Source of the DNA: a virus
Virus record (IMG/VR): IMGVR_UViG_3300031707_005111
Span: 1 to 43,964 of that record
DNA length: 43,964 nucleotides
Direction: 5' to 3' (one strand)
Under the pieces are notes generated by a model. That model was not told the origin of the DNA. It was given only the letters and a program-made list of their open reading frames with translations, and did not search any database. Below are positions 1-43,964 of this stretch, one piece after another. The position numbers and the translations under genes were made by a program. The stretch's first letter is position 1. Each line of letters starts with the position of its first letter.

Positions 1-127
1 TAAGGACATGGGTTGACCTTGCGGTTACTCTTACTATTTCCATGCCAGAATCATCAGCAGGGTCGGGATATGTCGCCTTGTCCCATAAGGTAACAAGGAA
101 ATCGCCAGACGCAGGAAAGACCGCCCC
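1..127. repeat. Terminal direct repeat, left copy (circular contig overlap)
   Basis: Bases 1-127 are identical to 43838-43964. An exact overlap of this length at both ends of a phage contig is the usual mark of a circular assembly. A collar gene reads in frame across the joint, so this is not a biological genome end. It could in principle be a true short terminal repeat, but an interrupted gene at a packaging terminus is less likely. Confidence 0.93.
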
Positions 128-220
128 GTTTGTTACGGTAAGAGTAGCCGCCGCTTGAGCCAGACCACCACCCATATTGATGGTGGATTTGGCGTTATTT
201 TTTAGACGAAGAACTGCCAT
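1..220 (-). CDS. Tail collar/fibre protein, N-terminal part (joins 43964..43110)
   Basis: The leftward reading frame opens with an ATG at 220, preceded by AGGA in a good position, and runs off the left edge. Across the circular joint it continues in frame into the frame ending at 43110, giving a 315-residue protein (31 residues from 220-128, then 284 from the right end). The N terminus begins MAVLRLKNNAKSTINMGG, hydrophilic and without a signal peptide. The shorter reading that starts at an internal ATG at 43880 is an artefact of the linear cut. See the entry at 43110..43964 for domain content. Confidence 0.85.
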   Translation of the reverse strand, partial: MAVLRLKNNAKSTINMGGGLAQAAATLTVTNGAVFPASGDFLVTLWDKATYPDPADDSGMEIVRVTARSTHVL

Positions 221-251
221 AATTTTTCCTCATTTCCGAAATAACTTCTTA

Positions 252-671
252 TTACGCTACGTTGAATATCCCGTTCGTCGCATCCCAAGTAATCGTGAAT
301 GTTCCGCCGCCGGAAGCCGTCTTCGCTCCGTCAAAATCAATGTGAGCAATTAGACGATTGGAATTGGTTGTGGAATATAACATAGCGTTGTAAGCGGTGA
401 ATCCTGCGCCTGTTGCTGTCCATTGGGTTGCGTCCGCCGTCCACTTCACCGTGGTAGTCCCTGATACTGCTTTATTCGCAAGAGTCGCCCCGCCTTGCGT
501 ATAACCATTGGCGGTTGCCAGTTCATTCGTTGTCGCATAGGTAGTAGCGGTAGCGACGAACGTCCCATTAACATCATACAGGACGCATTTAATGGTATCC
601 GCGCTTAAACTCACCGCCTTTGTAAAAATGTCGTTCTTTAGAGCATTGTAAATACTGGTCGTTACAGCCAT
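252..671 (-). CDS. Phage structural protein, tail-module family (139 aa)
   Basis: The protein is rich in Thr, Ala and Gly, with alternating beta-strand-like segments and an N terminus MAVTTSIYNAL. The pattern GYTxGGATLxxK followed by TFTITWDATNGIF near the C terminus recalls a family of about 140 residues that I know from many tailed phages beside tail-fibre and tubular genes, usually unnamed. It lies between the collar protein and a string of very small genes in the tail part of the late operon. A virion role is inferred from position and composition; no enzymatic motif is visible. Confidence 0.7.
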   Translation of the reverse strand: MAVTTSIYNALKNDIFTKAVSLSADTIKCVLYDVNGTFVATATTYATTNELATANGYTQGGATLANKAVSGTTTVKWTADATQWTATGAGFTAYNAMLYSTTNSNRLIAHIDFDGAKTASGGGTFTITWDATNGIFNVA

Positions 672-688
672 GGTATTAAGTCTCCTTT

Positions 689-910
689 CTATCCGTTAGT
701 TCCTAATTTAACCCCAAGAACCGCACAAGGCACATTTACCTCAACGCTTCTTTTTGGGTTTCCATCTTTATCAAATCCCTCATCCTTTGTTATGGCGTTG
801 CCCTTAATGACGGGAACACCGTCCCTAAAACCTGTAATCTCCGCGAATTTATCTCCTCCGAGACAAACATACTGTTTCTCTTTAATTGTTAATATCTCTC
901 CTCCTTTCAT
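689..910 (-). CDS. Small hypothetical protein (73 aa)
   Basis: I chose the ATG at 910, which has GGAGG five bases upstream. A GTG six bases earlier would overlap that ribosome site. The product (MKGGEILTIKEKQYVCLGG...) looks like a small beta-rich domain ending CAVLGVKLGTNG. I do not recognise a family. It sits in a run of five compact genes (108, 66, 58, 73 and 139 aa) between tail tubular protein A and the collar protein, so it is probably a minor virion or tail-assembly component. Confidence 0.6.
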   Translation of the reverse strand: MKGGEILTIKEKQYVCLGGDKFAEITGFRDGVPVIKGNAITKDEGFDKDGNPKRSVEVNVPCAVLGVKLGTNG

Positions 911-920
911 ACCCACCTCC

Positions 921-1097
921 TTATGTTCCGTCTAAATACAAGAATTTATCCTTTTTAACTGTGATACCCTCGTCAAACTGTGGTGCTCCATTTATTACTT
1001 TCTGTGGTGTAGTCTGGTCTTTATGCAAAGAGAGAGGATCGGATTCTTCTTGGTAGTAATCGAAATTATTTGTAGAAGGATTAAATTTATATGGCAT
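921..1097 (-). CDS. Very small phage protein (58 aa)
   Basis: An ORF of 58 codons starts at 1097, one base after the upstream TAA (TAAGATG arrangement), so it is probably translated by coupling. The product begins MPYKFNPSTNNFDYYQ and ends KDKFLYLDGT. The N-terminal MPYxFNPxTxxFD pattern recalls short proteins found beside tail genes in other phages. No enzymatic motif is visible. It exactly fills the gap between its neighbours, which supports it being real. Confidence 0.65.
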   Translation of the reverse strand: MPYKFNPSTNNFDYYQEESDPLSLHKDQTTPQKVINGAPQFDEGITVKKDKFLYLDGT

Positions 1098-1098
1098 C

Positions 1099-1299
1099 TT
1101 ATGTCTTTGTTATCGAAACCATATCCCCTCCTGAATAAACTATCGTCAATGTAGCAACGGTTTTCCCGCTTGCTCCGCCTTTTTTATAAATTATTGTTGT
1201 GGGCTTTTCTGGCGGGTCAAGCAGGATATAATCATATTCTTCTGTGATAAGCGCTGATCCTCTTAATTGGGTTATGGTAAAGATAGGAATGTTTGACAT
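1099..1299 (-). CDS. Small hypothetical tail-module protein (66 aa)
   Basis: The product is MSNIPIFTITQLRG... ending SGGDMVSITKT, a soluble beta-rich polypeptide without recognisable motifs. It starts five bases after the stop of the 108-aa gene and ends one base before the next start, so it belongs to the tightly packed tail-module operon. Function unknown. Confidence 0.6.
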   Translation of the reverse strand: MSNIPIFTITQLRGSALITEEYDYILLDPPEKPTTIIYKKGGASGKTVATLTIVYSGGDMVSITKT

Positions 1300-1304
1300 A
1301 TCTT

Positions 1305-1631
1305 CTACAATTCCACTATTGCCGATGGAAGTGCTTCTGCCTTACCGCCGAGCAAGGTTGCTTCTTCTTTCTTTTCTTTCTTGTCTTTGCCTACTATCTC
1401 GCCTTCCTTTAATTCAAAGGTGACTATCTTGTGCCATTCATTGTCCTCAAATCCACATATCCTTCCCTTTAATCTTATCTCTACCTCATCGTCGCGCTTC
1501 ACATCTTTGTCTGCGATAAACGATAGGGGCAAATCTACCTTTGGATATGTTACCGTAGGCATATCTTTCTCAGATGCCGGGCCTTCAAATACGGTCTTAT
1601 CACGCTTAGTTCCAAGGTCTTTCATGGGCAT
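1305..1631 (-). CDS. Hypothetical structural-module protein (108 aa)
   Basis: The start at 1631 has GGAGG four bases upstream; a second ATG two codons later is a possible alternative. The protein is charged, with a Lys/Glu-rich stretch (GKDKKEKKEEATLLGG) near residues 80-97 and a central beta-rich part (DDEVEIRLKGRICGFE). No family recognised. It follows tail tubular protein A in the late operon, so a head-tail or tail role is likely by position only. Confidence 0.6.
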   Translation of the reverse strand: MPMKDLGTKRDKTVFEGPASEKDMPTVTYPKVDLPLSFIADKDVKRDDEVEIRLKGRICGFEDNEWHKIVTFELKEGEIVGKDKKEKKEEATLLGGKAEALPSAIVEL

Positions 1632-1640
1632 AATTCCTCC

Positions 1641-2240
1641 TTATCTTACGTCTTCAAAGCTCGACGTCTGATTTGGCTTTATGTATCGTTCTATATCGTT
1701 AATCCTACCAGCGTCAGAGATCAACGATCCATATAATTGCAACATCAATTTGGCTATATCGTCGTTGCCAGTCAGGGGCTTGCCTACCTGGGCGGCAAGC
1801 AAGAAAGAAAAAGCCATCACAAAGGACATATCGAATAAAACTGGGTCAATCACTTGGTAGGTATATGCTATGTAGGCGTCGGCGTAGTTAGTAGCAATTA
1901 CTTTCTGATTTATTACTGGGATAAATAGGGTCTCGAATTCGATTGGCTTGGGGTCTTGGCTTTCAGCATCGTAGAATATCTTGCGGATACATAGGCACTT
2001 TACGGGATAGGCATATATGTATGCCCAACCGGGTATCTCCTGACCAGATACCTCTGCGAGTGGCGCTTTCACTGAAGCAAATCTCCAATCCTTCCCTCTT
2101 AGAACAGTATCCTTAGTTATATCGTATATCCTGCTTAGCTGCCGGGCACTTTCGTTTGCCTCATTCAACGCTACTATAGGGCTCTGTCCGAGATGAGATA
2201 ATGCCAGATTGCAGATTGCGATATCTGAAGTAGGAACCAT
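1641..2240 (-). CDS. Tail tubular protein A-like (gp11-like) head-tail adaptor
   Basis: The 199-residue product has the N-terminal signature of podoviral tail tubular protein A: SDIAICNLALSHLGQSP, then ESARQLSRIYDITKDTVLR and a DWRFAS motif at residues 52-57. In T7 this protein (gp11) forms the ring that joins the portal to the nozzle. Length matches the family. Tubular protein B is encoded much further along the same late operon (37592-40513). Confidence 0.88.
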   Translation of the reverse strand: MVPTSDIAICNLALSHLGQSPIVALNEANESARQLSRIYDITKDTVLRGKDWRFASVKAPLAEVSGQEIPGWAYIYAYPVKCLCIRKIFYDAESQDPKPIEFETLFIPVINQKVIATNYADAYIAYTYQVIDPVLFDMSFVMAFSFLLAAQVGKPLTGNDDIAKLMLQLYGSLISDAGRINDIERYIKPNQTSSFEDVR

Positions 2241-2257
2241 AAGACCTCCGGATTATC

Positions 2258-2605
2258 TTACTTTTTTTGCTGGCGTGCCTTAGCCTTCTGTATAATAGCC
2301 GTAATCTTCTGTCGACTGATATCTTTGGCTAATACTTCCAGTAATTCATCTTGGTTTAGGAATTCGGCATCCTTAATGCCGCGGCTTTTGGCCTCAGCTA
2401 ACATTTCTTCACGCGCTATTTCAGCGGCAGTGCTTGCTTCTTTTGACTCCTGGCCTTCGGTTGCTTTGGGTCCTGGGTTTTTTCCATCTATAAGCTTAAA
2501 ATGATGGGGGGGATTCTCTTTGGGGTCTATATCTACTATCATCCCTTTTTCCCAGTACCTGTTCTGAAACCCGTAGCAGTCCCGTAATACTTGATACTTT
2601 GCCAT
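2258..2605 (-). CDS. Hypothetical late protein with SAP/HeH-like C terminus (115 aa)
   Basis: The N-terminal 35 residues (MAKYQVLRDCYGFQNRYWEKG) resemble a small SH3-like fold common in short phage proteins coded next to capsid genes. The C-terminal part (EMLAEAKSRGIKDAEFLNQD, then ELLEVLA) has the helix-extended loop-helix look of SAP/HeH motifs, followed by a Lys-rich tail. It lies between cement protein and tail tubular protein A, where head-completion proteins are usually found. A head-tail joining role is inference only. A ribosome site (AAGGAA) precedes the ATG. Confidence 0.65.
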   Translation of the reverse strand: MAKYQVLRDCYGFQNRYWEKGMIVDIDPKENPPHHFKLIDGKNPGPKATEGQESKEASTAAEIAREEMLAEAKSRGIKDAEFLNQDELLEVLAKDISRQKITAIIQKAKARQQKK

Positions 2606-2679
2606 TTTATTCCTTTCTCCTTACGCGTCAGCAATGGCGAGTGTTAGTCGTTCCATTAGTTACGGCAAGGATTAGTGAA

Positions 2680-2715
2680 GAGACCTGCTCCGCCTTAGAG
2701 CATAGAGCAGGCCTC
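2680..2715 (-). other. Stable hairpin downstream of the cement-protein gene
   Basis: An 11-bp stem (2680-2690 with 2705-2715, one G-U pair when read leftward) encloses a 14-base loop in the 126-base gap between the cement gene and the 115-aa gene. No U-run follows on the minus strand, so it is not a standard intrinsic terminator. It may protect the 3' end of capsid/cement mRNA or reduce downstream expression. Confidence 0.6.
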
Positions 2716-2731
2716 ACTCATTTACCTACTT

Positions 2732-3136
2732 TTATGCTATGTTCACATCCGGGGTTAAGAACGCATCGATGGTGCCGGTTGTGAAGTTGTGCACCGTTAC
2801 GGCATAGTACACGCGTAGGAATTGCTTCAGGCCTGGAGGAAGTTTTATCTTCCAGATTATCGTGTTAGCCGTACATGCTGCTTCAGCTATTAAGTCCGAT
2901 TTGGCCAATACTACTTTTGCTGTGGCAAAGCCGACATCTGAATCAGACTCAATAGAAATCTGAAGAACCGCATCTTCCTCAGTTGAATCAAGCACCGTGC
3001 CTACACGCACTACGAGATAGAGCTCCTGGCCGCCCACTGCATCGCCTGCTTTCGATAAATCTACGACATCGGTAGATGCGGCAGAGGCAGTAAGCACTTG
3101 TCCTTCCGAAAAAATCAAATCATGGTCGCGTATCAT
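2732..3136 (-). CDS. Bbp16-like capsid cement/decoration protein
   Basis: The 134-residue product begins MIRDHDLIFSEGQVLTASAA and contains TDVVDLSKAGDAVGGQELYL and PPGLKQFLRVYYAVT. These match the architecture of the Bordetella phage BPP-1 protein Bbp16 family, which caps the capsid surface. It directly follows the major capsid gene, as in BPP-1. The start has AAGGAG upstream. The following 126-base gap holds a strong hairpin, in keeping with a highly expressed structural gene. Confidence 0.87.
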   Translation of the reverse strand: MIRDHDLIFSEGQVLTASAASTDVVDLSKAGDAVGGQELYLVVRVGTVLDSTEEDAVLQISIESDSDVGFATAKVVLAKSDLIAEAACTANTIIWKIKLPPGLKQFLRVYYAVTVHNFTTGTIDAFLTPDVNIA

Positions 3137-3198
3137 CTGGGTCTCCTTTTTAGTTAGTGGTTAATAAATCTTGTATCGTCCTATTCCTCTCTTAAGGT

Positions 3199-4206
3199 TT
3201 AGGCTACTAATGTTTCGGCGTTAAGAATCGCATCGCAGCGGCGAATAGGTATCCCCATGAATCTGGTGATCGGGGCGCCATTCTCAAGGCTCTGGATGGT
3301 CAGGTTTACGTTACTCTTGTTGTATGCCTTGATGTCCAGCGCTGTCTTTACATACCGATTGCAATACCAGGCTGCGCGGCCAAGCCTTAAGCTCGGGACG
3401 AGGTTCATTGCCTGTATCATGAGCTTGATGAGATTGGCAGAGGTATCAGAGGTATCGCCAGCAGTTGCTAAATCGGAGATGTCCAGGTTGCAGATACGCA
3501 CGGCATATCTCCAGTCTCTTACTGCGAGACCTAACCGGGTTTTGTACTGGTCGATAAACGCATAATACTGGCCGGCTGGGGTTTCGCTGTCGTTGACCAT
3601 CTGGAGGCCCTTGTCGTTATGCTCAATGCCTGCTTTACTGCCGCGAGGGAAAAACGCATGGATGGTGTTTTCGCCCCAGACTACGAGCCAGAGCGAGGTA
3701 TTATCAGAACCTGCACCGCCACCCTTGATTACATTTGCTCCGGATGCTGCAGTCGTCGATGAATAATAGGGTGATAGTCCTGTAAACCTGTCTGGGTTTA
3801 TCTCTACGTTACCGTAGAACAGGGTTGTTGCCATGAGCTGAGAAATCGCCTCGATAAAAGGCGCGTTCTCTGAAAGCCTAAATGCCGCCTTATCTACTGC
3901 TATATTGACGAGCTCTTCGTCAACGCGGCCGAGGCCTTCGATAATACCAGCAGTGAATAACTGCTGCTTGGTCTGAGACTTGGTCGGCTGAGTGCCTTTG
4001 TTTATCTGTCTCCAGGCCACGCTGGGTAGACCAGTTCTGAGCGTAGTCTTATGTCCAGTCGTGGTATTGCCCTCGACAAACACGAGGTCGTCGAGTACTT
4101 CGTTTACGAGATTCATCATCTCGCTTATGCGTTGTATCTTCCCGTCAGGATCAGCGCGCCTCGCGTAATCCATCAGGGTTAGATTTGTGTTTCCAATAGT
4201 AGGCAT
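3199..4206 (-). CDS. Major capsid protein (BPP-1 Bbp17-like)
   Basis: The 335-residue protein begins MPTIGNTNLTLMDYARRADP and has features shared with BPP-1-type major capsid proteins: LRTGLPSVAWRQINKG near residue 57, then ENAPFIEAISQLMATTLFYG, FTGLSPYY and a C-terminal FMGIPIRRCDAI stretch. It lies between a scaffold-like gene and the cement gene, the expected order. Its HK97-type fold is known for this family and not visible directly. Confidence 0.9.
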   Translation of the reverse strand: MPTIGNTNLTLMDYARRADPDGKIQRISEMMNLVNEVLDDLVFVEGNTTTGHKTTLRTGLPSVAWRQINKGTQPTKSQTKQQLFTAGIIEGLGRVDEELVNIAVDKAAFRLSENAPFIEAISQLMATTLFYGNVEINPDRFTGLSPYYSSTTAASGANVIKGGGAGSDNTSLWLVVWGENTIHAFFPRGSKAGIEHNDKGLQMVNDSETPAGQYYAFIDQYKTRLGLAVRDWRYAVRICNLDISDLATAGDTSDTSANLIKLMIQAMNLVPSLRLGRAAWYCNRYVKTALDIKAYNKSNVNLTIQSLENGAPITRFMGIPIRRCDAILNAETLVA

Positions 4207-4231
4207 GGTACTTTCTCCTTTTTAGGTTAGG

Positions 4232-5050
4232 TTACTTTTCTTTCATTGTGTCGCCATAAAACAATTCGGCGTCAGTCTTTGCTCCCGTCTTTTTCTTGCC
4301 ATCCACGAATTTATCTTCGCTTATGGCCTTGCCTGCTTTCACAAAGCACTTCACCAGCTCTTTATGGTTTCCTGTTCCTGTCTGGTTCAGGAATACACGC
4401 AGTTCTGGAGTACCAAACTGCTCAATAAATCTCCCTGCAAATACCAACTCTTTCTTATAATCAGTTCCTAACTCTTGGACGGTTTCTTTCATCCAGTCGG
4501 TTTTGACCTGATTAAAAGTAGTGAGCAGGCCTTCGGAGATTGCTTGTACGTGCTTTACCTGAAGGTCTATCAACTCTTGGGCTGCCTCTTGGGTAAGGTT
4601 ATGTTTCTTAGCCGTTGTCTTGAATTCCTCAAGCATCGGCTGATTGACCTCGACACCCTCGGGCACTATGAAGTCACTATACTTTTCAGGTGCACCCTTG
4701 GTTACTGCTGCTTTTGCTGCATCGTCCCTGGCTTTTATTAAGGCTGCTCTTGCTGTTTTATCTTCAGCGGATAGGTCTTCGTCTTTGGCTTCAAGAAGCC
4801 TTTTCTCTTCTTGCGCCTTAACGAGTACTGTCTTCTTTTCCTTGTCCTCTGCGGATAAATTAGCATCCTCTGTTTCCAGGATACGTTTATCTTCTGCTTC
4901 TGTTGCTGCCTTGGCTGTGGCTATTTCTTCCGGGGTCTGCGTTGGTGTGGGTTTTATGTCGCCGCCGTCAAGTAGACTCTTGTCTTCTTTTGCTGTTGCT
5001 GCTGCTGCGGTTGCTTCCTCTGCTGTTGGTGTTCCGTCTGGATTTGGCAT
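4232..5050 (-). CDS. Capsid scaffolding protein
   Basis: The 272-residue protein is highly charged and low-complexity in its first 120 residues, with two degenerate copies of a block built on LSAEDKxxKxxLxKAxxEKRLLE (around residues 60-110). It is predicted to be helical or coiled-coil, followed by a helical domain (PEKYSDFIVPEGVEVNQPML...). This composition and the position immediately upstream of the major capsid gene are typical of podoviral scaffolding proteins, which guide procapsid assembly and are then released. No protease motif is seen. Confidence 0.82.
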   Translation of the reverse strand: MPNPDGTPTAEEATAAAATAKEDKSLLDGGDIKPTPTQTPEEIATAKAATEAEDKRILETEDANLSAEDKEKKTVLVKAQEEKRLLEAKDEDLSAEDKTARAALIKARDDAAKAAVTKGAPEKYSDFIVPEGVEVNQPMLEEFKTTAKKHNLTQEAAQELIDLQVKHVQAISEGLLTTFNQVKTDWMKETVQELGTDYKKELVFAGRFIEQFGTPELRVFLNQTGTGNHKELVKCFVKAGKAISEDKFVDGKKKTGAKTDAELFYGDTMKEK

Positions 5051-5088
5051 CTTTGCTCCTTTTTTGTCCTATCGGGCGATAAGAACTC

Positions 5089-5388
5089 TTAGAATTCTTC
5101 TGGCTCGATAGGGAACTGCTTCTTTAAACTTTCTTGCTCGGATTTATACTCCCTCTGCATCTGCAAGAATACCTCGGGCGCTACTTTCATGATGTCGTTA
5201 AATAACATCAGGCCGATTATTCTCTTGTCTGTGGTCGAGGCGAGGAATGTCTCCGCATCGCTCATGATTCGCCATAATAACCGGCGGCCTTCCGGTAGAA
5301 CCAACACTTTTTTGATATCGTTTAGGTCACGCTCTCTCAGTTGTTTGCTGCGTTCCTCTAACTTTTTCTGTCTCTCTTCGGGATCCAT
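5089..5388 (-). CDS. Bbp19-like phage protein (99 aa)
   Basis: The central DLNDIKKVLVLPEGRRLLW motif, followed by a helix ending in KVAPEVFLQMQRE, is the hallmark of Bbp19-like proteins, encoded between portal and scaffold in BPP-1-like phages. The longer frame could start at 5418, but I prefer the ATG at 5388: it overlaps the stop of the upstream 45-codon gene (TAATG), a classic reinitiation arrangement. Role in the virion is not established; probably head assembly. Confidence 0.82.
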   Translation of the reverse strand: MDPEERQKKLEERSKQLRERDLNDIKKVLVLPEGRRLLWRIMSDAETFLASTTDKRIIGLMLFNDIMKVAPEVFLQMQREYKSEQESLKKQFPIEPEEF

Positions 5389-5525
5389 TATTTTTTCTTC
5401 TGAGTTGATGGTATCCAACCCGTATTCCTAAGAGTTCCATAAATGTATGCGTTTTTTCTCTTCTTAGACCAAGACTTATGCGCTGCTGCTTCTCTTCTTA
5501 ATTTTTCTTCTAATTCTTTAGGCAT
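5388..5525 (-). CDS. Very small basic phage protein (45 aa)
   Basis: An ORF of 45 codons starts with ATG at 5525, two bases after the portal stop codon, and ends in TAATG shared with the Bbp19-like start. The sequence MPKELEEKLRREAAAHKSWS, with a YIYGTLRNTGW motif near residues 28-38, resembles tiny basic proteins common in phage structural and packaging modules. Function unknown. Gap-filling position and translational coupling support it. Confidence 0.75.
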   Translation of the reverse strand: MPKELEEKLRREAAAHKSWSKKRKNAYIYGTLRNTGWIPSTQKKK

Positions 5526-5527
5526 AT

Positions 5528-7267
5528 TTATCTTACTGACGCTACAGCTTCTCTTGTAGGATTTGCCGGCATAGGCTTTCCTGTCAGAGCTGCTATAACT
5601 GCGTCAAGGGCACTGTTTTGGCCTTTGTCGTCCTGGCCCATCTTGGCCTGGGATAAAGTCTTAGCTCCTTCTGCTGCCATCATGCCTGACTGGGCCTGTT
5701 TCATCCTTAATTCAGCGTCGGCTTTAGCTTCACGTATCGCTGCTACGGCCTCAGCACTTCTTAATATCCTTGCCGGTATACCTATCATTTCGGCATAGGT
5801 TTCTACTGCCTCATCCCAATCTATTTTATCGAGCACGCTTGGGCTTACTCCTGCCAGTTGAACCACAAAATTACTAACCTGTTCTATGGCCGTGGTACCT
5901 ACCATCTTCTGTGCCTGGGCAAGTATGGAGATATATTCTACTTTTATGTCCTGCCCTTCCAGTTCAGGTGGCGGTTCTGGTATTAAGCCAGTCCTTAACA
6001 TTATGGCAAAGGTTCTATCGATGAGTGGATCAAGGAGTTCGCTTTCTAAACTTTCAAGCACTGGCCCTAACATCAGCAGTTTTTCTTCGTGCCTTTCCGC
6101 TATTTCCCTGGCGGTTATCTGCTTCCTCTCCATCGTCATAAGCATTAAGAATAAATCCGTGTAGAAAGCGCTGCCAATGGCTTCTTTGGTCCTGTCTATG
6201 CTGGCGTCTATGGCGTTCAGGTCTATCTGGACCTGATAGACTGGCCTTACTCCGGCGTTAGGAACGTTCGCTGATGAAGTGGTTACGCCTCCCGGAAGAG
6301 TATTTACTTCTCCGCTTACCATTCCGTCTTTCTGGACCGGCGGGTCTATTAATTTATCCAGGCCGAGTAGTTTCTTCCGCACCATTTTCTGCAGCATCTT
6401 GGCATCGCCTAAGGCATCCCAGCCAGGGGATTTGCCATAGATATCTGCTGTGGTAGTTGTTTGCCAGCGCGGGCCTACAACGGGAAAGTCCTCATAACCG
6501 CCTATCCTTAAGAAGCAGTCCAAGGGCGAGCCTTCTTCCCATTGTATGGAGCGATAGGGCATGTTCTCAAAGTCTGCCCGATCAGGTATTCGTTTATCGT
6601 TTTCTTCTATGAGATGGATTACTGCGACCCAACGATCTATGTCTTTGGTGTTCTTATAGGCTGTCTGTATGGCGGGGCTTACATTCTCTTCGCCGAATTC
6701 TTTAACCAGTTGGCCTACAGTCAGCCAATATTTACGGACGAACCCGTTTACTCTTCCGTCTGGTCCAGTGCTCAAACAGTATTCGCCGATAGTAAAGTTG
6801 CGACCTCGGATTACTGTATCGGGGTCCTCGAGAATTATTGCTGCTGCGGTACCGAAAGAACCGTCCTCTTCGTATAGTGAGGTCAGGACGCCGTAGATGT
6901 TCGAACGAGAAAAAACATTCATCATTCGTTCTTGAACAACGTCGAGCCATAGCTTTACGCTATCGAACTCCATCAGACTGGGATCGTCTACTCCGAGTCT
7001 AAACCACGGTCGAGCTGGCGATGTCATCCCGCTTGTCATACCAGATCCCAGGGTACGTGCGCATCTTCGCGGGAAGCCGTCAAGCATAGTCTTGTGATCT
7101 ATGGCCTGGCCTTTGTTCGGCTGGTCGTCAAAGAAACCTCTGGTGGAATTTATGTAGGCTTTAATATCCTTCCAGGTCGGTCGCCACGGCTGCGCCTCAT
7201 TATTCATGGCGTTTACGCGGCGTTCGAATTCCTTCCTGTCCAGTCCCTCGCCTATCTTCTCTGGCAT
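5528..7267 (-). CDS. Portal (head-to-tail connector) protein, podovirus type
   Basis: The 579-residue protein matches the podoviral head-to-tail connecting family (T7 gp8 / BPP-1 portal). N-terminal features include PWRPTWKDIKAYINSTRG, then ARTLGSGMTSGMTSPARPWF near residue 70. The C-terminal half contains the ERKQITAREIAERHEEKL helix characteristic of the family and an Ala/Gln-rich tail. It forms the dodecameric ring through which DNA enters and leaves. Its start follows the HNH gene stop directly (TAGATG). Confidence 0.93.
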   Translation of the reverse strand: MPEKIGEGLDRKEFERRVNAMNNEAQPWRPTWKDIKAYINSTRGFFDDQPNKGQAIDHKTMLDGFPRRCARTLGSGMTSGMTSPARPWFRLGVDDPSLMEFDSVKLWLDVVQERMMNVFSRSNIYGVLTSLYEEDGSFGTAAAIILEDPDTVIRGRNFTIGEYCLSTGPDGRVNGFVRKYWLTVGQLVKEFGEENVSPAIQTAYKNTKDIDRWVAVIHLIEENDKRIPDRADFENMPYRSIQWEEGSPLDCFLRIGGYEDFPVVGPRWQTTTTADIYGKSPGWDALGDAKMLQKMVRKKLLGLDKLIDPPVQKDGMVSGEVNTLPGGVTTSSANVPNAGVRPVYQVQIDLNAIDASIDRTKEAIGSAFYTDLFLMLMTMERKQITAREIAERHEEKLLMLGPVLESLESELLDPLIDRTFAIMLRTGLIPEPPPELEGQDIKVEYISILAQAQKMVGTTAIEQVSNFVVQLAGVSPSVLDKIDWDEAVETYAEMIGIPARILRSAEAVAAIREAKADAELRMKQAQSGMMAAEGAKTLSQAKMGQDDKGQNSALDAVIAALTGKPMPANPTREAVASVR

Positions 7268-7699
7268 CTATCGAATCTCCAACTTGTATTCTGCTTCGGT
7301 TTTGCTTCTCTTTTGATTATTGCATTTCGCACAAGCGATTGCTAAATTGTTGTATATGTTGGTCCCACCACGGGAAAGAGGCATTTTGTGCTCCAATACA
7401 TCTTGTCCAAACTCAAGGGGCTTTAAACAAAGATAACAGGTTAGCGTGCCAAATTGCTTGATGTTGTCTTCGTAAACGAGCTGGATAGTTTGGAGAGATA
7501 ATGGACCACCGCCCTTTATTCGTGCCTTTCTTCTTTGATTCACCAATTTTCTATATTCTTTGGTATAAGAAAGTCCATGTCGTGAAAAATATAATTTGCT
7601 TATACCTTTTCTGTGATGATATTCCTTCTCATAAAAACGAAGTCTATCTCTATTTTTTAATCTCCATGCGCACATGTATTCTTTTTTATTAAAACTCAT
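7268..7699 (-). CDS. HNH endonuclease (free-standing)
   Basis: The C-terminal half holds a recognisable HNH nuclease: CYLC (residues 88-91), then the DVLEHKMPLSRGG motif with the catalytic His, followed by NIYNNLAIACAKCNNQKRS with the second Cys pair and the distal Asn/His positions. The first 60 residues are strongly basic and may bind DNA. It is wedged between the 88-aa gene and the portal gene with both junctions TAGATG. HNH genes near terminase/portal genes can aid packaging or act as homing endonucleases; which applies here is unclear. Confidence 0.85.
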   Translation of the reverse strand: MSFNKKEYMCAWRLKNRDRLRFYEKEYHHRKGISKLYFSRHGLSYTKEYRKLVNQRRKARIKGGGPLSLQTIQLVYEDNIKQFGTLTCYLCLKPLEFGQDVLEHKMPLSRGGTNIYNNLAIACAKCNNQKRSKTEAEYKLEIR

Positions 7700-7966
7700 C
7701 TATAACCCCAGTTTTTCTTTTAGGCCCGAGCCCATTAGCGCAGGCATAAGAAGGTTAACCGAACCAGTATCTCCTGCTCCGGATGTCTTGACCGTGCTGC
7801 TTATACCGTATTTTATGGCTGCGAGTTGTTTTCTTTTTTTCTCTGCGAGCTTTGATGCTGTTTCTTCTGCTGGTGCTGGGGATGTAGGTGTTGGTGATGG
7901 GGGTGGTGCTGATACTGCTGCTGGTGCTGGGGCAGGGCTTGGTGATCCTCCTCCTCCAAAACACAT
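7700..7966 (-). CDS. Small Pro/Ala-rich podoviral protein (first gene of late operon)
   Basis: The 88-residue product begins MCFGGGGSPSPAPAPAA, has a Pro/Ala/Ser-rich linker to residue 35, and ends in a basic segment (EKKRKQLAAIKYGISST) with a Gly/Leu-rich tail. This MCxGG–proline-rich–basic–Gly architecture recurs in small proteins beside portal genes of podoviruses, probably the T7 gp7.3-like assembly or ejection class by analogy. It is the first gene downstream of the late promoter and leader at 8.1-7.97 kb. GAGG precedes the ATG. Confidence 0.7.
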   Translation of the reverse strand: MCFGGGGSPSPAPAPAAVSAPPPSPTPTSPAPAEETASKLAEKKRKQLAAIKYGISSTVKTSGAGDTGSVNLLMPALMGSGLKEKLGL

Positions 7967-7987
7967 GGGCTACCTCGCTTTTTAGTA

Positions 7988-8000
7988 TGTCATTATGACA
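7988..8000. promoter_or_regulatory. Operator-like site a: TGWCA-WWW-TGWCA motif
   Basis: TGTCA-TTA-TGACA lies between the leader terminator and the first late gene. It is one of five copies of a 13-bp degenerate palindrome in the genome (others at 8105, 10302, 19973 and 20949). It sits 22 bp upstream of the ATG at 7966, so a bound protein could block or pause late transcription. Confidence 0.55.
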
Positions 8001-8014
8001 TTATCACAGGCAAT

Positions 8015-8051
8015 AAAAAAAGCCGCTCTCACTCGTCGACGAGAACGGCTT
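8015..8051 (-). terminator. Intrinsic terminator in the late leader
   Basis: An 11-bp stem with one mismatch (8020-8030 with 8041-8051) has a ten-base loop that contains a GTCGAC palindrome. Read leftward it ends in GCGGC followed by a run of seven T. It lies downstream of terL and also about 30 bases downstream of the predicted late start site, so it can end both terL transcripts and late transcripts unless antiterminated. Confidence 0.85.
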
Positions 8052-8062
8052 GAAATCTATTT

Positions 8063-8081
8063 ATCAGGGAGCGACCCTGAT
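8063..8081 (-). other. Leader hairpin upstream of the late terminator
   Basis: A perfect 7-bp stem (ATCAGGG / CCCTGAT) with a five-base loop lies about 12 bases upstream of the terminator hairpin. In a transcript from the promoter at 8118-8090 it would form the very 5' end of the RNA. Tandem 5' hairpins before a terminator recall attenuators or antiterminator RNA signals; the role here is not shown. Confidence 0.65.
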
Positions 8082-8089
8082 TAGTTATT

Positions 8090-8118
8090 CTTCTAACATA
8101 AGTATGTCATTTTGTCAA
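8090..8118 (-). promoter_or_regulatory. Late structural-operon promoter
   Basis: The minus strand shows a perfect -35 TTGACA (8118-8113), a 17-bp spacer and -10 TAGAAG (8095-8090) with a TG at the extended -10 position. It closely resembles the terminase-operon promoter at 10315-10287: same -35, spacer, TGNCATA core and TGNTAG. A TGWCA-WWW-TGWCA copy (8105-8117) overlaps the -35, so a regulator probably acts here. Start site predicted near 8083, followed by the leader hairpins. Confidence 0.65.
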
Positions 8119-8127
8119 GGGATATTT

Positions 8128-9600
8128 TTAGGAAAGAGGGTCGTATTCTTTTTTCTGAGCTGCGTTTTCTTCGTTGCTTTTCTTTTTCACGACGGGATAT
8201 GCGAATGTCAGGGCTAATGCGTCTGCTCTGTTGGGCGATGCCAGTCCTCTTTTCTTCATGTCTTCTTTTGATTCAAGCAATATCTCTCCGGATAATTTTG
8301 GATATGCTTCGGGTCCTGTTAGATCATCAGCCAACCTCTGGTCATCAGGCATACAACCACCTTCCTGTAACCACTGTTTCGTCTTGCCCCACATCTCTGC
8401 GCGTTTATTGGCAAAACCTATAGTGTTTGATTTTGCTCCGAAGGATACAAGCATCCATTGCCGATTCATCTGTTTGCCAAATGAGAAAACTCCTGTACCA
8501 TAACCTAAGTCTATAAATACTGCGTCTGCTTTCTCCGCGTCCTCCCACTTAGCTACTGCTCCGGCTATTATTGCGTCGTCTTCGTTCCTTTGGAAGACCT
8601 GCAGCTGCCGGTATACTAAACCTTGTCTTAAACCGAGTACTATCTCATCCCCGCCGGTCCAGGCGTTGTCTACGCCTATGATCTTGGGGGCGAAGACGTA
8701 TTTATGGGCTTCGAGCTGACGACCCCTGGCTGCTTCTACTATGTCGTTGGGGATAAACTGCAGGTCGCTTGCCTTGGGGAATATGCCGAGGACATGTACC
8801 CTAACCCAGTCACTATCTATGCCTAAGTCTTCTATCCATTGTTTTATCTGTTGCTGGTTTACGAGATGGCTCTTACGGATATCTATCTGCCATTGTTTCC
8901 AGCGATGCCTGAATTTACCCCAGCATTCTTTGAAACGGCCAGTGTTACGGGTAGGGTTTCCGAAAACGAGCCATAATATCTGAGTGTTCTCATCTGTCAG
9001 CGCGCCTTCTGAAACTTCCCATATTTTGTCTGGAATAGCTGAGGCCTCATCAAATATCACGATTATACGCTTGCCTTTATTGTGTAGGCCGGCGAATGCT
9101 TCTGTCTTGTGCTCTGACCAGGGTACTTGGTCTATACGCCAGGTTCTTTCATGCTCCGGGTTCTTTGCGTAGATGGCTGTAGCGGTTAGTTCAAACCAAT
9201 GCTTGGCTATGAATAGCCGGTGCCATTTGCTCAGTTCTGCCCAGCTCTTAGTGCGCAACTGGGTTTCAGTATTGGCGGTTATTACTCCACGCGTGTCTTC
9301 AAAGGTTGATAGGCCCCAGAGGATTATCCAAGCTGCCAGAGTGCTTTTTCCTGGCCCGTTGCCTGAAGCTACGGCTACCTGAATGACTTGGGAGGGGGTC
9401 ATCCTTCCGGCTTGCAGTTGCTCCCTTAAGTATTTTAACGCCTCTGTCTGCCATTTATCTGGACCGTCAAAGCCTTCCAATTCGCCTTGACCCCACTTGA
9501 AGGCATAAAAAACCCAGCCATATGGATCGCTGGTATATGAAGCCATGTCTTCTCTTAGTTGGCGCTCAGTCTCTGCTTTTTCGGCGAGTAGTTCCTGCAT
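8128..9600 (-). CDS. terL: Terminase large subunit
   Basis: The 490-residue protein has the packaging ATPase motifs: Walker A as ASGNGPGKSTLAAW (about residues 78-91) and Walker B as IIVIFDEASAI near residue 172, followed by the coupling segment ILWLVFGNPTRNTG. The C-terminal nuclease part carries acidic residues in IIGVDNAW and VFIDLGYGTG and a late NRADALAL motif, as in RNase H-like terminase nucleases. It docks on the portal and pumps DNA into the procapsid. It overlaps terS by 35 bp. Confidence 0.95.
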   Translation of the reverse strand: MQELLAEKAETERQLREDMASYTSDPYGWVFYAFKWGQGELEGFDGPDKWQTEALKYLREQLQAGRMTPSQVIQVAVASGNGPGKSTLAAWIILWGLSTFEDTRGVITANTETQLRTKSWAELSKWHRLFIAKHWFELTATAIYAKNPEHERTWRIDQVPWSEHKTEAFAGLHNKGKRIIVIFDEASAIPDKIWEVSEGALTDENTQILWLVFGNPTRNTGRFKECWGKFRHRWKQWQIDIRKSHLVNQQQIKQWIEDLGIDSDWVRVHVLGIFPKASDLQFIPNDIVEAARGRQLEAHKYVFAPKIIGVDNAWTGGDEIVLGLRQGLVYRQLQVFQRNEDDAIIAGAVAKWEDAEKADAVFIDLGYGTGVFSFGKQMNRQWMLVSFGAKSNTIGFANKRAEMWGKTKQWLQEGGCMPDDQRLADDLTGPEAYPKLSGEILLESKEDMKKRGLASPNRADALALTFAYPVVKKKSNEENAAQKKEYDPLS

Positions 9601-10150
9601 GTTTTGCCCTCACTCTGGCCTGTTTTATGTCCTCTGCGAGATTCTCAAGGCCCCGTATTTCTTGAACATCAGTAAACATCTTCAAGTGGCGGCCTAAGTC
9701 TCTTAGCGCTTCGTTCTTATTAAATAGCTTTATTTTTTTGGTCTGCCCAATTCGTTTCCGGTCTTTGCCATAACCTTCAAATATCTCTTCTGTCTCTATA
9801 CTTGAAATGGCTTGGGCTAAATGCTCAGGCCAATCTTGAACGGGTCTTAAATTGCCTTCCTCGTCGTATAAATTACGCAAATCTGCCCAAGCTATGCCAC
9901 TAAGGCCTTTTAGCACCATATCTGCGTTAACTTTCAGGCGCTTAAATTGCTCCTCAAGTAAAATCCTGACTTTATACCATACGTGGTCTTTTGACATCAG
10001 TCGAGTAGCCTGCCTTCTTGCTGTATGTGGTGAGTACTTCGCTCTTATTGCAGCTTGTGTCCCGTTGTAATCCTTGATGTATTCGTGGCAGAATCGTTCT
10101 TGTTGAGGAGTTAGTTGGTAGGGTTTTTCTTTTTTTGTTTGTGGTTTCAT
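9566..10150 (-). CDS. terS: Terminase small subunit
   Basis: The product has the Terminase_2 pattern: LTPQQERFCHEYIKDYNGTQ and AAIRAKYSPHTARRQATRLM form the DNA-binding helix-turn-helix, followed by VLKGLSGIAWADLRNL and KNEALRDLGRHLKMF. I chose ATG 10150 (194 aa) over the longer frame from 10198: this start overlaps the stop of the 38-codon gene as ATGA. It recognises phage DNA and recruits TerL. Confidence 0.92.
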   Translation of the reverse strand: MKPQTKKEKPYQLTPQQERFCHEYIKDYNGTQAAIRAKYSPHTARRQATRLMSKDHVWYKVRILLEEQFKRLKVNADMVLKGLSGIAWADLRNLYDEEGNLRPVQDWPEHLAQAISSIETEEIFEGYGKDRKRIGQTKKIKLFNKNEALRDLGRHLKMFTDVQEIRGLENLAEDIKQARVRAKHAGTTRRKSRD

Positions 10151-10263
10151 TTTGATAAATAGTAGCGAGTGGTGAGTATGGTTATCGTTGCTGCCCATGC
10201 TATCCCTGCCGTAAGCAGAACCAATAGCGCGTATCCGATAAAGTTTGTTATTCTAACCAGCAT
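10147..10263 (-). CDS. Tiny single-pass membrane protein (38 aa)
   Basis: An ORF of 38 codons starts with ATG at 10263, about 17 bases after the predicted start site of the promoter at 10315-10287, and ends in ATGA overlapping terS. Residues 5-31 (from ITNFIGYALL to ATITIL) form one transmembrane helix, with short basic or polar ends. It is the first gene of the terminase operon. Function unknown; a membrane tether or small inhibitor is possible. Confidence 0.7.
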   Translation of the reverse strand: MLVRITNFIGYALLVLLTAGIAWAATITILTTRYYLSK

Positions 10264-10286
10264 TTTGTCTCATCCCCTCTGGTTTC

Positions 10287-10315
10287 TTCCTACCACAAAT
10301 ATGACAAAATGTCAA
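10287..10315 (-). promoter_or_regulatory. Terminase-operon promoter
   Basis: The minus strand shows -35 TTGACA (10315-10310), a 17-bp spacer and -10 TAGGAA (10292-10287) with TG just upstream (extended -10). It is a sister of the promoter at 8118-8090. A perfect TGWCA-WWW-TGWCA site (10302-10314) overlaps its -35. It lies a few bases after the stop codon of the HAD/methyltransferase gene, marking the boundary between early genes and packaging genes. Confidence 0.6.
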
Positions 10316-10322
10316 GTAATGA

Positions 10323-11027
10323 TTATTTAAACATTCCAAATCTATCTAATAGCCGCTTCTCTGCAATCTCGATATATTTCGGGTTAAGTTCAATGCCTAT
10401 ATAATTCTGGCCGAGCTTCTTGGCCACAACCGCGGTGGTGCCTGCGCCCATAAATGGGTCGAGTACTACCCCCCCCTGCGGGCAGCCTGCTTTTATCATT
10501 GGTTCTATTAGGTCCTCGGGGTAGGTTGCAAAATGTGCCTCTTTGAATGGCCGGTTATTTACTGTCCATACGCTACGTTTATTTCTTACTCGCTCACCTT
10601 CTTCATTTTTAGACCATCGTACGTGGCCCCTTGCAGCAAATGTATGCGGGCTGTTCCCTGGGACTAATTCTTTATCCGCGTATTTAGTACTACCACGCAT
10701 TCTTTCCTGCTTTCGTCCATCATAGGCCGCTGCTTCTTGGATTGCCCGGTCATCTATTAAAACGTGGTATATCGGCTTGGCTGAGGTGTCCGGTGGATTA
10801 TGCGCGTTTGAGTTTATCGAGTCGTAGGGTATCTTGTTTCTGGCCAGGTAGGCTTTGAGCGCCGGCGTTGCCTTCCTGGTGGTCCAGATTATAATATGAT
10901 ATCCAGCTGCCTTGAGGATCTGCATTGCCTCTACCGCTTCCCAATTAGGCTTACCGAAGACATCCAGTCCCTTCCAGCCATCGTAATTTGCTATCACGCC
11001 GTCAAAATCAAAACAGATGGTCTTCAT
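10323..11027 (-). CDS. HAD hydrolase fused to C-terminal part of a DNA methyltransferase
   Basis: Residues 1-95 are a compact HAD-superfamily phosphatase: FDFDGV with the DxD nucleophile, the Thr motif in IIIWTTRK, and the IDDRAI acidic pair. From about residue 105 the sequence changes to the C-terminal part of an N4/N6 DNA methyltransferase of the beta type: KRSVWTVNNRPFKEAHFATY, then SAM-binding VLDPFMGAGTTAVVAKKLGQ and GIELNPKYIEIAEKRL. The N-terminal methyltransferase half with DPPY (motif IV) is absent. The SAM pocket is present but catalytic methylation by this chain alone is doubtful. Confidence 0.85.
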   Translation of the reverse strand: MKTICFDFDGVIANYDGWKGLDVFGKPNWEAVEAMQILKAAGYHIIIWTTRKATPALKAYLARNKIPYDSINSNAHNPPDTSAKPIYHVLIDDRAIQEAAAYDGRKQERMRGSTKYADKELVPGNSPHTFAARGHVRWSKNEEGERVRNKRSVWTVNNRPFKEAHFATYPEDLIEPMIKAGCPQGGVVLDPFMGAGTTAVVAKKLGQNYIGIELNPKYIEIAEKRLLDRFGMFK

Positions 11028-11030
11028 TCT

Positions 11031-11417
11031 TTACTTCGCCTCCTTTTTTATCCTGGTTCTTATAGGAAATCTATCTTTTAGCCTTTGCCAGAAACGCGGC
11101 TTTTCTTGTGTCGGCTTTATTCTGTTTACGGGTATCCTTTTTAATTTCAGCTCCTCTGCCTTTTTCCGGACAGCATCCATCAACCGCTGGCCTGACCCGG
11201 GCTTTATGTTATGTTCCTTAATGAATTGGCTGAGTTCGTGTTTCTGTATGCACTTGCTGCAGGCATAACCTACCAAGACCGGTCTTATTCCCAGCGACTT
11301 TTTATTTTTGCCTTTGCCCTCAAATACTTCGCGGCGTTCGTATAGGGCTATGGGGAAATGTTTGGAGGTTGCCTTGTGTTCGTCGCCACATATCTTACAA
11401 TGTAGTTTAAATACCAT
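11031..11417 (-). CDS. Zinc-ribbon-like protein (128 aa)
   Basis: Two Cys pairs (CKIC at residues 7-10 and CSKC near residue 53) make a likely zinc-binding site in the N-terminal half. The C-terminal 50 residues are strongly basic. It overlaps the VRR-NUC gene by 11 bp and ends just before the HAD/methyltransferase chimera, so it is part of the DNA-metabolism operon. A nucleic-acid-binding role is inferred. Confidence 0.65.
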   Translation of the reverse strand: MVFKLHCKICGDEHKATSKHFPIALYERREVFEGKGKNKKSLGIRPVLVGYACSKCIQKHELSQFIKEHNIKPGSGQRLMDAVRKKAEELKLKRIPVNRIKPTQEKPRFWQRLKDRFPIRTRIKKEAK

Positions 11418-11787
11418 TCTTAATCTCTCCCTTTAGATATTTATCTGTAACTTCTTCTAAAAATGCCCGGGCCCCAAAAAAATCCAGCTTCCCCGGTACG
11501 ATAACTGCGTAATATCCACGCTTCAACAACTCATCCCGCCAATCTTTTTGTGTTTTCTCGGCATAGTTCTTAACCTTTAACTCCACAGTCATGCCATGCC
11601 AGCCTCCGCGCGGTTCATAAATTACTAAATCCGGATGACCAGCTTTATACCCGGCGCGCTTCATGCGAATTGCGGCCATCTTATTTGGAGTATGCATACC
11701 CCCAGCTGAGGCGCAAAATAATGCCCCTCTGCTATATAGATAGAAGGTGTATTGCTCTTGCAGCTTCTGCTCAAGTTGTCTACTCAT
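11407..11787 (-). CDS. VRR-NUC domain nuclease
   Basis: The protein (126 aa) carries the VRR-NUC core of the PD-(D/E)XK superfamily: GHPDLVIYEP with the catalytic Asp, GMTVELKVKN with the Glu-x-Lys pair, then QKDWRDELLKRGYYAVIV. Such stand-alone phage VRR-NUC proteins act on branched or replication DNA and are regularly coded beside replication initiators. It overlaps the replication gene by four bases (ATGA). Confidence 0.9.
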   Translation of the reverse strand: MSRQLEQKLQEQYTFYLYSRGALFCASAGGMHTPNKMAAIRMKRAGYKAGHPDLVIYEPRGGWHGMTVELKVKNYAEKTQKDWRDELLKRGYYAVIVPGKLDFFGARAFLEEVTDKYLKGEIKNGI

Positions 11788-12524
11788 GGTTTACTCACAA
11801 TCTTCATCCCCGCTAAGATTTGTGCTATGGCTGGTGACACCGACGCCTTCTTCCATTCCCGGCCTTCCTTGATCTGCTGCTCTGCGTTCCAAGCTTCCCA
11901 CTCTTTCTGGGTAGTCACGATAAACCATGGCCAATCTGCTTTTATTCCGGCTTTGTTCTTTAAATAGCTTGTGCATATTTTGTTTATAACTTCTTCGGGT
12001 ATCTCTATCTTTTTAATTTTATTAAGCTTACCCATAAGCTGGTAAATATTAAAATCCTTACTTACTGTCTTTAATTGTTCTTGAGAATTTTCCTTAAAAG
12101 CAGCCCAGTAGGGCTGTTTCTTTATCTCTACTCTACTCAACTCTACTCTACTCAGGGGTAGTGCTAACTTACCACTACGGTAGTCCTCCTGTAGTATCTT
12201 TGGGGGAGTGGGGTATTTGCGTTTTGAGGGATGATTTATTGTTTGGTGCTTTGGCATGGTAGGACACCATAGCCAACGTTTCCCCTCGGCTTCAAAAAGG
12301 AAGTACCGGCGCATCGTTATTATTTCTTCTATAATCGCTTCTACATCAATATCGTCGGCCGGAAAAACCTGGCCTTTTAACATAAAAATATCATACGGCA
12401 ACACCCCTGTTTCATCGTCCATGTGACACCAGCTTAAGATATAAAAATATCTTGCGGGGATAGAGAGCTGGGCAATTTCTTGCTCTAAGGGGTATACTGG
12501 GTCAATCTGTCTTTTTCTTGCCAT
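11784..12524 (-). CDS. Phage replication protein (replisome-organiser-like)
   Basis: The first 100 residues (MARKRQIDPVYPLEQEIAQL, ARYFYILSWCHMDDETGVLP, then VEAIIEEIITMRRYFLFEAE and HQTINHP) match the winged-helix N-terminal domain of phage replication-initiation or replisome-organiser proteins. A linker with a short tandem LSRVE repeat (about residues 123-132) separates it from a helical C-terminal part. It lies between Avd and VRR-NUC in the early operon. The start has AAGGAG upstream. Confidence 0.78.
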   Translation of the reverse strand: MARKRQIDPVYPLEQEIAQLSIPARYFYILSWCHMDDETGVLPYDIFMLKGQVFPADDIDVEAIIEEIITMRRYFLFEAEGKRWLWCPTMPKHQTINHPSKRKYPTPPKILQEDYRSGKLALPLSRVELSRVEIKKQPYWAAFKENSQEQLKTVSKDFNIYQLMGKLNKIKKIEIPEEVINKICTSYLKNKAGIKADWPWFIVTTQKEWEAWNAEQQIKEGREWKKASVSPAIAQILAGMKIVSKP

Positions 12525-12560
12525 TGTAGCTCCTTAAATATTCTTTGAGTTAATCGATAA

Positions 12561-12818
12561 CTATTCGCCCAACGGAAATGACCCATGGATTAGAATCTTT
12601 AATTCTTCCAAAAGTTCGATTGCCTCTTGAAGTCTTACCTGTCTTTCTTGTTTTGCATTTGCCCGGGCAACCAAGATGAGAATCTTGCGAGAAAGATTGC
12701 AGAGATCAGCGCCTACGGTATATTTACAGTGCTTATCAAAGTGACGAACCACTGTATTAAAATACACGGTGAGGTCTAAAGCTTTCTTATATACCGGTAG
12801 TTGTTCGTAAAAACTCAT
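12561..12818 (-). CDS. avd: Avd-like DGR accessory protein, C-terminally short
   Basis: The product begins MSFYEQLPVYKKALDLTVYF and continues KYTVGADLCNLSRKIL and EAIELLEELKILI, matching the four-helix bundle Avd (accessory variability determinant) of diversity-generating retroelements. Avd forms a pentamer that binds the DGR reverse transcriptase. At 85 residues it ends after the third helix; typical Avd proteins are about 110-130 residues, so the last helix is missing. It sits 36 bp after a DGR-like target gene, as in DGR cassettes, but the next gene is a replication protein, not a template repeat and reverse transcriptase. Confidence 0.75.
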   Translation of the reverse strand: MSFYEQLPVYKKALDLTVYFNTVVRHFDKHCKYTVGADLCNLSRKILILVARANAKQERQVRLQEAIELLEELKILIHGSFPLGE

Positions 12819-12836
12819 CTTGATTACCTCGCTTGA

Positions 12837-12967
12837 AAATTGTCAAATCGCCAATCACTGGCTGGAGCGGACCGGACGCACATAATAGCTGCTGCCCTTA
12901 CTGCCGCTGTACACGTAGCCGTCGGCGAAGTACACGCACCACGCGATGCCTGAATCCCAAGCGCAAG
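12837..12967 (-). repeat. DGR variable region 1 (VR1)
   Basis: This 131-bp segment aligns without gaps to 18280-18410. There are 21 differences, all at first or second positions of 12 codons, nearly all ending in C or T (as if derived from AAC/AAT). Bases 12837-12885 are identical in both copies, including the stop codon and 18 bp beyond, as expected of an initiation-of-mutagenic-homing region. It also contains a short GCCA/TGGC hairpin around the stop codon. Confidence 0.88.
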
Positions 12968-13379
12968 GGGTGCTGGTCCAATACCAGGAACATTTGGTGT
13001 CCGGGAAAAATTTTGTATCTATGGTTGGCTCGTTATCCTTGGCACCGCGGGTATAGTCTACCAACTCGCGCAACTCCTCAACCGTAGGTAAACGCCAGTC
13101 TTTATGGCCAGCAAAGCTTAACTCTTTGCAGGCGTCTATGGCCTGCTGCCAGTTCATGTGTTCCTTAAACTTTTCCGGCAGGTCTGTATGAGGATTCTTG
13201 ACCCAGGTAAGGCCTGTTTTGGTGTCGGTTATGGTGCCGTTCTTGTTATCGATAAAGCGTACTCCAGGCTTTACTACTCTTTTTTTGGCTGGCTCGTATC
13301 CTACAGCCAGCATATCGCGGGCGATTCCGGGAATATCAATGCGATCCTCCAATATCCTTTCCACTTGTTTTTGTTTCAT
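12855..13379 (-). CDS. DUF1566 (C-type-lectin-fold) protein, DGR target 1
   Basis: Residues 40-174 form a DUF1566/Lcl C-terminal domain: RFIDNKNGTITDTKTGLTWV, then MNWQQAIDACKELSFAGH, KDWRLPTVEELRELVDY, WYWTST and a C-terminal YYVRPVRSSQ. The last 30 residues are the variable region. The N-terminal 40 residues are helical and charged, with no signal peptide, so the protein is probably cytoplasmic. It lies between ssb and avd in the early operon, preceded by a strong AGGAGG. Its binding partner is unknown; the lectin-like fold and diversified face suggest ligand recognition. Confidence 0.88.
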   Translation of the reverse strand: MKQKQVERILEDRIDIPGIARDMLAVGYEPAKKRVVKPGVRFIDNKNGTITDTKTGLTWVKNPHTDLPEKFKEHMNWQQAIDACKELSFAGHKDWRLPTVEELRELVDYTRGAKDNEPTIDTKFFPDTKCSWYWTSTPCAWDSGIAWCVYFADGYVYSGSKGSSYYVRPVRSSQ

Positions 13380-13404
13380 GCCTCCTCCTCTTTTGTTAAA
13401 TGTT

Positions 13405-13776
13405 TTATGATTGTTCTTCTTGTGTTGTTTCTTCTAACGATGTCCCCCCTTTAGTCCGGTCAAGAAATTGGATATTCTCTATCTGTATCTCTATCACGGA
13501 ATTCTTCTTACCATCTGGCCCATCCCAGGAGCGTGTCTGTAGCCGGCCTTCTACAAATATGTGGCTGCCTTTCTTTAAATATTCAGCGCAGTTTTCGGCC
13601 CTCTTACTCCAGACGGTGGCTGTTATGTATAACACCTGCTCTTTATCCTCTCCTGATTTTGTCTTGAAGGTGTGGTTAGATGCGAGCCTTAGGTTGCAGA
13701 CTGCGGTGCCTTGGGGGGTATACTTTAACTCGGGGTCCCGGGTTAGATTTCCTATTATCAGTGTCTTATTGAGCAT
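13405..13776 (-). CDS. ssb: Single-stranded DNA-binding protein
   Basis: The N terminus MLNKTLIIGNLTRDPELKYT and the motifs GTAVCNLRLAS, ITATVWSKRAENCAEYLKKG and IFVEGRLQTRSW are the OB-fold signature of bacterial-type SSB. At 123 residues it is shorter than host SSB, and its acidic tail (EETTQEEQS) lacks the DDDIPF-type tip that recruits host repair proteins. It protects ssDNA in replication and RecT-mediated annealing, coded in the same operon. Confidence 0.95.
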   Translation of the reverse strand: MLNKTLIIGNLTRDPELKYTPQGTAVCNLRLASNHTFKTKSGEDKEQVLYITATVWSKRAENCAEYLKKGSHIFVEGRLQTRSWDGPDGKKNSVIEIQIENIQFLDRTKGGTSLEETTQEEQS

Positions 13777-13787
13777 CTGTTTTCTCC

Positions 13788-14087
13788 TTACAGCATGTGT
13801 AACTGTTGCTCTTTTACGTGTTCTGTTTGCTCTTGGTAAATCCGTACAGCCCTTACGTGGCTACACTCTCTTCCTTTACGCCCCATCTGGCAATTACATA
13901 TAAGCTGGCCAAAATGTTCCTTTATCGTGTAGGTAGTTATGTTGTAGCCGGGGATGGGGAGGCATTGATAGACGCCGTCGGTTACCTTACTGATTTTACC
14001 GAGCTCGAGGAGTTTTTTTACTTTCTGATTCACAGGTTGCTCAAATGTCTTTGTACTTGCGTCGTAATGCTGAATGGTCTCAACCAT
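13788..14087 (-). CDS. SWIM zinc-finger protein (99 aa)
   Basis: The C-terminal half contains LICNCQMGRKGRECSHVRAV, the CxC...CxH pattern of SWIM zinc fingers, preceded by a short beta-rich region. The ATG at 14087 is chosen; a GTG three codons upstream is possible. It overlaps the end of the RlpA-like gene and lies just before ssb. SWIM domains bind DNA or partner proteins; a recombination or replication accessory role is inferred. Confidence 0.75.
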   Translation of the reverse strand: MVETIQHYDASTKTFEQPVNQKVKKLLELGKISKVTDGVYQCLPIPGYNITTYTIKEHFGQLICNCQMGRKGRECSHVRAVRIYQEQTEHVKEQQLHML

Positions 14088-14541
14088 TACTCTCACCCCC
14101 TCTCTTTACTACTTCTATCTCAACCGGTATAATACCCTGTTTAAGATCAGCAATTTTAGCAAATGCCTTTTTGCTAAGGTCAATGATGCGGCCTTTTTTG
14201 ACGAGTCTCTTGGCCGGTCCGCGATCAACGACCACAACAATGACCATTTTCCCATTCTCCAGATTAGTAACGCGCAGATGAGTTCCAAAAGGAAATAGCC
14301 AAGAAGCACAAGTAAAACTATTTTCATCATATGGTCTCCCACTGGCAGTCATGATGTGCGGGAATGGGTCGCATGTATCACCCACCCCGCCATACCACGA
14401 TGCTGTTTCGGAATAACAGTTTGTAGTTAATAATAAAATTAGAAGCCCGCACGAGATTAGACTCTGGATTTTTGTTTTTCCGTAAAGCTTTCTTTGATAT
14501 AGTGGTGGTAAGAACGACGCTTTTGCGTGTGCGGACTTCAT
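14080..14541 (-). CDS. RlpA-like double-psi beta-barrel protein, exported
   Basis: A positively charged N terminus and hydrophobic stretch (SLISCGLLILLLTTNCYS, about residues 28-45) form a signal peptide. The mature part carries RlpA family motifs: ETASWYGG, TASGRPYDENSFTCAS, FGTHLRVTNLENGK and VVDRGPAKR...GRIIDLSKKAF. RlpA proteins cleave naked glycan strands of peptidoglycan as lytic transglycosylases. Its place between recT and ssb is unusual; it may be the phage's wall-degrading enzyme or a lysogeny/superinfection factor. Confidence 0.85.
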   Translation of the reverse strand: MKSAHAKASFLPPLYQRKLYGKTKIQSLISCGLLILLLTTNCYSETASWYGGVGDTCDPFPHIMTASGRPYDENSFTCASWLFPFGTHLRVTNLENGKMVIVVVVDRGPAKRLVKKGRIIDLSKKAFAKIADLKQGIIPVEIEVVKRGGESNG

Positions 14542-14545
14542 GATT

Positions 14546-15625
14546 TTATCCCTGGCTTGCTGAGTAGGCTTTGCCTAACTCTGCTATCAGCTTATTTGCC
14601 TCTGGAATGCTTGGAATCTCCTCCATCTTCGAATAACCCAAACCTCCCAATACCTTCTGGTATATCTTATCCCCTACCTTTGACCTGGCTTTGGCTATGG
14701 TGTCCTGAATATTTTGGGGCAGGGGCGATTTTATTAGGGGTTCTTTCTCGGGTTCCTTGGCCGGTATGGCAGCATTCTTATTGGTCTGATCCGCTATTGC
14801 CGGCACATCGATGGGTTCTTCCCAGCTGGTTGTATCTGGCAAATCCATCGCGCTGTCTATGCCTTTGCGGTACTCCCGACTGGTTTCGTCTACTGCTATG
14901 GCGCGCTGCAGTTCTACAGAAAGAGGCAGTAGCTTGGCCAGCTGTATCAGAACCGTCTTCATGCACATTGCGTCAGGATCCTTGGCCCATGGGGAGCTGG
15001 GGTAAAATTCGCCCTTTTCTTTATCGTAGGTCTTGGCATGCTTCCTGCCGTGTTCCATAGCCTCGTCTTTTGACATAAAACGGAATACGCAGCCACCACT
15101 TTTCATCTTAGCTATGGCATAGTATCCGATGACTGGCCCCCGATCGCCAAGCACTGGCTTATGCTTTATAAAACTGTCTGTTCCATACACATAATCAAAA
15201 GAATCCTCTTTGTGTACGGTCTGCATCTCAATGGATAGGGCGACTTCATGCCGGTAGAATAACTCAGCCAAACCCTTATATCCTATGAGTGCCTGGACCT
15301 CAGGAACTACCTTCCATTCTTCCTTACCATTTACTATCAACTTGCGTTTATTTCTAAAAGGCAGAAGATACGCGCGACCGGCAATAGGCTCAAGGCCTAT
15401 CTGGGCAAGCACGAATAGGCTGCCTAAGAAACTCTGCGGTGTACATTTAGCAAGTTCTGGGTTTATGCGTATTGATGTTAGCGCTATCCGGACCAGTCGT
15501 TCCGGATTAAGGTGTGCTGGTAAGGTTTGCCCGAGCTCCTTTGCCGATTGTCTTATCAGTGTTTCCAGGCTGGTTTGTTCTCCTGTCTTCTCTAATACTT
15601 TGCTTACTTCTCCCTGTTTTGCCAT
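14546..15625 (-). CDS. recT: RecT family single-strand annealing recombinase
   Basis: The 359-residue product shows RecT motifs: LNPERLVRIALTSIRINPEL, CTPQSFLGSLFVLAQIGLEP, RAYLLPFRN, VQALIGYKGLAELFYRH and the helix SPWAKDPDAMCMKTVLIQLA. The C-terminal tail after residue 270 is Pro/Lys-rich and variable in the family. It anneals complementary strands produced by the upstream-coded YqaJ exonuclease. Confidence 0.93.
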   Translation of the reverse strand: MAKQGEVSKVLEKTGEQTSLETLIRQSAKELGQTLPAHLNPERLVRIALTSIRINPELAKCTPQSFLGSLFVLAQIGLEPIAGRAYLLPFRNKRKLIVNGKEEWKVVPEVQALIGYKGLAELFYRHEVALSIEMQTVHKEDSFDYVYGTDSFIKHKPVLGDRGPVIGYYAIAKMKSGGCVFRFMSKDEAMEHGRKHAKTYDKEKGEFYPSSPWAKDPDAMCMKTVLIQLAKLLPLSVELQRAIAVDETSREYRKGIDSAMDLPDTTSWEEPIDVPAIADQTNKNAAIPAKEPEKEPLIKSPLPQNIQDTIAKARSKVGDKIYQKVLGGLGYSKMEEIPSIPEANKLIAELGKAYSASQG

Positions 15626-15635
15626 GGCCTCCTCC

Positions 15636-16550
15636 TTATTTCTTTATGGCGTATCTCAATACTCGTTTTTCTTTTGGTGGTGCGTATTTTTCATACATCG
15701 CCGGCTCTTCTTTTTTGAAAAGTTCTGTATCAATCCTCCTTTCAGTTTGGTTCTTCCAAGTAATCTTGAATTTATTCGTCACCCCGGTTTCGAAGGTCTT
15801 AAGCTTGGCCCTTAAGCAGTTCTTCTGCTCTTCGATTTCTTTTTCTAATACCTTATAATCTGCCTGCATAGAATCAAGAGTCTCTACAAGTGCGTTTGTA
15901 TCATCACCGAGTTCGATAATGCTTTCCTCTGCGGCCTTGGGGAATAAGGCATAAAGTATGCCGCCGTCCTCTGAGGTTATAGTCATAGGCATGACTTTCG
16001 GCACGATGAAGTTATTCCAGAAAGCTACCTCTTTGGCGACCATGTCGTTTATTACCTTCTCGTCCCGGGTTATTTCCTTCCACTTGAAGTCCATGTTGCC
16101 TATCAGCACGGCGATGTAGGCCTTCTTTATGCCGGTTACGGCCAGGTAGTGCACACACTGGATTATGTATTCGATGGGTATTTCTTCTCCTTCCCACTCT
16201 CTGGTCTTGAACATGTTCGCTGTTTTACATTCAAGGATTGCATCTTCTCCGATTACCTTCCGGTCCAGATTCGCCCCGAGGAATGGGTATTTAGGATGGA
16301 ATATCGTATCGTTTACGCGCTGCACTTTCTTGCCGGTTTCCTCCATGAAGAACTCGGAAACGGTTTGCTCGAGTTTGTTACCCAGCTTTATGCATACCTT
16401 ATCCGATATATCCAGCGGTACTACCTGACCGGTTTTTATTGCCCATACTTCAAGGGGAGTTTTGTACCGGGACAGGCCCAAGATTGCCGCAGCATCGCTG
16501 CCTCCGATATAATTCTTTCTTGCCTCTACCTGTTCTTTGGTTAGCTCCAT
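15636..16550 (-). CDS. YqaJ-like viral recombinase (lambda-type exonuclease)
   Basis: The N-terminal NYIGGSDAAAILGLSRYKTP, then VWAIKTGQ, LGNKLEQTVSEFF and the PD-(D/E)XK centre FLGANLDRKV...AILECKT followed by EYIIQCVHYLAVTG are the hallmarks of YqaJ phage exonucleases. The 5'-3' digestion of linear duplex generates single strands for RecT. The C-terminal 100 residues are coiled-coil and basic. It lies between the SbcC-like ATPase and recT. Confidence 0.92.
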   Translation of the reverse strand: MELTKEQVEARKNYIGGSDAAAILGLSRYKTPLEVWAIKTGQVVPLDISDKVCIKLGNKLEQTVSEFFMEETGKKVQRVNDTIFHPKYPFLGANLDRKVIGEDAILECKTANMFKTREWEGEEIPIEYIIQCVHYLAVTGIKKAYIAVLIGNMDFKWKEITRDEKVINDMVAKEVAFWNNFIVPKVMPMTITSEDGGILYALFPKAAEESIIELGDDTNALVETLDSMQADYKVLEKEIEEQKNCLRAKLKTFETGVTNKFKITWKNQTERRIDTELFKKEEPAMYEKYAPPKEKRVLRYAIKK

Positions 16551-16551
16551 A

Positions 16552-18111
16552 TTATCCTCGCGTTTCTATTTTGAGTTCTCCGTCAGTGACTTCAGTCACG
16601 AAGAACTGGAAACCCTCGGTTTCTCCTATCTGCTTCAGAAATTCTTCCCTTACTGTCTCATCGAGATGCTCGAGTTTATCTACACAGATTAACTTGAGGG
16701 GATTATCTTTTGCGAGTACCCTGGCGATATCCAGACATGTCCTTACCTGCTGGGATGTGGAGAGGTTTGACAAGGGCAGGTCGTTTATCGTCACTATCCC
16801 TTTACCGTCTACGCCGAGGCCTTTGATTGGCAGTTCTACTTTGGTGAGTAGTTCGTGTGGCTTGAGGCGCGCGGCATCAACCAACTTGTCATAACGCTGC
16901 GCGGTGGTAGTTTCGGCCTCAAGGCGTTGTCTTAATGCCTCTACTTCTTTGGCCAGCGGTATGTAGGATTTCATTTGCTCGGCCTGGGTGCATCTTTCTT
17001 TTATGGGGTTTGTGTCAATGAGTTGGTGAACCTCGAGGAAGAATTCTGCCTGTTTCTTCTTTGTATCTAACCTGGCCAGTTCTCCTTTTCTGTTTTCGTT
17101 AATGTCGTATAGTTGCACCTGAGTTACTTTATCCATGGCTTGTTTCTTTTCAGCCAGACTTAGTGCATCGAGGTTTTTTATGTCGGTCTTTAGCGCTATC
17201 TTCTGTTTCTCAAGTTCCTGAATTTGTGCGTCTATGACCTCTATCTGTTGCCTGAAGTCGTTCTTCCGAGTCTCTATGGTATCCTTGGCCTTTTTAAACT
17301 CAGCTGCCCCGTATTCCTTGACTTCCTTTTCCTTAAGGGCGTATTTGTTATTGATGGCTTCTACGGCGTTGGCGTATTCAGTGAGTACTTCGGAGGATAC
17401 CTTGATATCCAAATTTGTGTTCTCGGCGTCTCTAAGTTCAGCAAACAGTTCGCCCAACTTTACCTCTACCCAATCCTCGAGCTTGTAGTTATCCGGCAAC
17501 CTCTTGGCTACGGCCGCGCATTCGTCTTCAACAGCCTTCACCCTGGCGTTTGCCTCGCGCCTGGCGTCGTAAAACCATTGCTCTAAATCCTTTAGTACCT
17601 GCAGGCCATGCTTCTCGTAGTTTACTTTTGGCGCTTCTCCAAACCAGGCCTGCGCATCTGCTGATGTTACTGTAATTGGCAAAAGTCCAAGCAGGATATC
17701 GGTCTGCTCGGTATCTTTCTTCGTCATAAAATCGACAGGGTTAAACGCGAAGACATCGTGGCTTCGTTTACCGTCTGAGCCGAATAATTCTTTAAGGAAA
17801 GTCTCTGGGGCCTTTATCGGTTGGCCATCCTTGGTTACCTTTACCGAACCTGCGTCTAATCCGGCTTCGTCTTCTTTTACAGTCCGGCGTATACTTATGC
17901 CATCATCTGTGTCAAGCTCGATATATGCCTTATCTGCTCCGGCCCGGACGAACCGCGCACGTCGCTTTGTGTTATGGATCGCCTTCTCTATGGTCTCGAG
18001 TATCGATGTCTTGCCCCGCTCGTTGCCACCACTTATTACATTGACCTTGCCTGGGTTTATGGCGAGCTCCTCTATCCCCAAGCAGTCTTTTATTACCAGT
18101 CGCTTAATCAT
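16552..18111 (-). CDS. SbcC/Rad50-like AAA ATPase
   Basis: The 519-residue protein has an N-terminal Walker A, SGGNERGKTSILETIEKAI (about residues 27-45), a long coiled coil (about 190-400), and a C-terminal ABC-type signature LSTSQQVRTCLDIARVLA with Walker B-like LKLICVDKLEHLD, where Lys replaces the usual catalytic Glu. This is the small SbcC/RecF-like family found in phage recombination operons beside YqaJ and RecT. No SbcD nuclease partner is coded here. Confidence 0.88.
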   Translation of the reverse strand: MIKRLVIKDCLGIEELAINPGKVNVISGGNERGKTSILETIEKAIHNTKRRARFVRAGADKAYIELDTDDGISIRRTVKEDEAGLDAGSVKVTKDGQPIKAPETFLKELFGSDGKRSHDVFAFNPVDFMTKKDTEQTDILLGLLPITVTSADAQAWFGEAPKVNYEKHGLQVLKDLEQWFYDARREANARVKAVEDECAAVAKRLPDNYKLEDWVEVKLGELFAELRDAENTNLDIKVSSEVLTEYANAVEAINNKYALKEKEVKEYGAAEFKKAKDTIETRKNDFRQQIEVIDAQIQELEKQKIALKTDIKNLDALSLAEKKQAMDKVTQVQLYDINENRKGELARLDTKKKQAEFFLEVHQLIDTNPIKERCTQAEQMKSYIPLAKEVEALRQRLEAETTTAQRYDKLVDAARLKPHELLTKVELPIKGLGVDGKGIVTINDLPLSNLSTSQQVRTCLDIARVLAKDNPLKLICVDKLEHLDETVREEFLKQIGETEGFQFFVTEVTDGELKIETRG

Positions 18112-18128
18112 TTCCCCCTCCTTAAAGT

Positions 18129-18260
18129 TTATTTAACAAATGCCATAATAAGTAACCCGAGTACCACGCACACCAAAATTACGGTAGCGTTAAACGGCGC
18201 TTCACGGATGCGTTTGTAGTAATACGGGTGTATCTGTTTCAAATGTGGGTTTACCAACAT
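18129..18260 (-). CDS. Tiny single-pass membrane protein (43 aa)
   Basis: An ORF of 43 codons has a good AAGGAG ribosome site. The N-terminal half is basic and aromatic (MLVNPHLKQIHPYYYKRIRE); residues 23-41 are one transmembrane helix ending IMAFVK. It lies between VR2's gene and the SbcC-like ATPase gene. Function unknown. Confidence 0.65.
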   Translation of the reverse strand: MLVNPHLKQIHPYYYKRIREAPFNATVILVCVVLGLLIMAFVK

Positions 18261-18279
18261 AAGGACTCCTTAAAAACTT

Positions 18280-18410
18280 AAATTGTCAAATCGCCAATCA
18301 CTGGCTGGAGCGGACCGGACGCACATAACTGAGGCTGCCCTTAAGGCCGACGTCCACGACGCCGAAGTAGAAGCGCACGCACGACGCGTAGCCTGAAACC
18401 CAAGCGCAAG
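18280..18410 (-). repeat. DGR variable region 2 (VR2)
   Basis: This segment is the partner of VR1 (12837-12967): 131 bp, no gaps, 21 substitutions confined to first and second codon positions, and 49 bp of perfect identity at the stop-codon end. Sequence upstream of the segment is no longer alignable at DNA level, so homogenisation ends exactly at the segment edge. Confidence 0.88.
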
Positions 18411-18750
18411 AATCTCCCGTCCAATAGTAATCATCAGTCTTAGTGTCTGGAAATATCTCTTTATCTATAGCGGGATTGTATTTTGTAATATCCAGAAGTG
18501 ATTCGAGTTCTTTGCGGGTAGGCAACCGGCAACCCATTTTTTTGCATTCTTCATTAGCTTCTGCCCAAGTTAATTTCTTAGATAACGTCGGATACCAAAT
18601 AAGCTTTTCCTGGGTATCGGTTACTGTGCTATCAGAATTACGGACGAAACGACCGTCTTTGCTGCGAAGAGTCGACGTAATAACGACTGACTGCGGTTTT
18701 AGATAATCCCTGATTTCCTTCAAAACGCTCAAAACTGTTTCTTTTACCAT
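18298..18750 (-). CDS. DUF1566 (C-type-lectin-fold) protein, DGR target 2
   Basis: The 150-residue protein has the DUF1566 pattern: STVTDTQEKLIWYP, KLTWAEANEECKKMGCRLPT, RKELESLLDITKYNPAIDKE, YYWTGDSCAW and the end SYVRPVRSSQ. The 12 residues that differ from target 1 in the last 36 are the presumed ligand-facing positions. It has a helical N terminus (MVKETVLSVLKEIRDYL) and no signal peptide, pointing to the cytoplasm. It belongs to the early leftward operon and has a GGAGG site. Confidence 0.87.
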   Translation of the reverse strand: MVKETVLSVLKEIRDYLKPQSVVITSTLRSKDGRFVRNSDSTVTDTQEKLIWYPTLSKKLTWAEANEECKKMGCRLPTRKELESLLDITKYNPAIDKEIFPDTKTDDYYWTGDSCAWVSGYASCVRFYFGVVDVGLKGSLSYVRPVRSSQ

Positions 18751-18762
18751 TGCCCCCTCCTT

Positions 18763-18942
18763 TTATTTTGGCTGGGCTAATAAGCCTTCAACCTCGTCCC
18801 AGTAGAACCTGATTGCTCGGTTAGCGCCCAGCTTAACCGGTCTTACTCCTGGCAATAACTCCGGCCAGTTATTACGAACATACTTAACGCTATATTTAAG
18901 TCTCTCCGCTATGGTCTTAATATCTACAAGTTCCCGCGGCAT
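18763..18942 (-). CDS. Small winged-HTH DNA-binding protein (excisionase/AlpA-like)
   Basis: A 59-residue ORF begins MPRELVDIKTIAERLKYSVK and continues YVRNNWPELLPGVRPVKLGA and AIRFYWDEVEGLL. This is the MerR/AlpA-type winged helix seen in excisionases and small phage regulators. It starts ten bases after the preceding HNH-like gene. By size and location in a temperate early operon it may be the excisionase for the integrase at 21135-22121, though that is inference. Confidence 0.72.
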   Translation of the reverse strand: MPRELVDIKTIAERLKYSVKYVRNNWPELLPGVRPVKLGANRAIRFYWDEVEGLLAQPK

Positions 18943-18951
18943 ACCGACCCC

Positions 18952-19287
18952 TTACAATAAATTTTGTTGTTGATATTTAAGATTTAAAAGTGACTTGGGG
19001 TTAAATCTTTTGTTTCTATTATTCTCCCCAAGCTCAATAAACCGAGAATTGCTAAAGACATAATCGCCATCATTATCTTTGCGATCTATACTTGGGCGTG
19101 TCAGCAAATACGCCTTATCTCTGAACCATAAAGTCTTAAAATCTTCCAATGTCATTAAAAATTTAATCTTCCCAAAATAAGAGCCGTATTGATAAACACA
19201 GCGACACCTGGCACAATTATAATGAGTAAACCAGGGGTGTCTTTTTCTCCAATCTCTTATTGAATTTTTTATCTTTTCCGTCGACAT
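18952..19287 (-). CDS. HNH-like protein (111 aa)
   Basis: The N-terminal WRKRHPWFTHYNCARCRCVY and the later PSIDRKDNDGDYVFSNSRFI followed by LGENNRNKRF resemble degenerate HNH/treble-clef nucleases of phage: a Cys pair, then an IDRxDNDGxY block in place of the canonical HNH motif, then N..R. It is coded between the Arc-like and winged-HTH genes. It may be a selfish endonuclease or a DNA-binding remnant. Confidence 0.62.
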   Translation of the reverse strand: MSTEKIKNSIRDWRKRHPWFTHYNCARCRCVYQYGSYFGKIKFLMTLEDFKTLWFRDKAYLLTRPSIDRKDNDGDYVFSNSRFIELGENNRNKRFNPKSLLNLKYQQQNLL

Positions 19288-19343
19288 TCTACCTTCTCCT
19301 ACAGTCCACTACAAAAAACTACGCTTATTACAAAACACTACAA

Positions 19344-19514
19344 TCAGGTGTAGTTTTTTATGCTATACTTCCTCGCGTGTAAGGCTTCAGTAATCAAAAC
19401 TAAAAGCTCATCTTGAAAGTCGCGCGTATTTTTATCCGCTTCTTCATCAATGAGCCTTTTGGTCTTTTCGGGTAGCCTTATTGACAAGGGTTTATCTTTT
19501 TTAGAATAGGCCAT
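19344..19514 (-). CDS. Arc-like ribbon-helix-helix regulator (56 aa)
   Basis: An ORF of 56 codons starts two bases after the stop of the XRE gene. Residues 9-13 (PLSIR) form the DNA-contact strand, followed by LPEKTKRLIDEEADK and the second helix RDFQDELLVLITEALHARK, the Arc/Mnt arrangement. It probably dimerises and represses a phage promoter. The stop codon lies in a small ACTACA/TGTAGT hairpin. Confidence 0.8.
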   Translation of the reverse strand: MAYSKKDKPLSIRLPEKTKRLIDEEADKNTRDFQDELLVLITEALHARKYSIKNYT

Positions 19515-19516
19515 GT

Positions 19517-19768
19517 TTATTTATCGTTGTCGTCTTCTGGTTCTTTATTGCGATCGTATGTACAGATATCGCCAACATCGTAGCCAGTGAGGTCACAGAG
19601 TTTACGAAGAACATTCGGTGTAACCTGCCGGTTGCCTTCAATAATTTTATAAAGAAGACTCGGGCTGACATTAATACTTTCAGCAATCTCTTCGATGCTC
19701 TTAGGAGGTGTAATTTTGCTGACTAACCAGTTTTTGATAACTTCTTTTTTTACACATATCATTCCCAT
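19517..19768 (-). CDS. XRE-family regulator, leftward (Cro-like or repressor)
   Basis: The 83-residue product carries a helix-turn-helix in SIEEIAESINVSPSLLYKII followed by GNRQVTPNVLRKLCDLTGYD. I chose ATG 19768 with AAGGAG six bases upstream. A TTG at 19786 lies inside the operator and is unlikely. It is the first gene of the leftward early transcript and diverges from the lysogeny operon, the place of Cro in lambda-type switches. Operator O1 abuts its ribosome site, which suggests autoregulation. Confidence 0.85.
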   Translation of the reverse strand: MGMICVKKEVIKNWLVSKITPPKSIEEIAESINVSPSLLYKIIEGNRQVTPNVLRKLCDLTGYDVGDICTYDRNKEPEDDNDK

Positions 19769-19780
19769 GGGATTCTCCTT

Positions 19781-19797
19781 TATCAAAATTTTTGATA
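19781..19797. promoter_or_regulatory. Switch operator O1
   Basis: TATCAAAATTTTTGATA is a perfect 17-bp palindrome around one central base. It lies immediately upstream of the ribosome site of the leftward XRE gene. Confidence 0.78.
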
Positions 19798-19840
19798 TTT
19801 CAGGTTAAAAAAATATGCCTTTGGGCTCACAAACAAACTA

Positions 19841-19857
19841 TATCAAAAAAATTGATT
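19841..19857. promoter_or_regulatory. Switch operator O2
   Basis: TATCAAAAAAATTGATT keeps the left half of O1 exactly and five of eight bases of the right half. It is in the middle of the divergent intergenic region. Confidence 0.65.
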
Positions 19858-19936
19858 TTGTCAAGTGTTTTTTTTACTCTTTTAAGATGGCGTTAAATAA
19901 GAGTGATTTTATCCGACGAGAAAGGCAACTTTTGCA

Positions 19937-19953
19937 TATCAAAATTATTGAAA
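19937..19953. promoter_or_regulatory. Switch operator O3
   Basis: TATCAAAATTATTGAAA keeps the left half of O1 and six of eight bases of the right half. Its right end is the -35 of the predicted rightward promoter, so occupancy should repress that promoter. Confidence 0.7.
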
Positions 19954-19976
19954 TATTTTTGCTTGTTTAGTATGAC
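19948..19976 (+). promoter_or_regulatory. Rightward lysogeny-operon promoter
   Basis: -35 TTGAAA (19948-19953), 17-bp spacer and -10 TATGAC (19971-19976), with the ATG 22 bases further on. O3 overlaps the -35. A one-mismatch copy of the TGWCA-WWW-TGWCA motif (19973-19985) covers the -10, so two regulators may act on this promoter. Confidence 0.58.
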
Positions 19977-19997
19977 AATATGTGATAAAAGGTAAAT

Positions 19998-20366
19998 ATG
20001 ACAATCGGAGAACAAATTAAAGAATTGCGAAAGCAAAAAGGCTGGAGTCAAAAAGAGCTGACTGTTAAATTACAATTACGTTCTCAAGGGACAGTCTCAT
20101 CTTGGGAAACTAATGTAAGTGAACCCAATCGTAAACAGCGCAAAAATCTCTGTGAAATTTTTGGTGTTACTGAGGGCGAACTCTTTGGCGAAAAACCCAT
20201 CATTGAGTCTTATGGCCCTGAAGTCTCAGAGGCATTAAAAGACCCGACAGCAAGGAGGATGCTTATAATTACCTATAAAAATAAAGAAGGCATTAAAACC
20301 TCTTTGGAAATTTTTTCAAATCTTTCACCCAAAAAAAGACAAGCGATCTTAGACTTATGCAGATAA
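19998..20366 (+). CDS. XRE-family regulator, first gene of the lysogeny operon
   Basis: The 122-residue protein has an N-terminal HTH (MTIGEQIKELRKQKGWSQKE, then RSQGTVSSWETNVSEPNRKQ and LCEIFGVTEGELFG) and a 60-residue C-terminal extension ending LSPKKRQAILDLCR, probably for dimerisation. There is no LexA-type peptidase domain, so RecA-stimulated self-cleavage is not expected. It is the best candidate for the maintenance repressor. Its HTH closely resembles that of the 67-aa protein at 20748, hinting at shared binding sites. Confidence 0.85.
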   Translation: MTIGEQIKELRKQKGWSQKELTVKLQLRSQGTVSSWETNVSEPNRKQRKNLCEIFGVTEGELFGEKPIIESYGPEVSEALKDPTARRMLIITYKNKEGIKTSLEIFSNLSPKKRQAILDLCR

Positions 20367-20743
20367 AAAGAATATTAATCTTATTTACCTTAATGATATC
20401 TTTAACTGGCTGTGCCACCCAGGCAAAATATGATAGACGGTTGGGTACATGGGTAGGACATAGTGTAGATGAGTTATTTTCACGTTGGGGATATCCAACA
20501 TCGTCTTTTGCAGCGCCTAATGGTGAAGATACTGTCTATGTATACCCCACTGGTACAACGGTAACAATACCTTCTCAAACTTCTTACTCTGGACAAGTTA
20601 CCCCATGGGGAACGTATTCTGGAAGCGGGTATACTTGGGGAGGGCAGTCGATAAATCTTTGGTGCAAAACTTATTTTGTAGTTAATAAAAACAAAATGAT
20701 AACTTCCTACAGTTATGAAGGCAATGCTTGCGTGTCTCGTTAA
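20357..20743 (+). CDS. Lipoprotein, candidate superinfection-exclusion (moron) gene
   Basis: The product begins MQIKRILILFTLMISLTGCA, a classical lipoprotein signal with lipobox LTGC. The mature part has TWVGHSVDELFSRWGYPTSS, resembling the small-lipoprotein motif of SmpA-like proteins, followed by Tyr/Gly/Thr-rich sequence. It overlaps the repressor gene by ten bases and is thus expressed in the lysogen. Lipoproteins coded between repressor and integrase block superinfection in other phages (for example Ltp of TP-J34); the same role is inferred here. Confidence 0.8.
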   Translation: MQIKRILILFTLMISLTGCATQAKYDRRLGTWVGHSVDELFSRWGYPTSSFAAPNGEDTVYVYPTGTTVTIPSQTSYSGQVTPWGTYSGSGYTWGGQSINLWCKTYFVVNKNKMITSYSYEGNACVSR

Positions 20744-20747
20744 TTAA

Positions 20748-20951
20748 ATGGAACTGAAAGATAGAATCAAAGTCTTACGTCAAGAGAAGCGTTTTACTCA
20801 GGCCCAGCTTGCCGAAGAAGCCGAAGTTGACCAATCTACCGTTTCCTACTGGGAGAAAGGCCGGCAAGAACCCAATAAAGAGCAAAGAAAAAGGCTTTGC
20901 AAGGCTTTGGGAGTTACTCTTTCTGGACTCTTCAAGGATGTAGATTTATGA
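20748..20951 (+). CDS. Small XRE-family regulator (67 aa)
   Basis: The protein is almost only a helix-turn-helix domain: MELKDRIKVLRQEKRFTQAQ, then DQSTVSYWEKGRQEPNKEQR and LCKALGVTLSGLF. It is a short paralogue-like relative of the regulator at 19998. A perfect TGWCA-WWW-TGWCA site overlaps its stop codon (20949-20961), consistent with autoregulation or control of int. Confidence 0.83.
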   Translation: MELKDRIKVLRQEKRFTQAQLAEEAEVDQSTVSYWEKGRQEPNKEQRKRLCKALGVTLSGLFKDVDL

Positions 20952-20961
20952 CAATATGACA
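20949..20961. promoter_or_regulatory. Operator-like site e: TGWCA-WWW-TGWCA motif
   Basis: TGACA-ATA-TGACA begins within the stop codon region of the small XRE gene, at the head of the 183-base leader of the integrase gene. It is one of five copies of the motif. Confidence 0.55.
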
Positions 20962-21026
20962 TATAGAAACACTTGGCTTCTCACAAAGCTTGTCTTGAAG
21001 TTCTTGGGATGCATATACTTTATCTA

Positions 21027-21035
21027 TGTTATGAT
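21027..21035 (+). promoter_or_regulatory. Possible integrase promoter (extended -10)
   Basis: TGTTATGAT combines a TG extension with a 5/6 -10 hexamer, 100 bases upstream of the integrase ATG. No good -35 is visible 17 bases upstream, so activity would rest on the extended -10 or an activator. Confidence 0.3.
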
Positions 21036-21134
21036 AATGTGTGGCATAGCTAATTTTACCTGTAAAAATCAACGTCTATTACTTCCCTGGGGCAAAATGG
21101 TCATCCAACACTCTTGTGATTATTCATTCCACTA

Positions 21135-22121
21135 ATGAGCTCTCTCTACCGTCGCAATAATATCTATTGGCTATCTTTCCGGCACCACGGCAAAAGCTAC
21201 TGCATAAGTCTTGGCACCCGGGATCGCTCTACTGCAGTCTATCTCAAAGCCAAGAAAGACCAAGAGCTGGCAGAGAATAGGTATATTATCCGCGAAGACG
21301 TTGCTTGCGATAAAATCCTTGAAGAATACGATAAAGCGACCGAGCATTACAAAGTCAAGAAAACTCACAAGAATGACTCCGCACGTATCAGGGCCTTTCT
21401 CTCTTGGTCGGGAATTAAAACCCTAAACCATATCACTGAAAAGAAACTCCAAGATTATCTTAATCACCGTATTAAAGAGGACAAGTTATCTCTCAATAGT
21501 TGCAACCGGTATATTTCAACCCTTAAAGCTTGGCTTAATTTCGCTGTCCGCAGGAAGTATACCTTTATTAATCCAATAAAGGACTTTAAAAAATACAGGA
21601 TTCCGCAGAATCCCCCTAAATTTCTGGATCAAGCAGAAACTAAACGGATACTGGATGCCGCAAAAGACACCCGGCTATATGCGCCTATCCTTGCGGCCTT
21701 CTATACTGGAATGCGCAAAAAAGAAATTTTCACGTTAGAATGGCCAGACATAGATTTTGCTCGGGATGTAATTACCGTAAAGAATAAAGACGGCTTCTTG
21801 ACGAAGTCAAAGAAATTCAGGATTGTACCGCTTCATCACCTATTAAAGGAATTTTTGCTGCCACTTCAGAAAGACTCTGGCCGGTGTTTTGATGAGACTA
21901 ACTTTAAACATTCCTTCCCAGATATTATAGAAAAGGCGAAGTTAAGGGACGTAGGCTTTCATCACTTCAGGCATACGTTCGCGTCAAGATTGGCTATTTC
22001 AGGCGTGGATTTATATACGATTGCGCAGGTGTTAGGGCATTCCTCGATTGCCGTAACTCAGCAATATGCCCATCTTACTAAAGATTATATCAAGGCTTCA
22101 GTTGAAAAGCTAACCCTTTAA
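21135..22121 (+). CDS. int: Tyrosine-family site-specific integrase
   Basis: The 328-residue protein has an N-terminal arm-binding region (SSLYRRNNIYWLSFRHHGKS), a core-binding SAM-like domain (about 55-150) and a catalytic domain with Arg in FYTGMRKKEIFTLEW, a beta-strand Lys in LTKSKKFRIVPL, HxxR in FHHFRHTFASRL, and LGHSSIAVTQQYAHL with the late His and the nucleophile Tyr. The attachment-site candidate begins three bases after its stop codon. Confidence 0.95.
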   Translation: MSSLYRRNNIYWLSFRHHGKSYCISLGTRDRSTAVYLKAKKDQELAENRYIIREDVACDKILEEYDKATEHYKVKKTHKNDSARIRAFLSWSGIKTLNHITEKKLQDYLNHRIKEDKLSLNSCNRYISTLKAWLNFAVRRKYTFINPIKDFKKYRIPQNPPKFLDQAETKRILDAAKDTRLYAPILAAFYTGMRKKEIFTLEWPDIDFARDVITVKNKDGFLTKSKKFRIVPLHHLLKEFLLPLQKDSGRCFDETNFKHSFPDIIEKAKLRDVGFHHFRHTFASRLAISGVDLYTIAQVLGHSSIAVTQQYAHLTKDYIKASVEKLTL

Positions 22122-22399
22122 ACTTCACTACAAAATTCACTACATCAAAAAGATTAACTTCTTATAAATCAAGAGGTTAAGCGAAAACTTCCTCGTCCTA
22201 CCACTGAGCTACCTCGGCAAATATCTATCTTAATGATAATGCTAAATTTATGTATTTTGTGCTTTTTATCGTCGGAAAATAGGTAACCACACCCAGCCAC
22301 CCTATTCCATATTACTCAATGCTATTCCACAACGAGTTACTACAATTTCACTACATTCAAGATGGCCGTGAGCCTACATCAAAAGTCTTGAATTATAAA
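22122..22399. other. Candidate phage attachment site (attP) region
   Basis: The 278-base gap after int holds two pairs of TTCACTACA-type repeats. Starts are at 22124 and 22136 on one side and at about 22335 and 22347 on the other, each pair 12 bp apart, as for integrase arm sites. Between them the minus strand of about 22183-22217 reads like the 5' half of a tRNA (GCCGAGGTAGCTCAGTGGTAG, split as acceptor GCCGAGG and a D-arm), with no TPsiC arm following. The core crossover is probably in this tRNA-like stretch. Confidence 0.68.
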
Positions 22400-22540
22400 T
22401 TATAACACAGCTTTAGAAAGGCGCAAGAGATTTTTCTCTGAGATGTAATATCGTCTCAGGCCACATTCGTCTAAAAACAATCGCCAGCGGATAATCCGTT
22501 TGGTTTCCTCAATCAATTTTTTGCTTGGGTATCTTCTCAT
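22400..22540 (-). CDS. Small basic hypothetical protein (46 aa)
   Basis: I chose ATG 22540 with GGAGG six bases upstream; a longer frame from 22600 lacks a ribosome site. The product, MRRYPSKKLIEETKRIIRWR then LFLDECGLRRYYISEKNLLR, is strongly basic and helical. It lies at the edge of attP. No family recognised. Confidence 0.55.
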   Translation of the reverse strand: MRRYPSKKLIEETKRIIRWRLFLDECGLRRYYISEKNLLRLSKAVL

Positions 22541-22635
22541 CTGCCACCTCCTACTATAATAGACGTAAGAAGTGGTAAAATCTAACAGATTATTTTGCAA
22601 TAAGGAGGAGGCCAGAATAGGTAGGGGAGGTTGGC

Positions 22636-23118
22636 CTACTTCTTCTGGCCTTTAGGACAGTGGGCATCTGTCCGGGGAGTTGGTATAGGTATAATTACTC
22701 TATATACATCCCATTTAGGATACAATGTTATAGTGGTACGAGATATTGTTTGGCTAAAAACATCCTTTGCGGGAATTAAATAACAAGAAGAAGGTGTTGC
22801 TACCCATAAGAGATCAAAATCATCTTGAGTATAACAATAGGAAACAATTTTCGCAAATCCGCCAGTATCTATTTTGGTGTTTCCATAAACCCTTAAATCC
22901 ACTATTGGATGACTTTGTGGCTTCTTCAAATGGGATGTCCACTTGCATTGAACTCTTTGAAAAATATTGTTTTTTTCTATTACCAAGTCATATCTTCCCC
23001 GATTCCCATAAGGAGAAAGAACTTGATAACCATTTGAAAGGAAATATACCGTTGCTAATGATTCGCTATATTCCCCACGAGATTTTGAACTTAATAGATT
23101 ATCCATTGAGTTATTCAT
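22636..23118 (-). CDS. PD-(D/E)XK endonuclease (group I intron endonuclease-like)
   Basis: The sequence SSKSRGEYSESLATVYFLSN followed by GYQVLSPYGNRGRYDLVIEK and FQRVQCKW matches the PDDEXK_5 family (I-Ssp6803I type): conserved Glu in the first helix, Asp in YDLVIE and Gln-x-Lys in VQCKW. It is free-standing, with no intron visible. The length of 160 residues fits. It is the last gene of the late operon before attP, so it may be a recently acquired selfish gene. Confidence 0.82.
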   Translation of the reverse strand: MNNSMDNLLSSKSRGEYSESLATVYFLSNGYQVLSPYGNRGRYDLVIEKNNIFQRVQCKWTSHLKKPQSHPIVDLRVYGNTKIDTGGFAKIVSYCYTQDDFDLLWVATPSSCYLIPAKDVFSQTISRTTITLYPKWDVYRVIIPIPTPRTDAHCPKGQKK

Positions 23119-23147
23119 TCAGGCGCCCTGGAAGACGCTTTATTTAA

Positions 23148-23357
23148 TTATTGCAGATTTACCGCCTTGATTTTTGCATTCATTACTCTATCAACCGCTC
23201 TCTGCGACAACAACCAACCATCATATTTAGCAGTTATAGTCTCCCCCGATTTTACTTTTACCAATTCTGATTGGTCTAATACATAAACAGATATTCGGCT
23301 ACAACCTACCAAAACCGTCAAGGAAATCAGAAGGAGTACCATCAGGTTTATTCGCAT
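23148..23357 (-). CDS. Rz1-like outer-membrane spanin lipoprotein
   Basis: The chosen start (ATG 23357) gives MRINLMVLLLISLTVLVGCS, a lipoprotein signal with LVGC lipobox, followed by a 50-residue mature part (SELVKVKSGETITAKYDGWL...). The longer frame from 23405 has no signal at its N terminus. Its 5' end overlaps the membrane protein gene at 23299-23484 in another frame, the typical Rz/Rz1 arrangement. It would disrupt the outer membrane in the last step of lysis. Confidence 0.7.
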   Translation of the reverse strand: MRINLMVLLLISLTVLVGCSRISVYVLDQSELVKVKSGETITAKYDGWLLSQRAVDRVMNAKIKAVNLQ

Positions 23358-23484
23358 TATCCAAATCCTTTCGTGCTTGTTCTGCTTGCTTACGCTTCTC
23401 TGCATTCTTGCGGCCGAAGTATTTCCATAGACCTATAACGATTGCAAGGACAGAACCAATAATCGTAAGTATTGAAGTTCCCAT
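23299..23484 (-). CDS. Rz-like inner-membrane protein (candidate i-spanin)
   Basis: An N-terminal transmembrane helix (ILTIIGSVLAIVIGLWKYF) is followed by a charged helix (GRKNAEKRKQAEQARKDLDN). At 61 residues it is much shorter than lambda Rz (153). The overlap with the lipoprotein gene and its position after holin-like genes support a spanin role; the short soluble part leaves doubt that it could span the periplasm. Confidence 0.55.
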   Translation of the reverse strand: MGTSILTIIGSVLAIVIGLWKYFGRKNAEKRKQAEQARKDLDNANKPDGTPSDFLDGFGRL

Positions 23485-23485
23485 A

Positions 23486-23698
23486 TTATTTTGGTCTATC
23501 TACATCCGCAGGTGTATTTACGTTAAGGGCAATATATTTACCTAAAAACTTGACGATTTTTAATAGGATAGTATTATCTTTCAATGTTGGTGTTAACTTA
23601 ACAATGATACTTGCCGCACCTATTATGGCCGCTATTCCCTGTGCTATTTGTAACCAGTTCGCCTGAAACCATTTCACTATTTCCATTATTTGGTTCAT
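23486..23698 (-). CDS. Holin-like small membrane protein (70 aa)
   Basis: A hydrophobic central segment (WLQIAQGIAAIIGAASIIVK) is flanked by an N-terminal amphipathic helix and a polar C-terminal half (KDNTILLKIVKFLGKYIALN). This size and topology are common in phage lysis cassettes directly before spanin genes. It could form the lysis pore; no experimental family assignment is possible from sequence alone. Confidence 0.6.
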   Translation of the reverse strand: MNQIMEIVKWFQANWLQIAQGIAAIIGAASIIVKLTPTLKDNTILLKIVKFLGKYIALNVNTPADVDRPK

Positions 23699-23711
23699 GC
23701 TTCCTCCTTTT

Positions 23712-24050
23712 TTACCAACCCCGCACCGTCACAAATACATTGTAATGATCCGTATAAAAAGCGCAAGCGAGGTTATCGTTAAATAACAAGATATCTCTAT
23801 GTTCAGGACTATTCGCGAATTGCTCAAAGATTATTGCGCGAAGAGTCTCGCGGATGTCACGAAAAAAACTACGTGCTGCACAGGCCTCGGATTTACCCGG
23901 GCGCAGATGTTCCGGGGCATGACAGCAATCTTGAACCTTGACCATGTAAAAACAATGCCAGAGGCAATTCTGGTCTTCTTCATAGTGGTCAAAGATGGCC
24001 GAATGCCTGCCGTTTTGTTTTCTGAATTCGGCAATGAGTTGTTTTATCAT
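23712..24050 (-). CDS. Hypothetical protein with CAP/SCP-like features (112 aa)
   Basis: The C-terminal half (TLRAIIFEQFANSPEHRDIL, then ACAFYTDHYNVFVTV) resembles the NSPxHRxxLL...G...Y...V segment of CAP/SCP-superfamily proteins. The middle is unusually Cys/His-rich (CLWHCFYMVK, QDCCHAPEH). No signal peptide. It overlaps the upstream membrane-protein gene by four bases (ATGA) inside the lysis cluster, the slot where an endolysin is often found. Assignment is tentative. Confidence 0.5.
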   Translation of the reverse strand: MIKQLIAEFRKQNGRHSAIFDHYEEDQNCLWHCFYMVKVQDCCHAPEHLRPGKSEACAARSFFRDIRETLRAIIFEQFANSPEHRDILLFNDNLACAFYTDHYNVFVTVRGW

Positions 24051-24346
24051 TTTTTACTTATCACTCCCCACGCTATCCCCAAAACTCCTACAAGTAGAAG
24101 GGTAATCAAATACCATTGGTTTTTAACCTGGGTGCAAATACTGCTCAATTTACTTTTGGTCTTAATGATAAACCCTTCTTCGGTATCAAAAATACTCTTA
24201 TCTACCTTTTTGACAAAATTCTTGACAGTCTCGTCGAGGCTTTTCATATCTTGGGTTTGTGCGGTATAAGCAAGTTTTACCTCGTTGATTAACTTGTGGG
24301 TTTCGTCAATTCTGAGGTGGATGCGTTCTGCTGTTTTGTCGTCCAT
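24047..24346 (-). CDS. Coiled-coil protein with C-terminal TM helix (XhlA-like)
   Basis: Residues 1-70 are helical and charged (MDDKTAERIHLRIDETHKLI...), and residues 78-95 form one transmembrane helix (WYLITLLLVGVLGIAWGV) with a SKK tail. This is the layout of XhlA-type hemolysin/holin-accessory proteins. It is coded with other small membrane proteins near the end of the late operon. Confidence 0.6.
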   Translation of the reverse strand: MDDKTAERIHLRIDETHKLINEVKLAYTAQTQDMKSLDETVKNFVKKVDKSIFDTEEGFIIKTKSKLSSICTQVKNQWYLITLLLVGVLGIAWGVISKK

Positions 24347-24348
24347 AG

Positions 24349-24798
24349 TTATTCCTTTGCCACTACATAAACATCAACATCTAAGACGTCATCAGTATCA
24401 GTGTTGGTAGCAGTAACTACCATTCTCACGTAAGGGACATTTAAGTCTTTATTGAACCAGCAGTAATAATATCCGTCTGCAGAGATGGTTTCTGACGTCT
24501 GAAGGGTCGCCCCGCCGGCGTAGTCAAAGAAAGATGCGGCCATCCAGTTTGAGTTATCGTAGGATATTTGGAGACTTACTGCTGCCGAGATGGAGTTGCC
24601 TACCTCTGTTTCGTCGTATTTGACGAAGAATGCCACTTTATCATAACCCTGGATATTTGTCGCTGTTGAGTTCACGGTGGTGGTGACAGCATTGAAGGTC
24701 GTATCCACTATCTGAGATGTTAACACCCTACTTGCTTGGGCCGTGCCACATAACATAAACAGAGCGATTGCTGCAATTACTAAAATTCTTTTAAACAC
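24349..24798 (-). CDS. Exported beta-rich protein (149 aa)
   Basis: The start is GTG at 24798 with a strong AGGAGG eight bases upstream. MFKRILVIAAIALFMLCGTA then QAS form a clear signal peptide, so the mature 126 residues are periplasmic or secreted. The mature part is beta-sandwich-like (LQISYDNSNWMAASFFDYAG, VPYVRMVVTATNTDTDD). A signal peptide on a gene in the virion/lysis region is unusual; it may modify the surface of the infected cell. Confidence 0.7.
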   Translation of the reverse strand: MFKRILVIAAIALFMLCGTAQASRVLTSQIVDTTFNAVTTTVNSTATNIQGYDKVAFFVKYDETEVGNSISAAVSLQISYDNSNWMAASFFDYAGGATLQTSETISADGYYYCWFNKDLNVPYVRMVVTATNTDTDDVLDVDVYVVAKE

Positions 24799-24827
24799 TT
24801 GACTCCTCCTTTTTTAAGGTTACTTTG

Positions 24828-25307
24828 TTATTTTTCTTTATCTTCTATTATAAACATCGACCAGATTGCTATAAAAAATCCCAGCAATAATTCTTCTGAC
24901 CTCGCCACGACGGGATTGATTGTACCGAGCACTATACAAATGACTGATGTAATCGTAATCGCCAGGCAGAATAAAGTCCAAAATCGCTTCTTATTGAAGT
25001 TCTGGTCGAATAAGTGCGTAATGTTCGTAAAGCCGTTGGCGAAGCCAAATAATAAGCGCTTCCAAACTTTCAGCCAAAAGTTTGCAGCTCCATACCCCAG
25101 AGATAAGCTAAACATTAAAAGCGGCACCTGCAGGAATACCCGCCAGTCCCGGCTAAACAGATACATACCGCCGCCAAGCCAGAGGGGAGCGATAAAACGC
25201 CGGAGCCATTTATACTCTATCCCACCAAGTCCGTATAGTAAGGCAAATCCACAAACCCAAAGCAGTTTGACTAATACCTTAATTTGAAGCTTGTATTCAC
25301 TCTTCAT
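24828..25307 (-). CDS. Polytopic membrane protein (159 aa)
   Basis: The product has four to five predicted transmembrane helices (LWVCGFALLYGLGG, FLQVPLLMFSLSLGYG, FWTLFCLAITITSVICIVLG, LLLGFFIAIWSMFII) and basic loops. I know similar membrane proteins from phages only as unnamed neighbours of tail-fibre genes. Its start overlaps the stop of the upstream small frame as ATGA. It may assist lysis or superinfection control. Confidence 0.62.
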   Translation of the reverse strand: MKSEYKLQIKVLVKLLWVCGFALLYGLGGIEYKWLRRFIAPLWLGGGMYLFSRDWRVFLQVPLLMFSLSLGYGAANFWLKVWKRLLFGFANGFTNITHLFDQNFNKKRFWTLFCLAITITSVICIVLGTINPVVARSEELLLGFFIAIWSMFIIEDKEK

Positions 25308-25432
25308 TTCTCTACCATCCCCTCAACTTCCTTACGCGTGAACCCCAGCTTGAATAACTCACAATTAGGGTCATCTTTGTATTCATATTGATAGCGCTCT
25401 GTTTTTATTGTACCATTTTCGCCCGATAGAAT
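25304..25432 (-). CDS. Small gene with no standard start codon (42 codons)
   Basis: The open frame encodes ILSGENGTIKTERYQYEYKD then DPNCELFKLGFTRKEVEGMV-EK and ends in ATGA shared with the next gene, a strong sign of real translation. The only upstream codons after the in-frame TGA are TGC, ACT and ATT, so translation would need ATT (25432) or a frameshift from an ATG two codons upstream in the next frame. Either an unusual start or a decayed gene. Confidence 0.45.
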   Translation of the reverse strand: MLSGENGTIKTERYQYEYKDDPNCELFKLGFTRKEVEGMVEK

Positions 25433-25592
25433 AGTGCATCACGCTTTAATGAATATCCTTGAGCCTATTTATATGAAGATGTTTATTCACGACAGCTACG
25501 CCTACCGCCAGCAATCAGCAACCGATGACACATTAGCCTGTGTTACTTTTCAAAAAACGTCGCCGAGCGTGTTCCGTGTTCGGCTTACTTCG
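25433..25592 (-). other. Non-coding gap after the tail fibre gene
   Basis: This 160-base stretch has no convincing gene. Just after the fibre stop a weak GCCGA/TCGGC stem precedes TTTTTT on the minus strand, a poor terminator. At 25502-25519 it contains a 16/18 copy of the fibre sequence at 25699-25716 (see findings), in the place where a DGR template repeat would be expected. Confidence 0.5.
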
Positions 25593-27800
25593 TTAAACGG
25601 GCTCCGCGCAAAACCGGCAACCGAAATCCGAATGCGTAGCCCAGCGAGAGTCAACCGTATACCGACCCCGGGAACCGCAATGCACGCCGTGGTCCCAACC
25701 ACCGCCAGCAACCAGCTCTACATCATTTGTTTTTGCGACGCGATATAATTGACCCTTATCTCCGGGTAAATCGTACCACCCGGCTGTAACCGCATCTTCC
25801 CACATTGTGGCATGTTCATCTAACCACTGCCAGAGCGCACCACAGGCGTCTTCAACACCTATATTGGAAATCATACGCCTTGAGGCTGTATCTATATGCC
25901 CGCCGGTAGTGCCGGGGTCACCTGAACCGTAGATATTTGTACCTTCATTTGACCCTGTGGCTATAACTTGAAATTCAGGATCAGTTAACATTTTTTTCTT
26001 TACCGCTCCACCATCATCTGTAAAATCGTTCCAGTCGCGGGTGTCGCTTATGGTCCCGCCGTTTACTGAAAGCGTAGACGCTCCGGTCCCCGAGGCTAAG
26101 TAAATATCTACCCACTTGTTTATGCCATCGCTGTATACCATACCTTCAGGATTAGCGAATTTAGGCTTAAAGTTTAAGTCCCAAATTGAGGCTGGCAGAA
26201 CATCGCCAGCTACAAAATCGGTCAAGGTATGGCCTGAAATAGTGCCTACGGCTACACAAAGCCCGTGAAAACCGCCAATCTTACGGCTGGTTGTGCCACT
26301 ATATCCTGATGGCGTAGTTGAATTGGCAGATAGCTTAATCGTAGGAGCTGATCCACTTACAGGCACGCAGGCGTAAATATAGAAGTCTTTGCCTGCGCGG
26401 TTTGCAGCCGTCCTGTAATCTGTTCCGGCAATAGTATCCCAGTTAGCTTCAAGAGATAAAGCTATCTCTGCTTGAGCGGTCAAGAAGTAGACTGTGCCGT
26501 TTATATCTACTGAGAGCTTGGCGGGTGTTAAGATGGTGTACCTGTTGGCTGCTGTTGAGTACGGCGTCTTTAAAATCCACTTCTGGTCGCGCTGGTAAAG
26601 CGAAGGATAAAGAGCTGCTAACTTCTCAGCAAGATAACCGGCCGCTGCGTCTCCTGAGACGTTCTTTACTTTTTCGTCCGAGCCTGCCGGACCTGTTGCT
26701 CCTTGGGTCCCGGATACGTTTATAGTCCAATCTGTATGCGTTCCGCTTCCTCCGATATCCAAGACGTTTACTACTAAGGACGTGCCGGTATAGCTTGTTA
26801 CCTGGCCGTGCATGTAGTTTGTCGGGTCGGCATCGCTGGTGATTAGAATAAACTGACCGGCTGCGAATTGCTTACCGGCTTGAGTGGTAAAGGTCTTACT
26901 GCCGGTTGCTATGGCTATGCTTGAGGTTGAAGTAGCTTTAAGGGCGGCGGCATAGTTTTGGGCTAAATCCCGCGCTGCTTCCGCGGCCACTTGGGCGGCT
27001 TCTGCGTTTGTCTCGGCCGTTTCAGCATTGGTCTCGGCTGTCTCTGCTGCGTTCTTGGCCGTGACGGCGTCGTTCTTGGCGGTCACTGCATCGTTTTTGG
27101 CAGTTATGGCCGTATCTCTGGCGCTCTCCGCTGCGGCTTGGGCGGTCTCTGAGTTGGTTTCCGCAGTCTCAGCGTTGGTCTTAGCGGTTTCGGCTGCTGA
27201 CTGAGCTGCTTCCGCTGCGGCTTGGGCGGTCTCTGAGTTGGTTTCCGCAGTCTCAGCGTTGGTCTTAGCGGTTTCGGCGTTGGTTTTAGCTATCTCAGCG
27301 GCTGTCTGAGCCGCTTGGGCGGCTACCTTCGCTGCTTCAGCTGCAACAACTTTCTGGTTAAGTATCGTAATAAATGCTTCTGTATCGTCACTGGTGGGAA
27401 TTTGGTCTACCGGATATTTTATCGCTCGGCTTAGCGCCTCATTCTCTTGCTGCGCAATCATTGTAACTTTATCCAAGGCAGCCTCGACTGTTTCAGCGTT
27501 AAATGGCCCTTGGTTGACCCAGTCAGAACCCTGAGATAATGGTTCACTCCGCAGCAATGTTATCTTTTCGCCTGTGGCCAATAAAGGCAAACCTGATGCT
27601 ACCGTCGGATATGTAACGTATTTGTTCACTACGCTGACGGAATAGTTACTGGTTATCTCGGTTATGGCACCACTAATAGCGGTTTTATACAACTTGATAT
27701 CTGAGCCGTCCGCGGTAGCTATTGAAAAAGTAAAATCCCAATTTCTGGTCGTATTATTGCCATTGTAAACATGTTTTATACTTCCTGCCTGTACGGTCAT
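25593..27800 (-). CDS. Tail fibre with T7-type N terminus and C-type-lectin-like tip
   Basis: The 735-residue fibre has three parts. Residues 1-130 match the T7 gp17-type virion-attachment domain (SIKHVYNGNNTTRNWDFTFS, FNAETVEAALDKVTMIAQQE). Residues 150-290 are an Ala/Thr/Asn-rich coiled coil of repeated AETAKTN/AETAETN units. After a SGTQGATGPAGS hinge, the C-terminal 170 residues form a lectin-like domain (GVEDACGALWQWLDEHATMW, LYRVAKTNDVELVAGGGWDH) ending GCRFCAEPV, like DGR-diversified receptor-binding tips. Confidence 0.88.
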   Translation of the reverse strand: MTVQAGSIKHVYNGNNTTRNWDFTFSIATADGSDIKLYKTAISGAITEITSNYSVSVVNKYVTYPTVASGLPLLATGEKITLLRSEPLSQGSDWVNQGPFNAETVEAALDKVTMIAQQENEALSRAIKYPVDQIPTSDDTEAFITILNQKVVAAEAAKVAAQAAQTAAEIAKTNAETAKTNAETAETNSETAQAAAEAAQSAAETAKTNAETAETNSETAQAAAESARDTAITAKNDAVTAKNDAVTAKNAAETAETNAETAETNAEAAQVAAEAARDLAQNYAAALKATSTSSIAIATGSKTFTTQAGKQFAAGQFILITSDADPTNYMHGQVTSYTGTSLVVNVLDIGGSGTHTDWTINVSGTQGATGPAGSDEKVKNVSGDAAAGYLAEKLAALYPSLYQRDQKWILKTPYSTAANRYTILTPAKLSVDINGTVYFLTAQAEIALSLEANWDTIAGTDYRTAANRAGKDFYIYACVPVSGSAPTIKLSANSTTPSGYSGTTSRKIGGFHGLCVAVGTISGHTLTDFVAGDVLPASIWDLNFKPKFANPEGMVYSDGINKWVDIYLASGTGASTLSVNGGTISDTRDWNDFTDDGGAVKKKMLTDPEFQVIATGSNEGTNIYGSGDPGTTGGHIDTASRRMISNIGVEDACGALWQWLDEHATMWEDAVTAGWYDLPGDKGQLYRVAKTNDVELVAGGGWDHGVHCGSRGRYTVDSRWATHSDFGCRFCAEPV
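25596..25706 (-). repeat. Candidate DGR variable region 3 (tail fibre tip)
   Basis: The last 37 codons, from GGGWDH to CAEPV, follow the GGxW..G..CGSRxR..xxSRW...S..G.RF spacing of DGR-variable phage tips. At the presumed variable positions nearly all codons end in C or T (GAC, CAC, CAT, GGT, TAT, GTT, GAC, GCT, CAT, GAT, TTC), as expected from AAC/AAT template codons. It shares no sequence with VR1/VR2, and no second copy exists in the window. Confidence 0.6.
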
Positions 27801-27809
27801 GGTTCCTCC

Positions 27810-30800
27810 TTATTGTAGTTCGTCTATAATATCTTTTACCGTATCTAACGGTGCTATGTAAGTTTCCTCTATGCCTTGCTGTATTTTAAACTTGCTGGGT
27901 TTTTGCGCTCCTGGGACATGTAAATATTTCGCTAATGCTTGCATAGTGAAGAAGAATTCCTTTACTACTGTCAGTGTCGGATTATCGGTTATCATCTTCG
28001 TCAGGTCGCCCTGCGATATCAGGCTTATTAAACTGTTGACTACCTCAGACATGGCTTGTGCTATTTGGGCTGCTTTTTTAAACCCTGCCTTTGCAAGTTC
28101 ATAACTGAGATACATTCCTATGCTATAAAATAATAATGCCTTTGATAATCTCTGCGAATCTTGCCCCTTATAGTTACCCTGTTTCCATTCTTCCTTGGCA
28201 CCGTTTACTATCCGGCGTAGCATCATGGCATCAGTTATGCGCCAACGATTCATCTGCATAATCATACGGCCAAGTACAGTCTGGACCCACAGGGGGCTTT
28301 CTGTCTTTGAAAATACGCCCTGGGTTATGGCTATGGCATCTCGCAATTTTCTTGATCTAACCGGAGATATGTTCTCGGTTTCCCATTCCTGATCCGTTAA
28401 TTCACTTACGAACATACAGGTTCTTATCTCTACTTCGCCGGCTTGCTGACCGATCATAGCTATGTCTTGAAGCTTCTTTAATTTTCCTATGCCACGCTGG
28501 GAATAGTCGGCATATGTTCCCTCAAGTACTCCATGCTCTACGGCGAGTTTATATGCCTTTTTGGGATGAGAGATAAATCGTTGCTTACCTTTTAGATAAG
28601 CCGGAAAGTCCTGCCATATTATGGCATTGGCTTCTCCGGCGATTATATTCTTAAGAGCCGATCTCCAATTCAAGGATAGTAGTTTAATATATCCTAAATC
28701 TACAATTCCGTCGGCTACGCGACTCAGCCACCCCATCTTACCGGACCTGAATTCATAATCCAGACCTCTACCTTTTAAGTTCTGCAGGAATTTCTTTAAC
28801 CACAGAGCACTTTTCCCTTGAATAATTAGTTGTGTTGCCACCTGACCCAGAGGGAGTATCCGGTCAAGAGCAATCTTTGTTTCGAATAAAGACGAGTATT
28901 CATGCACTATCTTGCGGATGTTGGTCGTTGGCTCTATGCCACCCTTACGCTGTAAGGCAAAACGGAAAAACTTCTCACTGCCTATGATATTGTCAAGCTC
29001 GAGCATAATATCAGTCGGTATCCCTTTTTCTCCAGCTTGCTCTTCGAAGTACTGTTTCAATGCTCCTATTAGTCCCTTCTCGAATATCTTCTCAGTCAGT
29101 GGCTGCTCCAGATGCGTTATATAATTCTTGCGAAATTTCTGGAGGGCAAGTTTTTCTTTCGCCATTGCGAAGAAGTTCTTTAAATAAGCTACTACGGCCG
29201 TTTCTTCTTTGGTAAGCTCTACGGCTTCTCCGCTTAAGGCCCGGAAGATCTCCTTATTCTGAGAAGTGAAGAATCTCTTTATTTTTTCTTTTGTGGGAAG
29301 TTTTCTTGATTTCTCGGCTTTGGTCAATATCTCCTCGAGCTGATTATCACGCCGGCGCACTTCTTCCTGCGCGGATTCTACCCTTTCGTTTATCTCATTG
29401 ACTATCTTTTGCACCAAAGGATTGCCTTCTTTTATGTCTACGGTCGGGATGAGTTCGTTGGCTACTCTGCTCATAATCAGGCCTTCAAGGAGCTGCGGAT
29501 TATTACCAAATTGTTCTATGGCTATTCGCTTCGGCATTATAGCGAGGTCTTTCACGTCCTCCAGTAAACCCTTTAATACATTTATTTGTTTTTCGGATAA
29601 TAGCTTATCGCCTACCTTCATACCTTCAAGATAATCAACGAGCTTCTGTATCTGGGGGATATCAGTATTCTTCCATTCTTTTATGCCAAGATATTTCCTT
29701 ATCCTTGATACCGTGATGTTAGACAACATTTTGCTCTTTGCTATTAGATTTATTTTTGCTATTAATTCTTGCTTCCTTACTTCCTCTTGAAGCTTTAACT
29801 CATGCTCTCCAAGCCACTCAATAAACTTTGCACTTTGTCCAGTAACTCTTGGGGTAACGTATTGTTGTCCTGGCTCAATAACTCCTTTTCCTGGGGCTCC
29901 AGGTTGTCCCATAGGCCGTTCAGCACCAGCGCCGACGCCAGAAACATATTGCTGGGGTAATTTAAAGTTGATGAAGCTGATGATTTCATCTCGACCGCTC
30001 CTTTCGGCTACTGCGCCTATCGCCTTATTAATATTGTAAGGAAGCTTATGGGCGCGCAGCCAGTTTATTAATTCATAGTCAGCGTTATTGGTGTATATTA
30101 TCTTGACGCCTGTTTTCACTAAGGGCATTAGGTGCTTCTCTAAATTCTGCTTATGCCCGGGCCAGGTTGTATCACTTACGCCGACGGAGTAGGTTCCGGC
30201 GGCTTCTGTAGGACTTAGGTATTGCGGATCCACTATAACCACTACCGTCTCTTCTGTATTTACCTTGCCGGCCTTTATATCTTCGGTCAGTTTATCCATT
30301 GCATCCCAAGCATCACTTTGGATTACTGGCATCCCTTGGTCTCTCTTTAACTCATTATCTAATTGCTCATTGAAACCTATCAGCTTATCTACGATATTCC
30401 TTATTGCCGACTCACCTTTGGCGGTGCGGATAATACCTTGTGTCCACTGGTATCCAGTCTCGGTCTTGCTTATAGAGAATATGCTCGCATTTTCTAAGAA
30501 GTAATACTTCGCGCTGGATTCCGGGCTAACAAACTTATCAGTTGCAGCTTCCTGTAGTAACTTATCTCCAAACTCTTGGATTACTTCTCTGGTAAAATAA
30601 TACCGTTCTTTTCTTAGTCCCATCTTTAACCAAGAATTAAGCATATCGAGAAAGTCTTTATTATCCTTGGCCGGCGGGAGATTAAAGGCATCTTTCATCA
30701 GGGCAACGAAATCGTTCATAATATTTACAAGCGTCTGCTTCATTACCTTTTGTTTCTCGGGGTCCTGAATGTTTTTATAATAGTTAAATCTCTCGTCGCT

Positions 30801-33800
30801 GAGTTCATTTAAGGTATAATCTGCAGCTGGAATATCTGAAAATAAGCCAACACGATATCCTTTTGCGCCGCCGAAAAGGTCAAATACTTTTTTGATTCCT
30901 TGCTTTAACGCTGCTTTAAATTTACTGGGCAAACGGGCCAAAACCTCAGCCTTGTTGCCAAGTAATGCAAAAGGCATATCTTTAAATATCTTGGCTCTTT
31001 CTTCGTAGTCTATATCTTCCTTTGTGCTTATCACCGACCCGTTTCCTACGCCGGTTATTTCACGCTCCGGAGCCCCTGGCTTGACTTTTTTTACTTTAGC
31101 TGTTAACCCGCGCTTTAGTTCTGCTTGCCTGGCTTTGGAATATTGTGCTTCAAAACCGGCGGCGCGACCTTCAATTTCTTTCTTAAAGTATGATTCTATG
31201 AGGCCTATTACATCTCCTTCGGTTGGTTCTATAGGAAAGCCCATCCCTGCGATTTCGCTTGCGAGAACATCTGGTCTTACGCCAGGAGGAGTTTGACCTT
31301 CCTTAGCCCAGAGCCAAGGCAACATCGCCAAGTTATGATATTCTCCTTCTTTTTTAAGTGCTGGGTCGAACTGGCCTTGAAGGTATGTCTTTAATTCCCC
31401 TTTGCGCGCAAGATAATCTTCAGTGCCGGCCTCTTCTATTTCTGCGCGTAGTTCATCTGTTATCTCCTGCATGTGCGCGTATGCCCACATCTCAGTTTTT
31501 TTGGTATCTTCTATGTTCTCTCCAAGTTCTTTGGCGATTTGCTTTAGAGTTTTGCTTTCATCGATGTATTTCTTCAGAAATTCTTTCTCAGAAGTCATCA
31601 GTTTATCTACGATATCCGGCGTGTTCCAAAGCACCATATCTTCCTTGCGCTGTTCAATGCGGGGCTTTGGCTGTTCTTCTTCAGGTTTAGCAGGATGCGT
31701 TTCTCCACCGGCCATCGGCTGTTCGCCCTCCCCTAATATCTTGCCTTTTAATTTATTCAGTTCGCCTTCATAAACGGTTACCTGTTTGCCATCCTGCAGT
31801 TTTATTTTATTCGGGACAATATTGCCTTCAGCATCGTAGACAGGAAGGGTTCGATATTCTTCACCTTTAGGTAGAGTTACTATTTCGCCTTTGGTGTTTA
31901 CTATCTTCATTTCCTCATCCATACGGAATATTTTCATCTGGCCTGCTTCAAGCCCTGGCTTGCCGATATCCATTGGAGCCTTACCAAATACTGGTTGGCC
32001 TTCGCTTAGAAGTACTTGCTTCATTTGGGGAGTAATAGCGAGGGATTGCTGAGTAGTTAAATTTGCTTTCTCATAATATCCCGGCGTTATTTCTTTTACT
32101 TCGTCACCTACTTCTACCGTCTCCACCTGTACCCCGAACTTCTTGGCATAGTCATTAAGCCAATTCGGGATCTGTTTATCATAGAGATTCTGGGCCCAAG
32201 CACCGCCGACTTTTAGATCCTCTCCTTTTATGCTTCCTTTTTTCTTCCCGTCGATAATCTTCTGGGCGATATCCTTACCGACATAATTTGCAAGTTGCTT
32301 ATCATTTACATCTTTAGACTCAAGTATTGTTCCGTCTTTTATAAACTCTACTTCAGTATCGTTCTCTCCGTGTCTAACATACTTTATTTCATCTATGGAT
32401 TTTGCCAGATCATAATAACCTGCTACCTGTTCTCCTGTTGCCCAAGTTATAAAGTCATATCCGTTCTCTGCGGCATAACGTAAAAGGCGCTTGAGAATAA
32501 TTTCGTGCCAACGGGTGACGGCGGGGTGTTGAGGTACTACCTTGAATCCTTGACCTATAGCTACACCTTTTTCCATTGATGCCTGGAATTTCCTATAATC
32601 TAAATTCCATTGGCTCTGGATTTCGTTGAGGAATAATCCTTTGCGTCCCTGACTATCGGTTACATCTGCTATGCGGGCGTGAGCGAAAACGTTGGGTTCG
32701 TCCCAGTGGGGTTCTTTGTATTTAGGCAATGCCTGTCTTTCTGCTTGCGGGACAAGCCCCCAATCTAAAACTTTTTGACCACCCCTCATCACTCCGTATT
32801 TTTCACGCAGTTTATCAATTGCTTCTTTCTGGAGAATATCTTCCGACACCCTCAGTAATATCTCCTTATAATTCTCAGTGACGACATTGTATTTGGGGTC
32901 GGAGTATTTGGTAGTCATGCCAAGTTGAGATATATTTTCTGCCGGGGGATTTCCTATAATAAAACGGTTATACCTATCAAGGTCGCCTTTTTCTTCTATA
33001 CTTTCAATATCTCCGGCATCCGTTACTCCGTGCACTTGCCTGCCTTCATCAAACGCCTCGATGGCCCTATCGGCTTCTACAATTTCTGGTTCAGCTGAAG
33101 CACGAAACATATCCTCTACTTTTTTAGCTAATTCTCCAATACGATTTAATTCTTTAGCTTCTTTTACTCCAGCCCCAAATGCCCACTTCAGTATTTCATC
33201 AGATGTAGCAATATCTCCTGTAGTCGGGTCTATAAAACCTATGGTTTCAGGGTCTTCAGGATTTTGTTGCAATTCCCATCCTGCATCCTTAAGAGCTTGA
33301 CCTTCAGGTGATTCTTTTACTATTGAGAATCTATCTTTACCACCACCCTTTATCGTTTCCTCTATCGTCAGTTGGTTCTTTTGTAGGTAATCCAACAACT
33401 CAGCCTTACCTACTTTTTCTTTACCTTTCAAAAATTCCTCTACTCCGGACCATTCTATCTCTTCTTTAGGTATCTGAGCGCTCTGCAGGATACCGCGAAC
33501 CTGCTCTACTGGTGCTGATTCTGGCATCTTTTCAGCCAGGGCGGCTGCCATCTTGCTGTAGAAAACAGGGGCTTTTTCGGGTAAGTGTATCATACCACCT
33601 GCTGCAGGCTGTCCTCCTGGAGGCATACCTATCCCTTTTGGAGCCCAGATCGCCCCGCCTGCCTCACCTGGTGCTTGTTTTGGGGCTATTTCAGGGGTAT
33701 ATGTCAATCTGTCATAAGTAACCTGCTTGGCTGGGTCTATGGGACCAACTGGTTTTTCTATCTTAGTACGCATTAAGTTATAAAAGGTCTTTACTAAATC

Positions 33801-34778
33801 GAATATATTTGTCCTGGTTGCCGCTGCATCCATCTTGTCAACATCAAATCCCCATGTGGTTATTACTTCGCCTTTGCCCGGTACTTGTTCTATTTTTGGA
33901 TTCAGACCTTTTGCTTCCGCTATGTCAATGGCCCTGTTTATAATCCCGCGCCCCAAGGCTGTCTTGGCTAATGTTGGAGCTTCAAATATAAGTGATAAAG
34001 CCGTTATCATACCTCCCTGCTTTAGGGCTTGCTCAAGGTCTGTTCCGAATACTGTCTCAAGACCTATGGTTCCTATACCCCTTACTCCAGCCCGGGCTAT
34101 TGCCGAAAGATACGGACGGCCTATAAACCTAAGCGCTCCGCTGTAATACCAAATCGGAGCCATAATCCCTATTTTTACCGCTTCCTTGCCAAGTTCCCAT
34201 GCCTTCTCTCCTGGAGGCATAAGCAGGCTTTCCTCTGTTCTTATCTGACCTACTTTCCCTATCAGGCCTACAGTTTCAAATGTACCTAAGGTTCCAAGGA
34301 GACTTTGGGGAAATAATGGGGCTGCAGCAATAAATGGTGCGACACCACTTATTATCTGACCCAAAGTAAACGCGACAGGGTGCTCTTTCTGCATGGCTAC
34401 TGTTTCTGCGGTTTCGGCTCCAGTCTTTTGACCTTTCTTCAGTCCAAACGGTTGTGATAAATCCGGGCGATATCCGAATGGCTTGGTAAAAAACCCTACA
34501 ATGCCTTCAGTATAAGGCACGGCGAATGATCGGAATGCCCCAGGGTCTTGCTGCTCGCTATCCAATACAAACTTTACCTCATGGGCAGTCAGCGGCCGGT
34601 TGATATTATCTTTTATCTGTTTATGAAATTGCGAGCGTAGGAATGCATCATAACCATCTTCGCTATCGACAGGTTCGGTAAGCTGCAGGGCCGTGTTGAT
34701 ATCAAATTCCTTCGACATGGTAGCTACCCCACCTTCTTCTGCTATGGGAATGGCTGTTTTTATATCAAATCCTGGCAT
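27810..34778 (-). CDS. Giant polyvalent internal virion protein (gp16-like, 2322 aa)
   Basis: The largest gene of the phage. Residues 1-300 include hydrophobic helices (VAFTLGQIISGVAPFIAAAP). About 405-480 carries the domain FYSKMAAALAEKMPE...VEQVRGILQSAQIPKEEIEW typical of phage large polyvalent proteins. About 640-960 holds further polyvalent-type blocks (VFAHARIADVTDSQGRKGLF, LNEIQSQWNLDYRKF, YDFITWATGEQVAGYYDL). About 1290-1615 resembles a D12-class DNA adenine methylase (KVFDLFGGAKGYRVGL, VDPQYLSP, IIYTNNADYELINWL). The remaining C-terminal part is mostly helical. Probably ejected with DNA, by analogy with T7 gp16. Confidence 0.82.
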   Translation of the reverse strand: MPGFDIKTAIPIAEEGGVATMSKEFDINTALQLTEPVDSEDGYDAFLRSQFHKQIKDNINRPLTAHEVKFVLDSEQQDPGAFRSFAVPYTEGIVGFFTKPFGYRPDLSQPFGLKKGQKTGAETAETVAMQKEHPVAFTLGQIISGVAPFIAAAPLFPQSLLGTLGTFETVGLIGKVGQIRTEESLLMPPGEKAWELGKEAVKIGIMAPIWYYSGALRFIGRPYLSAIARAGVRGIGTIGLETVFGTDLEQALKQGGMITALSLIFEAPTLAKTALGRGIINRAIDIAEAKGLNPKIEQVPGKGEVITTWGFDVDKMDAAATRTNIFDLVKTFYNLMRTKIEKPVGPIDPAKQVTYDRLTYTPEIAPKQAPGEAGGAIWAPKGIGMPPGGQPAAGGMIHLPEKAPVFYSKMAAALAEKMPESAPVEQVRGILQSAQIPKEEIEWSGVEEFLKGKEKVGKAELLDYLQKNQLTIEETIKGGGKDRFSIVKESPEGQALKDAGWELQQNPEDPETIGFIDPTTGDIATSDEILKWAFGAGVKEAKELNRIGELAKKVEDMFRASAEPEIVEADRAIEAFDEGRQVHGVTDAGDIESIEEKGDLDRYNRFIIGNPPAENISQLGMTTKYSDPKYNVVTENYKEILLRVSEDILQKEAIDKLREKYGVMRGGQKVLDWGLVPQAERQALPKYKEPHWDEPNVFAHARIADVTDSQGRKGLFLNEIQSQWNLDYRKFQASMEKGVAIGQGFKVVPQHPAVTRWHEIILKRLLRYAAENGYDFITWATGEQVAGYYDLAKSIDEIKYVRHGENDTEVEFIKDGTILESKDVNDKQLANYVGKDIAQKIIDGKKKGSIKGEDLKVGGAWAQNLYDKQIPNWLNDYAKKFGVQVETVEVGDEVKEITPGYYEKANLTTQQSLAITPQMKQVLLSEGQPVFGKAPMDIGKPGLEAGQMKIFRMDEEMKIVNTKGEIVTLPKGEEYRTLPVYDAEGNIVPNKIKLQDGKQVTVYEGELNKLKGKILGEGEQPMAGGETHPAKPEEEQPKPRIEQRKEDMVLWNTPDIVDKLMTSEKEFLKKYIDESKTLKQIAKELGENIEDTKKTEMWAYAHMQEITDELRAEIEEAGTEDYLARKGELKTYLQGQFDPALKKEGEYHNLAMLPWLWAKEGQTPPGVRPDVLASEIAGMGFPIEPTEGDVIGLIESYFKKEIEGRAAGFEAQYSKARQAELKRGLTAKVKKVKPGAPEREITGVGNGSVISTKEDIDYEERAKIFKDMPFALLGNKAEVLARLPSKFKAALKQGIKKVFDLFGGAKGYRVGLFSDIPAADYTLNELSDERFNYYKNIQDPEKQKVMKQTLVNIMNDFVALMKDAFNLPPAKDNKDFLDMLNSWLKMGLRKERYYFTREVIQEFGDKLLQEAATDKFVSPESSAKYYFLENASIFSISKTETGYQWTQGIIRTAKGESAIRNIVDKLIGFNEQLDNELKRDQGMPVIQSDAWDAMDKLTEDIKAGKVNTEETVVVIVDPQYLSPTEAAGTYSVGVSDTTWPGHKQNLEKHLMPLVKTGVKIIYTNNADYELINWLRAHKLPYNINKAIGAVAERSGRDEIISFINFKLPQQYVSGVGAGAERPMGQPGAPGKGVIEPGQQYVTPRVTGQSAKFIEWLGEHELKLQEEVRKQELIAKINLIAKSKMLSNITVSRIRKYLGIKEWKNTDIPQIQKLVDYLEGMKVGDKLLSEKQINVLKGLLEDVKDLAIMPKRIAIEQFGNNPQLLEGLIMSRVANELIPTVDIKEGNPLVQKIVNEINERVESAQEEVRRRDNQLEEILTKAEKSRKLPTKEKIKRFFTSQNKEIFRALSGEAVELTKEETAVVAYLKNFFAMAKEKLALQKFRKNYITHLEQPLTEKIFEKGLIGALKQYFEEQAGEKGIPTDIMLELDNIIGSEKFFRFALQRKGGIEPTTNIRKIVHEYSSLFETKIALDRILPLGQVATQLIIQGKSALWLKKFLQNLKGRGLDYEFRSGKMGWLSRVADGIVDLGYIKLLSLNWRSALKNIIAGEANAIIWQDFPAYLKGKQRFISHPKKAYKLAVEHGVLEGTYADYSQRGIGKLKKLQDIAMIGQQAGEVEIRTCMFVSELTDQEWETENISPVRSRKLRDAIAITQGVFSKTESPLWVQTVLGRMIMQMNRWRITDAMMLRRIVNGAKEEWKQGNYKGQDSQRLSKALLFYSIGMYLSYELAKAGFKKAAQIAQAMSEVVNSLISLISQGDLTKMITDNPTLTVVKEFFFTMQALAKYLHVPGAQKPSKFKIQQGIEETYIAPLDTVKDIIDELQ

Positions 34779-36439
34779 TACTTTTTCTCCTCTTTCGCTG
34801 CTTTCTCTTTATAAGTTACCACTGGCTCTATGGTTCCATCTGGATAAACAATGGCTTTATTGCCATAAGCATCCATCATCAGCTGACCTTTTGGTGATAA
34901 GGTTGCTGCCTCTGGAATCTTCTGGTATATATGATTCTGCATTATCACTTTTGCTGCATCTTGGGGATTCGCTTGCCCTTGCTGCAGGGTGCCTAATAGC
35001 TGTTTGACTCTCAGGGTTATTTCCTCGTCGCTGGCGTTGTTTTTCCCCATCCACGACTTTAGCGACTTTATTGCACTGTTTATCGGCCCAGTGTTGCGAT
35101 TGAATTCTATGTCTTTTAAGTTTGTCTTTAAGTTGTTTAAGAATACTGCTTCTTGTGAATTTATAATTCCATCTGTGTAGGCCTCAGACAACTTCTCCCT
35201 GGCGTGCCATTTATCTGTGTCCTCATTAATAAAGGCATCGATAAGGTCAACGTATCCTTTTACTGCTTTTGCCCGGGCAGTCGGGTCTTTATCGGGAGTT
35301 TTCTCTGTCAGCATTCTATTGAGGTCTTTTTGGATTCCGTTCTGGATTGCTTTTTGGTAGTTCACCAGAATTTTTTTCTTCAGGCCTCCGATATCTTCAG
35401 GTATCTGCATTTCGTTTTCTATGTCTGTCAAGGTCAGTTTCCCTTTAGCCAAGTTATCGAGTAGTTCGTTATGCCTTGTTTCTTGACTATCGGTAATCAT
35501 CCTCTCGGCCAGAGTATTCGTAAAATCGTAGGCCCCCTTGCGTTTTACGGGGTCTTTGATATCGTAGGTATTAGATTCTAATTTTTTCCGAGTAGAAATG
35601 GGATCTAAGAATGCGTCTTGTATAGCTATCCTATATGGTATTCCACTTTCTATTTCTTCCTTCATCTTCTCAGATATTTCGGCAGGGACTTTTCCCTTTA
35701 CTACATTATAAATAGACTGAGCTTTTATCAGGTTATTCTCTGCCATCGCAGATGAGAATGCACTTTTAGCTACCTTGCCCCTTACATCTATCCTCTGAGC
35801 CTCGGCGGTTTTTTCATCATATCCATTTATCTTGCTGAGCGTATCCTGGGTAACTATAGCCGCATCTATTGCCCTTATTACAGAAGGGCCGTCCTGCAGC
35901 TGCGCGGCGTCATTTACTTGAATATCTAAGTTGGATTTGAAAGAGTTTTGGATGCTCTTATCTATCTCGTTGCGTTCATAGCGGATTATATTATCCCTGT
36001 GGCTTAGGTAGGTTGAATCAAGCATTTTCGCCAGGGCATCTTTCTGCTCGGGGGCCGCCACATTATTCAGGTATTTCTTTCTTATGTTGGAGTAGGTCTG
36101 GTCGAATTCAGGGGTTATGTTTTGCGTCTGGTCGAGCTTGCGGCTTAAAAATCCCAGGGGTTTTCCGTTCTTATCAGTCTGGTCATTGTACAAGACATTC
36201 TGCATTTCCTGACGGAACATCGTGTCCTGCTCTGTTACCTGTTTTGCCATCAATTCTTTTCTGCGCTCTGCTGCCCTCTGCATAATGGCATTGGCTATCT
36301 TCATGCCGGTTTCACCGAGCCTGGTTGTTGCTTCTGCCATTTCCGTTCCAAAGGCTGCGGCAGGAGGTCTTAACTCCTGAGGCGTTGAAACGTTTGGGGT
36401 TATTCTGCTTGTTTGTCGTTCATAGACCGGAACTTTCAT
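34778..36439 (-). CDS. Internal virion protein (gp15-like)
   Basis: The 553-residue protein is almost entirely helical and charged, starting MKVPVYERQTSRITPNVSTP with a long coiled-coil region (AEATTRLGETGMKIANAIMQ, RAAERRKELMAKQ). It has no signal peptide or transmembrane segment. Order tubular B–gp13-like–gp14-like–this gene–giant protein–fibre matches the ejection proteins of T7-type phages, where gp15 and gp16 form the trans-envelope conduit. Stop and next start overlap by one base. Confidence 0.78.
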   Translation of the reverse strand: MKVPVYERQTSRITPNVSTPQELRPPAAAFGTEMAEATTRLGETGMKIANAIMQRAAERRKELMAKQVTEQDTMFRQEMQNVLYNDQTDKNGKPLGFLSRKLDQTQNITPEFDQTYSNIRKKYLNNVAAPEQKDALAKMLDSTYLSHRDNIIRYERNEIDKSIQNSFKSNLDIQVNDAAQLQDGPSVIRAIDAAIVTQDTLSKINGYDEKTAEAQRIDVRGKVAKSAFSSAMAENNLIKAQSIYNVVKGKVPAEISEKMKEEIESGIPYRIAIQDAFLDPISTRKKLESNTYDIKDPVKRKGAYDFTNTLAERMITDSQETRHNELLDNLAKGKLTLTDIENEMQIPEDIGGLKKKILVNYQKAIQNGIQKDLNRMLTEKTPDKDPTARAKAVKGYVDLIDAFINEDTDKWHAREKLSEAYTDGIINSQEAVFLNNLKTNLKDIEFNRNTGPINSAIKSLKSWMGKNNASDEEITLRVKQLLGTLQQGQANPQDAAKVIMQNHIYQKIPEAATLSPKGQLMMDAYGNKAIVYPDGTIEPVVTYKEKAAKEEKK

Positions 36440-36450
36440 TAGATTTTCTC

Positions 36451-37086
36451 CTAACCTAATTTATATGGACTCCAAGTTGTCCCAAACTGCTGAGTCTGAA
36501 TAGTCTGGCCACCTTTACCACCTGTAATAGTTGAACCTTTACTGCCACCGCCTAAACCACCTGCCCCCATCAATGCTATCGATGAGGCCGTGCCTAAAAG
36601 GGTACTGGTCATATTTATTGCCGCGGCCTGCCTGGCGGATTTGCCGGCGAATCTATACAGCGTTGCTTGGTTTCTCAGCGCCCAGCCTTTTTCTGCGGCT
36701 TCTTTTTTGGCTGCCCAAGAACTTATATCAGCGTTATACCTTATGTTTGCCTCATCGAGCTTGGCTCTGTTGGTAGTATCTGTCAGGATATCTTCTGCTG
36801 TTACGCCATATATTCCCATTGCTGCCATAGCAGCTCTCTGCGCACCCTTTACTCTGGAGACATCGCCTTTTAATTCTTTGGCTCTCTGCGCCGCTTCGTT
36901 TTGAGCTATGGTTGTCTGCTGTTCTGCTGTCTTTTGCGCCGCTTCTGCCTCGCGTTCGTTCTGGTCGGCTAAATATTTATAGTATTTATCTTGAGACTTA
37001 CCGGCCTGATATTGTCCGTAGGCGGCTACGCCTCCAGAAGCAGCCATAGCTGCAATTCCTATTCCCAAAACAACAGGTGCGCACAT
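36451..37086 (-). CDS. Internal virion protein (gp14-like)
   Basis: The 211-residue protein starts with a hydrophobic stretch (VVLGIGIAAMAASGGVAAYG), followed by a long Ala/Gln-rich helix (KYLADQNEREAEAAQKTAEQ...) and an ASSIALMGAGGLGGGSKGST segment. This matches the T7 gp14 internal virion protein family, which inserts in the outer membrane during DNA ejection. It is coded between the gp13-like and gp15-like genes as in that family. Confidence 0.82.
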   Translation of the reverse strand: MCAPVVLGIGIAAMAASGGVAAYGQYQAGKSQDKYYKYLADQNEREAEAAQKTAEQQTTIAQNEAAQRAKELKGDVSRVKGAQRAAMAAMGIYGVTAEDILTDTTNRAKLDEANIRYNADISSWAAKKEAAEKGWALRNQATLYRFAGKSARQAAAINMTSTLLGTASSIALMGAGGLGGGSKGSTITGGKGGQTIQTQQFGTTWSPYKLG

Positions 37087-37602
37087 TTAGTTGTTCCTCC
37101 TGAATGAAAAATAATGGAAAGGTAGTTTTTCTATACCATAAGGTTTTGCCTCTTCTACTTTAGCCCTGCATAATCTTAACCATCTCACCGACGGAATATT
37201 CCTTGCGTCAACATAGTTTTCTAATAAAGGATATTGCTCAAGCAGAAACCCGATGAATATTTTTGATTGCCTGATAAATTCTTTTCTATTCTTTTTAATC
37301 AATGCGTCAAAACTATCTGTCGCCAGAAGCCATATACTTGCCTTGTTATCTAATAAAGTAAAAGGCGATATTCCGAACAGAGCGACTGGCACATCTTTGT
37401 TCTCTACTGTAAAACAGGATATCGCTGAGTTAAAAGATAACAGTAATGCTTCCTCTGGAGTATGATGATGAGATGCCCAGATTTCGTTCTTGTCGGTTTC
37501 TCTTAAATTATCACCCATAATCATAATATCGCTGAGCTGGGATTCTCTTACCCTTACTCTGTTTTTGTTGTAGTATATTTTTCTTTCTGTGTCAGTTTGC
37601 AT
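37087..37602 (-). CDS. gp13-like virion-assembly protein, GNAT-like fold
   Basis: The product resembles T7 gp13 and related acyltransferase-like phage proteins: VPVALFGISPF, ASIWLLATDSF, RKEFIRQSKIFIGFLLEQYP and the typical YVDARNIPSVRWLRLCRAKV. I chose ATG 37602 (171 aa), overlapping the end of the tubular-B gene; an ATG six codons earlier is possible. In T7, gp13 helps incorporate the internal virion proteins. Confidence 0.78.
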   Translation of the reverse strand: MQTDTERKIYYNKNRVRVRESQLSDIMIMGDNLRETDKNEIWASHHHTPEEALLLSFNSAISCFTVENKDVPVALFGISPFTLLDNKASIWLLATDSFDALIKKNRKEFIRQSKIFIGFLLEQYPLLENYVDARNIPSVRWLRLCRAKVEEAKPYGIEKLPFHYFSFRRNN

Positions 37603-40513
37603 TCGAACCACCCATCCCACCTATACTTATTGAAGGAATTACGGCCAGGATTGTCACTGGTAATGGGTCTTTCTGTCTGTAGAATACCCGGCCACCTTCT
37701 GAATAATTTCCGGTTATTGGTTGTTTGTAAAATCCAGATTTTAAATCTATTGGCGAACCCATCGGTTCGTTTGTGCGCTGGGTTATTTCATCAAGGTGAT
37801 CTGAGTCCGGGCCTATCCAGCCGCCTCTTGAGTTTAAGAACCTGAATTGCACGTTCGATACTTTTAATAACTTGCCCTGCGTGGTGCCTGTGGCTAAACT
37901 CAGTTCTATGTCCAGGGTTTCCAAGTCTGATATGTAAGGCAGGCCCACGTGTACTCTTGATGCGGCGACAGGCAGAGTTATTGCGTTATCTGTTACTACT
38001 AAATCATTTATAACATTTCCGTCGGCCAACACTACCACTTTCTTTCCTGCAAGGTGGTCCAGGCCAGCGGATATCGATGTTATTACTTTACGCGCCTTAC
38101 CTGCGGAGGTATACGCAGTGTATGCGCTTGAATTTATGTAGGCGCCAGTAGAGGTAATTGTACCTGTGGCGACACCTGCGCCATTACCAACAGAAGTATT
38201 CAAAGTAAAAGTCGTAGGAGATGTTACGGTAATCGTCCATGTTCCGTTGGCATTGGTATTAACCAGATGATTGGCCACAACAACTATAGTCCCGGTTGTA
38301 AGTCCATGAGGAAGTGTGGTAATTTCTATTGGCGTAGTGTTGGTTGAAGAAATTATGTTGATGACTGGGCAGATGTCTGATTCTTTAATTTTAAAAGTAT
38401 CGGCTGTTTTATCGGATACCTTGAACCTCAGATTGTTTACTTCAATCATTCCTTTAACATCTGATATATCTACTAAGTCGCCATCTACAAATCCGTGCCC
38501 TACTGCCGTTACTACTGCTTGAGTAGCTTTGGTTATACCGGTTATGGTTTTAGGGATATCATAGGTTAAACCGCAGTCTACGAAAAACTGGTCGCGGGGG
38601 TCGGTAGATACCATGCGCTGCACCATGCGCTCAATAAACCTTTCGTTGCCTCTTTTTATTACAAACCAGACTTCATCATAAGTTTCTCCGGGAATAGTCC
38701 AGACAGACTCAAATTCTCCGTCGGTATCGTGCCATGTCCAGGCCACTACCTCTTGTTCTCTTAAATAAGTTAAGGATAATAATATACCGTCGTCTCTTAT
38801 GCACCAGAGTAGACTGTCTGGTTCTGCCTGATAGGCCATGTCTATTATTTGATGATTCTGGAATAGATGGTTTGATAATAGGCTTAACGGATCTCCAGTG
38901 TAGCTGTCTGAGGCGTAGTCAAAAGCCAGGTCTCTTACTATTGAACCTTTTGGCTGAATGAATATTACTCTGCTGCCTATTACTACTGGAGTGACTTCAG
39001 AACATCCCCTATAGCCATGGAGTTTCTGGCTTATGGATGTTGGAGTTATAGATGCGTTGGCTCCTGGACCTATGCTCCATTCGCTTGATGAGGTAAAAGC
39101 AAGAATTTCACCTAACCCCACAAGGTGCCTTATGGCGTTCATCTTGCGGCTGGGGAGATTTACGGTTATGCCGTCTGAGTCTACCAGAGGGTCACTGCGG
39201 CCGAAGTTTATATAATTGCTGGTCTTGGTAGTCCAGGTTGTCTGCGGTTCGTGTTTAGTGGAAGCAAAAACTAATCTGTCCTGATAAAAAGTTACAGTTG
39301 CTGGATATCCTCTATAGTCTGACCATGCGCCTTCTGACCAATCTGCTGTTGCAACTGCTAAACCTATTTCTTCCAGGACGGTCGCGGTTACGCTGGTCGG
39401 ACTGGAATATGCAGTTATTTTTACAATACCTGTTTGTGTGAAGGCGTCTGTAGTCAGGTCTACATTAATCGTTCCGCCTGTTGTATAGGCATAGCAATTT
39501 ATCCGTACCAGAAATGGCTTGTCTTCATCCTCTGTGCCGTATGTATTGGGATTATAGTCATCGGCTGAGGTAAATACCCTGATGGTGGTCCATGTTGAGC
39601 CACCGTCTATAGACTTTTCTACTTTTATCTTGCCTGTCCAGGTTCCATGAGTGATTATACGCCAGGTGTTACCACACTTTAGTGCTGTGCCTGTGCCAGT
39701 CCCTGTAAACGCTCCTGTATATGCCTGGCCTTCTACATCATGCTCAAGTTTAAATAATGCCCCGATATGAAGTACATTGAATAATGCTGCGGATGCGGTT
39801 AAAGTTATCGTGCCGGTTACACCTCCTACAGGAGTTATCTTCAGGGTTTCAATAGCGTTCTGCGACATAAACGGGCCATCTTCAAAAAGGTATAATTCAA
39901 GGCGCCAACTTATGTGTGAATACCTCGTTAGTGTGCGGGGATAATAATTGCGATGGGTAATATATAGTACATCTGCTGACTGCGTAAATTTAAGCGTATC
40001 CAGGTCAGCTTTAACATAGGGGGTGGATATTTCGTAGATGTTTGAGGACTCCCAGTCTGTGGTATTGCCCGGGGGAGTGTTGTGATCCGTTCCGTTAGAT
40101 GTATGGTTTGTTTTGGAACGATAGATGACATCGCTTACTTTAACGAAGTCGCCGATGTAATAGACCGTGGACGTTACCCACGCGGCTGTTGACACTGGGG
40201 CGATTATCTGACCGGCCTTACCAGTCGCATCGTTCATATAGAAGCGGCAGTAGTATTCGCCGAATTCTATTGAATATACCTGCTCGGTAGAAAATTCAAA
40301 ACCTACTCCTCTACATTTTTTATTTGCGTATTTTGGTTTGGATATGAATTGAAGGCCGGGGCGGTTAGATGCGGATCCGTGCGGATGAACAAAGAAATTG
40401 CGCAACCTCCTGCATCCTGATGCATAGCGCTGGAGGTCTACGCGAGAATATAAGCTGGGTGCAAGTTCGCCGCCTGCAAAGGTCGGTTTTAATATCTGAA
40501 CTGGTTGGGGCAT
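37592..40513 (-). CDS. Tail tubular protein B-like nozzle protein (973 aa)
   Basis: The N terminus (QPVQILKPTFAGGELAPSLY, SRVDLQRYASGCRRLRNFFV, HPHGSASNRPGLQFI) is the conserved start of podoviral nozzle/tubular-B proteins. YPATVTFYQDRLVFASTKHE, the GYRGCSE region and EVVAWTWHDTDG are also typical. Around residues 690-830 two inserted beta modules (VGHGFVDGDLVDISDVKGM and LPHGLTTGTIVVVANHLV) resemble FCCH-type domains often inserted in these proteins. It forms the lower tail tube that seals and releases DNA. Confidence 0.88.
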   Translation of the reverse strand: MPQPVQILKPTFAGGELAPSLYSRVDLQRYASGCRRLRNFFVHPHGSASNRPGLQFISKPKYANKKCRGVGFEFSTEQVYSIEFGEYYCRFYMNDATGKAGQIIAPVSTAAWVTSTVYYIGDFVKVSDVIYRSKTNHTSNGTDHNTPPGNTTDWESSNIYEISTPYVKADLDTLKFTQSADVLYITHRNYYPRTLTRYSHISWRLELYLFEDGPFMSQNAIETLKITPVGGVTGTITLTASAALFNVLHIGALFKLEHDVEGQAYTGAFTGTGTGTALKCGNTWRIITHGTWTGKIKVEKSIDGGSTWTTIRVFTSADDYNPNTYGTEDEDKPFLVRINCYAYTTGGTINVDLTTDAFTQTGIVKITAYSSPTSVTATVLEEIGLAVATADWSEGAWSDYRGYPATVTFYQDRLVFASTKHEPQTTWTTKTSNYINFGRSDPLVDSDGITVNLPSRKMNAIRHLVGLGEILAFTSSSEWSIGPGANASITPTSISQKLHGYRGCSEVTPVVIGSRVIFIQPKGSIVRDLAFDYASDSYTGDPLSLLSNHLFQNHQIIDMAYQAEPDSLLWCIRDDGILLSLTYLREQEVVAWTWHDTDGEFESVWTIPGETYDEVWFVIKRGNERFIERMVQRMVSTDPRDQFFVDCGLTYDIPKTITGITKATQAVVTAVGHGFVDGDLVDISDVKGMIEVNNLRFKVSDKTADTFKIKESDICPVINIISSTNTTPIEITTLPHGLTTGTIVVVANHLVNTNANGTWTITVTSPTTFTLNTSVGNGAGVATGTITSTGAYINSSAYTAYTSAGKARKVITSISAGLDHLAGKKVVVLADGNVINDLVVTDNAITLPVAASRVHVGLPYISDLETLDIELSLATGTTQGKLLKVSNVQFRFLNSRGGWIGPDSDHLDEITQRTNEPMGSPIDLKSGFYKQPITGNYSEGGRVFYRQKDPLPVTILAVIPSISIGGMGGSNAN

Positions 40514-40528
40514 TAATCACTCTTCCTG

Positions 40529-40657
40529 TTAAAATGCATTCTCCGTAAATACTCCATTTAAGTCCAAATCCCCGTTCGCTTTCAGCCTTGCTACTTCTAC
40601 CCCGTCCACAAAGAAAGAAATCCAATGGTTAATAAGGTCATAACTGAAAGTTACCAA
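40529..40657 (-). CDS. 42-aa stand-alone copy of the repeat protein's C-terminal domain
   Basis: A TTG start at 40657 has a perfect AGGAGG five bases upstream, overlapping the stop of the repeat-protein gene. The product, SYDLINHWISFFVDGVEVAR then GDLDLNGVFTENAF, aligns with the last 40 residues of the 529-aa protein (YDSTNHWITFLVEGAEAARM...NLDLHGVVNENAF). It is evidently a tandem duplication of that terminal domain reduced to a separate gene, perhaps a cap or chaperone for the fibre. Confidence 0.72.
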   Translation of the reverse strand: MVTFSYDLINHWISFFVDGVEVARLKANGDLDLNGVFTENAF

Positions 40658-40666
40658 TTTATCCTC

Positions 40667-42256
40667 CTAAAACGCATTCTCATTCACTACTCCGTGCAAG
40701 TCTAAGTTTCCGCTATCCCTCATTCTCGCTGCTTCCGCGCCTTCAACGAGGAATGTAATCCAATGGTTAGTGCTATCGTATTTGAAACCTGTCCTTCCTA
40801 ATGAAACGCTTATGATTTGCGTACCTGTAGTTAAGTCAAGGGACGTCGCAATCTGGGTAATAGAAGCTGTAACTAAAGTTGTTATTACCTGGGTACCTGT
40901 AGCGAGAGTTAACGAAGTCGCCGTTTGGGTTACGCTGATAACCCTTGTGGTTTCTACTAATTGGTCGCCTTTGGTAAGCGCTAAAGAGGTATATATCTGT
41001 GTAACATTAACTATTCTGGTTGTGGCGACCGCCTGTGTCCCTGATGTCAAATTCAAAGCGACTGCAACTTGTGAAATGCCGACCGATATCTGCGCCGTTA
41101 TACTTTGTATTCCCGCAGTCAGATTAAGCGAAGCAGTAACTTGAGATATGTTTATTGAAATTTGCGCCGCAACTGTTTGCATCCCAGTAACGAGTGTTAA
41201 TGAAGCCGCTACTTGGGTAACGCTGGCATCAACTACAGTTCCTGCGGAAACCGATTGTGTGCCTACCGATAAAGACAGACTCTCCGCTACCTGTACAATA
41301 CTAACATTATTTATTGTGGCAATCGCTTGTGTCCCCTTTGATAGGGATAATGAAGTGGCAATTTGGGAAATTCCTACAATTTGAATAGTAGTGACTGCCT
41401 GCGTTCCCGTCGCTAATGTAAGAGAAACGGCGGTTTGAGATATAGATATACTTACCTTAGCCACTATTGCCTGCGTTCCTGATGAGAGTGAAAGCGAAGT
41501 GGCAACCTGGCTTACGGATGCGTCTATGTGCGCCGCTATAACTTGCGTGCCTGCGGTAAGCGATAAGGATGCTACTATCTGACTAATGGACACATTTATT
41601 TTTGCGACTATACTTTGAGTTCCTACACTTAGTGAAAGTGAAGAGGCAATTTGTGCAATGCTCGCTTCCTGGACAGCAGCGATTGCCTGAGTGCCTATTG
41701 AAAGAGATAATGAGGCAGCGACTTGAGATATACTTACTATATTTACAGTGACTACGGTTTGCGTGCCTGAACTAAGAGATAAGGAAGCCGCAATTTGAGT
41801 TACAGATGCGTTTATATGTGCCACAATAGTTTGAGTTCCCGATGAGAGGGACAATGAAGCGGCAGATTGACTTACAGATGTGCTTATCTGTACTTCTATG
41901 CTTTGAGTGCCTGTAGATAGAACGAGGGCTTTAGCGACCTGACTTACAGATATGTTTACTTGAGCAGCAATACTTTGGGTTCCTGCCGAGAGAGTTAAAG
42001 AAGCAACGACTTGCGTAATGCTGGCATTGACTAAAACATTGGCGACTACCGTCTGAGTTCCAGTAGTCAAAGCAAGTGAGGTGGCAACTTGGGATATAGA
42101 CGCTGATGTCAGTATATTGGCCTCAATCGCCTGTGTCCCCTTTGATAAGGTTAGACTCGCCGCTACTTGGGTAACTGAGGCATTGACTATGCCACCCGTA
42201 GGCACATATTTTTCAGTATTGAAATCATTGGTATTAAATCCACCTTGATTAAACAT
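40667..42256 (-). CDS. 19-repeat beta-solenoid-like structural protein (529 aa)
   Basis: After a 25-residue start (MFNQGGFNTNDFNTEKYVPT) the protein consists of 19 tandem repeats of 23-26 residues with consensus xSxSQVAxSLSLSxGTQxIxA, to about residue 480, then a unique 40-residue C-terminal domain (FKYDSTNHWITFLVEGAEAA...NENAF). Regular Ser/Thr/Val/Ala spacing fits a stacked beta-fold, probably an extended fibre or spike shaft. It lies between the glycosyltransferase and nozzle genes, so it is probably a virion appendage. The copy number could vary by recombination. Confidence 0.85.
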   Translation of the reverse strand: MFNQGGFNTNDFNTEKYVPTGGIVNASVTQVAASLTLSKGTQAIEANILTSASISQVATSLALTTGTQTVVANVLVNASITQVVASLTLSAGTQSIAAQVNISVSQVAKALVLSTGTQSIEVQISTSVSQSAASLSLSSGTQTIVAHINASVTQIAASLSLSSGTQTVVTVNIVSISQVAASLSLSIGTQAIAAVQEASIAQIASSLSLSVGTQSIVAKINVSISQIVASLSLTAGTQVIAAHIDASVSQVATSLSLSSGTQAIVAKVSISISQTAVSLTLATGTQAVTTIQIVGISQIATSLSLSKGTQAIATINNVSIVQVAESLSLSVGTQSVSAGTVVDASVTQVAASLTLVTGMQTVAAQISINISQVTASLNLTAGIQSITAQISVGISQVAVALNLTSGTQAVATTRIVNVTQIYTSLALTKGDQLVETTRVISVTQTATSLTLATGTQVITTLVTASITQIATSLDLTTGTQIISVSLGRTGFKYDSTNHWITFLVEGAEAARMRDSGNLDLHGVVNENAF

Positions 42257-42923
42257 TCACTTCCCTCTTTATATGCTCACACACCACATCTCCGTTCATA
42301 AATAACTCATACCCAGCGTCCTGTGCGTCCCTGGCGAACATCAGGCATTCGCAGGCCCTACCATTCTTATTTACCTCTAAATCAAATCCATGTTTGAACG
42401 ATACCTTTTCCAGCACTTCCCTCGACATCATCACGCAACCCAGATCGATTTTATCGACCCGTATGACGCTATTCTGTGGTTTCTCTACGGAGGCAATTAC
42501 ATTATTGGCAACCCAGTTAGCACAGTTCCATACTTCTCTTCCGTCCTTCTCCATCAACCTATACCACCCGCCCATGATGTGTTTCTGTTTAGGTTCTGGC
42601 ATATTAGGAAACTGTAATTTTAATCTATCAAATGAGTGATTAACTTTCGGCACTTGGAGTTGCAACATCAAACTTGAGATTGCATTAATGGGTAACACCA
42701 CGTCGCTATCCACCAAGAAGAAATAATCGGCGTCAGTCTTGAGAGCCTTCTCCCTCGCTGTATTCCTGTGATTAACTATATTGATTATCCTATTGATATT
42801 TGACTCACCCTTTAACACATCAATCAGGATATCAAAGTTAGGATAGTCCTGCCCTCGGATGCTTCGCTCGCATTCGGGCATGACAGAGTCTTCAGTAATA
42901 ACAACGACGAGGACTTTAGGCAT
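42249..42923 (-). CDS. GT-A type glycosyltransferase (family 2-like)
   Basis: The N terminus MPKVLVVVITEDSVMPECER is the nucleotide-binding start, HRNTAREKALKTDADYFFLV is followed by the metal-binding DSD (about residue 73), and the later MMSREVLEKVSFKHG and ARDAQDAGYELFMNGD segments fit GT2-like enzymes. At 224 residues it is a minimal catalytic domain without membrane anchor. It sits between collar-module genes and the Ser/Thr-rich repeat protein, overlapping the former by 8 bp and the latter by 8 bp. It may glycosylate a virion protein. Confidence 0.83.
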   Translation of the reverse strand: MPKVLVVVITEDSVMPECERSIRGQDYPNFDILIDVLKGESNINRIINIVNHRNTAREKALKTDADYFFLVDSDVVLPINAISSLMLQLQVPKVNHSFDRLKLQFPNMPEPKQKHIMGGWYRLMEKDGREVWNCANWVANNVIASVEKPQNSVIRVDKIDLGCVMMSREVLEKVSFKHGFDLEVNKNGRACECLMFARDAQDAGYELFMNGDVVCEHIKREVNV

Positions 42924-43098
42924 CTATTTTCTTTGCAACGTCTATTGGCATAGGAGTTGCTTTTACAATCTCTGTGAAAGTAACAACCGAAATGCTAAAC
43001 GTCTTTACATCTCCCAAATATTTCTGCAAATCATCACAGAACGTTTTAGCTTCTACTTCGTCCTCAACTACTTTTTTAATAGACACAGATAATAACAT
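42916..43098 (-). CDS. Small hypothetical protein (60 aa)
   Basis: The ATG at 43098 has an AAGGAGG site five bases upstream; the longer frame from 43131 is not supported. The product, MLLSVSIKKVVEDEVEAKTF then VKTFSISVVTFTEIVKATPM, looks like a small alpha/beta domain. It lies between the collar protein and the glycosyltransferase. No family recognised. Confidence 0.6.
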   Translation of the reverse strand: MLLSVSIKKVVEDEVEAKTFCDDLQKYLGDVKTFSISVVTFTEIVKATPMPIDVAKKIDA

Positions 43099-43109
43099 TT
43101 TTCCTCCTT

Positions 43110-43964
43110 TTATTTTATTCTTAAAACCCAAACCACCTCATAGTAGGACGGAAGTGCCCACTCAATGCAATTCCCTGTGTAGTCTGTGCAAGGAGTACAA
43201 CACCAGTAAGCACCACCTAAACAGAAAGGGACATTACCGCAAAGACTATGAATGTGTCCTGAATCCGATACGGTGGGATACTGCGTATCCGTTGAACCTG
43301 AATGTGTGTGACTTTGGGCTGCCACACTTTGCATTGCATTGTCGCCACAGACATTTTGGTCTGAACTCTCATTACCGGTTGAAAAACTATGAGAGTGACC
43401 ATTTGGCTCACTAACATTGGCATAACCAGTATTGGTGCAACCACAACCTAAGTCAACGCACCCGCAATGATAGTGATCTAAAGAAGTCGTACAAATGGTA
43501 TGACGATGGTCGTCTGCACCACCAGTCCCCCCCGAAGTTGTCTTGCCTCTCAAAAATCGTTGAACACCGCCAGGACTACCACCATTATAGGCATTCAAAT
43601 CAGGAATAACGACGCTGTTAAAAGGAGAATCGGCATCAGTTAAGGTCTGCCCATTACATTCTACAAATTCAGTTGGTAGGGCAGGACAACCAGTAAGAGA
43701 TTTAAGCAACGCAACAGTAACACCAACTGGAACTAATCCCTTTAATTCAGTCAACTGACCTGCGGTGATTAGCATTTCTACGGCTTCACCATCACCATGA
43801 GCGACATCAGTAGTCCCTTCTTGAGCCCTTACAATGGTAAGGACATGGGTTGACCTTGCGGTTACTCTTACTATTTCCATGCCAGAATCATCAGCAGGGT
43901 CGGGATATGTCGCCTTGTCCCATAAGGTAACAAGGAAATCGCCAGACGCAGGAAAGACCGCCCC
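43110..43964 (-). CDS. Tail collar/fibre protein, main part (joins 220..1)
   Basis: Together with the 5' part at 220-1 this encodes 315 residues. The middle has the phage tail-collar motif: VPVGVTVALLKSLTGCPALP, TEFVECNGQTL, then SVVIPDLNAYNG and VQRFLRGKTTSGGTGGADDH. The C-terminal 140 residues are rich in Cys and His (CGCVDLGCGC, HSHSFSTG, QSHTHSG, YWCCTPCTDYTGNC), ending EWALPSYYEVVWVLRIK. Collar-fold fibres often carry metal-binding HxH loops; the Cys clusters here are exceptional. The initiation codon is at 220, not 43880. Confidence 0.85.
   Translation of the reverse strand, partial: GAVFPASGDFLVTLWDKATYPDPADDSGMEIVRVTARSTHVLTIVRAQEGTTDVAHGDGEAVEMLITAGQLTELKGLVPVGVTVALLKSLTGCPALPTEFVECNGQTLTDADSPFNSVVIPDLNAYNGGSPGGVQRFLRGKTTSGGTGGADDHRHTICTTSLDHYHCGCVDLGCGCTNTGYANVSEPNGHSHSFSTGNESSDQNVCGDNAMQSVAAQSHTHSGSTDTQYPTVSDSGHIHSLCGNVPFCLGGAYWCCTPCTDYTGNCIEWALPSYYEVVWVLRIK
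43838..43964. repeat. Terminal direct repeat, right copy (circular contig overlap)
   Basis: Identical to bases 1-127. The open frame of the collar gene crosses it without a stop, which supports a circular molecule of 43,837 bp. Confidence 0.93.

Follow-up and report, generated by a model that had tools for sequence, protein, structure and literature searches.

We propose that the phage lineage represented here very probably once possessed two complete diversity-generating retroelements (DGRs), and that both cores were lost by separate deletions, leaving the three variable regions (VRs) in place with their diversity probably frozen. DGR enzymes randomise chosen codons of lectin-like proteins, and in phages these systems are known mostly as diversifiers of tail fibres. 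The window (i.e. the whole stretch of DNA that was analysed: 43,964 nt, virus record IMGVR_UViG_3300031707_005111) carries a 127-bp terminal direct repeat, on the basis of which we regard the contig as a closed, complete genome. Its terminase finds matches of 79% and 68% in two Omnitrophota genomes, pointing to a member of Omnitrophota as the probable host. The comparisons below rely chiefly on a complete close relative (IMGVR_UViG_3300049911_000188, hereafter G001: 43.6 kb, near-perfect 131-bp terminal repeat, terminase 98% vs. the window phage).

The first-pass annotation had proposed that two DGR variable regions lie in early genes of this phage, and that they arose by adenine-targeted mutagenic homing from one template. 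The alignment behind this proposal was reproduced exactly (131 bp without gaps, 12837-12967 vs. 18280-18410): on the coding (minus) strand the 21 differences fall within 12 codons, every one of them at codon position 1 or 2, and 11 of the 12 variable codons have C or T as third base (the remaining one is TGG/TCG). Identity is complete over the final 49 bp (12837-12885 and 18280-18328), which extend beyond both TGA stops. Upstream, the two genes were described as unrelated at the DNA level, and indeed no DNA alignment is found there; to this we add that the encoded proteins are homologous (42% identical). The description of both as early genes is likewise borne out by their neighbours (SSB, RecT, a RecE-like exonuclease and a replication initiator). 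The count of two VRs, on the other hand, has to be extended by a third (VR3), located in the tail fibre (Table 1).

A template repeat (TR) with A at the variable sites, next to a reverse transcriptase (RT), had been predicted to exist, and we identified it in G001, where it adjoins Avd and RT; of the 21 sites that differ between VR1 and VR2, 18 are A in this template. As this TR has 30 A in 104 positions, such a coincidence (p about 1e-9) shows that the pattern is not due to chance. Moreover, the G001 VR differs from its own TR at 14 sites, all 14 of them at A. Where VR1 and VR2 depart from the G001 TR at non-A sites, they either agree with each other against it, or vary where it has G; from these 3-4 non-A mismatches we infer that the template of the window lineage, now lost, differed a little from that of G001. 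The three non-A exceptions among the 21 sites are, on this sequence comparison, sites where the templates of the window phage and G001 diverged. Gene conversion between the two lectin genes (A and B) was rejected, since the changes fall on template A sites. Read from these alignments, VR1 and VR2 are genuine DGR variable regions, A-mutagenised from one template, and the homing account of the first-pass annotation is thus supported by the relatives.

In G001 a single gene A homologue (88%; gene B is absent) is followed by Avd (120 aa), the TR and a DGR-type RT of 367 aa (RT2), and these last two stand exactly where the window phage has a deletion. About 1.36 kb, containing TR and RT, is missing from the window in comparison to G001, and the junction (at about 12583/12584) joins avd to the last 22 RT codons bluntly, with zero shared bases. 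The window genome contains no RT, only remnants of 22 and 34 codons, and no TR (the next-best place shows 20 mismatches at 83 constant sites). The accessory gene avd is retained, truncated in the window and full length in the relatives. A template residing in the host was considered and found unnecessary, since remnants of the machinery lie in place in the phage itself.

Both early targets belong to the Lcl_C family (PF07603; 126 bits for A and 73.5 bits for B vs. a curated cut-off of 34.9) and, as is characteristic of DGR targets, combine a C-type lectin fold with a VR at the C-terminus. The AlphaFold2 model of target A (pLDDT 84; confident from residue 41, block means mostly >90) retrieved from the PDB the C-terminal domain of Legionella Lcl (8q4e) as best fold match, followed by C-type lectins. 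The likeness to Legionella Lcl thus comprises fold and Pfam family; the Legionella protein, however, is a collagen-like adhesin, whereas the phage proteins are 150-174 aa long and have neither a collagen stretch nor a signal-like segment (by hydrophobicity, none was present in targets A and B, and two control targets have one). A search of 50,697 phage records with the VR1 protein gave no match.

The tail fibre has an Mtd-like architecture (PF21916, 59.9 bits vs. 24.6). At this locus G001 has the order VR, TR1 and RT1, whereas in the window VR3 is followed by 17 nt of TR1, an inverted 102-bp piece of RT1 and the downstream genes. All 16 differences between VR3 and the G001 TR1 fall on A, and none on the 88 non-A sites (p=4e-13). 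Furthermore, RT1 and RT2 are only 39% identical and fall into separate, fully supported clades: the tail-fibre DGR is unrelated to the early one, and VR3 belongs to the former.

Table 1. Features of the two DGRs and of the genome ends in the window (positions in nt).
Feature	Position	Strand	Basis
Terminal direct repeat	1..127	.	identical to 43838-43964 of IMGVR_UViG_3300031707_005111
Early-DGR RT 3' remnant, residues 344-365, GHFRWANSYRLTQRIFKELQW	12520..12586	-	comparison with G001
avd, truncated (N-terminal ~78 of 120 residues, followed by 7 foreign ones)	12561..12818	-	phrog_3206 'Avd protein of DGR' E=5e-10; NF033474 E=2e-6
Post-VR element of VR1, GTGATTGGCGATTTGACAATTT	12837..12858	-	beyond TR homology and stop codon
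DGR target gene A, 174 aa, Lcl_C / C-type lectin fold	12855..13379	-	PF07603 E=1.1e-36
VR1, stretch homologous to G001 TR	12859..12962	-	14/17 differences from G001 TR at A
Post-VR element of VR2	18280..18301	-	as for VR1 element
DGR target gene B, 150 aa, Lcl_C	18298..18750	-	PF07603 E=2.2e-20
VR2, stretch homologous to G001 TR	18302..18405	-	20/24 differences from G001 TR at A
Inverted 34-codon RT1 fragment, residues 75-108	25401..25502	+	88% protein identity
TR1 stub, first 17 nt, GCTGATTGCTGGCGGTA	25503..25519	-	truncated template repeat of second DGR
Tail fibre, Mtd second domain and C-terminal variable domain	25593..27800	-	PF21916 E=3.5e-16; phrog_11262 tail protein E=9e-55
VR3, in tail fibre	25603..25716	-	16/16 differences from G001 TR1 at A

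The identity past the stop codons had been ascribed to copying from the template, an explanation that stands for part of it: TR homology stops at CCAGCCA, and the 22 bp that follow, in which VR1, VR2 and the G001 VR do not differ, are VR-specific and absent from TRs. Beyond the TR homology the identity persists because a conserved VR-only motif (TTTGACAATTT) stands there. Within the family, TTTGACA occurs 9-13 nt past the TR/VR homology in 14 of 17 VRs and in 0 of 9 TRs (these counts, as well as those of the following search, derive from related sequences and are not independent trials). Searching for the pattern CAGTGATT-N1-8-TTTGACAATT returned three variable-region ends in the Omnitrophota MAG G066 (a reversed control pattern returned none) and 17 matches in IMG/VR, 8 of them VR ends, including two new ones. 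TTGACA as a sigma-70 -35 box was set aside on informal inspection, since the flanks displayed contained no -10 box that would fit, and since the motif is found behind VRs rather than TRs. Within 70 nt around the VR 3' ends no GC-rich stem of at least 6 bp was found, and those of the window form only a 4-bp stem (GCCA/TGGC). VRs of the BPP-1 kind are followed by a GC-rich stem of 7-10 bp that carries a GRNA loop (PMC3240598); the early-system VRs, in contrast, carry the linear element instead of a hairpin, and we predict that it replaces the hairpin as recognition element in homing.

An early cassette with two Lcl targets, Avd, TR and RT is present in G002, G004, L107, L109, L112 and the Omnitrophota MAGs L175 and L176. 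The last two are also the best genome matches of RT2 (74 and 71%; the next, at 54%, belong to other phyla), and the window terminase has no match in either. Among the records tested for RVT_1, two RTs per record occur only in G001 and G004 (the 26 other RT-bearing viral records have one each). N-runs occur just three times in 15 kb of G066, always inside its three VRs, which fits hypervariability left unresolved in that MAG; an internal stop suspected in its RT turned out to be merely the terminal one. Another relative, G422, is a fragment and says little.

The loss of both cores is apparently recent. In comparison to G001, the RT1 scrap shows 16 synonymous and 4 nonsynonymous differences and the shared avd codons 3 and 0, respectively; from this synonymous excess it follows that selection acted on the genes during the greater part of the period after the split from G001. 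Furthermore, VR1 and VR2 are identical at all 98 non-A sites, whereas a freeze dating back to the split would predict, at 7-12% divergence from G001, 7-12 non-A differences between them. The duration of the freeze has a rough upper 95% bound of 25-44% of the time since that split (all of these estimates are rough and come from few sites), and the window VRs are probably frozen at present.

An alternative to which we accord a small but real probability is that the VRs are still diversified in trans by the RT and TR of a co-resident prophage, a host DGR or a co-infecting relative, so that the phage saves the cost of the machinery. Homing in BPP-1 does work when avd, TR and RT are provided in trans (Guo 2011, PMC3240598), incomplete DGR loci of Thiohalocapsa PB-PSB1 are reported to be diversified in trans (PMC10907252), and the window has kept its post-VR elements intact, as well as the agreement of VR3 with the G001 TR1 at every non-A site. 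RT-less targets moreover recur: G421 (41.2 kb, 43-bp terminal repeat, complete-looking) has no RT, but carries the motif at an early Lcl target, and its tail fibre is homologous; in the Omnitrophota prophage G138 the motif likewise accompanies an early Lcl gene, in a MAG lacking any RT2 match. In both, however, the constant VRPVRSSQ end is altered by non-A changes (VWPVR in G421, VRPVRSCQ in G138), as would be expected of disused VRs. Against service in trans also argue the absence of a TR2-like 27-mer (up to 2 mismatches) from 384 Omnitrophota genomes, the lack of a matching TR2 in IMG/VR beyond G001, and the absence of the G001 template signature from VR1 and VR2. The broader proposal, that RT-less phages of the Omnitrophota group keep targets with intact VR-only elements which are rediversified by RT-bearing relatives sharing the host, we consider unlikely, by a shade more so than service in trans to this phage alone.

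Similarly improbable, on a par with service to the window phage in trans, is the possibility that most copies in the population keep RT and TR, with the contig representing a deleted minority or a mis-join. A comparable case is reported for DGR 7 of PB-PSB1, where intact variants came to light in long reads (PMC10907252), and repeats such as TR and VR do trouble assemblers. The early junction, however, is blunt, between avd and RT2, and lies outside any shared repeat; that of the tail-fibre locus also lies outside any shared repeat and contains, in inverted orientation, a piece of RT1 that differs from known RT1s by 12-20%, and two such errors are unlikely in one otherwise closed genome. A gain of the target genes by recombination from DGR phages, in a lineage that never had the machinery, would agree with the absence of gene B from G001 and of the entire early cassette from the close relative L030 (RecT 97%, terminase 88%), but the truncated avd and the RT2 and RT1 remnants at their expected positions make it very improbable. 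Lastly, plain duplication of lectin domains under diversifying selection, without a DGR, can be dismissed with near certainty, for although genes A and B encode the same domain family, third-position changes are zero, identity runs beyond the stop and a template has A at the sites.

The former presence of two DGRs and the later deletion of both cores, which we favour, can be set against known systems. To the BPP-1 DGR (Mtd, Avd, bRT) the window phage is alike in its Mtd-like tail fibre, Avd, A-specific TR/VR change and C-type-lectin target, and it is also podovirus-like with a GP7-family capsid; it differs in that its lineage had a second DGR acting on two non-tail early targets, and in the deletion of both cores. 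That one template writes two VRs in one phage is already known from the tentaclin phages nd4 and nd12 (PMC10743442) and from the Faecalibacterium prophages Lelie, Lagaffe and CP11 (PMC11792537), from all of which the window lineage differs by its small Lcl_C targets in a replication operon, its three VRs and two DGRs, and the loss of RT. Loci that hold a target but no RT or TR of their own are likewise known, from Thiohalocapsa PB-PSB1 (PMC10907252), there in a bacterial chromosome with other DGRs, whereas the window is a complete phage genome with zero RT. On the other hand, in the open-access papers searched we found no description of two unrelated DGRs in one phage lineage, one of them acting on lectin genes of the early operon, of a complete phage genome that has lost both DGR cores yet kept all its VRs, or of a linear VR-only motif replacing the hairpin.

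By analogy with BPP-1, from which the enzymology of homing and A-mutagenesis is extended here, the RT of working relatives (together with Avd in the early system) would copy the TR transcript into cDNA with random bases at A, and this cDNA would replace the VR, with guidance from the 3' end that is shared (TTATGTGCGTCCGGTCCGCTCCAGCCA) and probably also from the VR-only motif behind it, so that on the lectin face AAY codons turn into NNY. What this process produced is still present in the window phage, but the process itself has probably come to a halt, unless TR and RT are provided by another element.

Taken together, these observations depict one lineage in which two unrelated DGRs were directed at different targets, i.e. 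the tail fibre vs. two small proteins of lectin fold whose genes lie among those for replication, and for which a role in host attachment is not obvious. The VR-only motif offers a way to find RT-less targets, as well as a specific candidate for the recognition role otherwise ascribed to the hairpin. Should RT-less phages indeed be rediversified by their relatives, they would live off the hypermutation machinery of other phages. Moreover, the series formed by G001 (intact), the window phage (both cores deleted) and L030 (cassette absent) makes the costs and benefits of hypermutation, and its loss, readable among close relatives.

The tail-fibre DGR carries, immediately after its reverse transcriptase (RT1), a conserved protein of ~104 aa without a Pfam match, which may be an accessory protein that substitutes for Avd; in the window this protein is lost. 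Sequences matching a phosphatase-like family and DNA methyltransferases are encoded by two separate genes (141 and 448 aa) in G001, the close relative with two DGRs, and by one gene in the window, which appears to be a fusion produced by deletion, the third deletion-like event in the window genome. In the window, 72 bp DNA units are also repeated in the gene of a repeat protein.

A 41 kb, complete-looking phage, G421 (L349-L351), shares the tail-fibre lineage of the window and has an early Lcl target with the post-VR motif, while lacking an RT; it is possibly a second instance of double DGR loss.

In the Omnitrophota MAG G066 (L329), three Lcl-type targets (at 5455, 7537 and 12433) lie close to an intact Avd/RT, the third being situated ~3 kb downstream of the RT. 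Over 15 kb of this sequence N-runs are confined to the three VRs, which suggests hypervariability beyond the resolution of the assembler. In more distant DGRs (flanks of L182, L187, L192, L209, L216 and others), tandem ATTTG/ATTTGG-like units are found 3' of the VR, and these may represent an extended form of the TTTGACAATTT element.

Coordinates of the features described in the window and in related sequences
Feature	Position	Strand	Characteristics
Window repeat protein	40667-42256	(-)	~24-residue repeats, S-I/V-SQ-V-A-x-SLSLSxGTQ-x-I
Window gene, apparent fusion	10323-11027	(-)	N-terminus matches phosphatase-like family; C-terminus matches DNA methyltransferases
G421 tail fibre	16638-17432 and 17913-18092		
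G421 early Lcl gene	36289-36669	(-)	
~104-aa protein after RT1, L090	12881-13195		
~104-aa protein after RT1, L103	8227-8538	reverse
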